A stretch of 64,000 nt of DNA from Actinomycetes bacterium (GTDB lineage: Bacteria; Actinomycetota; Acidimicrobiia; Acidimicrobiales; Acidimicrobiaceae). Positions 1 through 64,000 of this stretch are shown piece after piece. Within the stretch, counting starts at the first letter, position 1; the number at the start of each line of letters is the position of its first letter. The stretch covers positions 257,679 to 321,678 of the forward strand of contig JAKCDL010000001.1 in NCBI GenBank assembly GCA_021841935.1. The letters are read 5' to 3'. The notes beneath the pieces were generated by a model. It did not search any database and was not told the origin of the DNA. It saw nothing but the letters and a program-made list of their open reading frames with translations. A program made the translations under genes and the position numbers.

Positions 1-177
1 CCCTAGAGCAGTTCCAGCTTCATCTCTTGCGACTATCAAAGTTGCATCCTCATCAGAAATTATCTCCGAAAGGTCTTCCTTTGACATAGGTCCCGAAGAT
101 CGTGAAAGCTGCGGTATCAAACGATTGAGCTCCGAAAGTAACGTCTCTGAGAATTCTGTAGCAACTTCGATTTCCAA
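1..177 (-). CDS. GNAT family N-acetyltransferase, N-terminal part
   Basis: Only the first 59 codons lie in the window; the gene runs off the left edge. The reading begins LEIEVATEFSETLLSEL and continues through a typical GNAT first segment: a helix rich in leucine, then DATLIVARDEAGTALG, which matches the beta2-beta3 hairpin of GCN5-related acetyltransferases (a ...LLVARD..G.IVG pattern). The acetyl-CoA binding loop is outside the window, so substrate and activity cannot be judged. I chose the TTG start at 177 because GGGAG lies 7 bases upstream and no ATG or GTG is in a better place; the frame stays open further upstream. It is oriented like nei2 and lhr and could follow them as a separate unit. 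Confidence 0.6.
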   Translation of the reverse strand, partial: MEIEVATEFSETLLSELNRLIPQLSRSSGPMSKEDLSEIISDEDATLIVARDEAGTALG

Positions 178-270
178 AACACTTCTCCCACGGTAAAAGA
201 CAATTGACAGGGTATTGCCTATTCGTCACCTTCTTAAACTTCCTTTAGAGTAGTGCCCTAGCTGCAAGGA

Positions 271-1071
271 TCACACTTGACAATTGGGACAGTAGAAGAT
301 CGGTCTCGGAATTCTCTCATTAGGCGATCCGAGCGTTCGACGACGAACCGCATTAGTACAGATCCGGCATGGCAGTCCCGACCTACCATAGACGAAGGTT
401 CCTTCGATATCACTATCAAAGACTCGCTTTACGTTGGCGTTTTGGGTGGCGTTGAATTTCAGATCTGACCGAGCAACCTCAAGCATCTCTGCTAATTCTT
501 CTATTGCGACATCCTTTGCAGGTCGATATGGAGACATCCGGACTTTAAAGAGAGTCTCACATCGGTAGATATTGCCAATTCCTGCAACAATTCTTTGGTC
601 CAAGAGCGCTTCACCGATCGAGACGTCACCCGAAAATTGCCTCAACTTCATAAAGGCAGTTTCAACTTCTAGCTCGTCTCGAATAAGGTCCGATCCAAGT
701 TCAGACCTAAAACTCCCGAGCGTCCTCTCAACTCCCAAACCAAGCTGTAGCAAGGGGACGTCAAATGCGACCGCTACAACATCACCTGTCTCAATTACGC
801 AGACCGCATGGCGTGCTGAGCGTTTCCACCGTACGCCAGGAGAATAAAGATGCCAACTTCCAAACATCTTCGAGTGCGCACGAAGGATACGGTCATCTTC
901 AAAAACTATGAAGAGATTTTTACCGATTGAAGTGACATCTTCAATTACCTTTCCAACGAGGAGTTCTTCGCTGTAGGGGATCGGGCGGAGGTAGCTTTTG
1001 GCGACCCTCTTTTGGATCAGGTGGCGACCTAGATTCTGCGAAATTCTAAATATCGTGTCACCCTCGGGCAC
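271..1071 (-). CDS. nei2: Nei-type DNA glycosylase/AP lyase (endonuclease VIII family)
   Basis: 266 residues, the usual length for Fpg/Nei enzymes that excise oxidised bases and nick the abasic site. The N-terminus MPEGDTI carries the catalytic Pro2-Glu3 of the family, with a conserved GKNL lysine segment near residue 50. The H2TH helix region contains DQRIVAGIGNIYRCETLF, and the C-terminus has a zinc finger with a C-x2-C pair (CRIC) and a second C-x2-C pair (CPNC). Start MPEGDT instead of Fpg-type MPELPE points to the Nei branch; actinobacterial Nei2 is the closest match I can name. The start codon follows the lhr stop by only a few bases, and lhr-nei pairs are common in actinobacteria, so the two are probably co-transcribed for DNA repair. 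Confidence 0.9.
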   Translation of the reverse strand: MPEGDTIFRISQNLGRHLIQKRVAKSYLRPIPYSEELLVGKVIEDVTSIGKNLFIVFEDDRILRAHSKMFGSWHLYSPGVRWKRSARHAVCVIETGDVVAVAFDVPLLQLGLGVERTLGSFRSELGSDLIRDELEVETAFMKLRQFSGDVSIGEALLDQRIVAGIGNIYRCETLFKVRMSPYRPAKDVAIEELAEMLEVARSDLKFNATQNANVKRVFDSDIEGTFVYGRSGLPCRICTNAVRRRTLGSPNERIPRPIFYCPNCQV

Positions 1072-1077
1072 TTTGAC

Positions 1078-4000
1078 CTACCTCGTCGAGACGTTAAAGT
1101 TTTTGCCCGGAACAAATCCCCGTGGAGTTTCAACCAAACCCACAGCGACGCAAAGAGGGCGCAGAGGGCTATCCGGATCCAATTTAACGTGCGCATCTCT
1201 TCGCACATCTCCTATCCTCTGAAAAAGTCCCGCGAGCGCTTGAGCAAAGATCTGTTCGTCGAGATCTTCGGGCGAGTAGGTGTCGAGGAGTGTCGAGGAG
1301 ACGAGGTTGTAGAAGATCGTAGGCAACCCATCGTCTAAAAATACCAAGGAGCGTCGCCTATATTGAGCGCTCGTACGCGAAAGTACCAGCTCAGGGTAGT
1401 CAATGACCTTGCCATAAGGATTAGCTGAATCTCTTTCAAAGATCCACTTCAAAGACCTTGAACCACGTGAAGTTCCACCCACTTCACTACGCATCAGATC
1501 CAATAGTGTTGGTCTCATAAATTGAAGGTGGCCTAGCTTTTCGACAAAGACACCCTTCACCAGATGTCCACTAGCAACCAAGGTATCCAATGATCGCCTG
1601 TACTTTGAGAAGCCTCCTTGAAGCGACAAAAAGTTGAATGATCTTGGCGTAACTACGGTCTGCCTATCGACTATCGAAAGCAAAAAATCGATCTCGGTGC
1701 CGTTCGATCTAATCGAATCTAGGCGACGAAATCGAGCTGTGGCAAGACCGTCGCGCTCCCTTTCAATTGCAGTCGCTATCCCTCTTCTCAAACCTCCCCT
1801 CGAGGGCAACGCCTTCGATGAACCGAAGTTTTTGCCATAAACTCGCGAAAGTCCGTTGCGCAAGAGCTTCATAGAGTCACAGGTCAAAGTAGCGGACTTC
1901 AAAGCCTCGATGACCTTTGAAGTAGCGCTGAAACCCTCCTCTAGGTCACTTATTGAAAAGAGATCGCCGACTCCATCTAGCCACGAAAGGTCTTCACTTG
2001 TTGGATCACCCAACTTTCCCCGAAGGGGACCATCTAAGTAATACTGGGCCATCTCAGGTGACAAAAAGGCTATCTCGCTCTTGGAATTTACCTTGTAGCG
2101 CACGACGACCGGAAGAAAGACCCCCATTCGAACGAGGTCATCGAGGTGCGTAGATTGATAACCCATCAACGAAGGCGCAAGGATCTCGTCTTCCCATTCA
2201 GAAAGCGTAAAGGTAAGCCCTTCGTGAGCATACAGAAGCTCCCCCACTGTCTCAAGAGAACTCACCATTCCTCCGCTCTGATTGGATCGTGAAGTAACAA
2301 ACTTTGCAAAGTCGCCTATCGGTATCGGGGCTAATAACCCCTTCGCAATCTCAGAGGAGGCGATCCTAAGAGCCCTTAAAACATCCGGATCGCAGTATTC
2401 AACGCCTACGAAACCTGGAGTAAAGCCACCTCTAAGCAAATCCCCTCTCTCAAGAGCTCGCTCAAATAACTCCTCAGTTAGTTTTCGCTCTAAGGAATAC
2501 CTCTCCGAAAAGGCACTCACCGTAAAGGGCAAATTTACCTTGGCGAAGCGGTGCAACAATTTATAGAGGGGCTCTGAGAGGGGCTCTAGGAAGTCACTTG
2601 CAACGAATGCTGGAATTACAACGCCAAGTCCATCACGGTACTTTGCGCTATCCAACGGTGCGATATAACGAGACTCAGTACCTAGCTGCACCCTTAAGAT
2701 TGCACGACGATCGAGAGCTCGTTGGATTTTTTCATCAACGTTGACTCCAATCTGGTAGAGAGATGCGACTTCGTCGCGGTTAAGATCTCCAAGAAGCGAC
2801 AGGCTTCGGGAAAGGTCGGAGTCCGTTGATCGCTCTTCGAGAGTGCCCCGCCTTTTTATCCTCTGCTCAATTTCTACGAAGGCATCGATCTCAAGAAAAG
2901 ACCTTAATTCACCCTCTCCTAACAGCTCTTGCAAAAGCTGATGATCAAGAGAAAGTACAATCGACTTTCGCTCACCACTCGGAGCATCGCTGTCATAGAG
3001 AAATGATGAGACGTAGTTATAAGCAAGGGTAGATGAAAAGGGCGAAGGACGCGATACCATTCGAGGAGCGAGCACTACTTGCCCATCTCCAATCTCTCTC
3101 AAAATCTCCCGCAAACCATCTAGATCGAATAAAGCCGTCAAGATTTCACGAACCGCTTCGTAAGTAACGGGAAAATCCTGGTCCTGCCCCAACTTTCCTA
3201 AAAGCGTGTTGGAGCGTTGACGCATTCTCCAAAGAGGAGTCCTTGAGTTGGGACGACCCTTGAGTATCATCAAGGAGCGATAAGCGCAATCTCTAAAGGT
3301 TGACCCAAAGAGTGGAGTCGATGAAACACCAGCTAGAAGTAGATCTTCAACCTCTTTTTCGTCAACTGCTATGAGCTCACAGATTTCATCTATTTCAGAT
3401 GTTGGAGACCTGAAAACAATCCCGTCATTATCTGCGATAACGCGAATGTCATCGCCATAGATTGAAGAGATTCGCTCAGAGATAATTGTCGCCCAAGGCC
3501 TATTTACTCCAAGTCCAAATGGCGAAAGGAGAACTACACGATACTCACCAAAGTCATCCCTCATTATCTCAACTGGTAAGCGACGCGAAGTTGGGAGGCC
3601 TGCTTCACTTGAGTACTGTTCTTTTAGATATTCTTCTAAGTTCCTATAAAAATCATCATCTAACTTAAGCTTGTTATCTCTTTCAACTCGCCTCGATCTA
3701 GAAAAAGCACCGTAGATCTCAAGAAGCCGCCTACCTAGTTGACTGCTTCTAGACAGCGAGTCGCCCTTCCAAAATGGCATTTTTCCTGGTAATCCTGCGG
3801 CAGGCTCCACCTTGACACCGGTGTCGTCGATTGAGGTGATACGCCACGAGGACGACCCTAGGATAAAAACCTCCCCTGGCCTTGATTCAAAGACCATCTC
3901 CTCGTCAAGTTCACCCACACGACTTCCATCAGGCGCGGTAACTCTGTACAGGCCACGTTCGACGATCGTACCAATGTTGCTCAGAACAGCCAACCGTGCT

Positions 4001-5547
4001 CTTTTTGTTGGCCTAATTGTCATTGACGCAATATCAAGGTCAATCAAGATTGGCAGTTGTGCCTCTCCGTCTCGATTTGCCTTTCCACTCAACATCTCGA
4101 GCACTTTACGCAGAGCCGTATACGAAAGCCCCTGATAGGAATAGGTAGAGTGGACTATCTTCAAAACCGATTCGACGGCAAGTTCGCGCTCATTTAGCTC
4201 TGACTCAAGAGCCATCGAAACTATCTGCTGTGCTAAAACATCTAAAGCGTTTTTGGGAACTGAGATAGCCTCGATCTCTTCACTAATCATCATCTGCGCC
4301 GTCGCATAACTCACAGCTAGGTCATGACGAAATTTTGGGATAAATACAGCCCTCGATACCTCGCCCACTCGATGACTTGCTCTTCCGACGCGCTGAATTC
4401 CCGACGATACAGAATTAGGAGATTCAACCTGAATAACCAGATCGACAAAGGCCATGTCAATGCCTAATTCGAGACTCGAGGTGGCTACCAGTGCCTTAAC
4501 TTCGCCTCTCTTGAGTCGATCTTCTATCTGCCCACGCGTCTCTTTTGACATCGATCCATGATGAGCAAAGACTATCTCGTCGCCGGCCTCTTCATTTATG
4601 CGATTCGAAAGCCGCTCAGCCTGCCTACGAGAATTTACAAAGACTATCGCCGAATTCACACCTTGAAGGCGCCCCAAAATCGACTTTGCAATGTGTGGCC
4701 AAATCGAAAAACGAACCAACGGATCGGAGACCGCACTTCCTGACATCATTGAAGAGCCATCTTCATTTGCCACCACGGATCCGATATCGGACATATCTTC
4801 GACTACGCTCGTGAGCTCAATCTCCATCATTCGACGATTTTTAGTGGTTACAATTTCCACCCGTCTAAGCGCCGACTCTCCCTCCGATCCACCTAAGTAG
4901 GCCGCTACCTCAGACAGAGGGCGCTGTGTCGCAGAGAGGCCTATGCGGGCTGGCCTCTTGCCGCCATTAGCCTCCACCAAAGAATCAACTCGAGCTAACG
5001 AGAGCGCCAAATGCGAGCCCCTTTTATTGGGCGCCAGGGCATGTATCTCATCGATAATGATGTACCGTAGTGACCTCAGAGTGGCACTTGCTCCAGATGA
5101 AAGCATCAAGTAAAGAGACTCTGGCGTAGTGATGAGGATGTCAGGCGGATCTTTGATAAGTCGTCTTCTCTCCTTCGAGTCTGTGTCTCCGCTTCGTACT
5201 CCAACATCGATTGACAACTTTGGGCCGCCACTTGCTTGGGCTAGCATTTCAATACCACGAAGAGGCGATCGCAAGTTTCGTTCGACATCGACAGCTAGGG
5301 CTTTGATCGGCGATATGTACAGTACCGAAGTGCCATCTTGCGATGAACCATTAACCACTAGATCATTTATACAGGCTAAAAAGGCGGCTAGAGTCTTCCC
5401 CGATCCGGTAGGAGCAGAAATAAGGGTGTCCCTGCCTTCAGAGATGTACCTCCACCCTTCGATCTGAATGTCGGTAGGTTCTTTGAAATTCCGAGTGAAC
5501 CAACCTGTAACAATTGGATCAAAGTTTTCAGGGAAGCTAGACATCAC
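1078..5547 (-). CDS. lhr: Lhr-type superfamily 2 DNA helicase
   Basis: 1489 residues, matching the long Lhr (long helicase-related) proteins of enterobacteria and actinobacteria, which are ATP-dependent 3'-5' helicases of nucleic-acid repair. Walker A is APTGSGKT (about residues 45-52), motif II is DEIH (166-169), motif III is SAT (205-207), and motif VI reads QRVGRASHR. The roughly 850-residue core is followed by the long Lhr C-terminal region. Translation starts at GTG 5547 or the adjacent ATG 5544; a weak AGTAGG lies upstream. The gene ends 6 bases before nei2, so the two form a repair unit. The divergent Nudix gene starts about 30 bases away. Confidence 0.93.
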   Translation of the reverse strand: MMSSFPENFDPIVTGWFTRNFKEPTDIQIEGWRYISEGRDTLISAPTGSGKTLAAFLACINDLVVNGSSQDGTSVLYISPIKALAVDVERNLRSPLRGIEMLAQASGGPKLSIDVGVRSGDTDSKERRRLIKDPPDILITTPESLYLMLSSGASATLRSLRYIIIDEIHALAPNKRGSHLALSLARVDSLVEANGGKRPARIGLSATQRPLSEVAAYLGGSEGESALRRVEIVTTKNRRMMEIELTSVVEDMSDIGSVVANEDGSSMMSGSAVSDPLVRFSIWPHIAKSILGRLQGVNSAIVFVNSRRQAERLSNRINEEAGDEIVFAHHGSMSKETRGQIEDRLKRGEVKALVATSSLELGIDMAFVDLVIQVESPNSVSSGIQRVGRASHRVGEVSRAVFIPKFRHDLAVSYATAQMMISEEIEAISVPKNALDVLAQQIVSMALESELNERELAVESVLKIVHSTYSYQGLSYTALRKVLEMLSGKANRDGEAQLPILIDLDIASMTIRPTKRARLAVLSNIGTIVERGLYRVTAPDGSRVGELDEEMVFESRPGEVFILGSSSWRITSIDDTGVKVEPAAGLPGKMPFWKGDSLSRSSQLGRRLLEIYGAFSRSRRVERDNKLKLDDDFYRNLEEYLKEQYSSEAGLPTSRRLPVEIMRDDFGEYRVVLLSPFGLGVNRPWATIISERISSIYGDDIRVIADNDGIVFRSPTSEIDEICELIAVDEKEVEDLLLAGVSSTPLFGSTFRDCAYRSLMILKGRPNSRTPLWRMRQRSNTLLGKLGQDQDFPVTYEAVREILTALFDLDGLREILREIGDGQVVLAPRMVSRPSPFSSTLAYNYVSSFLYDSDAPSGERKSIVLSLDHQLLQELLGEGELRSFLEIDAFVEIEQRIKRRGTLEERSTDSDLSRSLSLLGDLNRDEVASLYQIGVNVDEKIQRALDRRAILRVQLGTESRYIAPLDSAKYRDGLGVVIPAFVASDFLEPLSEPLYKLLHRFAKVNLPFTVSAFSERYSLERKLTEELFERALERGDLLRGGFTPGFVGVEYCDPDVLRALRIASSEIAKGLLAPIPIGDFAKFVTSRSNQSGGMVSSLETVGELLYAHEGLTFTLSEWEDEILAPSLMGYQSTHLDDLVRMGVFLPVVVRYKVNSKSEIAFLSPEMAQYYLDGPLRGKLGDPTSEDLSWLDGVGDLFSISDLEEGFSATSKVIEALKSATLTCDSMKLLRNGLSRVYGKNFGSSKALPSRGGLRRGIATAIERERDGLATARFRRLDSIRSNGTEIDFLLSIVDRQTVVTPRSFNFLSLQGGFSKYRRSLDTLVASGHLVKGVFVEKLGHLQFMRPTLLDLMRSEVGGTSRGSRSLKWIFERDSANPYGKVIDYPELVLSRTSAQYRRRSLVFLDDGLPTIFYNLVSSTLLDTYSPEDLDEQIFAQALAGLFQRIGDVRRDAHVKLDPDSPLRPLCVAVGLVETPRGFVPGKNFNVSTR

Positions 5548-5579
5548 ACTTCAGCCTACTTCCACACCAAAATTACATA

Positions 5580-6338
5580 ATGCGATCCATTACCTATATG
5601 AGAGCAAAATTGCTACGACCTAGGCTGCATTCCTTGATAGCCTTGATGCTTGTGGAAATATCTAAAGCAACACTCCTCAGATGGTCAGAGGCTATCGCCG
5701 CATCTGCTATGACTGGAATTGGTTTCACTGAAAACCTCTACGAGGTGGAGCGCTTTGAAGAGATGCTCAAGATAGCTTCTGAAATTCGATCCGCTGCCCA
5801 TATCGACGGGGTAGGGATCTCAGCTGAATCAAGCTCAGATGAGATCTACGACTACTACCACAAGAACATTGGCAATGGAATCAGCGGATACGTGACGCCA
5901 AAAGCAGCAATTGGAGCAATCGTAGGTAACGAAAACGGCGAACTTCTACTGATACAGCGCAGCGACTCAGGTATATGGCTCTACCCAACTGGATGGGCCG
6001 ATGTCGGATATTCACCAGCCGAAGTCGCGGCAAAAGAGGTATACGAAGAGGCTGGTATCGAAGTTGAGGTCATCTCGCTCCTCTCAGTAATCGATGGATT
6101 AAGGCGTGGCTTTACCGCCGTACCTCTCTACTCAATGCTCTTTTTATGCAGAGCCACCGGCGGCAAATTAAAGGCCCACCCACTTGAATGCAGGGATGTA
6201 GGGTGGTTTTCCCGCGACAATCTCCCCTCGCCGATGGTTCGTCATGAGGCTTGGGCTCAAATGGCCTTTGACGCTATCGATGGCAAGATACCGCCCACAC
6301 ACTTTGACCAAGTCCGTTCCCCATTTTGGCAAGAGTAG
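5580..6338 (+). CDS. Nudix hydrolase, YjhB/ADP-ribose pyrophosphatase-like
   Basis: A two-part protein. Residues about 33-70 (LLRWSEAIAASAMTGIGFTE...EVERFEEML) match the N-terminal helical Nudix_N domain seen in YjhB-like hydrolases, where it reads ...IAQ.GL.Y....ERYEEL. The Nudix box follows as GWADVGYSPAEVAAKEVYEE, ending AGI; Glu is replaced by Tyr in the GES position and Arg by Lys, as is common in this subgroup, and the metal-binding EVYEEAG is intact. Family substrates are nucleoside diphosphate derivatives such as ADP-ribose. The first 22 codons are not family-like and no clear ribosome site precedes 5580; ATG 5646 is an alternative start. Transcribed alone, divergently from lhr. Confidence 0.85.
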   Translation: MRSITYMRAKLLRPRLHSLIALMLVEISKATLLRWSEAIAASAMTGIGFTENLYEVERFEEMLKIASEIRSAAHIDGVGISAESSSDEIYDYYHKNIGNGISGYVTPKAAIGAIVGNENGELLLIQRSDSGIWLYPTGWADVGYSPAEVAAKEVYEEAGIEVEVISLLSVIDGLRRGFTAVPLYSMLFLCRATGGKLKAHPLECRDVGWFSRDNLPSPMVRHEAWAQMAFDAIDGKIPPTHFDQVRSPFWQE

Positions 6339-6347
6339 ATTCAACTT

Positions 6348-7196
6348 CTACCCCTCGATATACCTAAGGTACTCCTCTGCCTCTTCGATGAGTTCGCGAC
6401 TCCGCATTGGAAAATCATCGACCAAATCTTGAAGGTCCAGGAAGTCAACTTGACTTGCCCACAAGTCAACAGTTGCCCTGCCTTCGAGTTCATTCAATTC
6501 GATTGCGCCCGAAGCAAAGACGTTGGCGGGATCCAGCCTCATCTCAACGTCTCTAACTTTAAAGTCAAACATCTTCTCAATCGCTTCAATCAGCTCTAGA
6601 GCGCCATTGACATCTGCCTCGTGCGCTGAGGCAATTGGAGTAGTGAGCCACATCGAAACTGCGGGCAATTGTCTGCCTTCCAGTATGACATGAACAGCAC
6701 CAAGAGACCCTGTAAATCCTCCACAGTTGTCTTTGAACAAACCGTACCTTCGCATCAAAACCGGTGAATTTGATCGAACTAAGATACGCCCAAAGTGCGG
6801 AATACGATCCATTGCAACGATACTTCCAAGTAGCACAACCGCATCCGGTTTAACGCCTGCAATCATCTCGGCAACTTCATCACAGAAACTTCCCCAACTC
6901 CGTTTGACCGGAGGGATTGATGCTAGGTAAATTCGCTTACCGATCGATGGTATTTCAGCCATATAAAGCAAAACTCTTGGCCAAACGAGGCTACGATCTA
7001 GCCCCTTACCAACTTCAATTGACGGTTGTACTGACCCTTCGTCAAGATACTTATCTACCCTCAGCTCTCCACACACTTTAGCGGAGAGGAGCTCTCTCAA
7101 TAAGGAGACCGCGATCTTTCCGGAACAAACCGCGTCGTCGTCGCCTTCAAAAGAAACAACAAATACCGTGTCCACTTCAAATCCATTTCCTGGCAA
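6348..7196 (-). CDS. PAC2 family protein
   Basis: 282 residues resembling actinobacterial PAC2 proteins, related to proteasome assembly chaperone 2. The recognisable parts are the N-terminal strand (VFVVSFEGDDDA), a central DAVVLLGSIVAMDRIPHFGR segment with the typical LG...D.PH motif, the GGFTGSLGAVHVIL turn, and the WLTTPIASAHEADVNGALEL region before an acidic C-terminal helix. No function is established for bacterial members; a role in assembling or binding protein complexes is only inferred from the eukaryotic name-giver. Convergent with the Nudix gene (9 bases apart). No proteasome genes are in this window. Confidence 0.8.
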   Translation of the reverse strand: MPGNGFEVDTVFVVSFEGDDDAVCSGKIAVSLLRELLSAKVCGELRVDKYLDEGSVQPSIEVGKGLDRSLVWPRVLLYMAEIPSIGKRIYLASIPPVKRSWGSFCDEVAEMIAGVKPDAVVLLGSIVAMDRIPHFGRILVRSNSPVLMRRYGLFKDNCGGFTGSLGAVHVILEGRQLPAVSMWLTTPIASAHEADVNGALELIEAIEKMFDFKVRDVEMRLDPANVFASGAIELNELEGRATVDLWASQVDFLDLQDLVDDFPMRSRELIEEAEEYLRYIEG

Positions 7197-7326
7197 TCTA
7201 AGGGGTCCATCCCAAAAAAAGTTAATTCAAAGATACCAAAGAAACCAATCGAAGTGCGAAAAACGACGCACTTTAATCAAAATATTCACTACGGCCGTAA
7301 GATTGTTGTTTGAAAAAGTTATCCCG

Positions 7327-7566
7327 CTAGCTTTCGACGATATCACCTAGGGTATCAACTTCGATTTCGATCTCGGACAACCAATTGAAGGCTCGTTCGA
7401 GATCATCCGAACTGCCCTCTAGCTCGCAAATAAGCCATCCGCTTCCATCTTCAACACTAGCCCTTCTGATATCGGCCAACACATTGAAGTCGAGGGCTAA
7501 TCGTGCAATGACGGGTCTCTTGACTTGAGAAACTGGGTAAACCAATTTTGCACGTACGTTTGCCAT
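7327..7566 (-). CDS. NIL domain protein
   Basis: 79 residues forming a single NIL domain, the small ferredoxin-like fold first seen at the C-terminus of methionine ABC transporter ATPases: MANVRAKLVYPVSQVKRPVI, then ALDFNVLADIRRASVED, then GWLICELEG, then DDLERAFNWLSE. I prefer ATG 7566 to the upstream TTG 7572 because AGAGG sits 8 bases before it. It begins 11 bases after the larE stop and is almost certainly co-transcribed with larE. Free-standing NIL proteins often accompany sulfur metabolism genes, which fits LarE chemistry, but the ligand is unknown. The 130 bases between this gene and PAC2 hold a 7-bp hairpin (7252-7273) without a T tract. Confidence 0.75.
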   Translation of the reverse strand: MANVRAKLVYPVSQVKRPVIARLALDFNVLADIRRASVEDGSGWLICELEGSSDDLERAFNWLSEIEIEVDTLGDIVES

Positions 7567-7577
7567 TTCCAATACCT

Positions 7578-8387
7578 CTATTCCTTTGGCCGTATAACTC
7601 GATTTAGCGATCCACTCTTTAGCGGTTCAAGGGAGACCGATACAAAGTCGTAACCGATTTTACGAAGTTCAGTAGAAATCTCAAGTTGCTCTTTGGGTGA
7701 TCCTAGCGACTCGTTGCCACCAATTTCAACCATAGCTAACTGCCCAAAATCCCTAACTCTTACCTCGACCAACCCACGACGCCTTAGATAGCGTTCCGCC
7801 CTCTCAACTTTACCCAAAAGTCCAATTGAAATTGGAGTTCCATATGGAATTCGTGATGAAAGACAAGGGGCGGCAGGTTTGTCCCAATTTGGAACTCCAA
7901 AGTCATTAGCAATGGCTCGAACCATATCTTTTGTAATACCTGCTTCGAGGAGAGGAAATCTAGCTCCCCTCTCCTTTGCGGCCCGCTGGCCAGGTCGATA
8001 GTCACTTACATCACTCAAATTTACGCCAAGAGCAACAGTGGCACCTAGTTCAATAGCTATTGGCTCAAGGCTATCCATCAACGAGCTCTTGCAGTAGTAG
8101 CAGCGCAATGAATCATTTTGAAGATAATTTTCGTCACTAAATTCATCCGTGACTACGACCTTTACCTGAAATCCCAAGTTATTGGCAATCTCTAAGGCGT
8201 CAGCTAATTCATCACGCGCCAAGGAAGGCGAATCCGCAATAACGGCGGTAACTTTGGATTCACCCAAAACCTTGGCCGCTAGGTAGCTTAAAAGCGTAGA
8301 GTCAACTCCTCCAGAGTATCCGACGACTAACCGCTCGCACTCTCGAAGAATTGACTCTAACTTTTCTACTTCCGCAATATAATTCAC
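7578..8387 (-). CDS. larE: LarE-type ATP-dependent sacrificial sulfur transferase
   Basis: A PP-loop ATP pyrophosphatase of 269 residues. The nucleotide motif YSGGVDSTLLS is at residues 24-34, CYYC at 96-99, and the LarE signature DKPAAPCLSSRIPYG at 169-183. Cys175 aligns with the cysteine that gives up its sulfur in Lactobacillus LarE (Cys176). In the lar system LarE inserts two sulfur atoms into the nickel-pincer cofactor of lactate racemase; here no larB, larC or larA is nearby, only a NIL-domain gene, so the client may differ. GTG start at 8387 without a strong ribosome site. The hemQ stop lies 33 bases upstream. Confidence 0.88.
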   Translation of the reverse strand: MNYIAEVEKLESILRECERLVVGYSGGVDSTLLSYLAAKVLGESKVTAVIADSPSLARDELADALEIANNLGFQVKVVVTDEFSDENYLQNDSLRCYYCKSSLMDSLEPIAIELGATVALGVNLSDVSDYRPGQRAAKERGARFPLLEAGITKDMVRAIANDFGVPNWDKPAAPCLSSRIPYGTPISIGLLGKVERAERYLRRRGLVEVRVRDFGQLAMVEIGGNESLGSPKEQLEISTELRKIGYDFVSVSLEPLKSGSLNRVIRPKE

Positions 8388-8420
8388 ATAAAGAAGTCTA
8401 CCCGAGAGTACCCTTCTGTA

Positions 8421-9131
8421 TTAGAAGGTATTTTCGAGGACTGATTCGAGGTTGCCAATTACGCCCGTATAAAACGGACCAAACTCGCCATAGAGTGCAG
8501 AACCCTCATCGTAGCGCATCGTATAGACGACTTCCTTCAGAAAATCTGGCTTGGTGGCAAATAGGGTAACGCCCCACTCGTAGTCATCCACACCAGTGGA
8601 CCCTGTTACAAGCTGAATTACCCTCCCCGCAAACGCCCTACCAGACGCTCCATGACCAAACATCAGCTTCTCACGCTCTTCATATGGAAGCGTATACCAG
8701 TTATACTTCTCGCCCCTCTGTTTTGACATGCCGTAAAAGCAAATGTTGTACATACCCTTCGGCGGTAGAACGGGATAGAGTCTCGGTGCGCGTCGATCCG
8801 CAGGAAGATCCTTCGCATACTCCGAAACTTCCGTCATCGACACGTAGCTATCTACCACTTCAAGGCCCGCACGTTCAATATCCCTTTGGAACTGCTTAAG
8901 CTTTACAAAATTTGGACCATAGGCGAGAAAACCAATCTGCGCCTTATGTCCAAGCATTGAAAATGGTACCAAATGATAGCCCGGTTCGGTGAGAGCCTTC
9001 GATGCCACAATTATCGCATCTTTGTCTAACTCCCGATTCGCCTTACAGAATAAGTGAAGAACTGAAAGCCCTTCAGTTGGAGTGAAAGTTTCATCATCAG
9101 ATGAAAGTTCAGGAAGAACCTCTTCAGACAC
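8421..9131 (-). CDS. hemQ: Coproheme decarboxylase (chlorite dismutase family)
   Basis: 236 residues of the HemQ/ChdC branch, which converts coproheme III to heme b in the coproporphyrin-dependent pathway of Gram-positive bacteria. The signature EKYNWYTLPYEEREKLM (141-157) carries the conserved Tyr of the YNWY motif, and His160 in the following GHGASGR is the proximal heme ligand. The N-terminal half (LSVLHLFCKANRELD) is the first ferredoxin-like repeat. The GTG start at 9131 is fixed by AGGAGG at 9138-9143. The first 20 residues are acidic and extra to the fold, as usual in actinobacteria. It lies just beyond the terminator hairpin of the FtsH-like gene. Confidence 0.92.
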   Translation of the reverse strand: MSEEVLPELSSDDETFTPTEGLSVLHLFCKANRELDKDAIIVASKALTEPGYHLVPFSMLGHKAQIGFLAYGPNFVKLKQFQRDIERAGLEVVDSYVSMTEVSEYAKDLPADRRAPRLYPVLPPKGMYNICFYGMSKQRGEKYNWYTLPYEEREKLMFGHGASGRAFAGRVIQLVTGSTGVDDYEWGVTLFATKPDFLKEVVYTMRYDEGSALYGEFGPFYTGVIGNLESVLENTF

Positions 9132-9151
9132 CTTGATCCTCCTTGTAAAGA

Positions 9152-9178
9152 GACATATCCGCCATAGGCGGATATGTC
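9152..9178 (-). terminator. Hairpin between FtsH-like gene and hemQ
   Basis: Perfect 12-bp inverted repeat GACATATCCGCC / GGCGGATATGTC with a 3-base loop. Read on the minus strand it is 41 bases past the FtsH-like stop and is followed by TCTTT, so it can end that transcript. It lies only 8 bases before the hemQ ribosome site, so it could also sit in the hemQ leader and affect its translation. Confidence 0.65.
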
Positions 9179-9219
9179 GTATAAACGCTTTATTTAATGC
9201 TACCTAGTTGTCGCTACAA

Positions 9220-11664
9220 CTACAGGTCATCTGGATTCGTCATAGGCTTCACACCATCCAACGAAAACTCAGTTGTTACCAGAGTAGAGTCCGACGAAAT
9301 GTAGGTCTCCGTATTTGCTGGCATTGGTAGCGCCATATCTGGGGTTCTATGATCCTTGTGAGCCGCCAACGCAGCATAGTGGTAAGCCTCAAGTTTGGCG
9401 ATGAACTCAGGATCGCTATACACCGTTCCGTCGATGAGCGGTCCCTTTGTCCCATTTACTATTGCTCGAATGTCCTCACCCGTAACTGTCTTATAGGCCT
9501 CTAAAGCGTGCGCTACTGCGAAGACCTTGCTGCGATTGTCCTCTAAGAGAAGACGCACCTTTCTGAAGAGATCGTCGAGTTTAGCTTCGATTCGGTCGCC
9601 GAGCATTGCAGGAGACTCCTTAGCGTTCTTACCGCTCCTGCCACCTGGTCGTGCGCCACCAGCGCCACTTTGCTGCGAAATAGAGTGCGAAGAAATAGTC
9701 GAACCCATACCCCAGTTACCTTCCATCAACGTAGCAACGGTAGTAGCTGATTCAAGGTCGCCGGAGACTCCAGATGAGTTATCTCCATCAAAGAACATTC
9801 TCTCCCCTGCGAGCGAGGCCAAAGAGACCATAATGTCGGCTTCGTACTCACTCCTCCATCGAGTGAACTGATCTTCTGGCGGAATTGATGCAACTAGCCC
9901 CAGGAAATTACTTCCCTTCTCAATTGTTGCAATGTCGATCGTCAAGTGCTGTCGGATGGTGACAGCGGTAATAGCGTGGCAAGCCTCATGGATGGCAACC
10001 GCGTGACGATCGCGTTCGATATACTCAACGTCATCCGGTGGTCCAAAGTCTTTGAGCTGCTTAGCCCTTACGATGTCCTTCCACGTGATGACCTCTCGCC
10101 CATCTCTAATTGCAATGATTAGGGCCTCGTTAACCAAGTCCTTGATCGTCGCTCCAGTTGCATAAGGAGTAATCGTCGCTAGACGATCAATCTCCTCTTC
10201 AGTCAAGACGTGTGCCACCTTGTTTAGATAGCCTTTATATGTCCTTACGCGACCTGCTTTAGATGGATAACCGACTCTATAGATTCTGTCGATACGACCG
10301 GGCCTAAGGAGTGCTTCGTCCAAAGCATCAGGCATGTTGGTGGCCATCATGATCAACATTCTGTACTTCGGTGGCTCTTTTGGCTTGAGACCAAACGCCC
10401 TTCGGACGGTTCTGTTGAAGAAGCCCCTCGGCTTCTTGAGGCCAGATATTTCAGTCAAGAGAGCTTGGAGGGTTCCTGTACCTCCACCACCCATACCACC
10501 CATTCCGCCCGCACCAGCTACAAAGCGTGACAGACGCCCGCGACGAACCTCTGGTTCTTCTTCGGCCGGCCTATTTGCGTTGAATATATGTCCTAAAGAA
10601 GCTGTAGAAATATAGCTTGACCCATTGCACGAATCGATGTGGTTGGCGAAAGATGTCAAGGGTGAGTTGAAGCTACCGCCAGTGCCAGCAAGACTTCCAC
10701 GACTTCCCAAAGAGTCTGCCTCATCAAAGAAGACTACTACGCCGCCGTATCGCACTGCAAGCTTTCGGAGCTTTCTAAAGAGGCCCTTTACCTTTAGGAC
10801 ACCGATGCCCATGAACATGTTTATAAAGGCACCTGGATCGACGAAGACGAAGGGGTTCTCAGTTTCGCCAGCGACAGCTTCTGCCATCAAAGTCTTTCCT
10901 GTACCTGGAGGCCCCCACAGCAAAATACCTCCGGGAACATAGCCACCCTTTTCCTCGATTACATCTGGGTCTTTGAGGAAGATGATATTTTCCTTGATGC
11001 GTTCGAGCACTGCATCTTGGCCCCAGACGTCACTAAACCTTGTCTTTACGTCGCCCGGGAAGTAGACGTCAATACCGCCCTTCGAAAGGAACCAGAAGAG
11101 GCCAACGAACTGCAAGATTACGAACACAAAGGCGAAGGCGAGTTGCAGAATCAACGGGAGCGACGCTGATAGGGCTGCAGGCGCTTGAAATATCGCCGTA
11201 AAGACTGACAAGTGGTAGTGCGCGGCCAAAAATATATCCAACGCTGCGAGAGCTCCGACATACTTAAGGGCGCGACTCACGCGATACTTGTTCCAATCAT
11301 TCATCGTTGCAGAGCGTCGATTTACTCCAGAGAAGAGAACCTTCGAAAAGAAGGTATTCCATTCAGCCGACCTCTCAGCAATTAGATAGTGAACTTGGCG
11401 AAGCCCTTCAAGAACGAAGAGTCCCACCAGCCACCAAGCTGCGCCCATTTCGTGTGCCATTCCATCAAGCACACTCATCAACGGGTTTTGCGAGAGCACG
11501 TTTACAGTAAGAAACAGAAACAAGCCCACGATCACAAGAAGGAACTTAGACCTGTCCCATAAGCTCATCTTTTGACGAACTTCCATATCTAGAGTCGAGC
11601 TCTTATAGTGCTGCTCGGCCATCTCTGAATCAAAGGCATTTTCGCCTCTATTCTTCTTTCCCAC
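9220..11664 (-). CDS. FtsH-like membrane AAA+ zinc metalloprotease, atypical
   Basis: 814 residues. The N-terminal 200 residues hold about four hydrophobic segments (roughly 41-57, 77-95, 135-155, 169-193), unlike FtsH with two. The AAA module has Walker A GPPGTGKT (251-258), pore loop MFMGIG (283-288), Walker B VVVFFDEAD (309-317) and the second region of homology ending ALLRPGRIDR (451-460). Between Walker B and the sensor there is an insertion of about 80 residues (320-399) with a glycine-methionine stretch GAGGMGGMGGGG. The protease module has HEACH (559-563), an HExxH zinc site, and SGDLESAT (634-641), whose Asp is the third ligand. Both catalytic halves look intact. It overlaps the lipoprotein gene by one base (TAGTG) and is surely coupled to it. 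Substrate unknown. Confidence 0.85.
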   Translation of the reverse strand: MGKKNRGENAFDSEMAEQHYKSSTLDMEVRQKMSLWDRSKFLLVIVGLFLFLTVNVLSQNPLMSVLDGMAHEMGAAWWLVGLFVLEGLRQVHYLIAERSAEWNTFFSKVLFSGVNRRSATMNDWNKYRVSRALKYVGALAALDIFLAAHYHLSVFTAIFQAPAALSASLPLILQLAFAFVFVILQFVGLFWFLSKGGIDVYFPGDVKTRFSDVWGQDAVLERIKENIIFLKDPDVIEEKGGYVPGGILLWGPPGTGKTLMAEAVAGETENPFVFVDPGAFINMFMGIGVLKVKGLFRKLRKLAVRYGGVVVFFDEADSLGSRGSLAGTGGSFNSPLTSFANHIDSCNGSSYISTASLGHIFNANRPAEEEPEVRRGRLSRFVAGAGGMGGMGGGGTGTLQALLTEISGLKKPRGFFNRTVRRAFGLKPKEPPKYRMLIMMATNMPDALDEALLRPGRIDRIYRVGYPSKAGRVRTYKGYLNKVAHVLTEEEIDRLATITPYATGATIKDLVNEALIIAIRDGREVITWKDIVRAKQLKDFGPPDDVEYIERDRHAVAIHEACHAITAVTIRQHLTIDIATIEKGSNFLGLVASIPPEDQFTRWRSEYEADIMVSLASLAGERMFFDGDNSSGVSGDLESATTVATLMEGNWGMGSTISSHSISQQSGAGGARPGGRSGKNAKESPAMLGDRIEAKLDDLFRKVRLLLEDNRSKVFAVAHALEAYKTVTGEDIRAIVNGTKGPLIDGTVYSDPEFIAKLEAYHYAALAAHKDHRTPDMALPMPANTETYISSDSTLVTTEFSLDGVKPMTNPDDL

Positions 11665-12371
11665 TATCTCTCCTTAACGCTCCAGGAGTTTACGATCGTT
11701 TGAATCGTCGACTTATTTGAATTAAAACATTTCAAGTCGCATCCCACACCAATTAGGTAGACCCAATTAGTGTTGGCATCGACCTCTGCAACTTGGTCAA
11801 GCACGGCAGTGGGCTTACCCGATTGCTTTACGTAAACAACCATACGCGATCCGCGCATTCCACTTGCTGTAACAAATTCGTTGTAAGACTGTGACGCGTA
11901 TGTTACTCCGCCCACAGAATTTGAAGACGAAAGAGGATCTACCGGCAGCAACAACTTACGAATGGTCGCAAGTGAGAAAGAGTCACGCTGAGATGCGGAC
12001 AACTTTGTTGCCTGCGAAATCCCAAAGGGAACATTCGAAAAGATTCCAGTCAAACTCGAGAGCGACGTTGCTCTCTGAGCCGTGAAGACTGTTGCCCAAT
12101 TCCCGGTTTCTATGGACGCCAACTGTGATGCACTCAACGTCATCTGAGGCGTCGAATAGACGTCTTTGGGGCCAAAATTACTCCACGATTGTGGCACTTT
12201 GAAGTACATATCGGCACCTGAGGAATTCGTAAAGTTGAAGAAGTTGTAGTGAGAAAGGCCACAGCTCGATGCAAGTAAGGCAACTGCCGACGAACCAAGC
12301 AGAAGCGGTACGACGCTTTTACCTCGTACATCACCTTTTGTTCTTCTCGATTGTGATAGGAAACTAAGCAA
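11664..12371 (-). CDS. Putative lipoprotein coupled to the FtsH-like protease
   Basis: I do not recognise the family. From the TTG start at 12371 (GGAG about 14 bases upstream, a second GAGAAG closer) the protein has a basic N-region (SRRTKGDVRGK), a hydrophobic core VVPLLLGSSAVALLAS and a lipobox-like LASSC followed by GLSHYNFFNF, so it is probably a secreted lipoprotein of about 200 mature residues, rich in Ser, Thr and Asn. The frame is open up to 12536, but that extension would translate the groEL terminator, so I reject it. The stop codon TAG shares its G with the GTG of the protease gene, and AAGGAG inside the lipoprotein end serves as its ribosome site. It may be a substrate or partner of the protease; this is inference. 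Confidence 0.6.
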   Translation of the reverse strand: MLSFLSQSRRTKGDVRGKSVVPLLLGSSAVALLASSCGLSHYNFFNFTNSSGADMYFKVPQSWSNFGPKDVYSTPQMTLSASQLASIETGNWATVFTAQRATSLSSLTGIFSNVPFGISQATKLSASQRDSFSLATIRKLLLPVDPLSSSNSVGGVTYASQSYNEFVTASGMRGSRMVVYVKQSGKPTAVLDQVAEVDANTNWVYLIGVGCDLKCFNSNKSTIQTIVNSWSVKER

Positions 12372-12488
12372 GTTCTTCTCGTTCTCCAAATATCGAACTT
12401 CCAAATACAAGGATACGCTATTCCCCACTCTATAGATAGTGGCGTTATCTGTAATTTCCCTTAGAGAAAACTTGCCATAAGATAACAA

Positions 12489-12518
12489 AAGGCGGACAGT
12501 CAAGTGACTGTCCGCCTT
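12489..12518 (-). terminator. Rho-independent terminator of groEL
   Basis: Inverted repeat AAGGCGGACAGTCA / TGACTGTCCGCCTT with a 2-base centre (in practice about 12 bp and a 6-base loop). Read on the minus strand it lies 54 bases after the groEL stop and runs into TTTTGTTATC. It ends the groEL transcript and separates it from the lipoprotein-protease unit. Confidence 0.85.
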
Positions 12519-12571
12519 CATCAACTCAAATATCAATATCGACCAAGATAATCGATATTCAAATACGAGCT

Positions 12572-14218
<1,647 letters not shown>

Positions 14219-14245
14219 TTAGCACTCTCAATACTAGAGTGCTAA
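14219..14245 (-). promoter_or_regulatory. CIRCE operator (HrcA site)
   Basis: A perfect match to the CIRCE consensus TTAGCACTC-N9-GAGTGCTAA, 28 bases upstream of the groEL start codon. HrcA binds this element and represses chaperonin genes in the absence of heat stress. hrcA itself is not in the window. Confidence 0.97.
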
Positions 14246-14288
14246 AACTCAAAGTTGTGCACTAACGAAGAATTTTTTGGCCGTAGTG

Positions 14289-14570
14289 CTATCTTGAACC
14301 ACCCGCAACTGCAGGAACAATCGAAATAACCTGACCCTCGGCGACCGGGGTGTTAGAACCATCTAGAAAACGTACGTCCTCATCTGCAAGGAAGACATTT
14401 ACAAAGCGTCGTATTACGCCCGATTCGTCAAATATTCGATCTTGAAGACTTGGAAACTGCGCGCCCAAATCGCTCAAAGCCTCACCGACAGTGCTACCAC
14501 TTACGGCTATCTCTGAGACACCCTGAGTAAGAGAACGAAGTTGGGTTGGTATCCGTACATTTACCGACAT
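14289..14570 (-). CDS. MoaD/ThiS-family sulfur carrier, CysO-like
   Basis: 93 residues with the beta-grasp fold of MoaD/ThiS proteins. It is closest to mycobacterial CysO: VRIPTQLRSLT at the start, RRFVNVFLADEDVRFLDG in the middle, and a C-terminus SIVPAVAGGSR. In CysO the chain ends in Gly-Gly, which is adenylated and turned into a thiocarboxylate that donates sulfide to a PLP enzyme. Here two residues, Ser-Arg, follow the Gly-Gly, so the protein must be trimmed before activation, as known for QbsE and for the HcyS carrier of Wolinella. It begins 2 bases after the ThrC-like stop and shares its SAM-riboswitch transcript. No E1-like MoeB or JAMM protease is seen in the window. Confidence 0.88.
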   Translation of the reverse strand: MSVNVRIPTQLRSLTQGVSEIAVSGSTVGEALSDLGAQFPSLQDRIFDESGVIRRFVNVFLADEDVRFLDGSNTPVAEGQVISIVPAVAGGSR

Positions 14571-14572
14571 AT

Positions 14573-15814
14573 TTAGCGACTCCTTTGCTCATTTAAAAAC
14601 TGAAAGAATTGATCGAGCTTTGGCTCGATGGTTATAGTTGCCTGGGTTGTGGGGGCCATCGCTTCAACGGTCTTCAATCCATTACCGGTGATGTATGCGA
14701 CGGTCCTTTCATTCTTTTTGATGACGCCTTCTGCAACCAACTTGACAAGAGTGGCTATTGTAACCCCACCCGCAGTTTCAGCGAAAATACCTTCGGTTCG
14801 CGCAAGCAAGCGTATACCTTCTAAAACCTCTTCATCAGTTACAGAACCAAAACCGCCACCACTTTTTCGTACTACATCGAGTGCGTAGTATCCGTCGGCA
14901 GGATTGCCGATCGCCAAGGACTTAGCTATCGTGTTGGGCTTAACCGGCCTAATAACGTCGCTGTTGGATGCAAAGGCAGTCGCGACTGGAGAACATCCTG
15001 CTGCTTGGGCACCACTAATCTTGACATTAGGCTTTCGCTCAAGGAGCCCAACTCGGTGTAGTTCGTCAAAACCCTTATAGATTTTGGTCAATTGACTTCC
15101 AGAGGCAACCGGGACAACGACATGGTCCGGCGTGTCCCATCCCAACTGTTCAGCTACCTCAAAGGCGAGGGTCTTCGATCCCTCCGAGTAGTACGTCCGG
15201 ACATTGACATTGACAAATGCCCACTCCGGCTCCTCAGAGGCTATCTCGGCGCACAGGCGATTGACATCGTCGTAATTTCCATCTATCGCCACTACATTTC
15301 CGCCATATACCGCGGTTGTAATTATCTTTGCTCTTTCAAGGTTTGCCGGAACAAAGACGTAAGACTCCATATTTGCCCACGCTGCATGAGCAGCTACGGA
15401 GTTAGCCAAGTTTCCGGTTGAAGCGCATGCAGCTACTTTGAGTCCAAGTTCTCGAGCTTTGCTCAGTGCAACTGATACGACACGATCCTTGAATGACCCT
15501 GTTGGATTCAACGTATCGTTTTTGATCCAGAGTTCGTCGAGGCCAAGATGACTCGCGAGTCTTTCTGCGCGTACTAGTGGCGTAAATCCGGCTCCAAGCG
15601 AGACATAGTCGGTAGATTCGACAGGTAGAAGTTCACGGTAACGCCACATATTATTTGGGCCAGCCGCAATTGACTCGTGAGAGACCTTTGATGCGATGGC
15701 GTCGTAGTCGTACCTTACCTCAAGAGGCCCAAAACAAAATTCGCAAACGTGAAGCGCCTTAGCTTCGTAGCTCTTACCACACTCTTTGCACACAAGAGCC
15801 ATAACATTTGACAT
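14573..15814 (-). CDS. ThrC-like fold-II PLP enzyme (threonine synthase family), SAM-regulated
   Basis: 413 residues. The N-terminal zinc ribbon has Cys pairs at 9/12 and 24/27 (CKEC, CEFC). The PLP lysine is in NPTGSFKDR (Lys109), and the phosphate-binding SGSQ turn follows near residue 240. Family members convert O-phosphohomoserine to threonine. The context argues for a different product: the mRNA leader is a SAM riboswitch and the next gene is a sulfur carrier. I infer sulfhydrylation of O-phosphohomoserine to homocysteine. ATG 15814 is the start, because AGGAGG is at 15821-15826; an upstream ATG at 15829 would place this site inside the gene. Plain threonine synthase remains the alternative. 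Confidence 0.85.
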   Translation of the reverse strand: MSNVMALVCKECGKSYEAKALHVCEFCFGPLEVRYDYDAIASKVSHESIAAGPNNMWRYRELLPVESTDYVSLGAGFTPLVRAERLASHLGLDELWIKNDTLNPTGSFKDRVVSVALSKARELGLKVAACASTGNLANSVAAHAAWANMESYVFVPANLERAKIITTAVYGGNVVAIDGNYDDVNRLCAEIASEEPEWAFVNVNVRTYYSEGSKTLAFEVAEQLGWDTPDHVVVPVASGSQLTKIYKGFDELHRVGLLERKPNVKISGAQAAGCSPVATAFASNSDVIRPVKPNTIAKSLAIGNPADGYYALDVVRKSGGGFGSVTDEEVLEGIRLLARTEGIFAETAGGVTIATLVKLVAEGVIKKNERTVAYITGNGLKTVEAMAPTTQATITIEPKLDQFFQFLNEQRSR

Positions 15815-15825
15815 GTCGATCCTCC

Positions 15826-15907
15826 TCATCGCTCGGGCGTTGGCACCTTCTCTCCTCGAGCGGTTGCCGCGGCGTCGTAGGGCCCGTCCCTCGACCGCTC
15901 TTGATGA
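15826..15907 (-). promoter_or_regulatory. SAM riboswitch (S-box-like, short form without P4)
   Basis: Read on the minus strand, the leader reproduces the S-box core in order: TCATC (P1), AAGAG, GAGGGA, GGCCC, GGCAACC, then AAGGTGCCAA and GATGA (P1 return). P1 pairs 15903-15907 with 15826-15830; P2 begins GCGG/CCGC (15895-15898 with 15869-15872). The pseudoknot is perfect: CGGGC in the P2 loop (15882-15886) with GCCCG after GGTGCCAAC (15834-15838). P3 is tiny and P4 is absent, as in the SAM-I/IV variant group. The P1 return directly abuts the AGGAGG ribosome site (15821-15826), so SAM binding should block translation of the ThrC-like gene. Confidence 0.88.
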
Positions 15908-15961
15908 AACATATAATTTTTCAAGTCTACCTAGTGAGATCGGTTAGGTCGCAGCGATTGT

Positions 15962-16984
15962 TTAGTTCTGACGGTAATGACTAATCTCGCGATTGAAAAG
16001 TTCATCAACTGCAAGCGCCAAAGACGAGTACGGCTCGTTGAGCGAACGTTCAATACCGACAAGTTCCTTCAGCGTTACCGGTGACGCCAATCCCTCAAGA
16101 AATCGGCTACCAGGGGTAATCTCTGAATCGCCACACAATATGAAGATCGGCTTTGACGCCGAGCGTGCAAGCTTTACTACCTCCCCAACTACCTTTCCAT
16201 TGAAACTCTCTTCATCTAGAAGGCCCTCTCCTGTGACTACGACGTCGCATTCAAGTATGTGCCGCTCCAAATTCAGAGCTTCTGCCACGTAGTCAAAGCC
16301 ACGAACTAACGAGGCTCCCGCACAGTGGAGAAATCCAGCTAGTCCACCCGCAGCACCGCTACCTGGAACATCTACGGGCGATATTCCATAAACTCCCTGA
16401 TAGATCTGGGCAGTACCCATTAGGCGTCTACGCAAAAATTGAACCTGCTTGGAAGTTGCTCCCTTTTGTGGAGCAAAGTCGGTGGCCGCATCGAGAAACG
16501 TCGTCTCAACGTCATAAAGACACGTTACGTCTACTCTTTCGAAGCCTCGAAGATTACGCAGTACTTCAAAAGCACCTAAGCCGCCATCGGTAGTGGCGGA
16601 ACCACCACATCCCACGACGACACTTCGATATCCCCTTTCGATCGCCACCTTGATCAATTCACCAGTGCCGATCGTTGAAGCTGCGATTGGATCGTTGGAG
16701 TCCTTACCTCCAACAAGTGTCAAACCAGAGGCCTTAGACATCTCGATTATCGCAGAGCCATCGATCGAACTACCGAACTCTGCAATTATTTTCTCGCCGA
16801 GCGGACCGTGTACCGAAGTCGTATATCGCTCGGTCGCGATTGCTTCAAGTAGCCCCTCGCCGCCATCTGAGAGTCCTATTCCTTTGATCTCTGCCCATTC
16901 AGGAGCGGTAGAGGTCACAATTTCTATTGCTTCGCGAGCGCTTAGAGTGCCCCTGAATTTGTCGAATAAAAGTAGCACTTTCAC
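15962..16984 (-). CDS. glxK: Glycerate kinase (GlxK/GarK family)
   Basis: 340 residues from the GTG at 16984. The family pattern is clear: VKVLLLFDKFRGTLSAREA at the N-terminus (DKFKG..SA type), GLSDGGEGLLEAI, the GVEE-like IGTGELIK segment, VGCGGSATTDGGLGA and VTGEGLLDEESF. The enzyme phosphorylates D-glycerate with ATP, feeding it to glycolysis. I chose GTG 16984 because the family begins within a few residues of this point; the frame extends to 17023 with non-family sequence into the divergent otsA promoter region. It is a single-gene unit between the SAM-riboswitch operon and otsA. Confidence 0.9.
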   Translation of the reverse strand: MKVLLLFDKFRGTLSAREAIEIVTSTAPEWAEIKGIGLSDGGEGLLEAIATERYTTSVHGPLGEKIIAEFGSSIDGSAIIEMSKASGLTLVGGKDSNDPIAASTIGTGELIKVAIERGYRSVVVGCGGSATTDGGLGAFEVLRNLRGFERVDVTCLYDVETTFLDAATDFAPQKGATSKQVQFLRRRLMGTAQIYQGVYGISPVDVPGSGAAGGLAGFLHCAGASLVRGFDYVAEALNLERHILECDVVVTGEGLLDEESFNGKVVGEVVKLARSASKPIFILCGDSEITPGSRFLEGLASPVTLKELVGIERSLNEPYSSLALAVDELFNREISHYRQN

Positions 16985-17068
16985 GTTGAACGATGCTAAT
17001 GACTCAGAGGACGAGATATTCAACCCTTGGACCTACGACTTCTCTTGGGCTCGCTAAGTTATAGAGCA

Positions 17069-18466
17069 ATGAACTCTTACATAATTGTTTCTAATCGAGG
17101 TCCAGTAGCCGCGAAGAGATCGCCCGATGGCGAAGGGATCGCCGTTGTAAGGTCGGGCGGAGGACTCGCCTCTGCAATCAGCCCATTGGTCCAAAATGAT
17201 CTCGCAAAGTGGCTCTTTCCGATTTCGAATGATGTCGAGATCGAGGCGTATGAGGCTGGATCTCTTACCAGCGGTGACCCGAACCTCATTCCAGTACCAG
17301 TTGCTCAAGATATTCACAGTATTGCTTACAACGAAATATCTAACAAGGTTCTCTGGTACCTATTGCACGGAATGTTTTCGCTCACAAGATCGCCAAAGTT
17401 TGATACTCAGTTCTACCTCGACTGGAAAAACTACAGTGACTTCTCAGAGGCTATTGCAGTCGCAATATCTAAGATCGCGCCAAAAAACGCCAAGGTACTC
17501 CTACAGGACTACCACATGTTCTTGGTCCCATCATTTCTCGTCACCTTGAGGAGCGACTTGTCAATTTCGCTATTTCTACACACTCCCTTCTCCTCGGCTT
17601 CAGAGTTTGAGGTACTTCCAGGAGTGGTGAGAGATCAACTTCTAGAGTCGCTTTCAAAAGTCACTCACATCGGTTTCCATGCCTCCCGATGGAAAGAAAA
17701 CTTCAATGAAGTTTTCAACCGCTTTGCCTCCCATCGACAACTTCCAAACCTTCATGTAAATCCTCTTGGAACAGATATCGAAGACATTTCAACTGCCGCA
17801 AATAGGGATACCGTTGAAATTGAAAGGACCAAGATCCGAGAGATAGCTGCAGGAAGGCGAATAATTGCAAGAGTCGACAGAATGGAGCCCTCTAAAAATA
17901 TTTTAAGGGGTATCGATTCTGTTGTAGAACTCTTTCGCTTTTATCCTCACATGATGAGGTCTGTCGTACACATAGCAAATTGTTACCCGAGCCGTGAGGC
18001 CCTCGAAGATTACGCGTCTTACGCTAATGAAGTTGAGAAAAAGATCGAGGAGTCAAATGAATACCTCCGCGATCTCGCCTCTCGCCTCGGTTTGCAACTC
18101 CCTACTGATCCCATCTACAAGTTCACGCAAGACAACTTTGCCCTCTCACTTGCGCTATTGAAGGAGTACGACGTACTACTTGTAAATCCAATCCGAGACG
18201 GCTACAACCTCGTTGCGAGTGAAGGACCTTTGATAAACGAAAGATCCGGAGGTCTAGTCCTATCTACGAATGCCGGCATTGCCGAGGTAGTTTCGGATCG
18301 CGCTAACTTGATCAATCCCTACGATATTCGAGAGAGTGCCCTTGCGATCTTCTCTATCTTCGATCAAAATGACCAACTTCGTATGGAACGCTCTGCTGAG
18401 CTTGTTGCCGTTCTAAAAGAGCGCAATCCTGCGAAGTGGCTTCAAAACCAGATTGACTGGTTTTAG
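17069..18466 (+). CDS. otsA: Trehalose-6-phosphate synthase (GT20)
   Basis: 465 residues of glycosyltransferase family 20, which joins UDP-(or other NDP-)glucose to glucose-6-phosphate. Visible motifs: SNRGPVAAKR with the downstream GGGLASAISPL near the N-terminus; LLQDYHMFLVPSFL; RVDRMEPSKNILRGIDS (phosphate and nucleotide contacts); and NPIRDGYNLVASE near residue 380, the counterpart of NPLRDGMNLVAKE. ATG 17069 (MNSYIIVSNRGPV) is the start; 14 upstream codons in frame are not family-like. otsB lies immediately downstream but convergent. Because GT20 also contains glucosylglycerol-phosphate synthases and the RDGYNL replaces RDGMNL, the acceptor is not certain, although otsB next door favours trehalose. 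Confidence 0.88.
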   Translation: MNSYIIVSNRGPVAAKRSPDGEGIAVVRSGGGLASAISPLVQNDLAKWLFPISNDVEIEAYEAGSLTSGDPNLIPVPVAQDIHSIAYNEISNKVLWYLLHGMFSLTRSPKFDTQFYLDWKNYSDFSEAIAVAISKIAPKNAKVLLQDYHMFLVPSFLVTLRSDLSISLFLHTPFSSASEFEVLPGVVRDQLLESLSKVTHIGFHASRWKENFNEVFNRFASHRQLPNLHVNPLGTDIEDISTAANRDTVEIERTKIREIAAGRRIIARVDRMEPSKNILRGIDSVVELFRFYPHMMRSVVHIANCYPSREALEDYASYANEVEKKIEESNEYLRDLASRLGLQLPTDPIYKFTQDNFALSLALLKEYDVLLVNPIRDGYNLVASEGPLINERSGGLVLSTNAGIAEVVSDRANLINPYDIRESALAIFSIFDQNDQLRMERSAELVAVLKERNPAKWLQNQIDWF

Positions 18467-18482
18467 AGCCAAAAAGATCGCC

Positions 18483-19316
18483 TCAAAGGTCAATAAGTTC
18501 GATAATCAAATCAGCTAGCTGGACTTGATCCTCTACAATCAAGTCCACAAAGCTACCAACTTTTTCTTCAGCCTCTACGCTGCCTCTAACCAAAACTGTA
18601 AAACCTCTTCCATCGGGCAATTCAGAGACGGAATTAAGTGCATCGACGTCACCGAGGTCGTCGCCAGCAAAGAATATGCCCTCAAAGTCATTCTGAAATC
18701 CAAGAACAACACTTCTTTTGGTGGGCACACCTTTAACCATCGCCTCGAAGACCATCTTTCCGCCATGCAACTCAAGGAGTTCAAGTTGAAGCCCCCTGAT
18801 ATTACCGAGGAGCAAGTCATGAATATTCTGCTGCTGCGACGGATTTTGCCTGAAATGATACCCCGTTGAAGTTCCCTTTTCCTCTATGAAGCAACCTTCT
18901 GGCATAAGCGGTCTCATGGCATCTTCTAAGGCATGTAGTTGAGAGAGTGCCTCAGAAGGAGTGGCAAAAACTCTTGTCACCCCTTTTGCTAATGTTCCGC
19001 TTTCGATTCCATACTTCCCAAATATTTCGAGATCGACCGCGGTTGGTAAAAATACGTCTCGAAGTCTTTCGATTAGGAAATCTACCGGACGACCTGAGAC
19101 GACTTTTATTTGAGTGCGTGCTGCTAGCGCCCTTAGAGGCTCAATTAAGAACTCGCTAACTCTAGCTTCCAAAGGGTCATCGACAATTGGGGCCAATGTG
19201 CCATCAAAGTCAAAGACGAAGCACAAGTTCTTACCTTCGCCCAAGAGACCCCTAAATGTCTCCCGTTTATCGTTTCTGATATCTGGCACGACTTTCCCGA
19301 TTTCTAAAAACTTCAA
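18483..19316 (-). CDS. otsB: Trehalose-6-phosphate phosphatase (HAD family)
   Basis: 277 residues of the OtsB group of HAD phosphatases, which dephosphorylates trehalose-6-phosphate to trehalose. Motif I is FVFDFDGTLAPI (catalytic Asp in DFDGT), motif II KVVSGRPVDFL, then FGKYGIE (the substrate-facing G..G.E region) and motif III-IV FFAGDDLGDVDALN. It is convergent with otsA, 16 bases apart. Its start overlaps the stop of the LytR_C gene by 4 bases, so it is the second gene of that unit and probably translated by coupling. Confidence 0.92.
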   Translation of the reverse strand: MKFLEIGKVVPDIRNDKRETFRGLLGEGKNLCFVFDFDGTLAPIVDDPLEARVSEFLIEPLRALAARTQIKVVSGRPVDFLIERLRDVFLPTAVDLEIFGKYGIESGTLAKGVTRVFATPSEALSQLHALEDAMRPLMPEGCFIEEKGTSTGYHFRQNPSQQQNIHDLLLGNIRGLQLELLELHGGKMVFEAMVKGVPTKRSVVLGFQNDFEGIFFAGDDLGDVDALNSVSELPDGRGFTVLVRGSVEAEEKVGSFVDLIVEDQVQLADLIIELIDL

Positions 19317-20188
19317 CCAGCGGCGATATCGGTACCAAGTACAACATTTACATCCGAAGGCGCTACCGCACCAATTGCGTCACCGCTACTGTACTGCTTT
19401 ACCTGAGATTGCGGGACTCCTAGGATCCTAGCAATCGCGTCACCTGCAACTTGAAAGCCAGCTGAGTAGTAGACGATTGTTACATTTGGATTGGACGTCG
19501 AAGCATTTGCAGGGCCGAGAACATTGAAGTCAAGGCGACCAAGCTCTTCCGTTACAGTAGTAGCTGCACCCGCGTAATAAGTCGCATTCGCAACTCGCAC
19601 CGTAATCGAAGCATTAGCTGGATTTACTCCAGGTGCAAGGCTCGAGGCAGAGGAGGCCGCTGAAGCTGTGGTCACGACGGTAGAGGTAGTCGTTATCAAG
19701 GTAGTTCGTGGCGTCGTAGGAGGCGCAACAGTGGTTGAAGCTGGGTTCGCAGCCGCAGATGGCGAGGACTGGGTCAAAGTAGTAGGTGCGGAGTCGCGAA
19801 CGACGGTCGACGGAGAAGAAGCTACCTTTTGATTGGACGGCAACGAAGAGGCGGTACCGACCGTTGCCGGAATCGAAGATGACGCAGCAACTGATGAGGA
19901 TGACCCCGCCGATCCACCCTTTACTAGACCATAGGCAAGGAGGATGACGAAGGCCACTGCAAAGCCCCCTCCAACAGCTACCCGGCGAAACACCATAGGG
20001 TCACTAGAAGCCGCATGCTTGTGCAACCTTTTTTTGGCTTTCGGAACTTCAGTTGATTTGAAGCCAATGATGGGCTTTTCCGCGGAAGGCGAGCTGACAT
20101 TTCTCTTCCTTGCGGCAGGGCGGGCAAAGAATTCATCGTCGGGATACTGGCCGTCTGTCAACAAAATCTCCCTTATGAATCGGACCAC
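19313..20188 (-). CDS. LytR C-terminal domain membrane protein
   Basis: 291 residues. A basic cytoplasmic N-terminus of about 70 residues is followed by one membrane helix (AVGGGFAVAFVILLAYGLV), a long linker of Ser/Thr/Ala/Pro (about 100 residues, typical of extracytoplasmic regions) and a C-terminal LytR_C domain: ITVRVANATYYAGAATTVTE, LDFNVLGPANAS, and VTIVYYSAGFQVAGDAIARI. LytR_C domains occur in envelope proteins of actinobacteria; the function without an LCP domain is unknown. It overlaps otsB by 4 bases. The 170 bases upstream to tRNA-Thr are AT-rich and hold the promoter. Confidence 0.8.
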   Translation of the reverse strand: MVRFIREILLTDGQYPDDEFFARPAARKRNVSSPSAEKPIIGFKSTEVPKAKKRLHKHAASSDPMVFRRVAVGGGFAVAFVILLAYGLVKGGSAGSSSSVAASSSIPATVGTASSLPSNQKVASSPSTVVRDSAPTTLTQSSPSAAANPASTTVAPPTTPRTTLITTTSTVVTTASAASSASSLAPGVNPANASITVRVANATYYAGAATTVTEELGRLDFNVLGPANASTSNPNVTIVYYSAGFQVAGDAIARILGVPQSQVKQYSSGDAIGAVAPSDVNVVLGTDIAAG

Positions 20189-20357
20189 GATCCTAGGTTA
20201 AGGAGCGAAAACAAAGTAAAATAACGTCGCTGTTATTCACGTAAATTAACAGTAGCAATAGAAATTACATCTACGCAATTAAAGTTGCAAAATATTCTTC
20301 AAAGTCCATTCTCCCGGCAAAACTACAAGATGCACAAGTTATAATGATATGCCTATT

Positions 20358-20430
20358 GCCGGTGTGGCGCAGTTGGTAGCGCAGGCGATTTGTAATCGTC
20401 AGGTCGTCGGTTCGAGCCCGACCACCGGCT
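20358..20430 (+). tRNA. tRNA-Thr (anticodon UGU)
   Basis: 73 bases with a 7-bp acceptor stem GCCGGTG/CACCGGC, a D arm with AGTTGGTAGC, an anticodon loop TTTGTAA closed by CGA/TCG pairs, and a T arm with GGTTCGAGCC. The anticodon TGT reads ACA/ACG codons. CCA is not encoded. Confidence 0.95.
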
Positions 20431-20447
20431 CGCACTCTCCTAAAGCG

Positions 20448-21257
20448 TCATCTCACTCTACTTCTTGCAATCTCAAACATTGCGATTGAAGCAGCTACAG
20501 AGATATTTAGTGAGTCCAAACGCCCAAATTGCGGAATCTTCGAAATAATGTCACAGCGCTCGGATGTCAATCGGCTCATACCTTTATCCTCGGCGCCCAG
20601 AACTAGCGCCACAGGCGTATCTTCAAACTTCGGGAGGTCGTAAATGGTTGTAGAGCCATTCAAATCAAGACCCACACACATGACATTAAGTTTTTGAAGT
20701 TCCATCAAAGCTGATGGAATACCCGGGACTAGCGAAAAATCTAGATACTCTATTGCTCCAGCTGCGGCCTTCGTCGCAGATGGTGTAACCAGGGCTGAAC
20801 GATGCGCCGGTAAAATCACACCAGTTACACCGGCCAATTCTCCAGACCGCAAGATAGCGCCAAGGTTACGAGGGTCAGTTATACCATCGACCACGAGTAG
20901 GAATGGATTCGTCTTTGACGATACAAGCTCCGAAAGTTCAACCTCTCGAAGAGCCGCACAGAATGCAATTACTCCCTGAGATCCCTCAGATCTGACTGCA
21001 CTCTCGAATCGTCGAGTAGAAACAGTATGGACTGGAATCCTTCGATTAACGCACTTTTCGATAATCTCGTTGACAATTCCTTTTCGTACTACCGTCTCTT
21101 CGATCCATATCTGTTCGACGCTTCGACGGTTGGCAAAGACTAATTCCTTTACAGATTGCCTACCCTCTACTTGGTCGCCTCCAACTGAGCGTCGACGCTT
21201 AGAAAAATCCTCTCCTCGTCCTTCGCCTCTTCCGCCGCGCTGATTTGGCCTTGCCAT
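20448..21257 (-). CDS. rlmB: TrmH/SpoU family rRNA 2'-O-methyltransferase (RlmB type)
   Basis: 269 residues. A basic, Gly/Arg-rich N-terminus is followed by the substrate-binding L30e-like domain (VEGRQSVKELVFANRRSVEQ) and the SpoU knot domain: FLLVVDGITDPRNLGAILR, GVILPAHRSALVTPSATKA, ALVLGAEDKGMSRL and RLDSLNISVAASIA. These are the three SpoU motifs that bind SAM and the ribose target, normally G2251 of 23S rRNA. ATG 21257 has AAAGAGG 6 bases upstream, so the ATG five codons earlier is not used. Downstream partner of ispF; the usual cysS between ispF and rlmB is missing. Confidence 0.92.
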   Translation of the reverse strand: MARPNQRGGRGEGRGEDFSKRRRSVGGDQVEGRQSVKELVFANRRSVEQIWIEETVVRKGIVNEIIEKCVNRRIPVHTVSTRRFESAVRSEGSQGVIAFCAALREVELSELVSSKTNPFLLVVDGITDPRNLGAILRSGELAGVTGVILPAHRSALVTPSATKAAAGAIEYLDFSLVPGIPSALMELQKLNVMCVGLDLNGSTTIYDLPKFEDTPVALVLGAEDKGMSRLTSERCDIISKIPQFGRLDSLNISVAASIAMFEIARSRVR

Positions 21258-21287
21258 AAAATCCTCTTTCAAAAAATATTTAGCTGG

Positions 21288-21782
21288 TTAGCTTTTTGGG
21301 GCAATACAGAGTGCCGATGCAAAGGCAACAACACCCTCGCTTCTGCCGAGTGAACCTACTACTTCGGGGCTTTTAGCCTTCACGGTCACAGCAGCTCCAA
21401 CTATTTGGCTCAGCTTATCTTGCATCAAAGGTCTAAAGTTCTTTACCTTGGGATGCTGCAGAACAATGGTTGTATCGACGTTTATGATTCGATAGCCTAA
21501 ATCACCGACCATCCGAACTACCGTGGCCAAGAGCTCCGTTGAATCCGAATTTTTCCATTGAGGATCTGTATCTACAAAATGATCACCGATGTCACCAAGG
21601 CCACTCGCCCCCAAAAGGGCATCAGCGATCGCATGACAGAGAGGATCGCCATCTGAGTGGCCAATTGGCCCGTTTTCACGCTGTATTTCAACCCCTCCAA
21701 CAATGAATCTTCTATCCTCATCATCAGAGAGCTTGTGAATATCTAGGCCACTTCCTATGCGCAAACAATCAAAGTCAACCAC
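21288..21782 (-). CDS. ispF: 2-C-methyl-D-erythritol 2,4-cyclodiphosphate synthase
   Basis: 164 residues, normal for IspF, the cyclase of the non-mevalonate isoprenoid pathway. RIGSGLDIHKL carries the zinc-binding Asp and His, GGVEI and the GHSDGDPLCHAIADALLGAS signature carry the third ligand and the trimer contact, and DIGDHFVDTDPQWKNSDS follows. The C-terminal SPEVVGSLGRSEGVVAFA matches the family end. It starts 3 bases after the ispD stop, so the two consecutive pathway steps are co-translated, behind carD. Confidence 0.96.
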   Translation of the reverse strand: MVDFDCLRIGSGLDIHKLSDDEDRRFIVGGVEIQRENGPIGHSDGDPLCHAIADALLGASGLGDIGDHFVDTDPQWKNSDSTELLATVVRMVGDLGYRIINVDTTIVLQHPKVKNFRPLMQDKLSQIVGAAVTVKAKSPEVVGSLGRSEGVVAFASALCIAPKS

Positions 21783-21785
21783 TCT

Positions 21786-22445
21786 TCAATCCACCTTTGT
21801 CGTAATTAGGAGTGCGCGCACAAGCAAAATATCATCAGGATAGGTGATCTTGACGTTTAGTCGCTCTCCGTCAACGGTAGCTACGTTAATGCCTAAAGCC
21901 TCCGCAGCTCCAGATTCATCGGTAGCCTCCAATTGAGCTTCGAGCAATCTAGCACTGGCTGATCTTGAAAGGCCCTGAGGCGTTTGAACTAGGTACTTAT
22001 CACTTCGATCTATGGTTACGAAACCGCTCTCAGTCTTGATCTTCATAGAATCGACTACCGGAAGCACCGGAACGACCAGATCGTGGCCGGCGCCAACTTT
22101 GTCTATTACCCGTCTATAGAGCTCGACACTAGCTAATGGCCGACTTGAATCGTGAACGAGAATTGTAGAAAAGTCACTTAGCGCACTCAACGCATTGAGT
22201 ACGCTTCTCGAACGACTAGACCCTCCAAGTACACACGGGTACCCTTGTCTTTCGCAATAATCAAACGTAGCCCCAGATGCAGCTACCAGTACGTGTGAAC
22301 TTACGCGACGCGCGACACTATACGAGTAGTCAAGGACCGACTGAGAACCGTCGATATATTCAAGGCACTTATCGCGTCCATATCGCGTTGATGTCCCAGC
22401 TGCCATTAGGACTACTGCAACATCATTATTTTCAATCTCAATCAA
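21786..22445 (-). CDS. ispD: 2-C-methyl-D-erythritol 4-phosphate cytidylyltransferase
   Basis: 219 residues. The nucleotide loop reads VAVVLMAAGTSTRYGRDKCL, with the Arg and Lys that hold CTP. Further motifs are ILVHDSSRPLAS (usual VHDAARP) and LVVPVLPVVDSMK, with VQTPQGLSRS near residue 155 (usual QTPQ.F). The protein transfers CMP to methylerythritol phosphate. It lies between carD and ispF, the usual actinobacterial order, and all three should share a transcript. Confidence 0.93.
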   Translation of the reverse strand: MIEIENNDVAVVLMAAGTSTRYGRDKCLEYIDGSQSVLDYSYSVARRVSSHVLVAASGATFDYCERQGYPCVLGGSSRSRSVLNALSALSDFSTILVHDSSRPLASVELYRRVIDKVGAGHDLVVPVLPVVDSMKIKTESGFVTIDRSDKYLVQTPQGLSRSASARLLEAQLEATDESGAAEALGINVATVDGERLNVKITYPDDILLVRALLITTKVD

Positions 22446-22465
22446 CGACCGAACGCCTTAAATAT

Positions 22466-22945
22466 CTAGTTGAGTGCCTCGTCTAGTCGAGACTCGGCTT
22501 CACCTTCAGGAACGTCAAGTGCAAAGGTAAGTTCCGAGACCAAGATTTGGCGTGCTTTGGAGAGCATCCTCTTCTCTCCGGCGCTCAAACCTTTATCATT
22601 GTCACGAATTGTTAGATTACGAACTACCTCAGCAACCTGGTAGATATCACCCGACTTGAGTTTTTCTACGTGGTTCTTATATCGACGTGACCAGTTCGTA
22701 GGCATGCGGGCATCTTTTTTCTTCAAAACTGCGAAGACCTCTTCGACCTCTTCGTCATTGATTACTTCGCGGATGCCAACTTCCTCTGCTCTCTCAACCG
22801 GAACTTTGAGAGTTAAATCACCAAATGCAAGCTTCAAAACGAGGTATTCGGTAGTAGTACCGTTGAAGTCGATATTTTCGCGCTTTTGAATTATTGCAGC
22901 TCCGTGATGGGGGTAGACAACTTTGTCTCCAACCTCGTACTTCAT
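22466..22945 (-). CDS. carD: CarD family RNA polymerase-binding regulator
   Basis: 159 residues from ATG 22945, which has GGGAG about 6 bases upstream; an earlier in-frame ATG at 22966 would add seven residues. The N-terminal RNA polymerase interaction domain (KYEVGDKVVYPHHGAAIIQK, a Tudor-like fold) and the helical DNA-binding C-terminal half (TNWSRRYKNHVEKL, GLSAGEKRMLSKARQIL) match mycobacterial CarD. CarD binds the RNAP beta subunit and stabilises open complexes. Divergent from the crp-like gene, with a 130-base promoter region between them. Confidence 0.95.
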   Translation of the reverse strand: MKYEVGDKVVYPHHGAAIIQKRENIDFNGTTTEYLVLKLAFGDLTLKVPVERAEEVGIREVINDEEVEEVFAVLKKKDARMPTNWSRRYKNHVEKLKSGDIYQVAEVVRNLTIRDNDKGLSAGEKRMLSKARQILVSELTFALDVPEGEAESRLDEALN

Positions 22946-23074
22946 GATGCTCCCGAAGCTAGACATTTAACTTACCGTTAAATTTTAACCGCTATTTCCT
23001 CCACGAAGCACCAAACATGCATCGAATGTAGTCTTAGGCAAATAATCGCGATTTTATTTAGATATGGTATAAGA

Positions 23075-23734
23075 GTGGACGTTGCAAATCTTTTGTCAAA
23101 TACATCATTATTCGCTGCGCTGACTGAGGAAGAACTCAAAGAAGTTGTCAAGGGACATCGAATGCTATCGTTGAAGCGCAATGACGAACTCTTCAAAGAG
23201 GATGCTCCAGCCAATTCGCTTTACATAGTCTCGACCGGACGCATCGGGATTGTGAAAGCCTTCCTAGATCGCAAAGAGTCAATAGTTGCGATGATGGAAG
23301 GGGGCGATCTCTTCGGCGAAATGGGCCTCTTTGACAAAGGGGTTAGATCTGCAACCGCAAGAGCTCTTGAGCGATCTGAGGTCATTGAAGTCGAGTATGA
23401 ACCGATTCGAACCGTCTTGGAGGGAAGGCCTTCGCTTCTCTGGTCTCTCCTTGATCTAATGGCCAAGCGGATGCGGCAGACAGATGATGCCCTTACAGAT
23501 GCCATGTTTCTCGACGTAACTGGAAGATGCGCGAAGAGGATACTTGAGCTATCTCAGGGAAGTGACGAATTTTTCATTCCACTAACGCAAGAAGAGTTGG
23601 CGGGCTTGATCGGAGCGTCGCGCGAAAGGGTAAACAAGACTATCGCAACCTTCATTCGCGCGAGGTACATCGAAGTAAACGATCGCAACTACAAGATCAC
23701 AAATCGCCACCAACTCGAAATTATCGCCGGTTAA
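23075..23734 (+). CDS. crp: Crp/Fnr family transcription regulator
   Basis: 219 residues. The cyclic-nucleotide domain includes GDLFGEMGLFDKGVRSATAR, close to the cAMP phosphate cassette (G-E-.-R-S-A-T-A). A long dimer helix follows and then a winged helix with TQEELAGLIGASRERVNKTI, the HTH of this family. No iron-sulfur cysteines are present, so an FNR-type oxygen sensor is unlikely. It resembles actinobacterial Crp/GlxR, a global cAMP-responsive regulator. GTG start at 23075. Convergent with lysS, 2 bases apart. Confidence 0.9.
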   Translation: MDVANLLSNTSLFAALTEEELKEVVKGHRMLSLKRNDELFKEDAPANSLYIVSTGRIGIVKAFLDRKESIVAMMEGGDLFGEMGLFDKGVRSATARALERSEVIEVEYEPIRTVLEGRPSLLWSLLDLMAKRMRQTDDALTDAMFLDVTGRCAKRILELSQGSDEFFIPLTQEELAGLIGASRERVNKTIATFIRARYIEVNDRNYKITNRHQLEIIAG

Positions 23735-23736
23735 CT

Positions 23737-25164
23737 TCAGTCGAAGACCTCAGGGCGCATAGCAGGAAATGCCACTACCTCGCGAATCTGTGATGCATCA
23801 CAGAGTAACATCGCTAACCTATCGATACCAATTCCCAATCCCCCGGTAGGTGGAAGGCCGTACTCTAGAGCTCTGATGTAGTCCTCGTCCATACTCATTG
23901 CCTCATCATCGCCCGCACGTCCCATCTCTACTTGGTGAGAGAACCTGCGTCGCTGCTCCTTTGAATCATTAAGTTCCGAGAATGCATTTGCCAATTCGCG
24001 CCCGGCAACAATAGTCTCAAAGCGTTCAACTCGCCCGGGCTTGCTACGATGGTCCCGCGCTAAAGGAGAAACCTCAACTGGGAAATCCATTACGAACGTC
24101 GGATTCCACAGTCGGTGTTCTGTAGTAGCTTCATAGATCTCGAGCATCAGCTTTCCAGGTCCCCACTCCGGCTCGATCTTGATCGACAGGGATGTGGCAA
24201 TTTCAACCAACTTCTCGAAAGGAGTCTCGAGCGAGATCTCATAACCTAATGACTCGCTCGCTAGCTCTTCCAACGAGCTACGGCGCCATGGCCGAGAGAG
24301 GTCAATTGTCTTGCCCTGATACTCCAACTCAAGCGATCCATTGAGTTCCATAGCAAGGTGGCATACGAGTTCTTCAACCAAATTCATGATGTCGGCGTAG
24401 TCGACGTATGCCTGGTAAAGCTCTAACATCGTAAATTCAGGGTTATGTCGAGGTGATATTCCTTCGTTCCTAAAGACTCGCCCAATCTCGAAGACCTTTT
24501 CAAAGCCGCCGACTACGAGCCTCTTTAGATACAGCTCGGGAGCAATACGTAGATAAAAGTCGGTATCCAATGCATTGTGATGAGTAACGAATGGCTTAGC
24601 CAGAGCCCCACCTGAAATGGGGTGCAATATCGGCGTTTCAACTTCTAAAAAGCCCCGATCTTCAAAGAAGTGCCTCATAAGAGACACCATCTTAAATCGC
24701 TTTGCAAAAGTCTCTCTCGAGGTGGGATTAGCCCAAAGGTCGACGTATCGTTGGCGGTAACGGGTGTCAGTATCGCTCACGCCATGCCACTTGTCGCCAA
24801 AATTCCTCTCGGCGCGCGCTAGCAAGGTAAAGCTATCAACGAATACCGACAGCTCTCCCTTCTTGGTCTTACCAATGCGTCCTTCAACTCCGATCCAATC
24901 TCCAAGATTCAAGGAGTTGAAAAGGTCAAATTCTTCAACTTCGTTCGCTCGAACAAAGAGTTGTACCGAGCCAAACTGGTCACGAAGATCTCCGAAGGAG
25001 ATCTTTCCCTGGCTTCGTAGAAGCATCAATCGTCCCGCAATTCGGCAACGATCTTCCGTCACAAACCCATCTTCAATATGGGAGTACTTCTCTGTAAGAA
25101 TTGCGGTATTCGAGTCAACTGGAAAGGAGTACGGTATCTCTACGACTTCACGGTCGCTACTCAA
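23737..25164 (-). CDS. lysS: Lysyl-tRNA synthetase, class II
   Basis: 475 residues. An OB-fold anticodon domain (RIAGRLMLLRSQGKISFGDL) leads to the class II core: motif 1 around LMRHFFEDRGFLEVETPIL, motif 2 FRNEGISPRHNPEFTMLE and motif 3 GLGIGIDRLAMLL. The LysS-type DTRYRQRYVDL signature is present. The N-terminus lacks the first basic helix of E. coli LysS. It heads toward coaX and panC in the order usual for actinobacteria, but 56 bases separate it from coaX. Confidence 0.96.
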   Translation of the reverse strand: MSSDREVVEIPYSFPVDSNTAILTEKYSHIEDGFVTEDRCRIAGRLMLLRSQGKISFGDLRDQFGSVQLFVRANEVEEFDLFNSLNLGDWIGVEGRIGKTKKGELSVFVDSFTLLARAERNFGDKWHGVSDTDTRYRQRYVDLWANPTSRETFAKRFKMVSLMRHFFEDRGFLEVETPILHPISGGALAKPFVTHHNALDTDFYLRIAPELYLKRLVVGGFEKVFEIGRVFRNEGISPRHNPEFTMLELYQAYVDYADIMNLVEELVCHLAMELNGSLELEYQGKTIDLSRPWRRSSLEELASESLGYEISLETPFEKLVEIATSLSIKIEPEWGPGKLMLEIYEATTEHRLWNPTFVMDFPVEVSPLARDHRSKPGRVERFETIVAGRELANAFSELNDSKEQRRRFSHQVEMGRAGDDEAMSMDEDYIRALEYGLPPTGGLGIGIDRLAMLLCDASQIREVVAFPAMRPEVFD

Positions 25165-25220
25165 GTGGTCACCTCTTCGATAGCTAGAAGCTCTAAGTCT
25201 AAGGTATGTACGATCAATTG

Positions 25221-26033
25221 CTATGAATTACGCTCATAAACTAACCTCAGGCCATGTAGCGTCAACCAAGGTTCAATACTCTTGATGGTATTTGAAAATG
25301 GAGCAACCAAAGGAGCAAGGCCACCTGTAGCAATTACATGCAGGTCTTCGCCTACTTCATCACGGATCCTCTCTACCATCCCATCGGTCTGCGCTGCGAA
25401 TCCATATAAAACCCCAGACTGTATCGACTCAACTGTCGATTTTCCTATCACAGACCTAGGGGGTGTAAGTTCTACGTTACGCAGAGCTGCAGCACGAGAT
25501 ACAAGGGCATTCAAAGATATCTCGATTCCGGGACAAATCGCTCCTCCAAGATACTCTCCCTTGGCAGAGAGGACATCGAAGGTCGTCGCCGTTCCGTAAT
25601 CTACGACTACCAACGGCGCACTGTAGAGGTCTAACCCCGCGACTGCATCGCAAATTCGATCGGCTCCTACCTCCTTGGCGTTGTCATAGAGTATCGATAT
25701 CCCAGACTTTACCCCCGGTCCTACTACAACTGGGGTAACGCCGAACCACTTTGAAGAGACGTCGCGCATTGTTTGTGTCACCTGAGGAACCGTAGAGGAG
25801 AGGGCGACTGCTTTGATGGCCTCTAAGTGATCTAGCTTTCTCATTCCTAGTAGCTGTACCAACAGGAGTGCATACTCATCCACCGTTCTTTCTGTTACGG
25901 TGGCGATTCGAAAGTGATGGGATAGTCCAAAGTCTGCCGTTCGTGATTGTCCCTTTGAACCTACCTGAAGCGAGTCCCAAGAGTAGACCCCGATGACCGT
26001 ATTTGTATTTCCTACGTCCACTACTAGCAGCAT
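25221..26033 (-). CDS. coaX: Type III pantothenate kinase
   Basis: 270 residues of the ASKHA-fold CoaX, the first step of coenzyme A synthesis. Motifs: LLVVDVGNTNTVIGVY (phosphate 1 loop), VGADRICDAVAGLDLY, VVVDYGTATTFDVL (phosphate 2) and VIATGGLAPLVAPF (adenosine). It is 15 bases from panC, which makes the substrate pantothenate, so two consecutive pathway steps are linked. panD, which often sits between them, is absent. Confidence 0.95.
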   Translation of the reverse strand: MLLVVDVGNTNTVIGVYSWDSLQVGSKGQSRTADFGLSHHFRIATVTERTVDEYALLLVQLLGMRKLDHLEAIKAVALSSTVPQVTQTMRDVSSKWFGVTPVVVGPGVKSGISILYDNAKEVGADRICDAVAGLDLYSAPLVVVDYGTATTFDVLSAKGEYLGGAICPGIEISLNALVSRAAALRNVELTPPRSVIGKSTVESIQSGVLYGFAAQTDGMVERIRDEVGEDLHVIATGGLAPLVAPFSNTIKSIEPWLTLHGLRLVYERNS

Positions 26034-26048
26034 GTCTTCTCCAAATTT

Positions 26049-26897
26049 TCAAACCGAGAGGTTATCGATCAATCGAACACCATCTAGTGTCCAGGCGGCG
26101 ACAATCCTAAGTCCCTCACTATATTGAGCTACAGATTTAAAGTTCTGATCGATAAGTTCCACGTAATCATAACCAAACTCAACTGCCTCTCTCTTGGCCG
26201 CTTCAGCAACTTTTTCAATTGCAACATTGATTACGGTCGCCGGGTCAGAGCCATCCCGAATCTCCTTGGCGGCTCGGAGTAGATTTTGATACATCGACGG
26301 CGCAATGCGCTTAGACGCATCTGATAGGCGAGTATTTCTTGAGGAAAAGGCGAGACCGCTTGCTTCTCTATAAGTTTCAACGATCTCGATCACGTTTGGA
26401 AAATGGAACTCTTCCACCATCCGCTTGATTACATAACATTGTTGAATGTCTTTTTCGCCAAAGTAAACCCTAGAGGGGCCCACCAATAGGAGCAGCTTTG
26501 CAACAACTGTTGCAACTCCGTCGAAGTGACCTGGACGAAACTGACCCTCATAGACATCGGAGATCGACTTAACTGACATAGCAAAGTTCATCGGCTGTGG
26601 GTGCATCTCTGATGCCGCTGGCGCAATGAGTAGGTCGACTCCGGCTTCATCTAGAAGCAACTGATCTTGTTCTAACGTCGAAGGATAGTTATCAAAGTCG
26701 TTCTTATCGTTAAATTGAAGTGGGTTTACAAAAATAGAAACGACGATCCTTTTGTTATCCCTCTTTGCCCGCTCAATGAGCGAAAGGTGGCCCTTATGAA
26801 GGGCACCCATCGTTGGGACAAAACCAATCGACTCTCGATTGCCTCTCCAAATGTCAATAGTTTCACGTGCCTCATCTAGCTTGTAACTCGACTTCAC
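26049..26897 (-). CDS. panC: Pantothenate synthetase
   Basis: 282 residues. GFVPTMGALHKGHLSLIERA is the HIGH-like ATP motif of PanC; FVNPLQFNDKNDFDNYPSTL, RVYFGEKDIQQCYVIKRM and ASGLAFSSRNTRLS complete the active-site signatures. It condenses pantoate and beta-alanine. The 97 bases to folK contain no gene and I see no terminator there. Confidence 0.96.
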   Translation of the reverse strand: MKSSYKLDEARETIDIWRGNRESIGFVPTMGALHKGHLSLIERAKRDNKRIVVSIFVNPLQFNDKNDFDNYPSTLEQDQLLLDEAGVDLLIAPAASEMHPQPMNFAMSVKSISDVYEGQFRPGHFDGVATVVAKLLLLVGPSRVYFGEKDIQQCYVIKRMVEEFHFPNVIEIVETYREASGLAFSSRNTRLSDASKRIAPSMYQNLLRAAKEIRDGSDPATVINVAIEKVAEAAKREAVEFGYDYVELIDQNFKSVAQYSEGLRIVAAWTLDGVRLIDNLSV

Positions 26898-26993
26898 TTA
26901 ACTCACCTCTTAGTTAGACAAAAGTACCACGGGCGCAAAGCGCACCACGCGATAGAAGTAAAAATGGGCAACTACGACAAAAAGTCGGAATAG

Positions 26994-27512
26994 TCAAAGT
27001 AGGGGGTCAGTGATTCGCATTATCTCTTGAGTCTCTCCGCCTACCTCCGCAACAAGAGTCTCGCCCAAATTGAGAACTCTTAGAAAATTTGCCGCCTCTA
27101 AGGAGGCCAACTCGACAGCAAGGCGCGGAGCAATCTCGAATGTCGGTATGAGTACAAATAGTCGCATCGAAGACCTTGGATGAGGAAGGACCAGCTCCTC
27201 AGTATTCATAACGATTCCATCTATGGAGACTATATCGATATCCATCGTTCGCTCAGCATGATAGTGGGGCCTGGTTCTGCCAAATAGGTCCTCGATGCCC
27301 TGTAAGTGCTTCAAGAAATCTTGAGGACTCTCAGGAGTATCAACGATCGCTGAGACGTTAAAGTAGGGACTCTGATTCTCAAAAGTCTCTACCGGAGAAG
27401 TCCGATACAGCGACGACGCCGAGACCACCTTGCATTCAAGGAGTCGAAGTGCCCGTTTACAGTGCTCGATGGATTCGCCTAAATTCGATCCAATTGAAAT
27501 TAGAGCTTGCAA
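26994..27512 (-). CDS. folK: HPPK, 6-hydroxymethyl-dihydropterin pyrophosphokinase
   Basis: 172 residues. ALISIGSNLGE opens the fold, followed by SLYRTSPVE.., YFNVSAIVDT, HLQGIEDLFGR and RTMDIDIVSID (the magnesium Asp pair), then LPHPRSSMRLFVLIP, all typical of HPPK. I chose TTG 27512, one base beyond the folB stop, with ACGAGG upstream. A second in-frame TTG at 27536 would overlap folB by 23 bases. It makes the pyrophosphate substrate of FolP and belongs to the folate operon. Confidence 0.9.
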   Translation of the reverse strand: MQALISIGSNLGESIEHCKRALRLLECKVVSASSLYRTSPVETFENQSPYFNVSAIVDTPESPQDFLKHLQGIEDLFGRTRPHYHAERTMDIDIVSIDGIVMNTEELVLPHPRSSMRLFVLIPTFEIAPRLAVELASLEAANFLRVLNLGETLVAEVGGETQEIMRITDPLL

Positions 27513-27513
27513 A

Positions 27514-27888
27514 CTAAATACCTCGTTCAACGGCAATAGTCACGCTAACCGATGCTACGTGGAACTGCATTGGAGGCGCAACCTTGCGAACCTTCACCCT
27601 TACCCGATCGATTGAATCGAATTCAGAGGTCAAAGTTGCGCCGATAGTGTGTGCCAGCGTCTCGATGAGGGCAAAACTATTACCCTCGACGACCTCCACA
27701 GCGATCTTGCAGGCCTTCGAATAGTCAACCGATGCATCTACATTGTCGTATTCAATTGCGGAACCCAAATCCATATCAATGTCGATGTCGATAAGAAACT
27801 CTTGGGCAACGATCTGTTCATGGCGCAAAACACCGTGGCGCCCGAAGCATGAAAGACCTTGAATTGAGATAACGCCTTGTTTGGTCAT
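27514..27888 (-). CDS. folB: Dihydroneopterin aldolase
   Basis: 124 residues from ATG 27888, which follows the folP stop by 4 bases; the frame extends 12 codons into folP but those are not family-like. GVISIQGLSCFGRHGVLRHE is the FolB start with the substrate-facing tunnel residues, VDYSKACKIAVEVVEG and FALIETLAHTIG (active-site Glu) follow, and RVRVKVRKVAPPM is the typical KP-type end region. It splits 7,8-dihydroneopterin to the HPPK substrate. Confidence 0.92.
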   Translation of the reverse strand: MTKQGVISIQGLSCFGRHGVLRHEQIVAQEFLIDIDIDMDLGSAIEYDNVDASVDYSKACKIAVEVVEGNSFALIETLAHTIGATLTSEFDSIDRVRVKVRKVAPPMQFHVASVSVTIAVERGI

Positions 27889-27892
27889 GGAA

Positions 27893-28708
27893 TCAGGATA
27901 GGCCAGCGAGCCTAAGATAGTCACACGTCGACTTCACATCATGTACTCTCAATGCACTTACACCCACCGATGTAGCCCACGCTATTGTTGCCAAATTACC
28001 TTCTAGGCGATCATTAGGTGGAACATCATCCCCCTCAACCTCGGCTATTAGCTTTCCAAGAAAACTCTTTCTTGAAGTTCCGAGATATACAGGTACTCCA
28101 AGTTCGCAAATTCTCGATAACGACGCGAGTATTTGCAAATTGTGCTCTAACGTTTTTCCAAATCCGATACCAGGATCGATGTAGATCTCTTCAATCCCTA
28201 ACTTTTGGGCTATTACAATTTTGTCACTTAAATACGAAATAACCTCTTCTACGACATCTTCGTAGATCGGATTACTTTGCATATTCGCCGGAGTTCCCTT
28301 CATGTGCATCGCAACCCAACCAGCCCCAAAATTGGCCGCTACCTCATGAAGTAAGGAAGATATATCGTTAACTTGACTAGCACCAGCACGTATGGCGGCT
28401 ACCGCCACATCAGCTTTAAATGTATCGATCGATACTCTTCCATGTCTCGATAGCTCTTCGATGACTGGTACCACCCGTCGAATCTCTTCTGCAACTGAAA
28501 TCGGGGTAGCCCCAGGGCGAGTTGACTCTCCTCCAACGTCGACAATCGTCGCACCATCGGAAAACATCTCGAGGCCCTTCAAGATGGCGCTCGTTGGGTC
28601 GAAGTATTTGCCTCCATCCGAAAATGAATCTGGCGTAACATTTAGTATGCCGACCACATCGACAGGGACTGTTGGAACTAAAGAGACGCCAGCCTGATGG
28701 ATACTCAT
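27893..28708 (-). CDS. folP: Dihydropteroate synthase
   Basis: 271 residues of a TIM barrel. VVGILNVTPDSFSDGGKYFD is the first DHPS signature and TIVDVGGESTRPGATPIS the second; VSIDTFKADVAVAAIRAGAS, YIDPGIGFGKTLEHNLQIL and LGTSRKSFLGKL complete the pterin and sulfonamide-binding site. Its ATG overlaps the folE end by 4 bases, so translation is coupled. Confidence 0.96.
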   Translation of the reverse strand: MSIHQAGVSLVPTVPVDVVGILNVTPDSFSDGGKYFDPTSAILKGLEMFSDGATIVDVGGESTRPGATPISVAEEIRRVVPVIEELSRHGRVSIDTFKADVAVAAIRAGASQVNDISSLLHEVAANFGAGWVAMHMKGTPANMQSNPIYEDVVEEVISYLSDKIVIAQKLGIEEIYIDPGIGFGKTLEHNLQILASLSRICELGVPVYLGTSRKSFLGKLIAEVEGDDVPPNDRLEGNLATIAWATSVGVSALRVHDVKSTCDYLRLAGLS

Positions 28709-29298
28709 TTTTCACCGAGGATAATTTGCATCGCCTCAAACCTCTTTGGACCTTCGCCTGCGAAACTTCCATCTGTCGCAACACAAGTCAGAGAGGTATT
28801 TGCATCGCGCCTCTCTTTCATAGACATACAAAGATGGTGTGCTTTTGTCACAACGATGACACCTTGAGCCTCAACACCCCTAAAGATGGCGTCAGAGATT
28901 TCATGCGTCAATCGTTCCTGCAATTGAAGCCTTCTTGAAACGACTCCAATAGCTCTGGCAACCGTCGCAGCTCCAGCTATCTGTCCAGATTCACTTGGGC
29001 TGTACAAAACATTTGCCGTTCCGAAGAAAGGCAAGAAGTGGTGCTCGCAAAGGGAAAAGAAGGGGATATCCCTGAAGACAACGTACTCTGAGGCAGAAGT
29101 CTCTAAACCGCCATTGAAGCAAGCCGCAGCGTCTATAGATGAGCCAGAGAGAAGCTCTGACCAAAGATCTGCGAGGCGTTTCGAGGTCTCGTCCTTAGTA
29201 GAGGTAATCACACTTTCGTCATAGGGGAGTTCGTCCAAAACCATTCGGATTAGCGAGGCCAATCGTAATTTTTCAGATTCTCCCCGTGCTTCACTCAA
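28705..29298 (-). CDS. folE: GTP cyclohydrolase I
   Basis: 197 residues. Zinc and catalytic residues are kept: Cys84, His86 and His87 in SLCEHHFLPF, and His155-Leu-Cys157 in KAHHLCM. The barrel segment RRLQLQERLTHEI is typical. Two positions differ from the usual sequence: the GLSKLAR segment is GAATVAR, and the Arg-Gly after CM.. (E. coli Arg185-Gly186, triphosphate contact) is Lys161-Glu162. The enzyme probably still works, as zinc site and QERLT are intact. First gene of folE-folP-folB-folK. Its usual upstream neighbour ftsH is missing: hpt is only 26 bases away. Confidence 0.9.
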   Translation of the reverse strand: MSEARGESEKLRLASLIRMVLDELPYDESVITSTKDETSKRLADLWSELLSGSSIDAAACFNGGLETSASEYVVFRDIPFFSLCEHHFLPFFGTANVLYSPSESGQIAGAATVARAIGVVSRRLQLQERLTHEISDAIFRGVEAQGVIVVTKAHHLCMSMKERRDANTSLTCVATDGSFAGEGPKRFEAMQIILGEK

Positions 29299-29324
29299 GG
29301 ACGAGACCTCCTTAACCCTTATCT

Positions 29325-29879
29325 CTAATTTTCCTGAAATATGGCTATGAATGGCAAATTGCGGTAGCGCTCTGCCACGTCAAGTCCATACCCTACGACG
29401 AATTCATTTGGGATATTGAAGCCGACATACTTTAGATCCAGCTCTTCGGCCACCATTGTATCTTTCACCAATAGCGAACATATCGTTAGGGAGGCCGGAT
29501 TTCGTGACTTCAGGTTCCGAAGAAGATACGAAAGAGTTAGACCGGAATCGATAATGTCCTCAACGATGAGGACGTCACGTCCTTCTAAATCAATATCGAG
29601 ATCTTTGAGGATACGGACGACACCAGAGGTCTTGGTCGCAGAACCATAAGACGAAACCGCCATAAAGTCGAATTGCACCGGAACTGTGATCTCTCGAGCA
29701 AGGTCGGCCATAAATAGGAAAGCTCCCTTTAGAACGCCGACCATGAGAATCTCTCGACCTGCGTAATCGTGGGAGATTGTCGCCCCTATTTCTGCAATTC
29801 GATTCTTCAATTCAATCTCAGAAATCAAAATGCGAGAAAGATTGGGGTCATTCAGGTGCTTTGCACTGTTATCATTCAT
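29325..29879 (-). CDS. hpt: Hypoxanthine phosphoribosyltransferase
   Basis: 184 residues of a type I phosphoribosyltransferase for purine salvage. The PRPP loop reads DVLIVEDIIDSGLTLSYLL, preceded by GVLKGAFLFMADLAREI and VQFDFMAVSSYGS, and followed by VGFNIPNEFVVGYGLDVAERYRNLP, all standard for Hpt. A gap of 83 bases separates it from tilS upstream. In actinobacteria hpt is normally followed by ftsH. Confidence 0.95.
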   Translation of the reverse strand: MNDNSAKHLNDPNLSRILISEIELKNRIAEIGATISHDYAGREILMVGVLKGAFLFMADLAREITVPVQFDFMAVSSYGSATKTSGVVRILKDLDIDLEGRDVLIVEDIIDSGLTLSYLLRNLKSRNPASLTICSLLVKDTMVAEELDLKYVGFNIPNEFVVGYGLDVAERYRNLPFIAIFQEN

Positions 29880-29962
29880 CGTTTACCTAGCCAGATCCAA
29901 ATAAATGTAGCCGTAACTACGATAATGCATTAAGCGAGGAGACGTAGCATTGCCTAAGATAT

Positions 29963-30904
29963 CTACACATCTAGAGATTCGAATGACAGCATTCCCTTTC
30001 TGACTCTCGCAACCACTTTTCCCTCCATCTGCAGGGCAAAGCTTCGCTTTTCTCTCATGTAGGCAAGTAGCTTATCTATTGATCTAGCAGATGGAGGATA
30101 CCCCGAAATGGCTTTGATTCTTTTCCTAAGGACGCGCGCCAACACCGGCTCGCCATAGGAAAGCAGTTCACTCACGCAAGCTGTATCAACATTATCTGAC
30201 AGAGCAAATAGAAAATCGGCATCGGACCGCAATATTGAAGCGCTTCGAGAAATTACTGGAACGACATCTCTACCAGAAATCTCAGACAAGAGCGGAATGA
30301 CCTCCATGCGCACTCTATTTCGACGATATTTATCACTTTTATTACTCTCATCCTCAACCGGATTAAGGGTAAAGATTTCGCATATCTTGAGGGTATCTTT
30401 CTTCCGTAAATTTAGAATTGGCTTCTCGGCACTTGGTCGCATCCCAGAGAGACCATCGATCCCGGAACCACGCATCATATTCAAGATAAAGGTCTCAGCT
30501 TGGTCATCCATCGTATGGCCAGTAGAGATGTTGCTTGGGAAAAATCGCTTACGCAAGTTACGCGCACTTGCTTCTACGTTCCGATCTGAAACACTAGCTT
30601 TGAAACAATGAACTGGAATCCCGAGCCAATCGCCAAAGTCTTTGACCGCCGCTGATTCAGCGCTTGAGGTTGGACGAATTTGATGGTCAAGATTCCAAAT
30701 CTCAACTTCTAATCCGGCGCTATAGGCGATCATCGTCATCGCTAGTGAATCAGATCCCCCTGAGACCGCAGCATGGAAACTTCCCTCGGATGGGAAGTGG
30801 CATCGATTCAACAATTTATCAATCGCTTCGTAGTTGATCGATAAAAGGGCACGAGCTGAACCTACAGATAACCTTTTTGTGCCCTTCGATACAATTTCTA
30901 CCAT
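29963..30904 (-). CDS. tilS: tRNA(Ile)-lysidine synthase
   Basis: 313 residues with a PP-loop AAVSGGSDSLAMTMIAY (about 47-63) and the TilS-type HQIRPTSSAESAAVKDF and STGHTMDDQAETFILNMMRGSGIDGLSGM stretch (catalytic HTMDDQAET). TilS converts C34 of the AUA-reading tRNA-Ile to lysidine and is essential. The protein is the short type with a reduced C-terminal domain, as usual in actinobacteria. It lies between the metalloprotease and hpt in the conserved order. Confidence 0.93.
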   Translation of the reverse strand: MVEIVSKGTKRLSVGSARALLSINYEAIDKLLNRCHFPSEGSFHAAVSGGSDSLAMTMIAYSAGLEVEIWNLDHQIRPTSSAESAAVKDFGDWLGIPVHCFKASVSDRNVEASARNLRKRFFPSNISTGHTMDDQAETFILNMMRGSGIDGLSGMRPSAEKPILNLRKKDTLKICEIFTLNPVEDESNKSDKYRRNRVRMEVIPLLSEISGRDVVPVISRSASILRSDADFLFALSDNVDTACVSELLSYGEPVLARVLRKRIKAISGYPPSARSIDKLLAYMREKRSFALQMEGKVVARVRKGMLSFESLDV

Positions 30905-30935
30905 TCGCTAAATGCTAAAGAATAACTCAGAGTTA

Positions 30936-31976
30936 CTATGCGCTAACTCGAGATAGGTAAGTTTCAACGTCGGCAATCTCTTCAACGCTAGGAAGTGTCT
31001 CTGGGGATGAAAATATTGTGCGAATGAAATCATCAGACTTACGGCTAGCAAGTTCTTCAAGAAACTTTCTACCATTTGCGTATTGGCGCACCTTGGCGTC
31101 GAAGCCATAGAGTCGCGAGATTAGCTTGAATAGTGGAGATCCACCTTGGCGACGGTCCGAGACCATAGCTTCAAATTCATCAGCGGATTCAATTGAATCC
31201 TTAGCCACTCTTGACATCACAAAGTCCGCATGGCCTTCAAGTATCGTCATCAAGGAGGTGATCTTCTTTAGGTTTTGCCGCTGGCTTTTCCCTAGGAAAA
31301 GAGCCGCGATACCAGCTTCGTCAATTGGATTTCGTCCCGCTCTTAACTCTTCAATTATGGTAACGATAGCCTCGAAGATGTCGGACGGAGTTAACTTCGA
31401 AGACGATACCAGATCGCTTATCAAAGAACGGTAATATGAGGCCATCCAGTCGATACCCTCAAATTGTAGCTTGTGCGTAATTTCGTGCAGAAGGACCCAG
31501 CGTCCAAACGAACCTGGGACATAGTCATTTCGGCTCTCGATCTCCAGAACGTTAGATCCGACAACGAATACTGGAGCGCCTGCTACATCGGCATTTGTAA
31601 ACATTGCCGCATCGTATTGCCCCAAAACCCTTCTCGACATCCAGCCAAAGAGAAGGCCGAACTGAACCGCACCGACCGAGGAGTAGATATTCGAAAGGAA
31701 CTCGGGTATCGAATCGGTCGCCTCTTTGATGATTGGGTCTAGAAGCTTTTGCATTGACTTTGCGTTGTTTTCGACCCATTCGTTTCGGCTGGCAAAACGC
31801 ACCTCGATGCGGTCGTCCGCTATTTCTATTCCACTGACCCGTTCAACCTCCGGAAGAACAGATGAGCCAAATTCAGACATTTCGTTCGATAAATTAGACA
31901 AACGAGCATCGTCTTCCTTCGGGAATGAAGCAATTACGCCTTTTGCTACCTTGGTAGCCAAGTCCCATGAAATCAC
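30936..31976 (-). CDS. Zinc metalloprotease-like protein (DUF2342 family)
   Basis: 346 residues. The LLHEITHKLQFEG stretch contains an HExxH zinc site; VLGQYDAAMFTN and GAPVFVVGSNVLEIES upstream, and LEGHADFVMSRV downstream, are signatures of the actinobacterial DUF2342 family that always neighbours tilS/hpt. The function is not known; relatives are sometimes annotated as F420-biosynthesis associated, without proof. No signal peptide. Probably transcribed with tilS, 31 bases away. Confidence 0.85.
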   Translation of the reverse strand: MISWDLATKVAKGVIASFPKEDDARLSNLSNEMSEFGSSVLPEVERVSGIEIADDRIEVRFASRNEWVENNAKSMQKLLDPIIKEATDSIPEFLSNIYSSVGAVQFGLLFGWMSRRVLGQYDAAMFTNADVAGAPVFVVGSNVLEIESRNDYVPGSFGRWVLLHEITHKLQFEGIDWMASYYRSLISDLVSSSKLTPSDIFEAIVTIIEELRAGRNPIDEAGIAALFLGKSQRQNLKKITSLMTILEGHADFVMSRVAKDSIESADEFEAMVSDRRQGGSPLFKLISRLYGFDAKVRQYANGRKFLEELASRKSDDFIRTIFSSPETLPSVEEIADVETYLSRVSA

Positions 31977-31999
31977 TCAGACCTCCTATCTATCGAACT

Positions 32000-32194
32000 C
32001 TAGTCGAGTTTCTTGCCCCTCGTTCGAGGAACAGTCAAGGGCTGGTGATTGTAGCAGTACTTACCTGAGTTGTAAATCGACAACTTCGTTTCGCAGCCAT
32101 CGTACTTGCATATGCGACCCTTTGTATATGCTCTCGATGGCCTTCCAATTGCACTAACAGCGACTCCGCTTAGTCCTTCTGATGTTCTAGACAT
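32000..32194 (-). CDS. Small zinc-ribbon-like protein
   Basis: 64 residues. The centre CKYDGCETKLSIYNSGKYCYNH has a C-x4-C ... C-x2-H arrangement that would bind one zinc; the pattern C..DGC.T.LS.YN....C..H recurs in small actinobacterial proteins of unknown role. The flanks are basic. ATG 32194 has no strong ribosome site. It lies 38 bases after the RsrA-like gene and before the metalloprotease, on the same strand, so it may be the third gene of the SigR-RsrA unit. Confidence 0.6.
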   Translation of the reverse strand: MSRTSEGLSGVAVSAIGRPSRAYTKGRICKYDGCETKLSIYNSGKYCYNHQPLTVPRTRGKKLD

Positions 32195-32232
32195 ATTAAA
32201 ACTAACTCAGACTAAAGCTAAATATTCCCCGC

Positions 32233-32499
32233 CTAGTTGGTACCTTGGCTATCCATTTCAATCAATCGGGAGATCTTGCTTCGGAGCATGTCCGGCACGC
32301 GGTCACGAAGTCTATTGGCAACCATCTGGCGCAATTCTGCTTCAAATTCATAGGCTTCGAGACAAGGAGAGCACTCGTCTAAGTGGCGACGAATTCGTAT
32401 TCGCCGCTCTTCCGTCAATTCACCGTCCAAAAACGTGTATAGGCGTGCAAGTACATCTTTACACTCCATTGAATCGTTGTTGTAGTGATCAGTTCCCAC
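32233..32499 (-). CDS. rsrA: Zinc-binding anti-sigma factor, RsrA type
   Basis: 88 residues with the zinc anti-sigma signature HLDECSPC (His39-x3-Cys43-x2-Cys46) and an additional Cys13, exactly the ZAS-fold ligands of RsrA. In Streptomyces and mycobacteria such proteins hold SigR/SigH and release it when the cysteines form a disulfide. The GTG start at 32499 overlaps the sigma gene by 11 bases; ATG 32469 is an alternative but would still leave the ZAS motif intact. Overlap with the sigma gene supports a sigma-anti-sigma pair. Confidence 0.9.
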
Positions 32500-33064
32500 T
32501 TCGGCTCGCTACCATTCCTCGATTTGCACCAAACTGATACAACTCTTTTTGCAGCGCTTTTCTTCCACGGTGAAGACGAGACATGACTGTTCCAATCGGA
32601 ACATCCATTATTTCTGCGATCTCCTTATAGGAAAACCCTTCTACATCACTCAATAGAACCGCAAGGCGAAACTGTTCGGGTAACGCCTCTATTGCAGCTT
32701 TAACATCTTCATCTGTGAATGAATCAAGAACCTCTTCTTCAGCGGAACGCCCCGCTGCAACCGCCTCTAATCCTCCCAAGCGCCTGTAAAGGTAAAGATC
32801 TTCAACCTCATCCAAGTCACTTTCGTCAGGGCGACGCTTTTTAGCGCGATAGGAGTTGATGAAGGTGTTGGTCAGAATACGATATAACCAGGCTTTAAGG
32901 TTCGTTCCCTCTTGAAACGATCCATATCCTCTGTAGGCCTTTAAGTACGTCTCTTGAACCAGATCCTCCGCCTCAGCAGAGTTTCGCGTCATACGCATTG
33001 CAGCTGAGAATAGGGCGTCGATATAGATCATCGCATCCTCAGCAAACTTCGATTGATCCGCCAT
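32489..33064 (-). CDS. sigR: ECF RNA polymerase sigma factor, SigR/SigH type
   Basis: 191 residues. Region 2 reads [31 protein letters not shown] and [21 protein letters not shown], region 4 reads [22 protein letters not shown] and [16 protein letters not shown]. The sequence and the overlapping RsrA-like gene place it in the SigR/SigH group, which drives thiol-oxidative stress genes from GGAAT-N18-GTT promoters. One such promoter stands before the group 2 sigma gene at 60 kb. I see no such promoter in the 149 bases upstream of sigR itself. Confidence 0.92.
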
Positions 33065-33213
33065 TAGTCACTTCCAATTTAATCTTTTGCTATAGCCTAG
33101 GACAGTTATCCGGTATGCATTCGATACTGTGATTAAAGAGGTACTTTAATTTCTAAGATTTCACAAAGATTTTCAGAGTTTCTTTGACATTGCCTACTTG
33201 AGAGCAAAGCCAA

Positions 33214-34890
33214 TTAGATACTTTGTGCTGCTACAACCTCTCCACTTATAAAACTGTTTAGAAGCTTAGGATCGGTAATCGCGATCGCCCTCCGAACAAT
33301 CCCTGAAAGCTCGCTACGACTATTTCTAGAAATTATCGCCCTCAATTTACCGACGCTTGCAGCGCCAACTGACAGCGAAGTAACACCAAGACCTATCAGA
33401 GCCAAGGAGAACAAGGGGTCGGCAGCCACTTCGCCACAGACAGATACCGCTTTGCCCCTTCTTGCTCCCGCTGCAGCGACAATCTCAACTGCACGCAAGA
33501 GTGCAACGTTCCATGGATCATGCAGAGAGGAAAGTTGTGGTGATTCACGATCAGCTGCAAAGAGGTATTGCGCCAGATCGTTTGTACCTATCGAAACAAA
33601 GTCACATACTGAAAGAATTTCATCCGCACATAGAACAGCCGCGGGAACCTCGACCATGACACCGGCTCGCGCTAGTCCAAAACTTCTTGCCAATGAAACG
33701 AATTCCTCGGTCTCGGCTACAGTCGAAATCATCGGAGCCATAACCGACACAATCGCTCCACGATCTTTCGCGGCTATCGATATCGCCTCCAATTGACGTT
33801 CAATTACCTCTCTTCGCGACTTGGTCACTCGAAATCCCCGAACGCCGAGAGCTGGATTTGACTCGCGTTCTAACCCCAAAAAGGGAAGAGGCTTGTCAGC
33901 ACCAGCGTCTATGGTCCTTACGGTTACTGATTTACCCTCAAACTTATCGAAGAGCATGGAGTAGTAGTCGACTTGCTCATCAAGAGTCGGTTCACTCGTT
34001 CGATTGAGATAAAGAAATTCTGTTCTAAATAGCCCTACTCCATCGACTGCCTTAGCCGAGACTTGTTCGATTTCCCTCTTTGTTCCAACATTGACAAGCA
34101 AGCTAAAAGGCTCGCCGTCTCTAAATTTGCTGGGACCAACGGTAATTGAGCTCACGGTATTGACCTTGCTAGCAGCGATCACTTCTCCCGCCAGCACACC
34201 ATCGATACCGACTCTTACAACTCCAGAATCACCGTCAATCAATACCGAAGTTCCAGATCTCACCTTGTCAAGATTTGCAATAGCAACGACTGTTGGAATC
34301 TCGAGCGACCTAGCAATTATCGCAGCGTGACAGGTAGGTCCCCCCTTTGCTATCAAAATGCCACTGACCACCTTCGGATCAAGAGTAGCGGTATCAGCTG
34401 GAGCCAAATCGTCAGCTACGAGGATGTAAGGAGTATCCGAATGTGGCAGACCGGGTGACTCTAGTCCGGCAATCGCAGCTGAAATCCGATTGATGATATC
34501 TTGCAAATCGCTGATGCGTTCAGCATAGATTCCACCGAGGCGTTCGAAAAGAACTCGAAATTCTTCACCAGAGTCAAAAATTGCTTTCAAGAGAGGTACT
34601 TGCTTATCAATATATGAAAAAACTTTTTTCCGGAGTGCTGGGTCCTTGGCAATTTGAACTTGGGCTTCTAAAATCGCCTTGGGCTCGCCGACAGATTTCT
34701 CAGCTAACTTAATAAGTTGGCTTTCAACGAAATTCGCCGATCGATCGTAGAGCTGCTTAGCTTCATCCATTTCAGGTAGGTCGATAACTAGATCTCTGAA
34801 GACAACCGAAGGTGCCATCCAGCGCACTACGCCATAAGCGACACCCGCCTGAACACCCACTCCATTGAGTAAAAAACTGTCCGTATCCAA
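33214..34890 (-). CDS. ptsI: PTS enzyme I (PEP-protein phosphotransferase)
   Basis: 558 residues. The phosphorylated histidine is His188 in AKGGPTCHAAIIARS. The PEP-binding barrel shows GIGLFRTEFLYL-like GVGLFRTEFLYLNR, ALGVRGFRVTKSRREVIERQL, FVSIGTNDLAQYLFAADRE and VSVCGEVAADPL. It takes phosphate from PEP and gives it to HPr. Last gene of the minus-strand PTS operon, 12 bases after ptsH. Confidence 0.96.
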   Translation of the reverse strand: MDTDSFLLNGVGVQAGVAYGVVRWMAPSVVFRDLVIDLPEMDEAKQLYDRSANFVESQLIKLAEKSVGEPKAILEAQVQIAKDPALRKKVFSYIDKQVPLLKAIFDSGEEFRVLFERLGGIYAERISDLQDIINRISAAIAGLESPGLPHSDTPYILVADDLAPADTATLDPKVVSGILIAKGGPTCHAAIIARSLEIPTVVAIANLDKVRSGTSVLIDGDSGVVRVGIDGVLAGEVIAASKVNTVSSITVGPSKFRDGEPFSLLVNVGTKREIEQVSAKAVDGVGLFRTEFLYLNRTSEPTLDEQVDYYSMLFDKFEGKSVTVRTIDAGADKPLPFLGLERESNPALGVRGFRVTKSRREVIERQLEAISIAAKDRGAIVSVMAPMISTVAETEEFVSLARSFGLARAGVMVEVPAAVLCADEILSVCDFVSIGTNDLAQYLFAADRESPQLSSLHDPWNVALLRAVEIVAAAGARRGKAVSVCGEVAADPLFSLALIGLGVTSLSVGAASVGKLRAIISRNSRSELSGIVRRAIAITDPKLLNSFISGEVVAAQSI

Positions 34891-34902
34891 AAAATTGCCC
34901 TC

Positions 34903-35172
34903 TTATTCGGCGTCGAGATCACTCTCGATGAGCGTTGCTATCTCTTCGATCTGTTCAATTGTTGCATCACTACTCCGGATGGTTACGGTATCGCCGTGGG
35001 TAACTCCTAATGACAAAATCATCAGAATGCTCGAGGCATCGACGAAATCATCATCACCCACCTTGGCAATCTCAATTTCCACACCCTTATCTTGCACTCG
35101 CTCAGCCAATAAGGTCGCAGGACGCGCATGAAGACCTATTCGTGAACCCACCGTGGCGGTTTTCATAAGCAT
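34903..35172 (-). CDS. ptsH: HPr phosphocarrier protein
   Basis: 89 residues. His15 in RIGLHARPAT is the phosphorylated residue. DASSILMILSLGVTHGDTV aligns with the regulatory serine region (NAKSIMGVMSLGV type), with Ser47/Ser48 in the place of Ser46; whether HPr kinase exists in this organism is not visible. ATG 35172 has AAGGAGAAG upstream. Between the EIIA and enzyme I genes. Confidence 0.95.
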   Translation of the reverse strand: MLMKTATVGSRIGLHARPATLLAERVQDKGVEIEIAKVGDDDFVDASSILMILSLGVTHGDTVTIRSSDATIEQIEEIATLIESDLDAE

Positions 35173-35198
35173 TAGAACTTCTCCTTCTACAGTCGGAA

Positions 35199-35654
35199 CT
35201 ACTTTTTGTTGAAGACCTCTTTTGATATGACTGCAACGATCTCATCGGGGTTCGTGGCCATCCGAAGTGAGCTCTTGAACGAATCGTGTATTAGACGACG
35301 AGCTAAAGATGCGATAATCTTCATATGATCAGCTTCAGAGGTGGCAGGAACTGCAATCATGAAGATGAGGTCTGCCTTCCCATCAGCCGAACCAAAGTCG
35401 ACTCCCGCTCCAACACGTGCAAAAGCGATCGATGCTTCTTTGACGCCTGCGCTTCGGGCATGAGGTAGACCAATTCCCCCCTCAAGGCCAGTCGCCATGA
35501 TCTCTTCACGCGCAGCAAGATCTTTTAAGAGTTGCTGTCGGTCGGAGACTCGACCCGCCACCTCCAGGGCGTTAACCATAGCCTCGATCAACTCATTCTT
35601 TGTACTTACGGGTGGATCTAAGAGCACTAACGAATCTTCAAGAATCTCATTCAC
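35199..35654 (-). CDS. PTS EIIA component, fructose/mannitol type
   Basis: 151 residues of the PTS_EIIA type 2 domain. His65 in GGIGLPHARSAGV is the phosphorylation site; IFMIAVPATSEADHMKIIASLAR is the second conserved block. It overlaps fruK by 4 bases. The domain is free-standing; no EIIB-EIIC fructose permease follows in the operon, so either the permease is encoded elsewhere or this EIIA has a regulatory role as EIIA-Ntr does. Confidence 0.9.
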   Translation of the reverse strand: MNEILEDSLVLLDPPVSTKNELIEAMVNALEVAGRVSDRQQLLKDLAAREEIMATGLEGGIGLPHARSAGVKEASIAFARVGAGVDFGSADGKADLIFMIAVPATSEADHMKIIASLARRLIHDSFKSSLRMATNPDEIVAVISKEVFNKK

Positions 35655-36601
35655 CGTCTTCCCCTTTTCGCTATTGGCTTCGCTAAATCGATTCGATCAT
35701 GTATGTATACGGAGGACTTATTGATTTGGTTGGCTTTTGGAAGTTTGGTTCCGGGCAAGGCTATCGTTGCAGCCGCCCAAGCTAACCCCTCAGTGAACTT
35801 CACTCGTTCATCAGACTCAGTTGACAAGAACCCAGCCAGAAGCGCATCTCCCGCGCCTATTGCCGACTCAATGCGTATTGGTCGCACTTCTCCGTAGATG
35901 ATGGTGCTTCGATTCATGAACACAGCACCATCGCCACCCATTGTGACCAGAACTGCTCGGGCTCCCTTTTCCATCATGATCTGTCCGCCATTGATGACAT
36001 CTTTCAAAGTCAGGATGCGTCCGCCAAGTAACTCTTCCATCTCTAGCAAGTTTGGCTTTACAAGATCAGGTTGTGCAATAAGAGCCTTATCAAGGGCTTC
36101 ACCACTGGTATCAACCGCAATTTTGACTCCGGTGTCACGAACCCTGTCAATTACTCTCGAGTAAAAGTCGGCTCCAACACCTCGTGGAATCGTTCCAGAA
36201 AGCACTAACCACGACGACCCCTCCGCTGCTTCAACCGTCGCCTCTAACAACGCCTTCTCCTCTTCCACGATGAGATAAGGTCCCGGTTCGTTGACTTTGG
36301 TTACAATGCCACCCGGTTCGACGATCGAGATATTCATCCGAATCGACTCGGCTATTGGCACAAGAACTGTTTCAACTCCATCAGCAGCAAGAAGGCGTGA
36401 GATTTCACCGCCCTCCACACCGCCGACTGGCAGAACAGCCTTAGTTGGACGGTTGGAAGCCGCCAGAGCGCGGGCTATGTTTATGCCCTTGCCTCCTGCA
36501 TCGATAGTTACATGTGCAGCCCGATTAATCTCTCCGAGTCGCAAGTTGCTAACTTCAAGTGTTCGATCGACACTTGGATTTGGCGTAAGAGTAACGATCA
36601 A
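35651..36601 (-). CDS. fruK: 1-phosphofructokinase (PfkB family)
   Basis: 316 residues. IVTLTPNPSVDRTLEV is the start typical of 1-phosphofructokinase/tagatose kinases; AGGKGINIARALAASNRP is the first PfkB signature and IESAIGAGDALLAGFLS the second (anion hole and catalytic Asp). KPNLLEMEELLG also matches. It converts fructose-1-phosphate to the bisphosphate. Starts and ends overlap fruR and the EIIA gene by 4 bases each, so the operon is tightly coupled. Confidence 0.93.
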   Translation of the reverse strand: MIVTLTPNPSVDRTLEVSNLRLGEINRAAHVTIDAGGKGINIARALAASNRPTKAVLPVGGVEGGEISRLLAADGVETVLVPIAESIRMNISIVEPGGIVTKVNEPGPYLIVEEEKALLEATVEAAEGSSWLVLSGTIPRGVGADFYSRVIDRVRDTGVKIAVDTSGEALDKALIAQPDLVKPNLLEMEELLGGRILTLKDVINGGQIMMEKGARAVLVTMGGDGAVFMNRSTIIYGEVRPIRIESAIGAGDALLAGFLSTESDERVKFTEGLAWAAATIALPGTKLPKANQINKSSVYIHDRIDLAKPIAKRGRR

Positions 36602-37359
36602 GCCGTCACCACCTGTAACCCTGCGCTGACCAATGACATCAAATCCCCCTTTGTCAATCCTTCATCGGTGATAAGTAAGTCAACATCGCTTAAAGATGCA
36701 AACCTAACAAACTTTTCATCCCCATACTTCGTGTGGTCCGCAACGATAACAACCCGCTTAGCAGCAGCCACCATGGCCCTTTTGACAGCTGCCTCAGAGG
36801 GGTCTGCGGTTGTGAAACCACGTTCAATTGAAATTCCATTTGTTCCAATAAAAGCAACGTTTACCCTTATCTCACTCAACGCCTCTAGCGCCCAGCTGTC
36901 GACGGTCGCTGCGGTTCTCGTCCTAATTCTCCCCCCGATTAAAAGTACGTTCAAATTTGGTTTGAGCGCCAGCGAAAGAGATATAGGCACCGAATTAGTT
37001 ACAACCATTAGCTCTCGGTCGTCTGGAATGTGTTGGGCTATGCGTGAAGTTGTGGTGCCGGAATCCAAGATAATGGATCCACCTTCAGGAATCTCTTCGA
37101 TTGCCCTCTTTGCGATGGCCTCTTTTTCAGAGCGCTCTGCTTGATCGCGGGAGTCGAGGGTGGCCTCAAATCTAAGCCTCTCAACAAATATTGCCCCGCC
37201 ATGGACCCTTTTGAGAACTCCCGCATCCTCCAAAATGGCCAGGTCTTTTCGTATAGTTTCAGGAGTAACGTTCAAAGCGGTCGCAACTTCTGCGACTTCG
37301 ATCCGCTTATTTGCCTTTAATTTTTCTACAATCCAATCATGGCGCTCTTGAGGATACAC
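36598..37359 (-). CDS. fruR: DeoR family transcription regulator of the PTS operon
   Basis: 253 residues. The N-terminal HTH is RHDWIVEKLKANKRIEVAEV with TALNVTPETIRKDLAILEDAG, the DeoR signature. The sugar-phosphate sensing domain follows, with ILDSGTTTSRIAQHI, VVTNSVPISLSLA, IGGRIRTRTAATVD and FIGTNGISIERGFTTADPSEA. It probably responds to fructose-1-phosphate or a similar sugar phosphate. First gene of fruR-fruK-EIIA-ptsH-ptsI, and likely autoregulated; CAGACA repeats lie upstream. Confidence 0.92.
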   Translation of the reverse strand: MYPQERHDWIVEKLKANKRIEVAEVATALNVTPETIRKDLAILEDAGVLKRVHGGAIFVERLRFEATLDSRDQAERSEKEAIAKRAIEEIPEGGSIILDSGTTTSRIAQHIPDDRELMVVTNSVPISLSLALKPNLNVLLIGGRIRTRTAATVDSWALEALSEIRVNVAFIGTNGISIERGFTTADPSEAAVKRAMVAAAKRVVIVADHTKYGDEKFVRFASLSDVDLLITDEGLTKGDLMSLVSAGLQVVTA

Positions 37360-37912
37360 AAAACTCCTAACCGAAGTGTCTGCCTGGTCTTTCCAATCTA
37401 AAGCTTAATTTGGTTTTCATGCCCAAAAACAACCACTTTTACTCAATTTACCAATATAACAAAAGCAGACAAAAGTCAAAAATGGAAAAACAGACATAAA
37501 GGTCATCAAAATAATACGAAAGCTAAGTTGATCGAAGTCAACCTTTGGATATCGTGGTTCAGCCAAAACCAGAGATCGCAAGCGAGCGACCTAGAAACTA
37601 GCGCTCCTGTTCAAATTGAAGGGCAATAACGAACCTCTTCAACTTGGTAACTCAACTAAAAATCTGTGAAAGATTCATCTACGTCACGAATAGGCGAAAT
37701 TCAAATGTCGAAATTGAAAATTATTTAGTACCGCTGGATCCTATGTGCGAGCTACAGAGAAGTATTGAAAAAATTCTGCTTGTCAGATTTCGGCGTTTTG
37801 AAGTCCGGCAGCTATTCCTAGATGGGCTTGAGGACGTCGACGGGCACCCGGACCCCGCAGTTGCAGTTCGATTTGGCGTCGAACGTTGGCCACATACACA
37901 TGAACCATTGAC
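37360..37912. other. Non-coding stretch upstream of fruR, ending in an island boundary
   Basis: About 550 bases without a supported gene. The fruR side (37360-37500) is AT-rich and holds CAGACA motifs. From about 37800 the composition becomes GC-rich like the marR-SDR pair. A 27-codon minus-strand frame at 37818-37901 (MCMWPTFDAKSNCNCG) sits in that GC-rich edge and could be a gene remnant; it is too short to call. Confidence 0.4.
37377..37496. promoter_or_regulatory. Candidate operator: repeated CAGACA motifs upstream of fruR
   Basis: CAGACA occurs at 37466-37471 and 37491-37496 in a similar context (CAGACAAAAGTCA and CAGACATAAAGGTCA), 25 bases apart, and inverted as TGTCTG at 37377-37382, 18 bases before the fruR start codon. 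Evenly spaced repeats in front of a DeoR-family gene suggest binding sites for FruR. Short motif in AT-rich DNA, so chance is possible. Confidence 0.35.
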
Positions 37913-37956
37913 TTGACATCTGTTAGGTACCTTGCTAAATTTGTAAGGTGGCTAAC
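37913..37956 (+). promoter_or_regulatory. marR promoter with overlapping inverted-repeat operator
   Basis: TTGACA (37913-37918), a 17-base spacer, then TAAATT (37936-37941) form a good sigma-70 promoter. An inverted repeat GTTAGGTACCTTGC (37922-37935) / GTAAGGTGGCTAAC (37943-37956), 11 of 14 positions paired, covers the spacer, the -10 and the start codon. The expected transcription start, 6-7 bases past the -10, falls on the GTG at 37948, so the mRNA would be leaderless. A MarR dimer bound here would repress its own gene. Confidence 0.7.
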
Positions 37957-38409
37957 GAAATAACAGACCCTCAGCACAATTCAGCAGGGGCATGGGCGAA
38001 GAGGTATTACCTTGCATCGCGGCTGGTGATGGAGTCCGTTCTGCGCCCCCACGATCTCGGCCCCACGCAATGGTACGTGCTTTACCACCTTGCAACGGTC
38101 GGAGAGACCCCGCAGCGCGACTTCGCCGCCCTGCTTCAGGTCGAACGAGCGACCCTCACCGGGGTAGTCGCCGCACTGGTCCGCAAAGGGCTACTCGTAC
38201 AGGAGCCGAGCCACACCGATCAGCGACAAAAGGTACTTAGGCTTACTCCGGCCGGTGCCGCATTGTGGCTAAAACTGCCCGACCCGATAGCCCTGATTCT
38301 CGATACCGCGTTCGATGGCATTGCAGCGTCTGACGTGGAGACCACTGTCCACGTGCTTCGCACCGCCACTGACAGGCTCCAGGACCTCCTTTCGAAAGGT
38401 ACACCATGA
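37948..38409 (+). CDS. MarR family transcription regulator
   Basis: 153 residues. The winged helix reads LGPTQWYVLYHLATVG (helix 2), RDFAALLQVERATLTGVVAALV (recognition HTH) and HTDQRQKVLRLTPAG (wing with D-x-R). GTG start with no room for a ribosome site, consistent with a leaderless mRNA. Base composition is far above the neighbours, so the gene was probably acquired together with the SDR gene, with which it overlaps by 4 bases (ATGA). It likely represses both genes and responds to a small aromatic or toxic ligand; the ligand is not visible. Confidence 0.9.
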   Translation: MANEITDPQHNSAGAWAKRYYLASRLVMESVLRPHDLGPTQWYVLYHLATVGETPQRDFAALLQVERATLTGVVAALVRKGLLVQEPSHTDQRQKVLRLTPAGAALWLKLPDPIALILDTAFDGIAASDVETTVHVLRTATDRLQDLLSKGTP

Positions 38410-39221
38410 CCATTCTCATCACCGGTGCCACCGGATTAGTCGGATCTCGCCTAATTCCACGCCTCGTCGACGCGGGGTACGACTGTCGCGCACTCGTACG
38501 ACCGGGTAGACCCCTCTCTCAAGGCGTCCCGTCGGTAGTGGGCGACCTCTTGGACCCGACCAACCTCCCGAAAGCCGTGGAGGGAGTCTCCGATGTGATC
38601 CACCTAGCAGCCGTTCTGCGGACCCCAGATCCGGAGCAGATACGACAAGTCAACGTCGACGGCACCCACAACCTGATCACAGCGGTGCAGAACCATGCCC
38701 CCGAGGCCCGAGTGATCATGGCTAGTACCAATCTCGTCTACAACGAACGTCTGTCGCGGCCAGCGTGCGAAGACGATCTTACTGACTCGACCCGGCCCTA
38801 CCCTGCTAGCAAGATCATTGCCGAGCAAGAACTCAGGCGTAGCGGTCTGACGTGGAGCGTCTTGCGGTTCGCCTTCGTCTACGGCGACAGCGACGGCCAT
38901 CTGCAATCGGCGCCAGGACTCTTAGGGTCATGGGGCTGGCATCCCGCCGCCACGTTGAGCCTGATTCATCATCGTGACATCGCGACCGCCATGCAACTCG
39001 CTCTCACTGGAGCCCTTGATAGGCGGATCGTCAACCTCACGGACGACGCTCCCACCTCGGTCTATGAGATCGCTCGCATAGTCGATGCCGATTACCCCTC
39101 GTCGGCTCAGCCCCTTGAAAACCCGTGGAACGGGCACGTCGATGGGACTCTCGCCCGAAGTCTCGGCTTCACTCCTGCGGTGCGTAGCGTCTACCAAGCT
39201 GCCGATGAGGGGCTTCTTTAG
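38406..39221 (+). CDS. NAD(P)-dependent epimerase/dehydratase (SDR)
   Basis: 271 residues of an extended/atypical SDR. The Rossmann loop is ITGATGLVGSRL at the start, VIHLAAVL is the conserved cofactor strand, and the catalytic pair is in RPYPASKIIAE (Y-x3-K), after MASTNLVY. A short substrate domain follows. The substrate cannot be read from the sequence. In one line checked by hand (38581-38640) 37 of 60 bases are G or C, against 22 of 60 at 26101-26160. Together with marR it forms a transferred two-gene unit. Confidence 0.88.
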   Translation: MTILITGATGLVGSRLIPRLVDAGYDCRALVRPGRPLSQGVPSVVGDLLDPTNLPKAVEGVSDVIHLAAVLRTPDPEQIRQVNVDGTHNLITAVQNHAPEARVIMASTNLVYNERLSRPACEDDLTDSTRPYPASKIIAEQELRRSGLTWSVLRFAFVYGDSDGHLQSAPGLLGSWGWHPAATLSLIHHRDIATAMQLALTGALDRRIVNLTDDAPTSVYEIARIVDADYPSSAQPLENPWNGHVDGTLARSLGFTPAVRSVYQAADEGLL

Positions 39222-39737
39222 GGTGACTCATACCCTGAGGTCGAAGGTTTAAGTCTGCCCCAAAATCATCGAAACGCTAGTCGGTATACTTCGTGAGCAG
39301 GGAGCGGGCACCTAACCAGAGCTTTCGCTAGGCGCGGTTTCAAAGATCTGGATTCCTCAGGAAATTATCGGCTCTTCGCGTGTCTGACGTTTTATGCGAA
39401 TACTCGAAAGCAGCGCTAGAAATACCACACCTCTCCTGGAAATCCTACCAATTTCACAGCTTTTTGATTTTGCATAAGATGGTGGAGAGGGCTGCGACAA
39501 AACGAAGGTTTGGTAACAAATCAAACAGCGCAGTCTTCACCACAGTTTCACTCAAAATCAAAGTTACTGAGTTGGTTCTGAGATCTCTGTGGCTATTTTG
39601 GACGCATCCAAACCGCTAACTGGACTCTTTGGACTACTTGAAACAAAATATCGGAATCAACTGATTATCAATTGATGAAAAGATCAAACACGCTAATATC
39701 CGATGAGCCGCAAATCTCCGATGGGCTACCATGATAG
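39222..39737. other. Stretch without a supported gene between the SDR gene and tRNA-Thr
   Basis: 516 bases. The first about 140 are GC-rich like the island, the rest returns to the AT level of the chromosome. A 79-codon plus-strand frame (39380-39619) has no ribosome site and no recognisable domain. I see no integrase, no direct repeat of the tRNA 3' end and no terminator. Confidence 0.5.
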
Positions 39738-39810
39738 AGCCCGAGAGGGGATTTGAACCCCTGACCTGCTCATTACGAGTGAGCTGCTCTGCCGACTGAG
39801 CTACCCGGGC
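39738..39810 (-). tRNA. tRNA-Thr (anticodon CGU)
   Basis: 73 bases on the minus strand: acceptor GCCCGGG/CTCGGGC with one G-U pair, D arm with AGCTCAGTCGGCAGAGC, anticodon stem GCTCA/TGAGC with loop CTCGTAA (anticodon CGT), T arm GGGGTTCAAATCCCC. It reads ACG codons. CCA is not encoded. The 3' end faces the foreign marR-SDR island. Confidence 0.96.
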
Positions 39811-39826
39811 GCGAAGTACATCCTAA

Positions 39827-40894
39827 TCAAAATGGAGACTTTTTCACACCAACTTCAATAAGTTGAGCAATAATCATTTGCTCGTCCCCTCCGAACCTCA
39901 ACTGACCCAGTAGCGCCGCTATTGACGAGACCACGTTCTCGTAGGCGATACTTGCATAAAGCTGATCTGTGATATTCGAATAGGCGTCACCCTTCAACCG
40001 TTCAAGAAGGAATCGTGCTCCAAGTTCAATCTCACTTCGCCGTCTAAATCGCACGATCCTAGCGTATCGATCTTCCAACTCTTTGACTAAACCCTTAGGA
40101 GGCGACCCTTTAGACTGCAGCTCCTTCAATTTTGATAACTCATCGTCTCGGCGCTCAATAACCTGTGCCACGACTTCGTCTAAAAAGTCCGTCACTCTCT
40201 TTGTTCTGCCTAAAAGCGACTGCGAGCTACCGCGACTTCGGTATACCTCATCCCACATTAAGGCTCGTCTGTCAAAATTTTTGTCCGATATCGTCTCTTC
40301 AATTACATCTAAGTCACGGTCCGCTGCACCAATGAGATCGGAGGCACGCTGTCGATCAATCGAGTATTTGTATTCCAGAAAGCTAACCAGTTCATCTTGC
40401 GATGCAAGAGGAACTTCAATTGTTACGCACCGAGAGGCGATGGTCGCAATCGACGGCTTCAACTCACCCACGATAATTATAAAAACCGTTGATAGAGGAG
40501 GCTCTTCAATGGTCTTTAGCAAGATTGGAGCAACGTCTGCGAAATTGTCAAACTCGTCTATTACGATGACTCTTCTCGATGATTGGTTCGGGGATAGGTG
40601 AGAACGACGAACGAGCGAACGTGCTTCGTCAACTGTGATTCTCCTATTCAAGGAGGTCTCAAAAGAAAAATCAGGGTTATTTGAGTTCTTCACCCCAAGG
40701 CATGTTGGACACTTACCACAACCCCCGTCATGACAGAGAAGTGAGGCTGCAAAAGCGAAGGCGAGCTCCAATTTTCCACTACCAGAAGGCCCATGGAACA
40801 GGTAGCTGTTGGTTGGTGCATCGACAAATATGTCGAGCTTCGCGCAGATCGCCCTATGAAGTGGCAACTCTGTAAGAATTCTCGATGGACTCAA
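39827..40894 (-). CDS. holB: DNA polymerase III delta prime subunit
   Basis: 355 residues of a clamp-loader AAA+ protein. YLFHGPSGSGKLELAFAFA is the Walker A region, with Leu where the Thr/Ser after GK normally is. The four-cysteine zinc module CHDGGCGKCPTC is present, and VIVIDEFDNFADVAPILLKTIEEPP is Walker B with the following helix; SRC (sensor 1 / SRC motif) is in TIASRCVTIEV. As in other delta prime proteins the ATPase is likely inactive. TTG start one base after the tmk stop. The C-terminal half is helical and less conserved. Confidence 0.9.
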   Translation of the reverse strand: MSPSRILTELPLHRAICAKLDIFVDAPTNSYLFHGPSGSGKLELAFAFAASLLCHDGGCGKCPTCLGVKNSNNPDFSFETSLNRRITVDEARSLVRRSHLSPNQSSRRVIVIDEFDNFADVAPILLKTIEEPPLSTVFIIIVGELKPSIATIASRCVTIEVPLASQDELVSFLEYKYSIDRQRASDLIGAADRDLDVIEETISDKNFDRRALMWDEVYRSRGSSQSLLGRTKRVTDFLDEVVAQVIERRDDELSKLKELQSKGSPPKGLVKELEDRYARIVRFRRRSEIELGARFLLERLKGDAYSNITDQLYASIAYENVVSSIAALLGQLRFGGDEQMIIAQLIEVGVKKSPF

Positions 40895-40895
40895 T

Positions 40896-41501
40896 TCAAT
40901 TCCTACCCCGAAGGCCTCTCGCCAACCCTAATTGATGGAGGTGGTCGCAAATCTCCTTATGCACGGCTTCAACAGTCCGGTTGCCATCTATAGTTATCCA
41001 GCTCTTATCCTTAGCCAATTCAAGATAACCCGACCGAACTCTATCAGTAAAGTCTGCACCCGCACTTTCAAATCGATCATCGTCGCTCAATCGAAACGAG
41101 TAATCTCTATCGATTAAAATCGTAACGTCTGGCTTCAATTTGTTGGTTGCAAAGTCATTTAGAATTTGTAGCTGCGAAAGTTCAATGCCACGCCCGTATC
41201 CTTGGTACGCAAATGTAGACGCCTCAAAGCGATCAGTTATCACCAATTTGCCACAATCTAAAGCTGGTCGAATTACCGCATCGATATGTTGGCTTCGAGA
41301 CGCAAGCATTAGAAGGAGTTCTGTACGAAAACCTAAAGACTGGTCAGTCTTTAGGATCGATCTAAGTTTCTCGCCAACCTCGGTTCCACCAGGTTCGCGA
41401 GTCGACAAAACTTCAAATCCAATCTCCGAGAGATATCTAGCCAACAATTCGATCTGCGTACTCTTTCCGACGCCATCGATGCCTTCAAAGGCGATGAACA
41501 T
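40896..41501 (-). CDS. tmk: Thymidylate kinase
   Basis: 201 residues. FIAFEGIDGVGKSTQIELLA is the P-loop, LSTREPGGTEVGEKLR the DR-type substrate Arg motif, TDRFEASTFAYQGYGRG the TMP-binding motif. The lid segment after DVTILIDRDYSFRLSDD is short. Makes dTDP for DNA synthesis. Lies 13 bases after topA and directly before holB, the usual actinobacterial order. Confidence 0.96.
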   Translation of the reverse strand: MFIAFEGIDGVGKSTQIELLARYLSEIGFEVLSTREPGGTEVGEKLRSILKTDQSLGFRTELLLMLASRSQHIDAVIRPALDCGKLVITDRFEASTFAYQGYGRGIELSQLQILNDFATNKLKPDVTILIDRDYSFRLSDDDRFESAGADFTDRVRSGYLELAKDKSWITIDGNRTVEAVHKEICDHLHQLGLARGLRGRN

Positions 41502-41514
41502 CTTTGAGGTCCGC

Positions 41515-44247
41515 CTAACTCTTTTTTCTCGAAGTAGTAGATCTCTTAGTAGCAGTGGTCGACTTAGCTTTGCCAGTGGTGCTCGCTCGAGTGGTAGAAG
41601 ATTTGGTTCTACTAGCAGCAGGCTTCTTCGCTACTTCGCCTCCGCTTGAAGCAATTGCGGCTCTTCGATCAGCAAGCAACTCCGTCGCCCGCTCAACTGT
41701 AATCCCCATATCAACTTCGAATTGCTTTACTGTTGCATTTACTTCGCCATCGGTAACATAAGGGCCAAATCGTCCAGAACGTAGTGTAATCTTTCGACCG
41801 TCTGGGTCGACTCCCACCTCTACCGAAGTTGCACTGCGACGCCCACCCCTGCTTTGAGGTTGGGCGATCAGTTCTAAAGCCTCTCCTAAAGTAATGGTAA
41901 ATATCTGCTCTTCGCTCTCTAAAGAACGCGATGTTCTTCCCTTTTTAATGTACGGGCCAAATTTACCGTTAGTGGCAAATACCTCTTCTCCACCACCCTC
42001 TTCAACACCGACGAGGCGCGGCAACGAAAGGAGGCGGAGCGCCTCATCAAGCGAAATCGTTTCGGGCGCCATGGACTTGAATAGAGACGCCGTCTTTGGC
42101 TTCTCACCTTTGCCGAGCAGCTCAGCCTCTCCCAACTGCACGAATGGCCCAAAACGGCCGACCTTGACCATCACCGGCAAATTAGTATCTGGATCGACTC
42201 CAAGGACTCGATCACCTGAACCCTTTTCAAGTAATTCAACTGCGACTTCAAAGGTAAGCTCATCAGGAGCCATTCCATCTGGAATTGGAGCACTGCGATC
42301 GCCTGCGCTCAGAAACGGGCCAAAACGGCCTACTCGAACCTCAACTAACTCACCATCTTCAGTAATGCCAACAGGAATTGAGTTAATCTCGCGAGGATCG
42401 ATTCGATCAAGCTGATTCGCAACCTGGTCCTTGAGGCCAGGATGGCCATTGCCAAAGTAAAACTTTTCAAGGTAAGGAATCGCTGGAGTGCTACCTGTGG
42501 CAATTTGATCAAGGGTATTTTCGAGTTCAGCGGTGAAGTTGTAGTCAACTAGATCGCTAAAGAACTGCTCAAGGAGGTTGACTACCGAGAAGGCTATGAA
42601 CGAAGGTACAAGAGCACTTCCTCGTTTGAAGACGTACCCTCTATCAAGAATCGTCGTAATAATGCTGGCATAAGTACTCGGCCGTCCCACTCCAAGATCT
42701 TCAAGAGTCTTCACCAACGACGCCTCTGTATATCGAGACGGGGGGTTGGTGACGTGTGAATTTACCTCGACCGAATCGATTGGTATCAATTCGCCCTCTG
42801 CAAATGCAGGAAGGATCGCATCTTCTTCATCAGTCGTATTGTCGTCCGAATCTTCCACGTAGACCGCCATAAAGCCAGAGTGGCTAATCACTCTTCCGCT
42901 CGAGGAAAATCGAGCTTCATTTGGCGCAAGACGGCGCCCACCTTGCGCTCCGAGCTCTGGAAGTGCTGACAATGGAGTTACAAACTTCACCGTAACCGTG
43001 GTTCCCAATACGTCAGTCATTTGAGAGGCGATCGTACGCTTCCAAATTAGCTCGTATAGTCGTGCTTCGTCACTTGAGACAAGCCTGGCCATCTCGTTTG
43101 GGTGAATCCAATTATCGCCAGATGGTCTGATCGCCTCGTGGGCCTCCTGAGCGTTCTTAACGTTGTTCTTGTAGTCACGAGAGCTCTTGGGCAAATGGCT
43201 AGCCCCATATAACTCGGTAATTACCTTGCGAGCATAAGCTACAGCGACATCTGCAAGATAGGTAGAGTCTGTACGCATGTAAGTTATGTGACCTGCTTCA
43301 TAGAGCCTCTGAGCTGCGGACATAGTCCGGCTCGACGAAAAACGTAGCTTTCGCCCCGCCTCTTGCTGAAGCGTAGAAGTTCTAAATGGAGGGGCTGGGG
43401 AACGGCGATATGGTTTTTCTTCGACGGAGACGACTCGCAAAGTCTTCTCGTTCAAGGCGCTCGAAAGTAGGTCTGCGTCGCTTGCCGCCAGAATTACACA
43501 AGCCTTAGAGGTATCGGCCCCGCTCAGGGTGCCATCAGCTCCAAAGTCTCGTCCAGTTGCCACCCTGACGTCATCGAGATGCTGTAGTGATGCGATAAAT
43601 CGACTCTTGTCTTTGACTGCAGCTACCTTCAGCGAAGAGTAACCCGCAGAGACAAAATTGATACGCTCACGCTCTCGCTGGACCAAAACACGCGTCGCCA
43701 CGCTCTGAACCCTTCCGGCAGATAGAGCCGGCTTTATCTTCTTCCACAGTACAGGCGACACTTCATAGCCATAGAGTCGGTCAAGAATTCGCCTTGCCTC
43801 TTGAGCCGACACCAACTTGGTATCGATCTCACGCGGATGCGCAATCGCGTCATCGATAGCAGCTTTGGTAATTTCGTGAAACACCATTCGTCTCACAGGC
43901 ACTTTTGGGGAGAGAACCTCCATTAGATGCCAAGCAATCGATTCTCCTTCTCGGTCCTCGTCAGTAGCAAGATATATTTCACTCGCCTCTTTGACGAGCT
44001 GCTTCAAGTGAGATATGTGCTGCTTTTTCTTATCTGAGACCACGTAGAGAGGCTTGAATCGATTATTCACGTCCACGCCTAAGCGGGACCAAGATTCTTT
44101 TTTGTAGGCCGCTGGAATCTCAGCGGCACTCTTTGGAAGGTCACGTATGTGTCCAATTGAAGACTCTACAAGGTAGGAGTCGCCTAAAAAGCGAGATATC
44201 GTCTTCGCCTTTGTGGGGGACTCAACTATTACAAGTGGCTTTGCCAT
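41515..44247 (-). CDS. topA: DNA topoisomerase I
   Basis: 910 residues. The Toprim domain begins LVIVESPTKAKTISRFLG and includes ATDEDREGESIAWHL; the catalytic tyrosine is in TYMRTDSTYLAD. The C-terminal third carries three or four topoisomerase repeats with GRFGPFL/V, GKFGPYI and GRFGPYV cores in place of zinc fingers, and a lysine/serine/threonine tail (SRTKSSTTRASTTGKAKSTT) as in other actinobacterial enzymes. It relaxes negative supercoils. Head of topA-tmk-holB. Confidence 0.97.
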   Translation of the reverse strand: MAKPLVIVESPTKAKTISRFLGDSYLVESSIGHIRDLPKSAAEIPAAYKKESWSRLGVDVNNRFKPLYVVSDKKKQHISHLKQLVKEASEIYLATDEDREGESIAWHLMEVLSPKVPVRRMVFHEITKAAIDDAIAHPREIDTKLVSAQEARRILDRLYGYEVSPVLWKKIKPALSAGRVQSVATRVLVQRERERINFVSAGYSSLKVAAVKDKSRFIASLQHLDDVRVATGRDFGADGTLSGADTSKACVILAASDADLLSSALNEKTLRVVSVEEKPYRRSPAPPFRTSTLQQEAGRKLRFSSSRTMSAAQRLYEAGHITYMRTDSTYLADVAVAYARKVITELYGASHLPKSSRDYKNNVKNAQEAHEAIRPSGDNWIHPNEMARLVSSDEARLYELIWKRTIASQMTDVLGTTVTVKFVTPLSALPELGAQGGRRLAPNEARFSSSGRVISHSGFMAVYVEDSDDNTTDEEDAILPAFAEGELIPIDSVEVNSHVTNPPSRYTEASLVKTLEDLGVGRPSTYASIITTILDRGYVFKRGSALVPSFIAFSVVNLLEQFFSDLVDYNFTAELENTLDQIATGSTPAIPYLEKFYFGNGHPGLKDQVANQLDRIDPREINSIPVGITEDGELVEVRVGRFGPFLSAGDRSAPIPDGMAPDELTFEVAVELLEKGSGDRVLGVDPDTNLPVMVKVGRFGPFVQLGEAELLGKGEKPKTASLFKSMAPETISLDEALRLLSLPRLVGVEEGGGEEVFATNGKFGPYIKKGRTSRSLESEEQIFTITLGEALELIAQPQSRGGRRSATSVEVGVDPDGRKITLRSGRFGPYVTDGEVNATVKQFEVDMGITVERATELLADRRAAIASSGGEVAKKPAASRTKSSTTRASTTGKAKSTTATKRSTTSRKKS

Positions 44248-44338
44248 CTAATTACCGTAAAACCAATCTCGCCATGTGCCAACGAATTACCTAGGCTACT
44301 CGATAGACGATAACATGAACACTTCACATTGTCACTAA

Positions 44339-46747
44339 CTATTCATCGTCATCATGAGCCGATAAGACTTCATAGTCGGGATTCATTATCGCTAAATGAC
44401 CATCGATATTACCAATACGACCCGTTGCTACAACTAACCGCCCGGGCTCTAGACCTGGGATGGTCCTCTTTCCAGGAAAGACCAGCATTATTCCTCCGCT
44501 AGCATCTTCAAGTCGCACTGCCAATGAGGGAACCGAGTCAAGGGGTTGAACGCGCACTGATTTTATACGTCCCGCAACCTTGGATACCTTTCGATATTCA
44601 ACTTCACGAATAGACGTTGCACCATCAACGTCAATCCCTTGCGACTTTTCCATATTTGCTATAACGTTTTTGACTTCAGCATCTTCGGCTGTCTTTCTTC
44701 CCAAGATCCTCCGAAGTCTATCGTGCTGACTCAAGTTAACGTGGAATGGAATTATCGTCGCGTTTACGTGCGGCAACTGACTTAGCACTCTCGCGAGAGA
44801 GTCGGCGGTACGATCGTGGAGAATTCTTTGAAAGAAACCGGAGTAACTTCTACGCGGCAAGAGAACCGTCACTTCGGAGTCGTTATCGGAGACGGCGTCA
44901 GCTACGACATCAATCGCAGCACGACGAATTCTCCGGTCAGCACACTCGACGACTTCGAGGTCGATCCTCCGCACGCCAAGCTCAGACCAAGAGGCCTCTA
45001 AAGATCTTGCCACCTTTCGATCAAGTTCAATATGAACCGCGCGAATCTCGTCAGGCGTAAGAGTTCGTGCGTACTGAAGAGCTCGTGCAGCAGCTAGATC
45101 GAGTTCTTCCACGAAAAGAATTACTTTATGCTTTCGAAGAACTGGGGCTTCACAGGCCGCTGTGACATCGCTCTCGAGGCGTTTTCCCTCTTCGACGTAT
45201 TGCCTGTTGAGACGGATGAAACCAAAGACCATTGCTGGGCCAATAACAACAACGACCCATGCTCCTTGGGTGAATTTTGTGACTAAGAAGACGATCACAA
45301 CGATAAATGAGAGAACCGCCGCAATCAAGTTTACAGCAAATCCCTTTTTGTACCCCGGCTGCTTTATGGTTAGGTGATGCTTCAACATACCTAGGCCCGC
45401 TATCGTAAAGCCGGTAAAGACGCCGATAGCATAGAGTCCGATCAGCGAGTTCACGCTTGCTTTAGTCGCAATCAGAATTATCTCAGAGACGACAGTTAGT
45501 AAGATTATGCCGTTTGAGAATGCCAAACGATGGCCGCGACGTCGAAATTGTCTTGGAAGAAAGGAGTCTTCGGCCGCAAAGGAGACCAGGAAGGGAAAGC
45601 CATTGAAGGAGGTATTTGCTGCGAAGATCAAGATCAGGTACGTACTGATCTGAAGTATGTAGAAGAACACCTTTCCAACTGCGGTTGAACCATAGACCGT
45701 TTGAGCGATTATTGAAATAACCGTTGGGGTTCCAGAGACCCTAGGAACCGGGTGGATCTTTGAAGCAAGGAAAGACAGGCCAAAGAACAAAGTACCTAGG
45801 ATAACAGCCATGTAGACAAGGACCCGCTGGGCGTTTTTCCACTGCGGAGCCTTAAAAAGAGACACGCCGTTTGAGACAGCTTCAATTCCCGTCACTGCTG
45901 ATCCACCATTGGCAAATGCCTGGAGGAAGATGAAGAGTGAGGCACCCATGAATAGTCCCGAACCCGGTGTGCCGGGCGTGTACCCTCCAGGAACATGTAG
46001 TGGTAGAGCCTTCAAGCCACCGGTCAAAGCCTTAAAGAAACCTACGCCAAGCATTATGAACATGTTTCCAATGAAGAGATATGCAGGCAGCGCGAATAGG
46101 CGACCAGCTTCTCTGATCCCTCGCAGGTTTCCGTACGCTAGAAGCAGCACGAACAGTACAGATAGCTCAAGAACGTACGGCGATAGCGAGGGGATTGCCG
46201 AGACCACCGCATCGACTCCAGCGGCCACCGAAACCGCAACGGTAATCGTGTAGTCGATCATGATTGCAACCGCAGCTATTTGAGCGATCTTGGGCCCAAA
46301 GTTGTCTCGAGCAACCACATATGCTCCGCCGGCCTTTGGATATGCCTTAATTACTTGAAAGTAAGAGGCCGCAACAGTTACCAAGATTACGAGAATCAAA
46401 GTCGAGACTGACAAGACAAGTGAAAATGCAGCTACGCCTATTACTGGCACGAGGATGGTAAGTATCTCTTCTGTCGCATATGCCGAAGACGAGATTACGT
46501 CCGACGACAAAACCGCCATCGCTGTAAAGTTGCCGAGGCGTTCACCCTTGAGGTTCTCATTGACTAATGGCTTACCTAGAAATTTGTTCTTAAGGCGATA
46601 TAGCCTCGTCTCTGGAATATCGTATGACCCGAGAGGCGCAAGGCTAGATGGACTCTTATTGCCTCCTCGAACGCCACGAAATGGTACATTTTGGTTGGGA
46701 TCATGCGAGTTAGAGCTTTGCGCATCTAACTTTTCACTATCTGACAC
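44339..46747 (-). CDS. APC-superfamily permease, KimA-like potassium transporter, fused to an OB-fold
   Basis: 802 residues. After a polar N-terminus of about 65 residues, LGNFTAMAVLSSDVISSSAYATEEIL opens an APC-type core of about 12 membrane helices (to about residue 500), closest to KimA/YdaO and to the actinobacterial permease next to ceoB/ceoC. A cytoplasmic domain follows (about 530-700: KVILFVEELDLAAARALQYA), and the last 87 residues form an OB-fold (RIKSVRVQPL...GGIMLVFPGKRTIPGLEPGR...GHLAIMNPDYE). In other actinobacteria that OB protein is a separate gene in the same neighbourhood, so this looks like a fusion. It is divergent from two trkA genes, which supports potassium as the substrate; an amino acid is the alternative. 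Confidence 0.82.
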   Translation of the reverse strand: MSDSEKLDAQSSNSHDPNQNVPFRGVRGGNKSPSSLAPLGSYDIPETRLYRLKNKFLGKPLVNENLKGERLGNFTAMAVLSSDVISSSAYATEEILTILVPVIGVAAFSLVLSVSTLILVILVTVAASYFQVIKAYPKAGGAYVVARDNFGPKIAQIAAVAIMIDYTITVAVSVAAGVDAVVSAIPSLSPYVLELSVLFVLLLAYGNLRGIREAGRLFALPAYLFIGNMFIMLGVGFFKALTGGLKALPLHVPGGYTPGTPGSGLFMGASLFIFLQAFANGGSAVTGIEAVSNGVSLFKAPQWKNAQRVLVYMAVILGTLFFGLSFLASKIHPVPRVSGTPTVISIIAQTVYGSTAVGKVFFYILQISTYLILIFAANTSFNGFPFLVSFAAEDSFLPRQFRRRGHRLAFSNGIILLTVVSEIILIATKASVNSLIGLYAIGVFTGFTIAGLGMLKHHLTIKQPGYKKGFAVNLIAAVLSFIVVIVFLVTKFTQGAWVVVVIGPAMVFGFIRLNRQYVEEGKRLESDVTAACEAPVLRKHKVILFVEELDLAAARALQYARTLTPDEIRAVHIELDRKVARSLEASWSELGVRRIDLEVVECADRRIRRAAIDVVADAVSDNDSEVTVLLPRRSYSGFFQRILHDRTADSLARVLSQLPHVNATIIPFHVNLSQHDRLRRILGRKTAEDAEVKNVIANMEKSQGIDVDGATSIREVEYRKVSKVAGRIKSVRVQPLDSVPSLAVRLEDASGGIMLVFPGKRTIPGLEPGRLVVATGRIGNIDGHLAIMNPDYEVLSAHDDDE

Positions 46748-46878
46748 TCTAAGAATCCCTTCGCCCGAGAGTCCAGTTAAAACTCATGGGTTTTATCGGT
46801 AGCCCTGTAACGTATATAATCTAGGCACGTCGGTTGATTTAGTAGCCCGACTAACTTTAGATTACTAGGTGATTTATC

Positions 46879-47538
46879 TTGCACGTAATAGTAGTTGGGT
46901 GTGGGAGAGTGGGCTCCGAACTGGCGGCGCGACTCGATCAAGAGGGTCACTCGACCTACATAATCGACAAAAACGTCGCTTCTTTTCGTAGGTTGCCTCC
47001 AAATTTTAAAGGCTCCTCACTCGAAGGGCTTGGATTTGATCGAGACTGCCTCAAAGCCGCAGGCGTCGAACACGCAGATGCCCTCGCAGCAGTGACAAGT
47101 GGAGATAATTCGAACATATTGACTGCAAGGATTGCGAAGGAGACCTTCGAAGTCCCGAAGGTCGTGGCTCGAATCTACGATCCAAAGCGCGCCGAAATCT
47201 ACCGACGGCTAGGTATCTCAACCGTCGCGACTGTAACTTGGACAACCGAGCAAGCGATGCGTCGACTATTCGATACTGAGGCCAAGCCCGATTGGATCGA
47301 TTCAAATGGACAGTTCGCCCTTCTAGAACGTGGTGTTCCTGAAGCGTTGATAGGCCATCGATACAGCGCTCTTCAGGCCAACTTCGAACCAGTTCTTTTG
47401 ACTAGAGGAACAACTACTCGTCGCTACACACCTGAGATCGTCATTCAAGACGGCGATATTCTTCACTTTCTTATTGAGCGCGATAACATCGCCGCTTTAG
47501 ACGCCACGATTTCGAGGATGGGAGACCACCACAAATGA
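46879..47538 (+). CDS. trkA: TrkA-type potassium channel/transporter regulator, first copy
   Basis: 219 residues. The RCK/KTN Rossmann domain starts VIVVGCGRVGSELAARLDQEGH (dinucleotide loop) and ends with an acidic residue at the strand end (IIDKN); the TrkA_C domain is in the last 80 residues (ALIGHRYSALQANFEPVLL...GDILHFLIERD). TTG start at 46879 with AGGTGA upstream. Overlaps the second copy by 4 bases. The pair matches mycobacterial CeoB-CeoC and is divergent from the KimA-like permease. Confidence 0.92.
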   Translation: MHVIVVGCGRVGSELAARLDQEGHSTYIIDKNVASFRRLPPNFKGSSLEGLGFDRDCLKAAGVEHADALAAVTSGDNSNILTARIAKETFEVPKVVARIYDPKRAEIYRRLGISTVATVTWTTEQAMRRLFDTEAKPDWIDSNGQFALLERGVPEALIGHRYSALQANFEPVLLTRGTTTRRYTPEIVIQDGDILHFLIERDNIAALDATISRMGDHHK

Positions 47539-48200
47539 AGGTAGTAATCGCAGGTGCAGGTAGTGTTGGCTCCTTCATTGCAGAAGATCTCGGAAATGCC
47601 GGCCATGAAGTTTTGGTGATTGAAAAGGATCGAGACGAAGTCAAAAAGCTCAATCCGGAGATCAAGTGCACTTACTTAGTTGCTGACGCGTGCGAAGTCT
47701 CATCTCTTGAAAAAGCTGGCCTCTCCGACGCCGATGTAGTTGTGGCAGCAACGGGAGACGACGAAGACAACTTAGTCATCTCCCTATTGGCAAAGCAAGA
47801 GTTCATGGTGCCTAGGGTAGTAGCACGTGTCAATAACCCTAGAAACCACTGGTTGTTCAATAAGACGTGGGGAGTTGACGTCTCAGTCTCAACTCCCCAC
47901 CTTCTCTCGTCACTAGTTGAAGAGGCAGTCTCGGTCGGATCACTAGTTCGGCTGCTATCGTTCGAAAAGAGTGGGGCTCGTCTAGTTGAGGTCACATTAG
48001 CTGACAACTCGCCCGCTAACGACAAAGAACTCTCTCTACTACCATTTCCGCGGGAGGCGTCGATTGTGGCAATTATCCGCGAAGAAAACGTTATCGTGCC
48101 TCGAGGTGACACGATCTTAAGAAGTGGCGATGAAGTCGTAGTCCTAGTCACAGTTGAGTCTGAGAGCGAAGTAAAGTCAATTCTCGTTGGCAATCGCTAA
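47535..48200 (+). CDS. trkA: TrkA-type potassium channel/transporter regulator, second copy
   Basis: 221 residues. MKVVIAGAGSVGSFIAEDLG is the nucleotide loop and VLVIEKD the acidic end of strand 2; DDEDNLVISLLAKQEFMVPRVVARVNNP is the typical KTN middle, and PREASIVAIIREENVIVPRG with DEVVVLV forms the TrkA_C domain. It is a diverged paralogue of the upstream gene, with coupled translation (ATGA overlap). Confidence 0.93.
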   Translation: MKVVIAGAGSVGSFIAEDLGNAGHEVLVIEKDRDEVKKLNPEIKCTYLVADACEVSSLEKAGLSDADVVVAATGDDEDNLVISLLAKQEFMVPRVVARVNNPRNHWLFNKTWGVDVSVSTPHLLSSLVEEAVSVGSLVRLLSFEKSGARLVEVTLADNSPANDKELSLLPFPREASIVAIIREENVIVPRGDTILRSGDEVVVLVTVESESEVKSILVGNR

Positions 48201-48236
48201 AGCACCTTAAGCCCTTGGCAGCAATAGATCTCTCAA

Positions 48237-50393
48237 ATGGCAGAAAATGAAGTCGTAACCGGGATATCAAATCGATGGTCATTCTTCTCCAAAACCATCT
48301 TCGAAGTAAAGCCAAAGGCCTCAGATTTCGAAGTCGCCGACGATTTGGATACGATCATAAACGTTGATCGCCCGAGCATCGCCATAGAAGTTACCCTTGA
48401 CAACGCTTGGAAAGCGGCACAGAGCTCCTGCTCCACACTCGTCATCACCTCAAGTAGGTACGAGGCTCAAATATTGACCCAAAGAGCGAGAGCAAAGTTC
48501 GGAGACGACTTTGCTCTAGATCTCACAGACAGAATTTCGAACAAAGAGATCGCCACCCTCGGATCACGAAGACGGCTCGTTATCGCGACTCCCGAAGTAC
48601 TTCATCGCAAAATATTGCCTGACTCATTTCGCTTTAGTCGACTTCTCGGCGCCATTGCATATGTAGACATCTATGACCTATCAAACTTTCGAGGCGTCCT
48701 AGGCTCACACCTCTACTACATCCTAAAAAGGCTCTCCATAACTAAAGAGGCCGATCGGTTGGTGTATCGTTCTACGGCAATCTACCTTGGCAACTCAAAA
48801 CAACTATTTGATGCGATCATCGATGCAAACCCTAATCAGACGAAAGAACTATGGAAGGTAGATGGGTTGAAGATTCCGTGTCTAACGGCCCCAATTGAAG
48901 CTGTGAACTCTGCTTCATCTCCCACTCTGTTAGCGGCTACTGTAGCGCTCTACCTCGAAGAATCTGGTCGAAGAACGACTGTTCTAACCTCTTCTAGAAG
49001 CCAAGCGGAGGTAGTCGCAGAAACTATAGCATTGGTTTCGAGCAAAAATAGCGGGGGCGCCGTTGTGCCAATCTTATACCGTGGAGGATACATCGATGAG
49101 GTAAGGGAGGACATAAGGGACGCGATCGCTCAAGACAGCTTCAAAATAGCGGTGGCGACGGCACAACTTTCATTGGAGCTACCCCCTTCCGATCTCGTTA
49201 TATTTCTTGGTATTCCAAAGACGATCGCCCAAATTAGACGCAACGTCTCTACTCTTTCGATAGACGACACTGTGATTATTTTTCTTCCCGACGGTGACAA
49301 CCTCGATCAATGGGTAGTTAGAAATATCAATTCAATTAATGATCGCCTCGATGAATCCGCGGCGATAAACCCTCAAAATCCCAAGGTCATGGAGTACCAG
49401 TTACTTTGTGCCGCAGATGAATCATCGATTCGGCCAGATCAGTTGGCAAAAGAACCGGCGCACAAAGAGACCATTATTGAAAAGATAAATGAAAACTTGA
49501 AAAAGGGACACCTAGTTGAATCAGCTTCGGGACTTCTCTTCGTTGGCACTCATCGACCAAGCAAAGTTAGCAGCCTCAGGGGAGGAGAGAGCATAACTTT
49601 CACCTTGATTACAGATGATGGAGAACTTCTCGAGGTCTTCGACAGCTCTCGCCTATTCTTCAACTTCTACCTCGGAGCTATCCATCGTCACCGTGGAAGA
49701 AGATTTCGCATCTATGAAATCGACTTTGATCAGCGCTTGGCCTATTGCTCTGTGGAGAGATCCAAGCGCTATACCAAGCCACGGATAGAGTCACAATATA
49801 GCCTTATCAAAACCCTTGAGAAAGATTACGCCACGGGAGGTCTGGTCTCTCTAAGCGATATCGAAGTTACAGAATCTTTCATTGGATACGAGATTCTTCA
49901 GGGAAAAGGCGAGGTGATCGAATTTGTTGATCAGGAGTTAGAGCCAAAGACACTACAGAGTGAAGCTCTGTTGTTTGCAATACCTACCTACCTCCTATCA
50001 GAGATACCTCAAAGTGAAGTAGGCCCGGCCCTGCACGCATTCGAACATGCAACCATTGGAGTTTTATCCACAATTTCACTTTGCGATCGCTGGGACGTTG
50101 GAGGCGTCTCCTTTGCTATCAACGGACCCTTCAACAACGGAGTTGACATTATCGCTAACGGAGGCGCAATTGCTATCTACGACGGGAGCGACGGTGGAAA
50201 CGGCGTAGCTCGTGCCTCTTTCGCACGGTGGAGAGAGCTATTGGAGACCTCAATTATGAACTTGGAAGAGTGTCCCTGCGAGGATGGTTGCCCGAGCTGT
50301 ATCGTAAGTCCTAAGTGCGGCAACTCGAATTCGCTACTATCAAAAGAGTACGGCAAGGTCCTTGCCAGAAACCTTCGAAGGTGGTTGCATTGA
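48237..50393 (+). CDS. Degenerate MrfA/YprA-type helicase with intact zinc domain
   Basis: 718 residues. The frame follows MrfA (DUF1998) helicases: IATPEVLHRKILPDSFRFSR (usual LTNPDMLH..ILP), NFRGVLGSHLYYILKRL (usual YRGVFGSHVA.VLRRL), YRGGYIDEVREDIRDAI in the second RecA domain, and the C-terminal MZB zinc motif C681-x3-C685-x2-C688-x5-C694 in CPCEDGCPSCIVSPKCGN. But the catalytic motifs are gone: there is no Walker A, motif II reads YVDIYDL instead of VIDELH, motif III is RST in place of SAT, and motif VI (Q..GRAGR) is IRRNVST. The reading frame is uninterrupted, so it is a non-ATPase descendant that may still bind DNA. Follows trkA on the same strand. Confidence 0.8.
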   Translation: MAENEVVTGISNRWSFFSKTIFEVKPKASDFEVADDLDTIINVDRPSIAIEVTLDNAWKAAQSSCSTLVITSSRYEAQILTQRARAKFGDDFALDLTDRISNKEIATLGSRRRLVIATPEVLHRKILPDSFRFSRLLGAIAYVDIYDLSNFRGVLGSHLYYILKRLSITKEADRLVYRSTAIYLGNSKQLFDAIIDANPNQTKELWKVDGLKIPCLTAPIEAVNSASSPTLLAATVALYLEESGRRTTVLTSSRSQAEVVAETIALVSSKNSGGAVVPILYRGGYIDEVREDIRDAIAQDSFKIAVATAQLSLELPPSDLVIFLGIPKTIAQIRRNVSTLSIDDTVIIFLPDGDNLDQWVVRNINSINDRLDESAAINPQNPKVMEYQLLCAADESSIRPDQLAKEPAHKETIIEKINENLKKGHLVESASGLLFVGTHRPSKVSSLRGGESITFTLITDDGELLEVFDSSRLFFNFYLGAIHRHRGRRFRIYEIDFDQRLAYCSVERSKRYTKPRIESQYSLIKTLEKDYATGGLVSLSDIEVTESFIGYEILQGKGEVIEFVDQELEPKTLQSEALLFAIPTYLLSEIPQSEVGPALHAFEHATIGVLSTISLCDRWDVGGVSFAINGPFNNGVDIIANGGAIAIYDGSDGGNGVARASFARWRELLETSIMNLEECPCEDGCPSCIVSPKCGNSNSLLSKEYGKVLARNLRRWLH

Positions 50394-50447
50394 GCTATAT
50401 TCACCTTCGTCCACATCAATCGAACTTCTACGACTAGGATTACTCTC

Positions 50448-51278
50448 GTGAAGGCTGCCTTCTTTGATCTCGATAAAACTGTCATTGCGAAGGCGTCAAC
50501 GCTTGCGTTTGGAAGAACCTTCTATAACGAGGGTCTTCTATCTCGTCGCACAATACTTCGCTCGATTTACGCTCAATTTATCTTCAAATATGCTGGGGCA
50601 AACGAAAAACAACTCGCAAAGCTGCGTGAAACGGCGCTGTCTCTAACAAAAGGGTGGGAAAGATCCCTTGTCTCTGCAATAGTCGCCGAAACAATGACCG
50701 AAATTGTAGAGCCTCTAATTTACAAAGAGGCGCTCGATTTGATAGAGATGCACAAGCAAGATGGCGATATGGTCTTTATCGTCTCGGCTTCCCCGCTTGA
50801 GATTGTTGAGCCACTTGGTGATCGACTGGCGGTCGACGGAGTTATCGCTACCGAATCGAAGGTAGACAGCGATGGGCGATATACGGGAGAGGTGGAGTTC
50901 TACGCCTATGGACCGTACAAAGCCGTTGCCATGGAGCGTTTAGCAGAAGAACACGGCTTCTTGCTCTCAGAGAGCTACGCCTACTCCGACTCCTATACCG
51001 ACCTACCCATGCTTGAGGCAGTTGGCCACCCAGTCGTCGTAAATCCGGATAGAGTTTTAGCGAAGTTGGCAAAAGAAAGAGGATGGCAAATCAAATCCTT
51101 CTCGAGCCCGGTTCGTGTTCGAGAAGGAAGGGTCAAAAACGCAAGGCCGACGGCTTTGGTAGCACTTGCTATCGGAGTTACAACTGTCGCTCTTGCAAGT
51201 GGCTACCTAGCCTACCGAGTAAGGCACATTTCAAAGCAACTCAGATCACTACTTGGATTAACGCCTGAATCGCTTTGA
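50448..51278 (+). CDS. HAD-IB family phosphatase with C-terminal membrane helix
   Basis: 276 residues of the SerB-like HAD-IB subfamily: motif I AAFFDLDKTVIAKAS, motif II VFIVSASPLEIVE, YGPYKAVAMERLA and motif III-IV YAYSDSYTDLPMLEAVG. The C-terminus adds TALVALAIGVTTVALASGYL, one membrane helix, and a basic tail. Actinobacterial relatives near phosphoserine phosphatase and lipid enzymes use different substrates; the substrate here is not clear. GTG start at 50448, 54 bases after the degenerate helicase. Confidence 0.85.
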   Translation: MKAAFFDLDKTVIAKASTLAFGRTFYNEGLLSRRTILRSIYAQFIFKYAGANEKQLAKLRETALSLTKGWERSLVSAIVAETMTEIVEPLIYKEALDLIEMHKQDGDMVFIVSASPLEIVEPLGDRLAVDGVIATESKVDSDGRYTGEVEFYAYGPYKAVAMERLAEEHGFLLSESYAYSDSYTDLPMLEAVGHPVVVNPDRVLAKLAKERGWQIKSFSSPVRVREGRVKNARPTALVALAIGVTTVALASGYLAYRVRHISKQLRSLLGLTPESL

Positions 51279-51283
51279 ACGAC

Positions 51284-51364
51284 TTACGCGCTAGCGCGCA
51301 ACTTCTTGAAAGCCAAAGTTCCGAGCGCTCCTAGGATAACGGCAAAGATCAGCTTTTTAAACAA
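51284..51364 (-). CDS. Small single-helix membrane peptide (26 residues)
   Basis: TTG-started frame encoding LFKKLIFAVILGALGTLAFK followed by KLRASA: two Lys, a hydrophobic helix of about 15 residues and a basic end. AGGTGG lies 9 bases before the start (51374-51379). Similar tiny Lys-flanked helices are common in actinobacteria. It is convergent with the HAD gene, 5 bases apart, and lies beyond the terminator of the MFS gene. Translation is not proven. Confidence 0.45.
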   Translation of the reverse strand: MFKKLIFAVILGALGTLAFKKLRASA

Positions 51365-51412
51365 CGTTGAACACCACCTTTAAGATTTATCTAACAATAA
51401 CTTACACCAAAG

Positions 51413-51438
51413 ATCGCCGACTTCGCCAAGTCGGCGAT
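51413..51438 (-). terminator. Terminator of the MFS gene
   Basis: Perfect 11-bp inverted repeat ATCGCCGACTT / AAGTCGGCGAT with a 4-base loop, 12 bases after the MFS stop codon on the minus strand, followed by CTTTGG. The T tract is weak. Confidence 0.7.
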
Positions 51439-51449
51439 GACAAGAAGAC

Positions 51450-52964
51450 TTAAGCTGGTTCGATAGCCGCTATCGCAGTATCGTCGATCGGTTCGCTTCC
51501 GCGGCTTCTGTTTACCGGAAGTGCTAGCGCACTCAGCGATGCTCCAATAGCTATTATTGCCGAGATCTTCATCGAAAGACCATATCCGTGCGCAGAAGCC
51601 ATAAGAGCACTGGCATGGCGAACTGCTAAAGTTGCACTAGCCGGGATGTGTCGAATCGCATTTGAAGCGCTCGTGATTGCAACGGTAGAGAGAGCCGCAA
51701 GGCCAACTGCACCACCAACTTGCCTCGACGTATTAAGAAGTCCCGATGCCAAGCCTGCGTACCTACGATCGACTTGACTTGTCGCCGCGAAGGCGAGCGG
51801 GGTAAAGCAAAGTCCCATTCCGAGAGTAATAAGTACCGACGGAATGAACAAGGTCTTCAAGTAGGAAGCCTCAGGAGTTATGCCACCTAACAGAACCAGT
51901 CCAACTGCTGTGATTATTGGTCCTCCGATGATCAGCGGGCGGGCTCCAACCTTATGGATTAGACGCGATGAAACTTGGGCTCCAAATATTATGGCCAAAG
52001 TCTGTGGCACGAAGGCCAACCCTGCCTTCAACGGTGAGTAACCTAGTACCTCCTGCATGAAGAGGGATAAAAAGAACCACGAGGCAAAGATCGAGCCGCC
52101 AACGAGAAACATTGCTGCGTTGGCCGCCGAGAGCGCGCGATACTTAAAGATTGAAAGAGGAATTATCGGTGCGGCAGCGACTCGAGCCTCGTAGAAGAGA
52201 AAACCAACAATCAGTACGATACCCGCGGCGAAGGCGGCGATAGTCTCTGCCTTTCTCCAGCCGATGTTTCCACCTTGAACTAATCCAAACACTATAGAGG
52301 TAAGACCGAGCGTAACCATAAGAGATCCCACGACGTCCAACCGATTCGACGACTTATGCTCGCCACGAGACTCGACGATGTAAAGAAGCGCCAGAATGAC
52401 TTCAACCACACCAACAGGCACGTTGATTAGGAAGGTCCAACGCCATGAGAGGTAGTTAGTTAGGACACCTCCGAATAGAGCACCCGCAGCACCGCCTGCA
52501 CCCGCCGTAGCACTCCAAATCCCGAGCGCCTTCGCTCTCTCTTTACCTTCGGCAAACGTCGTCGTTATGATTGTTAGCGTTGCCGGGGAGACTATTGCAG
52601 AACCTAAGCCTTGAACCGCCCTTGCTATCAAAATCAGTGGCTGTGAGTTCGAAACTGCACCAAGAAGTGAGGCCACCGTGAAGATAGCCATACCTATGAT
52701 GAAAATCTTCTTTTTGCCAAATATATCCCCGAGACGTCCTCCCAAGAGAAGGAGTCCTGCGAAGCTCAACGTGTACGCGTTTAAGATCCATCCGAGGTCA
52801 TTAGTCGTAAAACCAAGGGTGGACTTTATCGCCGGTAAAGCTACGTTTACGATTGAGACGTCAAGAACCACCATGAATTGGGCAAGGGCTGCGATAAATA
52901 GAAGAAGCCCCTTACGGTCAAGGGGCCTATCGACACTAGATTTGATCAACTTATTTCCATCCAA
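51450..52964 (-). CDS. MFS drug exporter, DHA2 (14-helix) family
   Basis: 504 residues. MVVLDVSIVNVALPAIKSTLG is motif D1 of the EmrB/QacA group, NAYTLSFAGLLLLGGRLGD and IFGKKKIF motif A, and the helix 5 motif C reads TAGAGGAAGALFGGVL. Fourteen hydrophobic segments can be seen. The family exports drugs and toxic organics with protons. It is a single gene; 79 bases separate it from mrp upstream. Confidence 0.9.
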   Translation of the reverse strand: MDGNKLIKSSVDRPLDRKGLLLFIAALAQFMVVLDVSIVNVALPAIKSTLGFTTNDLGWILNAYTLSFAGLLLLGGRLGDIFGKKKIFIIGMAIFTVASLLGAVSNSQPLILIARAVQGLGSAIVSPATLTIITTTFAEGKERAKALGIWSATAGAGGAAGALFGGVLTNYLSWRWTFLINVPVGVVEVILALLYIVESRGEHKSSNRLDVVGSLMVTLGLTSIVFGLVQGGNIGWRKAETIAAFAAGIVLIVGFLFYEARVAAAPIIPLSIFKYRALSAANAAMFLVGGSIFASWFFLSLFMQEVLGYSPLKAGLAFVPQTLAIIFGAQVSSRLIHKVGARPLIIGGPIITAVGLVLLGGITPEASYLKTLFIPSVLITLGMGLCFTPLAFAATSQVDRRYAGLASGLLNTSRQVGGAVGLAALSTVAITSASNAIRHIPASATLAVRHASALMASAHGYGLSMKISAIIAIGASLSALALPVNRSRGSEPIDDTAIAAIEPA

Positions 52965-53043
52965 CTTGTCATATACCTAAATAGATTCTCAAGGAGTTAA
53001 CAGAATCGGATCGGCCTCCTATTCCCGAAAATTACTTCAACGC

Positions 53044-54183
53044 TCAACCCTGCATAAACAGTTGAGCCTCAATCTCCTCCAATCGTGCTGTGCAGCTGAG
53101 ATCGACTATTGGAGGTAGGGTTTCGGTAGATAGACGCCTTGCTAGCTTGACTATTGCATCGATATCCTTAGCGTTGGTCTCAGATATTGAAAGCGGATAC
53201 TCATTCATCTTCGAGTTGGCAACTAAAGGAACTTCCCCCAGAAGCTTAAGTTGAGCAGGAAATTCATCTCGGTAGTCACCAAAGATTTTGTATGTGTCGC
53301 CGTGAAGACACTCGAAATAAGCCATGTTAAGGACGTAACCAATCACCTCAAGCATTTCACGACGAGCCATGTCAAGCATTCGAGCGGCAACGTTTGATGC
53401 ATTTTCATTAGGTGTCGTAACCAACAGCAACTTGGTATCTGGAAGAAGGCGAGACAGTCCCATTTGAATGTCACCCGTCCCTGGAGGCATATCGATAAGG
53501 AGATAGTCAAGGTCACCCCATCGAACGTCTTCTACAAAATGCTGGAAGGCACGATTGAGAATGAGTCCACGCCACATAACCGCCTCGCGATTGCTGGCCA
53601 GCATACCCATCGAGATTGCCGCGATTGAACCACTCCCGTAATCTCGAATAGCTGGACTAATAGCCCAGCTCTCTTTAGTCCCAGTCGCCTCCACTGACTC
53701 TTCGAATCCAAGCAACTTTGAAATAGAGAAGCCCCAGATATCTGCATCTAGGACGCCTACCTTGTAGCCATCTTTTGCCAAGCTTAGAGCTAGAAGTGAC
53801 GTTATGGTCGACTTTCCAACTCCGCCCTTACCCGAGGCCACCGCGATAATTCGGGTTCTTGGCGATATGGAGTGCGGTCTTCGAGCGCGCTCGTTCACAC
53901 TCTTTCTGGCAATGTCCATCGCCCTACGCTTTTCATCAGCGTCCATTACGTTTGTTGTGAACTTAATCTCTAATTCAGTTTCAAGTGAACCGACGATTCT
54001 GCTAATCGAGCCTCTCAGCTCCTTTTGCAAGGGACATTTAGCTGTTGTGAGCTTCAATTCAACTCGGAGTTCATCACCTATAATCTCAACAAAGCCGAGC
54101 ATTCCCAGTTCTTCGATCGAGACACCAAGTTCTGGATCTACGACGGTACCGATCTTTTCACGGATAGCAGAAACGTCAGCCAT
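53044..54183 (-). CDS. mrp: Mrp/ApbC-type P-loop ATPase (Fe-S cluster carrier)
   Basis: 379 residues. The N-terminal MIP18/DUF59 domain (IREKIGTVVDPELGVSIEELGM, TTAKCPLQKELRGSI) is followed by the deviant Walker A IIAVASGKGGVGKSTITSLLAL, switch I DADIWGFSISKLLG and LDYLLIDMPPGTGDIQMGL. Mrp proteins bind and transfer Fe-S clusters. The C-terminal CxxC that binds the cluster in most homologues is not complete here: the segment reads YFECLHGDTYKIFGD, with only one Cys. The IscA/ErpA gene lies divergently next to it. Confidence 0.92.
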   Translation of the reverse strand: MADVSAIREKIGTVVDPELGVSIEELGMLGFVEIIGDELRVELKLTTAKCPLQKELRGSISRIVGSLETELEIKFTTNVMDADEKRRAMDIARKSVNERARRPHSISPRTRIIAVASGKGGVGKSTITSLLALSLAKDGYKVGVLDADIWGFSISKLLGFEESVEATGTKESWAISPAIRDYGSGSIAAISMGMLASNREAVMWRGLILNRAFQHFVEDVRWGDLDYLLIDMPPGTGDIQMGLSRLLPDTKLLLVTTPNENASNVAARMLDMARREMLEVIGYVLNMAYFECLHGDTYKIFGDYRDEFPAQLKLLGEVPLVANSKMNEYPLSISETNAKDIDAIVKLARRLSTETLPPIVDLSCTARLEEIEAQLFMQG

Positions 54184-54364
54184 TCATCTCACCCACCACT
54201 CCACTCAGGTACGAGTTATTGATCCCGTATGCAAAAAGGGATAACCTACCGTAAGTAATAATTTCCACTATCGTTGTAGAATAAATTGTAAAAGTGAGTG
54301 CAACGAAGTGCGCCTCGTGAATCTAGAGATGTCGCACGCAAGTAATTACGAAAGTAGGTTCGTT

Positions 54365-54733
54365 ATGGCAAATACGAGCACAATATCGATAGGTAGAAAG
54401 CCTAGCAACATCATCGTAACGGATGCGGCTGTTAGCAAAGTTGCCGAACTGTTGAATGAAGAGAGCGATGGTACCGAGGCCCTCTTTCTACGTATTGCCG
54501 TCAAGCCAGGTGGTTGCTCTGGCTTCTCGTACGACATGTTCTTTGACTCCGAGATTCAAGACGACGATAATGTGACAGACTTCAACGGAGTAAAAGTCGC
54601 AATCGACTCAGCATCCCTACCTCTCATCAAAGGCGCAACTCTCGAGTACAAAGACGGCCTACAAGGGGCAGGCTTCCATATAACCAACCCTAACGCAACC
54701 AGAACCTGCGGTTGCGGATCATCTTTCTCATAA
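54365..54733 (+). CDS. erpA: Iron-sulfur cluster insertion protein (IscA/ErpA family)
   Basis: 122 residues from ATG 54365, preceded by AGTAGG; a longer frame from 54308 adds 19 non-family residues. The core contains the three family cysteines: KPGGCSGFSYDMFF and the C-terminal RTCGCGSSF (C-x-C). The start TDAAVSKVAELL is typical. It delivers Fe-S clusters to apoproteins and probably cooperates with the divergent Mrp. Confidence 0.92.
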   Translation: MANTSTISIGRKPSNIIVTDAAVSKVAELLNEESDGTEALFLRIAVKPGGCSGFSYDMFFDSEIQDDDNVTDFNGVKVAIDSASLPLIKGATLEYKDGLQGAGFHITNPNATRTCGCGSSFS

Positions 54734-54772
54734 ACATTATTGCGCTATCGCTTTTGAAGAACGACTCACTCG

Positions 54773-55441
54773 TCAGTGCCTTCCGAAGCGATAGCCAACA
54801 CTCCTTACAGTCTCTATTAGAGACTCGTGTTGCTCCCCGAGCTTGGCACGAAGCCTTCTAACGTGAACATCAACTGTTCTGGCTCCGCCATAGTACTCAT
54901 ATCCCCATACCCTCGACAAAAGCGTTTCGCGGTCGAATACTCGCCCGGGATGTGAGGCTAAAAAGGTTAGCAACTGGTACTCCATATAAGTCAAGTCAAG
55001 AGAACGAGACGCAACAGTCGCTTGATACGTCTCTAGGTTTATGCGCAATGGACCGTACTCGATCAACTCCTGAACAAGACCTCTTCCAGTTCTGAAGAAG
55101 AGTCTTTGCAACCTCACGTGAAACTCTTTGGTATCGAGGGGAAGCGTAACAAAATCATCAAAAAGGTCTTCTCGAAGCTCGAGCTTATCCAACATCGACC
55201 TATCGATCACTAGCAACAACGGAGCAATTTGGCGCTCTTTTGTCCTGAGGTGTCGACAAACAAAAAAGGCATCCTCGAGACTCTGATCAGCACATACTAT
55301 CGCGCCAGACCACCCCTCTGATGGTTCGAGTGTTGAGACTCGAGCTATCATTGAAATTGGAATAAACGGATAGCCAAACTCTTCGAGTGCCTTGGCAACG
55401 TGGAAGGGCGCCTTTTCCGGGTATAGGATCAGTGGCTCCAT
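54773..55441 (-). CDS. glnR: GlnR-type orphan response regulator
   Basis: 222 residues. The N-terminal receiver-like domain keeps Asp52 ([10 protein letters not shown]) but lacks the acidic pair after strand 1 (ILYPEK) and the usual Lys-Pro near the end ([10 protein letters not shown]), as in GlnR. The C-terminal OmpR winged helix is standard: [58 protein letters not shown]. Its ATG overlaps the glnA stop by one base, so the two are co-translated. By analogy it controls nitrogen genes including glnA. Confidence 0.9.
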
Positions 55442-56781
55442 TACAACCTCTCGAGATATCGGTCGATCTCAAATTGCGAGACGTGGGTCTTGTATCCAGA
55501 CCACTCATCCCGCTTGTTTCGAATGAACCATTCAAATACGTGTTCACCGAGGATGTCACGCATAAGGGCAGAGCGCTCCATCTCACGTACCGCTTCGTCT
55601 AAATTTCCAGGTAATGATCGAATGCCGTACTTATCCACCTCTTCCTGAGAGAGCTTGTATAGGTTTTCCTGGACCTCTGCGGGCAACTCATACTCGTTTT
55701 CAATGCCATCTAATCCTGCGCCCAAAATAGCTGCAAAACCAAGGTATGGATTGACTCCCGGATCTATCGCGCGATATTCGAACCTGGTTGAATCAGGATT
55801 ATTTGACTTCGGCTTCGGCACTCTAACAAGAGCTGAACGGTTATTTTGAGCCCAAGAGACATAAGTTGGGGCCTCGTAGCCAACAACCAGCCGCTTGTAC
55901 GAATTTACCCACTGATTTGTAATTGCAGTCATTGCTGGCGCGTTATGAAGGACACCAGCGATAAACCGCTTAGCCACATCTGAAAGGTGATGGGGATCAT
56001 CTTCGTCGTAGAAGGCGTTTGAGTTTCCCTTGAAGAGCGAAAAGTGGGTGTGCATTCCCGACCCTTGCACCCCTGAAATCGGCTTTGGCATAAAAGACGC
56101 CAATACTCCGTGAGCTGCTGCAATCTCCTTGATAATGAGCCGCGCAGTCATGACGTTATCTGCCATTGACAGAGCGTCAGTGTAACGTAGGTCGATCTCG
56201 TGTTGACTAGGTGCATCCTCGTGCTGGGAGTATTCGACAGGTATACCCATATCTTCGAGCGCAAGAACCGTCTTTTTGCGTATTTGCGAGGGCAAATTCG
56301 CAACCGTCAATTCGAAGTAAGATCCATTATCTAGCGGCAAAGGGCCGTCCTTCGTCTGCTTATCGAAGTAGAAGTATTCGATCTCCGGCGCGGCGAAGAA
56401 GGTGTAGCCGAGTTTATGAGCACGATCCAATGCCCGTCTAAGAGTATTTCGAGGACAGCCCTCAAAGGGCGTCATATCGAGATTGTAGATATCACAAAAT
56501 ACCGATGCAACCGAGGGATCGGATGGCATAAGTGTGAATGTAGTTGGATCTGGTAGTGCAATAACATCACTCTCCTGGACCCGCGAGAATCCGTCGATAG
56601 CGGAGCCGTCGAAGGTCATACCGTCTTGAAGTGCATTCTCTAACTCGGCCGGAGTTATCTGAAAGCTCTTGGGAGTGCCAAGAATATCTGAGAACCACAA
56701 TTGAATGAAGTTGACCTTACGCTCTTCGACCGTCTTTAGAACGTAGCCAACCTTTGAACTTTTTTCAGAAGATAATTCCAC
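55441..56781 (-). CDS. glnA: Glutamine synthetase, type I
   Basis: 446 residues, the length of GlnA of Bacillus and of mycobacterial GlnA2, shorter than GSI-beta. The N-terminal beta-grasp has [18 protein letters not shown] and [11 protein letters not shown]; catalytic segments include [22 protein letters not shown], and [19 protein letters not shown]. The tyrosine in [10 protein letters not shown] is not in the NLYDLP context, so adenylylation is unlikely. It makes glutamine from glutamate and ammonia; a glutamyl-polyamine activity, known in the GlnA2-like group, cannot be excluded. 104 bases upstream hold the promoter. Confidence 0.95.
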
Positions 56782-56885
56782 ACTATCTTCCTAGTGGCAA
56801 AGATGTCTCGAGCACATCGATTCAGGGTCCGAAGCACTCCAAGTTAACGAATTATTTACAATGAGCCCGATTCAATGGATATCCA

Positions 56886-57929
56886 TCAGCGATACTCAAT
56901 AGTCATTCGACCACGTCCAGATCCCTTGATATCAATGAGTGCTAGGTCTGCCGAGCGGGAAAGCTCGTCGACTGAATAGGGACGCGAGGTAATAGTTGCA
57001 CCACAACTTACCGAGGTAATAGACATTGCACGATCGAAGATTCTTTTTGCTACCAACTCAGCATCCTGGGCCGACTTGGTAATGCACAAAAACCCAAACT
57101 CATCGCCCCCGAGGCGATAACAAAGGTCCTCGCGTCTGACGGAACGAGCTATGTTGCTAGCCACTCCCTTTAAGATTTCGTCCCCGCGGCTATGTCCCTC
57201 GCTATCGTTTATTGCTTTGAAGTTGTCTAAGTCAATTACACCGACGACTATGTGGTTGTCTCCTCGTCTAGCTCGTTCAATTTCACGAGGGACTAACAGA
57301 GACCAACCATGGCGGTTTAGAACGCCAGTTAGTGAATCTCGAATCGCCATCGAACGCTTAACGTGCATAAGATATCCGCTAGTTATGGCGGCTATTATCA
57401 CTGTAGCCGTGGTCAAGATCCAATCACCTATTGGCGCCGACGGCCGGCGACCATATTCCAAAGCAGCTGAATACGATATCAGAATGAAAAGTATCTGACC
57501 AATAGATTCGACTACCGAAAGGTAGGTAAAGGTATAAATTGCGATCCAAATATAAAAGACCACAGCAAGTTCACCAGGATCGCGATATCCAAAGAGGTAC
57601 AGCTGGTAACTAGTGGCAGCTACTGCAGCAGCAAGTGAAAGGTTAGTAAGCAAGCGATTTTCAGCTCGCAGCAACATTCGAAGTACTCCTAGTAGCAGAA
57701 GGGCAAGATCTATTAGGTAGACACTTCGATGAGCTGAAACTCGTCCGACATATGAGACAGCAATTGCAACTAGCGATCCAAGAATAAGCGGAATCCCCAA
57801 GATACTTTTACTACTTCTTATTTTGATCGGTGGAGTAAATGGAGATGTAACAAACCAACCCCAGAAGTCATTACTGGGACGTCGAAGCCACTGACCTAAC
57901 TCCAAACTCCTATCGTTTCCCACCTTCAC
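56886..57929 (-). CDS. Membrane-bound diguanylate cyclase (GGDEF)
   Basis: 347 residues. Six or seven hydrophobic segments cover residues about 45-190. The GGDEF domain has DSLTGVLNRHGW, VGVIDLDNFKAINDSEGHSRGD and RLGGDEFGFL, the intact active site; the allosteric I-site RRED lies 5 residues upstream of GGDEF, so feedback inhibition by c-di-GMP is likely. No PAS or HAMP. The signal sensed by the membrane part is unknown. Transcribed divergently from nadE. Confidence 0.92.
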   Translation of the reverse strand: MKVGNDRSLELGQWLRRPSNDFWGWFVTSPFTPPIKIRSSKSILGIPLILGSLVAIAVSYVGRVSAHRSVYLIDLALLLLGVLRMLLRAENRLLTNLSLAAAVAATSYQLYLFGYRDPGELAVVFYIWIAIYTFTYLSVVESIGQILFILISYSAALEYGRRPSAPIGDWILTTATVIIAAITSGYLMHVKRSMAIRDSLTGVLNRHGWSLLVPREIERARRGDNHIVVGVIDLDNFKAINDSEGHSRGDEILKGVASNIARSVRREDLCYRLGGDEFGFLCITKSAQDAELVAKRIFDRAMSITSVSCGATITSRPYSVDELSRSADLALIDIKGSGRGRMTIEYR

Positions 57930-58082
57930 AACAAACCAACCCAGTCAGCCGCCACACTATGAACTCGCAGGGTAGCTGGAAGATAGCTACACTAAACCTA
58001 TAAAGTTATCATAACGATCAGAAATATCATTTTCGTTTAAAACGCGAAAGACGGACCCTATAAAAAAGATTGAGCCACGACT

Positions 58083-59876
58083 TTGAACAAACCTTCAAAC
58101 CCCAAGTCCCTGCGCGTCGGACTATGCCAAATAAATCCAATCGTTGGTGATATTTCAGGCAACGTTGAAAAAATAGTTGATGCAATTCTCGATGTTCAGC
58201 GCGGCGGGGCACAGGTGGCTGTTCTGCCCGAACTTGCTATCTCGGGTTACCCCCCTGAAGATCTGTTATTGAAGCCAGCATTCATTCGAGAGTGCTCTAA
58301 AGCCCTTGAAGAGGTGGCAGCGAGAACGCCCGGGGTCTGCTCCATAGTGGGCTACCCGGAGGGAGATAGGAGTCTTCACAACTCTGCTGCAATTATCAAC
58401 GGTGGCAAAGTTGCTTCGGTGTACCGCAAACGCTTGCTCCCAAATTACGGGGTATTTGACGAGCTTCGTTACTTTACTCCGGGCGACGATGAAGTCGAGA
58501 TCTTTCAGCTTGGAGACATTCGCTTCGGGGTCTCAATATGTGAAGATATTTGGAGCCCAAGTGGACCATGCGCAATCGCTGCTTCCAAGGGAGCGGAGGT
58601 TATCTTCAATTTGAATGCTTCGCCATACTCGGTTGGGCGACAGTGGGATCGCTTTTTGATGCTCGCAACTCGATCAAGCGATTTTTCAATCCCGATCGTA
58701 TACACCAATCTCGTGGGAGGCCAAGACGAATTGGTCTTTGATGGAGGTTCGATGGTCTTTGGTAGCGACGGAAAGCTGATCGCATCACTGGAATCTTTTA
58801 ATTGCGCAAACGCCGTAGTCGAACTAAATCTTGAACGTCAGATTCGTGACCATCAACTCGATCCTCGTGGAACCAAAAAGACTAGTCCAAGCAGCGTTAT
58901 CGAAGTCGGGCCAATGCCGTCGAACGATTCAAAACCGAAAGTAGCACCGCTCGAAGATGAATTTATTTTTCACCCCAACATTAGCTCAAATCAGCATTGG
59001 CTGGAACAGTTGGATTCATTTCACCTATCACAGATTCTCAAAGCGCTAACTTTAGGTCTATCCGATTACGTTTCCAAAAATGGATTCAGCTCAGTAGTAA
59101 TAGGGCTATCGGGAGGAATCGACTCCGCCCTATGTGCAGCTATTTGCTCGATTGCACTCGGACCTTCAAACGTTACCGGAATCGCGATGCCTTCGATCTA
59201 CAATCCAGAATCTTCTCAATCGGATGCCAAGGAACTTGCGAATAATCTTGGCATAAATTACCACGTGATGCCCATAGTCGAAATACACGAATCGATTAGA
59301 AGATCCCTGGCACCAGTCCTGAATGGACCACCAAAGGGATTAACTGATGAGAACTTACAAAGTCGAATAAGGGGCCTATCGTTGATGGCGTTTTCAAATG
59401 CGACTGGTGCCCTCTTAGTAGCTACCGGCAACAAATCCGAAGTTGCAACAGGGTATTCGACACTCTATGGCGATAGTGCAGGAGGGTTTGCGTTAATCAA
59501 AGATCTTCCTAAACTACTCGTGTACAAGATATCCAACTTCATTAACGAAGTTCACTTTCAAAGCGAAGTCATTCCAGAATCAATAATTCAAAAGGCACCA
59601 TCGGCAGAGCTTCGATTGGACCAAAAAGACGAAGATTCGCTCCCACCTTATGAGATCCTTGACCCGATAGTTATCGGCCTAATCGAAATGGATTTAGCTC
59701 CCACCGACCTTAGCGATAACGATGAGGTTGTCGAAGAAACGGCAGTCAGGGTCGCTAATTTAATTGACCGGAACGAGTACAAACGACGTCAAAGTGCACC
59801 TGGGGTACGAATAACTCCAAGGGCATTCGGCAAAGACCGTAGAATGCCGATAACAAACCAATTTAGACCTGGCTAA
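58083..59876 (+). CDS. nadE: Glutamine-dependent NAD+ synthase
   Basis: 597 residues with an N-terminal nitrilase-type glutaminase (LRVGLCQINPIVGDISGN; catalytic Glu in VLPELAISGYPPEDL; Lys in YRKRLLPNYGVFDE; Cys in GVSICEDIW) and a C-terminal NAD synthetase domain with VVIGLSGGIDSALCAA, the PP-loop, and LLVATGNKSEVATGYSTLYGD. The last step of NAD synthesis, using glutamine nitrogen. TTG start at 58083 with a weak upstream site. Confidence 0.94.
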   Translation: MNKPSNPKSLRVGLCQINPIVGDISGNVEKIVDAILDVQRGGAQVAVLPELAISGYPPEDLLLKPAFIRECSKALEEVAARTPGVCSIVGYPEGDRSLHNSAAIINGGKVASVYRKRLLPNYGVFDELRYFTPGDDEVEIFQLGDIRFGVSICEDIWSPSGPCAIAASKGAEVIFNLNASPYSVGRQWDRFLMLATRSSDFSIPIVYTNLVGGQDELVFDGGSMVFGSDGKLIASLESFNCANAVVELNLERQIRDHQLDPRGTKKTSPSSVIEVGPMPSNDSKPKVAPLEDEFIFHPNISSNQHWLEQLDSFHLSQILKALTLGLSDYVSKNGFSSVVIGLSGGIDSALCAAICSIALGPSNVTGIAMPSIYNPESSQSDAKELANNLGINYHVMPIVEIHESIRRSLAPVLNGPPKGLTDENLQSRIRGLSLMAFSNATGALLVATGNKSEVATGYSTLYGDSAGGFALIKDLPKLLVYKISNFINEVHFQSEVIPESIIQKAPSAELRLDQKDEDSLPPYEILDPIVIGLIEMDLAPTDLSDNDEVVEETAVRVANLIDRNEYKRRQSAPGVRITPRAFGKDRRMPITNQFRPG

Positions 59877-59994
59877 TGAAATAGTCTTCGAAACTCGATC
59901 TTACTTGAAGTGGTCAATTCCAGCATCTGGTAATTGCATTGATGGATTTTTACTACAAGAAACTACAATCACTAAATACATTCAGTTTTCATGG

Positions 59995-60020
59995 GGAATC
60001 ACTCAACCGTTTCACGGGTT
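59995..60020 (+). promoter_or_regulatory. SigR-type promoter upstream of the group 2 sigma gene
   Basis: GGAAT (59995-59999, preceded by two more G), a spacer of exactly 18 bases, then GTT (60018-60020). This is the full SigR/SigH consensus GGAAT-N18-GTT. It lies about 45-70 bases upstream of the sigma gene start. In mycobacteria SigH controls sigB in the same way. Confidence 0.75.
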
Positions 60021-60065
60021 TTGGTAGATATCACCGACAAGTTACAACCATAGAAGGTGGGTGAA

Positions 60066-61004
60066 GTGGCGAAGGATCGAATCGACAAAGAGGAAGAGGA
60101 CCTGGTACGCCTTTATCTCAGTGATATTGGACAATACCCACTGCTAAACAAGGACGGCGAGATCGAGTTAGCTAAGCGTATCGAAGCTGGCGCTAAGGCG
60201 GAGAAGGAACTAACTAGCAAGGGTAAAGCCGTGGATCCCGAGCGCAAGGCAAAACTGCGATATGCAATTCGTGAAGGTGAAGATGCGAAGATGCGCTTCA
60301 TTCAATCCAACCTTCGGCTAGTGGTTTCGATCGCCAAGAAGTATCAAGCGTCGGGATTACCTCTACTCGATTTGATTCAAGAGGGAAACCTAGGCCTAAT
60401 CCACGCAGTCGACAAGTTCGACTGGCGGAAAGGCTTCAAATTTTCAACGTATGCGACTTGGTGGATCCGACAAGCTATCACTAGAGGTATCGCCAACACA
60501 GGTAGGACTATCCGACTTCCGGTACACGCTGGCGACACGCTCTCGAGAGTTCAAAAAGCCGCTGCACGATTCGAACTTCTTCACGGACGTCAACCCAACC
60601 TAGAAGAGCTCTCTCGGGAAGTTGAGATCGATCAATCCAAACTTGCTGATGCGATGAAATTTAGAGCAGAGCCGGTCTCATTGAGCGAACCGTTGCGTGA
60701 CGACGGAGACGCCGAGTTGGGAGATGTAGTTGAGGACAGGGCAGCAGCATCACCATTTGATGTAGCCGCTACCTCTATGCTTCCCGTTGAAATTGGCCGC
60801 CTCTTAGCACCCCTTGACGATAGGGAAAGAGAGATCCTTCGCCTCAGATTCGGACTTGACCGTGGAGAGGCTCGCACGCTCGAAGAAGTTGGTGAGCACT
60901 TCAATTTAACGAGAGAACGAATCCGTCAAATTGAAGCCCGAGCGATGTCGAAACTACGCCACCCTTCATCAGACACCGGAGCTAGGGATCTTTTAGCCCT
61001 CTAA
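60066..61004 (+). CDS. sigB: Group 2 sigma-70 factor (SigB/RpoD-like)
   Basis: 312 residues. Region 1.2 DLVRLYLSDIGQYPLLNKD, region 2 MRFIQSNLRLVVSIAKKY, QEGNLGLIHAVDKFDWRKG and KFSTYATWWIRQAITRGIAN, and region 4 DDREREILRLRFGLDRGEA and NLTRERIRQIEARAMSKLR are all standard. No long region 1.1 acidic tail, so group 2. The GTG at 60066 has AAGGTGG upstream; a GTG at 60057 is too close to a ribosome site. The SigR-type promoter in front makes it part of a sigma cascade. It may also be the housekeeping copy; the window cannot decide. Confidence 0.9.
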   Translation: MAKDRIDKEEEDLVRLYLSDIGQYPLLNKDGEIELAKRIEAGAKAEKELTSKGKAVDPERKAKLRYAIREGEDAKMRFIQSNLRLVVSIAKKYQASGLPLLDLIQEGNLGLIHAVDKFDWRKGFKFSTYATWWIRQAITRGIANTGRTIRLPVHAGDTLSRVQKAAARFELLHGRQPNLEELSREVEIDQSKLADAMKFRAEPVSLSEPLRDDGDAELGDVVEDRAAASPFDVAATSMLPVEIGRLLAPLDDREREILRLRFGLDRGEARTLEEVGEHFNLTRERIRQIEARAMSKLRHPSSDTGARDLLAL

Positions 61005-61023
61005 AGCACCAGTGAAACCTTCG

Positions 61024-61061
61024 AAGGGAGCCTAAGTACAAAATACTTGGGCTCCCTTTTT
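61024..61061 (+). terminator. Rho-independent terminator of the sigma gene
   Basis: Stem AAGGGAGCCTAAGTA / TACTTGGGCTCCCTT (15 bp with one G-U pair) and a 5-base loop, followed by T residues, 20 bases after the sigma stop codon. The clearest terminator in the window. Confidence 0.93.
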
Positions 61062-61065
61062 CCAC

Positions 61066-61866
61066 CTAAAAATCTGGATCCCCTGGGAGCACAATTCTGA
61101 TTCCATTCCCCTCGGCAATCATCCTCGGTGCCACCTTCACAACGTTGCGCTCTGTCTTCAAATAATCAAAAAGTGATTCAACGTCATCAAAGCGCGAGAT
61201 GGCCTCTAGGTTCTTCTTAGTTGGAAGCACCAATTCGTATTCGCCCCGTTCGTGACGTTCGAGGGCAAGTTGAGGAGTTATCCACGCGCTCTCCACAGTC
61301 TCGGAGTTATCGTGTTTGCCAGATTGCCCTTCTGGTGCTTTCGCTACGAAAAAACGGGTGTCGTAACGTCTTGGGGCACCCTCTGGAGTAATCCAGTGAG
61401 CAAAATAGGCTAGATCATTTGCATGGATAACCAATGACTCGCTCTTCAAAATCTCAGCGAACGTTATTTTCCCCTGGTTCAATTGGTCCCGTAAGAGTGC
61501 ACACCTTTCTTTGAAGTTAGCTGATTCTTTGAGATCATCCGAGCTACTCCTGGCAAGCATGATTCCAGATTCCTCAAAGCACTCGCGTACCGCAGCAACC
61601 CAGAACCTTAGGGCACCGTCTTCGATACTAAGAGAAAGATTGGCATCTAAATTTTCGCTGCTTACAAGCGTGCAATCCAATGCAATCTCGGCATCACCGA
61701 CGTCCACCGCGCCACCCGGAAAGACATAGGCGCCTCCGACAAAATCAAGTTGAAGGTTACGCTTGAGCATAAAGACTTCTAGTCGCGAGTCACCTCCGTC
61801 TCTGACGAGCATGATCGTTGCAGCTTCTCTAGGTGTAATCACCTTATAAATCCTAGCTAGCTTCAA
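61066..61866 (-). CDS. Nudix hydrolase, NUDT19-like
   Basis: 266 residues. The Nudix box is split by an insertion: GGAYVFPGGAVDVGD at residues 45-60, and the catalytic helix VRECFEESGIM only about 40 residues later. This layout is known from the NUDT19 group, whose animal members hydrolyse coenzyme A derivatives. Further conserved parts are LAYFAHWITPEGAPRRYDTRFF and ITPQLALERHERGE. Convergent with the sigma gene; the T tract of its terminator ends 4 bases from the stop. Confidence 0.85.
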   Translation of the reverse strand: MKLARIYKVITPREAATIMLVRDGGDSRLEVFMLKRNLQLDFVGGAYVFPGGAVDVGDAEIALDCTLVSSENLDANLSLSIEDGALRFWVAAVRECFEESGIMLARSSSDDLKESANFKERCALLRDQLNQGKITFAEILKSESLVIHANDLAYFAHWITPEGAPRRYDTRFFVAKAPEGQSGKHDNSETVESAWITPQLALERHERGEYELVLPTKKNLEAISRFDDVESLFDYLKTERNVVKVAPRMIAEGNGIRIVLPGDPDF

Positions 61867-61893
61867 AACGGTAATACGGGATCAAACTATTAT

Positions 61894-62682
61894 TCAAGCT
61901 AGAAATGCTTGAACAGTCCCAGCAAATGCTTGTGGCTTCAAAAACGGCCAACCATGATTGGCATCAACAACTATCGAAGAGGCACCCAACTCACTAGTCA
62001 TCTCTTCGAAAAGGTCGCGAGTTACAACCACATCCCTTGAACCCCAAATAGTCAAAACTTCAATTTCAGAGTCCTTCACCCTCTGCATCGCTGGTCTAAT
62101 ATCAGAGCTCCTTGCTATCAAAGCACACTCGATAGTACGTTGTGGAGCCTTCAATATTTCTCCGAGACCATCAAATAGAGCCGAGAATATCTGAGGCGAA
62201 ACTAATAGGCTTCTAGCGCCATCTTGAATAAATGCACTACTCCAATCGATCAACGTCCTGCTTCTGACCGAAACATCGTTATCTTTGCTCCAGGTAGGGT
62301 GACCAATTGCATTCACAAGAACCAGTTTTTCAATTCGGTCGGTCAATGCTGATGCCGCTTCAATGGATATGGCACCACCAAGGGAATGACCGATCAGATC
62401 GAACTTAGCCTCTTCGCCAAAGGCCTCTACTGCCACCTTTTCAAGAGCTTCAACGTAACTTTCAAAACACGCTTTAGTAGCTGTTGGTATCACAGAATAG
62501 AGATCGGGTATCACCACGTTATGACCGAGTTTTGCAAACTCTACGGCTACCTGCCGGTACGTAGCAGGCTTCAACGCCCAACCGGGAACGACCATCAAAT
62601 TCTTGCCGGCGCCACAATGTAGGTGATGTCCTCCGAACTTATCAACTTCAAATACTTGGCGTCGAATAGGTGCCTGGGACAT
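61894..62682 (-). CDS. Alpha/beta hydrolase
   Basis: 262 residues from ATG 62682, with AAGGAGG about 7 bases upstream; the frame is open for 25 further codons that lie before this site. FDLIGHSLGGAIS is the nucleophile elbow, VLTIWGSRDVVV the acid strand and DANHGWPFL the histidine; LMVVPGWAL is the oxyanion strand. It resembles BioH-like or carboxylesterase members; the substrate is not visible. A 6-bp palindrome (62751-62766) lies in the promoter region. Confidence 0.85.
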   Translation of the reverse strand: MSQAPIRRQVFEVDKFGGHHLHCGAGKNLMVVPGWALKPATYRQVAVEFAKLGHNVVIPDLYSVIPTATKACFESYVEALEKVAVEAFGEEAKFDLIGHSLGGAISIEAASALTDRIEKLVLVNAIGHPTWSKDNDVSVRSRTLIDWSSAFIQDGARSLLVSPQIFSALFDGLGEILKAPQRTIECALIARSSDIRPAMQRVKDSEIEVLTIWGSRDVVVTRDLFEEMTSELGASSIVVDANHGWPFLKPQAFAGTVQAFLA

Positions 62683-62750
62683 TGACCACCTCCTTGTCAC
62701 TTCCGGGCAGAGCCGACCTAGTTGCCATATCGACTCTTTTTGCAAATTTG

Positions 62751-62766
62751 GTAACAAAAATGTTAC
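62751..62766. promoter_or_regulatory. Palindrome GTAACA-N4-TGTTAC upstream of the hydrolase
   Basis: Perfect 6-bp inverted repeat with an AAAA centre, 69-84 bases upstream of the ATG at 62682. Typical of a dimeric repressor site, but no regulator gene is adjacent, and the bound protein is unknown. Confidence 0.4.
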
Positions 62767-62944
62767 AAGATTCCTTCACGGCAACGACGTAATAAGTAAA
62801 TTGTGCAGATATCAGACGAGCATTTGACACTTCAACCTGGCAATGTGGCCCGATCTCAAAGCTTGGTAATCATTTAATGTAAACTCAATTAAGTAAGTTG
62901 ACTCACTACGTGAATGTCTGTTTAGATCTGGAGTGCAACAAGAA

Positions 62945-63910
62945 ATGGCTCAGGCCTCGAGCAGAGGCGGGCAAAGGCCCGCGAATCGAAATAGAACTTC
63001 ATCCCAAAGTGCCCAGCAGCGCAGCGGGCAAGGCAGCAATAGAAGTGGCGGAGGCTCAAATCGCAAGGTAGTCGCCGCGAAGAAGTCGGGCACAAATCGC
63101 GGCTTACTATGGGTAACGGCATCCTTTGTTGTAGTCGCGGCAATTATCGCGACTTTTGTGATCATAAAAGCCAACAAATCTTCTGGTTCAGCCCAGGCAA
63201 CTGATCTAGCTCCGGCCTCTGTCGTGAATGCAGTCACTAACGTCCCAAACACCCTTTTAGCATCGGCAACGGTTCCAACGAGTTCGATACCTCTCCCTGT
63301 CGCAGTTAAGAACACTCCCGTCCTAACGAACAACGCAAAACCTGTTGTTCTTTACATGGGCGCCGACTACTGCCCATACTGCGCAGCTCAACGTTGGCCG
63401 TTGATTGTGGCTCTATCGAAGTTTGGGACTTTTTCGAATCTCCATACGACTGCATCGTCATCGACCGACGTTTACCCGAACACTCAAACCTTCTCCTTCT
63501 ATGGTTCGTCCTACAAGTCAAACTACATCGACTTTCAAGCCGTAGAGATGCAAACCAACGTTGCTTCTAGCTCTGGCGGCTACACGACTCTACAAACTCC
63601 TAACGCTGAACAGCAGAAGTTGTTTGCAAAGTATGACCAACCGCCATATGCTGCGACAGCGACTGGAATTCCATTCATAGATTTTGGAAACCAATACATC
63701 GAAAGTGGCCCTGCATACTCACCTCAAATTCTCCAAGGTCTTTCTCGTGCTTCAATTGCCGGTAGCCTTTCAATCACAGGTGCGGTGACGAGCCAAGCAA
63801 TTCTCGCCTCTGCGAATCTAATTATCGCTACCGTATGCAAGATTGACCACAACCAACCTGGGTCTGTGTGCACATCTCCAGCTGTAGTTGCTGCACAAAA
63901 GGCGTTCTAA
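62945..63910 (+). CDS. DUF929 thioredoxin-like exported protein
   Basis: About 321 residues from ATG 62945 (GTG 62933 is possible; GGAG lies about 10 bases before the ATG). A long polar N-terminus rich in Gln, Arg, Gly, Ser is followed by one membrane helix ([21 protein letters not shown]). The outer domain has [20 protein letters not shown], a C-x2-C thioredoxin-type site, then [20 protein letters not shown] and a C-terminal [13 protein letters not shown] pair. This pattern is the DUF929 family, first known from Sulfolobus; the role is presumably thiol redox outside the membrane. It stands before an ArsA-like ATPase. Confidence 0.8.
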
Positions 63911-63914
63911 CTCC

Positions 63915-64000
63915 GTGATCCAAAGTCGCGATAGCTCTCTTTTGGCAACGACGCGCCAACAAGTAACGATCGTTGCAGGGAAAGGTGGGGTTGGGAAGTC
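63915..64000 (+). CDS. ArsA/MinD-type ATPase, N-terminal fragment
   Basis: The window ends inside the gene. From GTG 63915 the reading is VIQSRDSSLLATTRQQVTIV followed by AGKGGVGKS, the deviant Walker A of the ArsA/ParA/MinD class. It begins 4 bases after the DUF929 stop, so it is probably in the same unit. In actinobacteria pairs of ArsA-like ATPases of unknown function are common. The subfamily cannot be named from 28 residues. Confidence 0.7.
   Translation, partial: MIQSRDSSLLATTRQQVTIVAGKGGVGK

Follow-up and report, generated by a model that had tools for sequence, protein, structure and literature searches.

The window, by which we mean the whole 64,000-nucleotide stretch of DNA analysed here, carries a structured leader followed by a gene for a threonine synthase-like (ThrC-like) enzyme and a gene for a sulfur-carrier protein, designated metM and metO. 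The leader, its parts and the two genes lie as follows:

15823..15910, minus strand: SAM-I (S-box) aptamer in a P4-less form, 88 bases (RF00162)
15903..15910, minus strand: P1 5' strand (GUUUCAUC), from the cmscan alignment
15869..15898, minus strand: P2a/P2b with internal loop; three P2a pairs changed on both sides among leaders
15882..15886, minus strand: pseudoknot 5' strand CGGGC, in the P2 loop, from the alignment of leaders
15842..15868, minus strand: P3 hairpin; three tip pairs changed on both sides among leaders
15834..15838, minus strand: pseudoknot 3' strand GCCCG, after which P4 would normally come and is absent, from the cmscan alignment and leader comparison
15823..15830, minus strand: P1 3' strand (GAUGAGGA), overlapping the Shine-Dalgarno, from the cmscan alignment
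15821..15826, minus strand: Shine-Dalgarno AGGAGG, from the sequence; the ATG at 15814 follows 6 bases later
14573..15814, minus strand: metM, ThrC-like PLP enzyme of 413 aa with likely start ATG 15814 (PF00291, 254 bits; MetM clade)
14289..14570, minus strand: metO, MoaD/ThiS-type sulfur-carrier protein of 93 aa with C-terminus VPAVAGG-SR (PF02597, 51 bits; conserved downstream of metM)

Rfam cmscan of the window placed an RF00162 match on the minus strand from 15910 to 15823. It scores 68.3 bits (E = 8e-14), well over the gathering score of 44.4, and spans the full covariance model, positions 1-108. An earlier note on this DNA had proposed a SAM riboswitch directly in front of a 'threonine synthase' gene, at 15826-15907; the riboswitch and its place both stand, while the interval fell 3 bases short at either end and came without a strand, which is minus. 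No other RF00162 match occurs in the leader's own genome (30 contigs, 2.53 Mb, completeness estimated at 86.6%). Two other SAM riboswitch classes were rejected on scoring with their Rfam models. RF01725 (SAM-I/IV) gave no match to the leader at E 10, and an internal loop splits the leader's P2, whereas SAM-I/IV is defined by a P2 without one (PMC2864571). SAM-IV (RF00634) likewise has no P4, a pseudoknot PK-1 and a split P2, but the leader scores just 14.4 bits against that model's cut-off of 38, and the P5 and PK-2 that define the class (PMC6890682) would not fit before the start codon.

With SAM-I the leader shares P1, P2a/P2b with an internal loop, P3, the pseudoknot and the core sequence. 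It differs from standard SAM-I in P4, which the earlier note had recorded as missing: the P4 segment of the RF00162 model is skipped in the alignment, and the P4-less form is common to 28/28 aligned leaders of the order and occurs in several other actinobacterial leaders. Since the family accepts the leader well above its cut-off even though P4 is absent, we call it a P4-less variant rather than a standard member. Judged from sequence and alignment, the leader is a P4-less SAM-I (S-box) riboswitch.

Comparison of leaders carried the structural case. Among the 28 aligned leaders of the order, 94% of cells were paired, against 35–50% when partner strands were slid, and both partners had changed in 52 cells, where shuffles averaged about 20; the relatedness of the leaders inflates such counts. 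Most of the double-sided changes fall in P2a and at the tip of P3. Outer P1 pairs are poorly kept (the P1 helix is 82% paired), and the GA flanking the P2a/P2b internal loop is invariant on both sides, as in a kink-turn. The pseudoknot is nearly constant within the order and varies across the phylum, where CGGG/CCCG, ACGG/CCGU, CCGG/CCGG, CUGG/CCAG and UUGG/CCAA all occur; it is fully paired in 51 of 59 leaders, a count that leaves out six leaders not fitting the search pattern, against a shuffled mean of 24.6 and a maximum of 34. Despite the relatedness of the leaders, so many kinds of pair speak for genuine selection. The compensatory changes that the earlier note had looked to related leaders for are thus present, in P2a and P3 within the order and, phylum-wide, in the pseudoknot. 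Its perfect 5-bp pseudoknot, CGGGC/GCCCG, is there as well, with only four pairs secure; the fifth uses C15882, which also closes P2b. The single-sequence folding energy of the leader is ordinary (z = -0.21), so the evidence for a riboswitch is comparative rather than energetic. A chance origin is excluded by the RF00162 score, the recurrence of the element before 67 orthologous genes and the covariation.

The position of P1 suggests how the leader acts. P1 had been described as abutting the AGGAGG and in fact goes further, as its 3' strand (15830-15823) takes in the motif's first four bases, three of them pairing; an overlap of Shine-Dalgarno and P1 3' strand recurs in 24 of the 28 leaders. 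On this anatomy, SAM binding would stabilise P1 and, through the bases that its 3' strand shares with the Shine-Dalgarno, hide that site, so that both metM and metO would be translated less. SAM-I riboswitches of Firmicutes commonly act by transcription termination, and the same operon might be controlled through termination or Rho instead. We consider this unlikely: no minus-strand terminator-like site lies in or just after the leader, and those found overlap one another inside metM, at 14612-14629; promoter and terminator scans alike gave shuffled expectation. The 8 bases between P1 and the start codon also leave no room for a separate platform, and the recurrent overlap with P1 points to hiding of the Shine-Dalgarno as the mode of control. 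The predicted fold of the leader becomes ambiguous once more downstream sequence is included. An in-frame ATG at 15829, listed as the start of metM in the set of open reading frames, was rejected because it falls inside the invariant P1 strand and is followed by the AGGAGG. As a natural minimal SAM-I aptamer set within a ribosome-binding site, the P4-less leader should help in working out the role of P4.

The usual name of the downstream gene is readily explained. Its predicted product has the PALP fold (PF00291), retains the PLP lysine motif NPTGSFKDR that is shared with threonine synthase, and passes the cut-offs of two threonine synthase models, PRK08197 (316.1 bits, cut-off 303) and TIGR00260 (309.7 bits, cut-off 167.1); its best PDB matches are threonine synthases, and there is weak similarity to cysteate synthase. 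Its cysteine-rich N-terminus matches Pfam NinF at 28.5 bits (cut-off 27.5), a hit that we regarded as spurious. In a maximum-likelihood tree, metM and its orthologs form one clade (96/92) apart from both the short and the long ThrC groups, with one long-branched row of another kind inside it. The unlikeness to ThrC extends to single residues: at 36 positions the MetM clade and ThrC have each fixed a different residue, and the ThrC-fixed residues T88, S155, N157, R160 and N188 (T. thermophilus numbering), among others, are replaced throughout the clade. Some of these residues presumably contact the substrate phosphate.

A genuine threonine synthase under SAM control, balancing how much O-phosphohomoserine goes to threonine and how much to methionine, would account for the profile scores and PDB matches, and one metM+ genome (G014, loci L010 and L044, 99% complete) has no other ThrC above the TIGR00260 cut-off, so that there either a ThrC escaped the search or threonine comes from another route. 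We nevertheless regard this as very improbable. The window's own genome has a canonical ThrC at another site (C25:226361-227302), and a separate ThrC exceeds the TIGR00260 cut-off in 15 of the 16 metM+ genomes tested; the replaced residues, the general lack of MetX in metM+ genomes and the carrier-protein partner, which a threonine synthase leaves unexplained, all weigh against it. The ThrC name of the gene is thus most likely wrong, as the earlier note had suspected, given the separate clade and the canonical ThrC in the same genome. The form of ThrC sorts with metM: it is short in metM+ genomes, and long and matching a different profile in the metM- genomes tested.

We then mapped the distribution of metM. 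A close ortholog (58–82% identity) is present in 66 of 148 genomes of the order, while six further matches at 36–44% identity belong to a different group. RF00162 precedes 67 of the 69 metM copies in the order, and the other two are gene fragments without a 5' end. Across the phylum, it stands before 20/20 further loci chosen there, before 13/13 named loci (12 from Streptomyces and relatives, plus Nonomuraea, the only close named relative that the plasmid collection yielded), and before metM in 11 of 20 loci of a second phylum-wide set. The remaining nine of that second set (L096, L098, L099, L101, L103, L111, L112, L114 and L115) are metM orthologs with no Rfam riboswitch at the gathering threshold. 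Riboswitch control of metM is therefore common across the phylum and not universal. In Nonomuraea (NZ_LT559118.1, 11810244-11811458, L193), metM with its riboswitch and carrier gene sits in a stretch without listed features.

The presence of metM runs against that of MetX. Within the 148 genomes of the order, MetX was found in 6 of 66 metM+ genomes versus 73 of 82 metM- genomes (Fisher p ~3e-24, uncorrected for relatedness). Read from our tables, about 29 families carry metM, and MetX occurs in metM+ genomes of only four of them. MetA was absent from all 26 genomes examined more closely, and seven of 16 metM+ genomes tested had no Cys/Met-metabolism PLP enzyme, absences in each case being judged from family searches. 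A metM- genome of the same order offers a natural control for the pathway assignment, with RF00162 standing before metY-metX (G004:C181:7081-7169, L075).

A system of this kind has already been reported. In Streptomyces albulus, MetM is reported to be a homocysteine synthase that converts O-phosphohomoserine to homocysteine, with an upstream SAM riboswitch and a carrier gene, metO (Hasebe et al. 2024, Appl Environ Microbiol 90:e01247-24, as cited in PMC12172450). The window protein falls in one clade with named Streptomyces proteins and is 54–56% identical to its counterpart in most of the Streptomyces genomes compared. Orthology was judged with other Streptomyces proteins, the S. albulus sequence not being in the comparison, and the large genomes at ~55% identity were assigned to Streptomyces by one protein of theirs that is 80–95% identical to named Streptomyces records. 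Because the named Streptomyces loci share the gene order, the riboswitch and the carrier motif, we take the window operon, from sequence comparison, to be metM-metO and a member of the MetM-MetO system reported in 2024. The earlier note's find is correct, yet the pathway had already been described, which its author could not know. Its step from SAM control to methionine or homocysteine synthesis holds up too, in that MetX is largely excluded where the gene is present and the same riboswitch-enzyme-carrier order recurs in Streptomyces.

What sets this member apart is its P4-less leader, a carrier whose tail extends past Gly-Gly and, in the same genome, a second homocysteine route under predicted SAM-IV control, as this genome, unlike the Streptomyces system, encodes MetX-MetY in addition. 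Streptomyces leaders, by contrast, retain a 40-base stretch, of P4 length, at the P4 site. A cyanobacterial (Microcystis) relative, 51.6% identical to Streptomyces MetM, has threonine synthase and threonine deaminase activity and gave no methionine increase (PMC12172450), which raises the prospect that the window enzyme likewise combines these two activities. We give this little credence: the Microcystis gene has no riboswitch and may itself still have a role in methionine synthesis, whereas the actinobacterial clade has both SAM control and complementarity with MetX.

The second gene of the operon, metO, begins 2 bases past the metM stop, and a carrier gene lies directly downstream of metM in nearly all loci; in 79 of 80 named loci it ends in the same P-A-V-A-G-G motif. 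Most carriers end exactly in GG, the genus neighbour in GG-AF and the window's own in GG-SR. Since Ser-Arg follows Gly-Gly in this MetO, a trimming step would be needed. In HcyS-HcyD-type and CysO-CysM-Mec+ pathways, sulfur is held on a Gly-Gly protein thiocarboxylate, as proposed for MetO, and the tail is trimmed by a JAMM protease; they differ from MetM-MetO in the PLP enzyme family and the substrate. The window's genome encodes a JAMM/Mec-type protease with an apparently intact metal motif. Such a protease occurs in 24 of the 26 genomes searched, whether they carry metM or not, and therefore does not discriminate metM+ genomes. Among relatives of the window's tail (14292-14303), we observed GG, GGC, GGA, GGI, GGAF, GGSR and a few longer ends, implying trimming in some lineages only.

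A sulfur-carrier partner is typical of CysO-CysM, and together with the JAMM/Mec-type protease and the weak cysteate synthase similarity it might point to a carrier-dependent PLP enzyme with another product, such as cysteine or cysteate. This we hold to be highly unlikely, as the protein is ThrC-like rather than CysM-like, the SAM riboswitch indicates methionine, and the complementarity is with MetX. In our model, MetM would be a PLP enzyme derived from threonine synthase that, by orthology with Streptomyces, swaps the phosphate of O-phosphohomoserine for sulfur from the Gly-Gly thiocarboxylate of MetO, once a peptidase, perhaps the genome's JAMM/Mec-type protease, has removed Ser-Arg. The resulting homocysteine would feed methionine and SAM. 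Very probably, then, the P4-less SAM-I riboswitch turns down translation of metM-metO at high SAM, and MetM makes homocysteine with MetO.

In nearly half of the sampled genomes of the order, and in many across the phylum, a gene named 'threonine synthase' thus probably encodes the homocysteine synthase. In pathway tools such metM+ genomes would come out as methionine auxotrophs, and the combination of riboswitch and carrier gene gives a simple rule for re-annotating such genes.

Unlike most metM+ genomes, that of the window has a complete MetX-MetY route (metY-metX), so metM is not its sole source of homocysteine. Outside the window, at G000:C9:48718-48826, metY-metX is directly preceded by a SAM-IV riboswitch (RF00634, 49.8 bits, cut-off 38). 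Both homocysteine routes of this genome therefore appear to be SAM-controlled, through predicted riboswitches of different classes. The metM-metO route would use phosphohomoserine and carrier-bound sulfur, and the metY-metX route acetylhomoserine and sulfide. A tentative and rather doubtful possibility is that differing SAM sensitivities of the P4-less SAM-I and SAM-IV elements choose the route by sulfur supply; the gene sets and riboswitches are observed, and the division of labour is conjecture. The gene downstream of the operon in the window is groEL (12572-14215), and it has this place behind metM-metO in 29 of the 34 loci that we examined.
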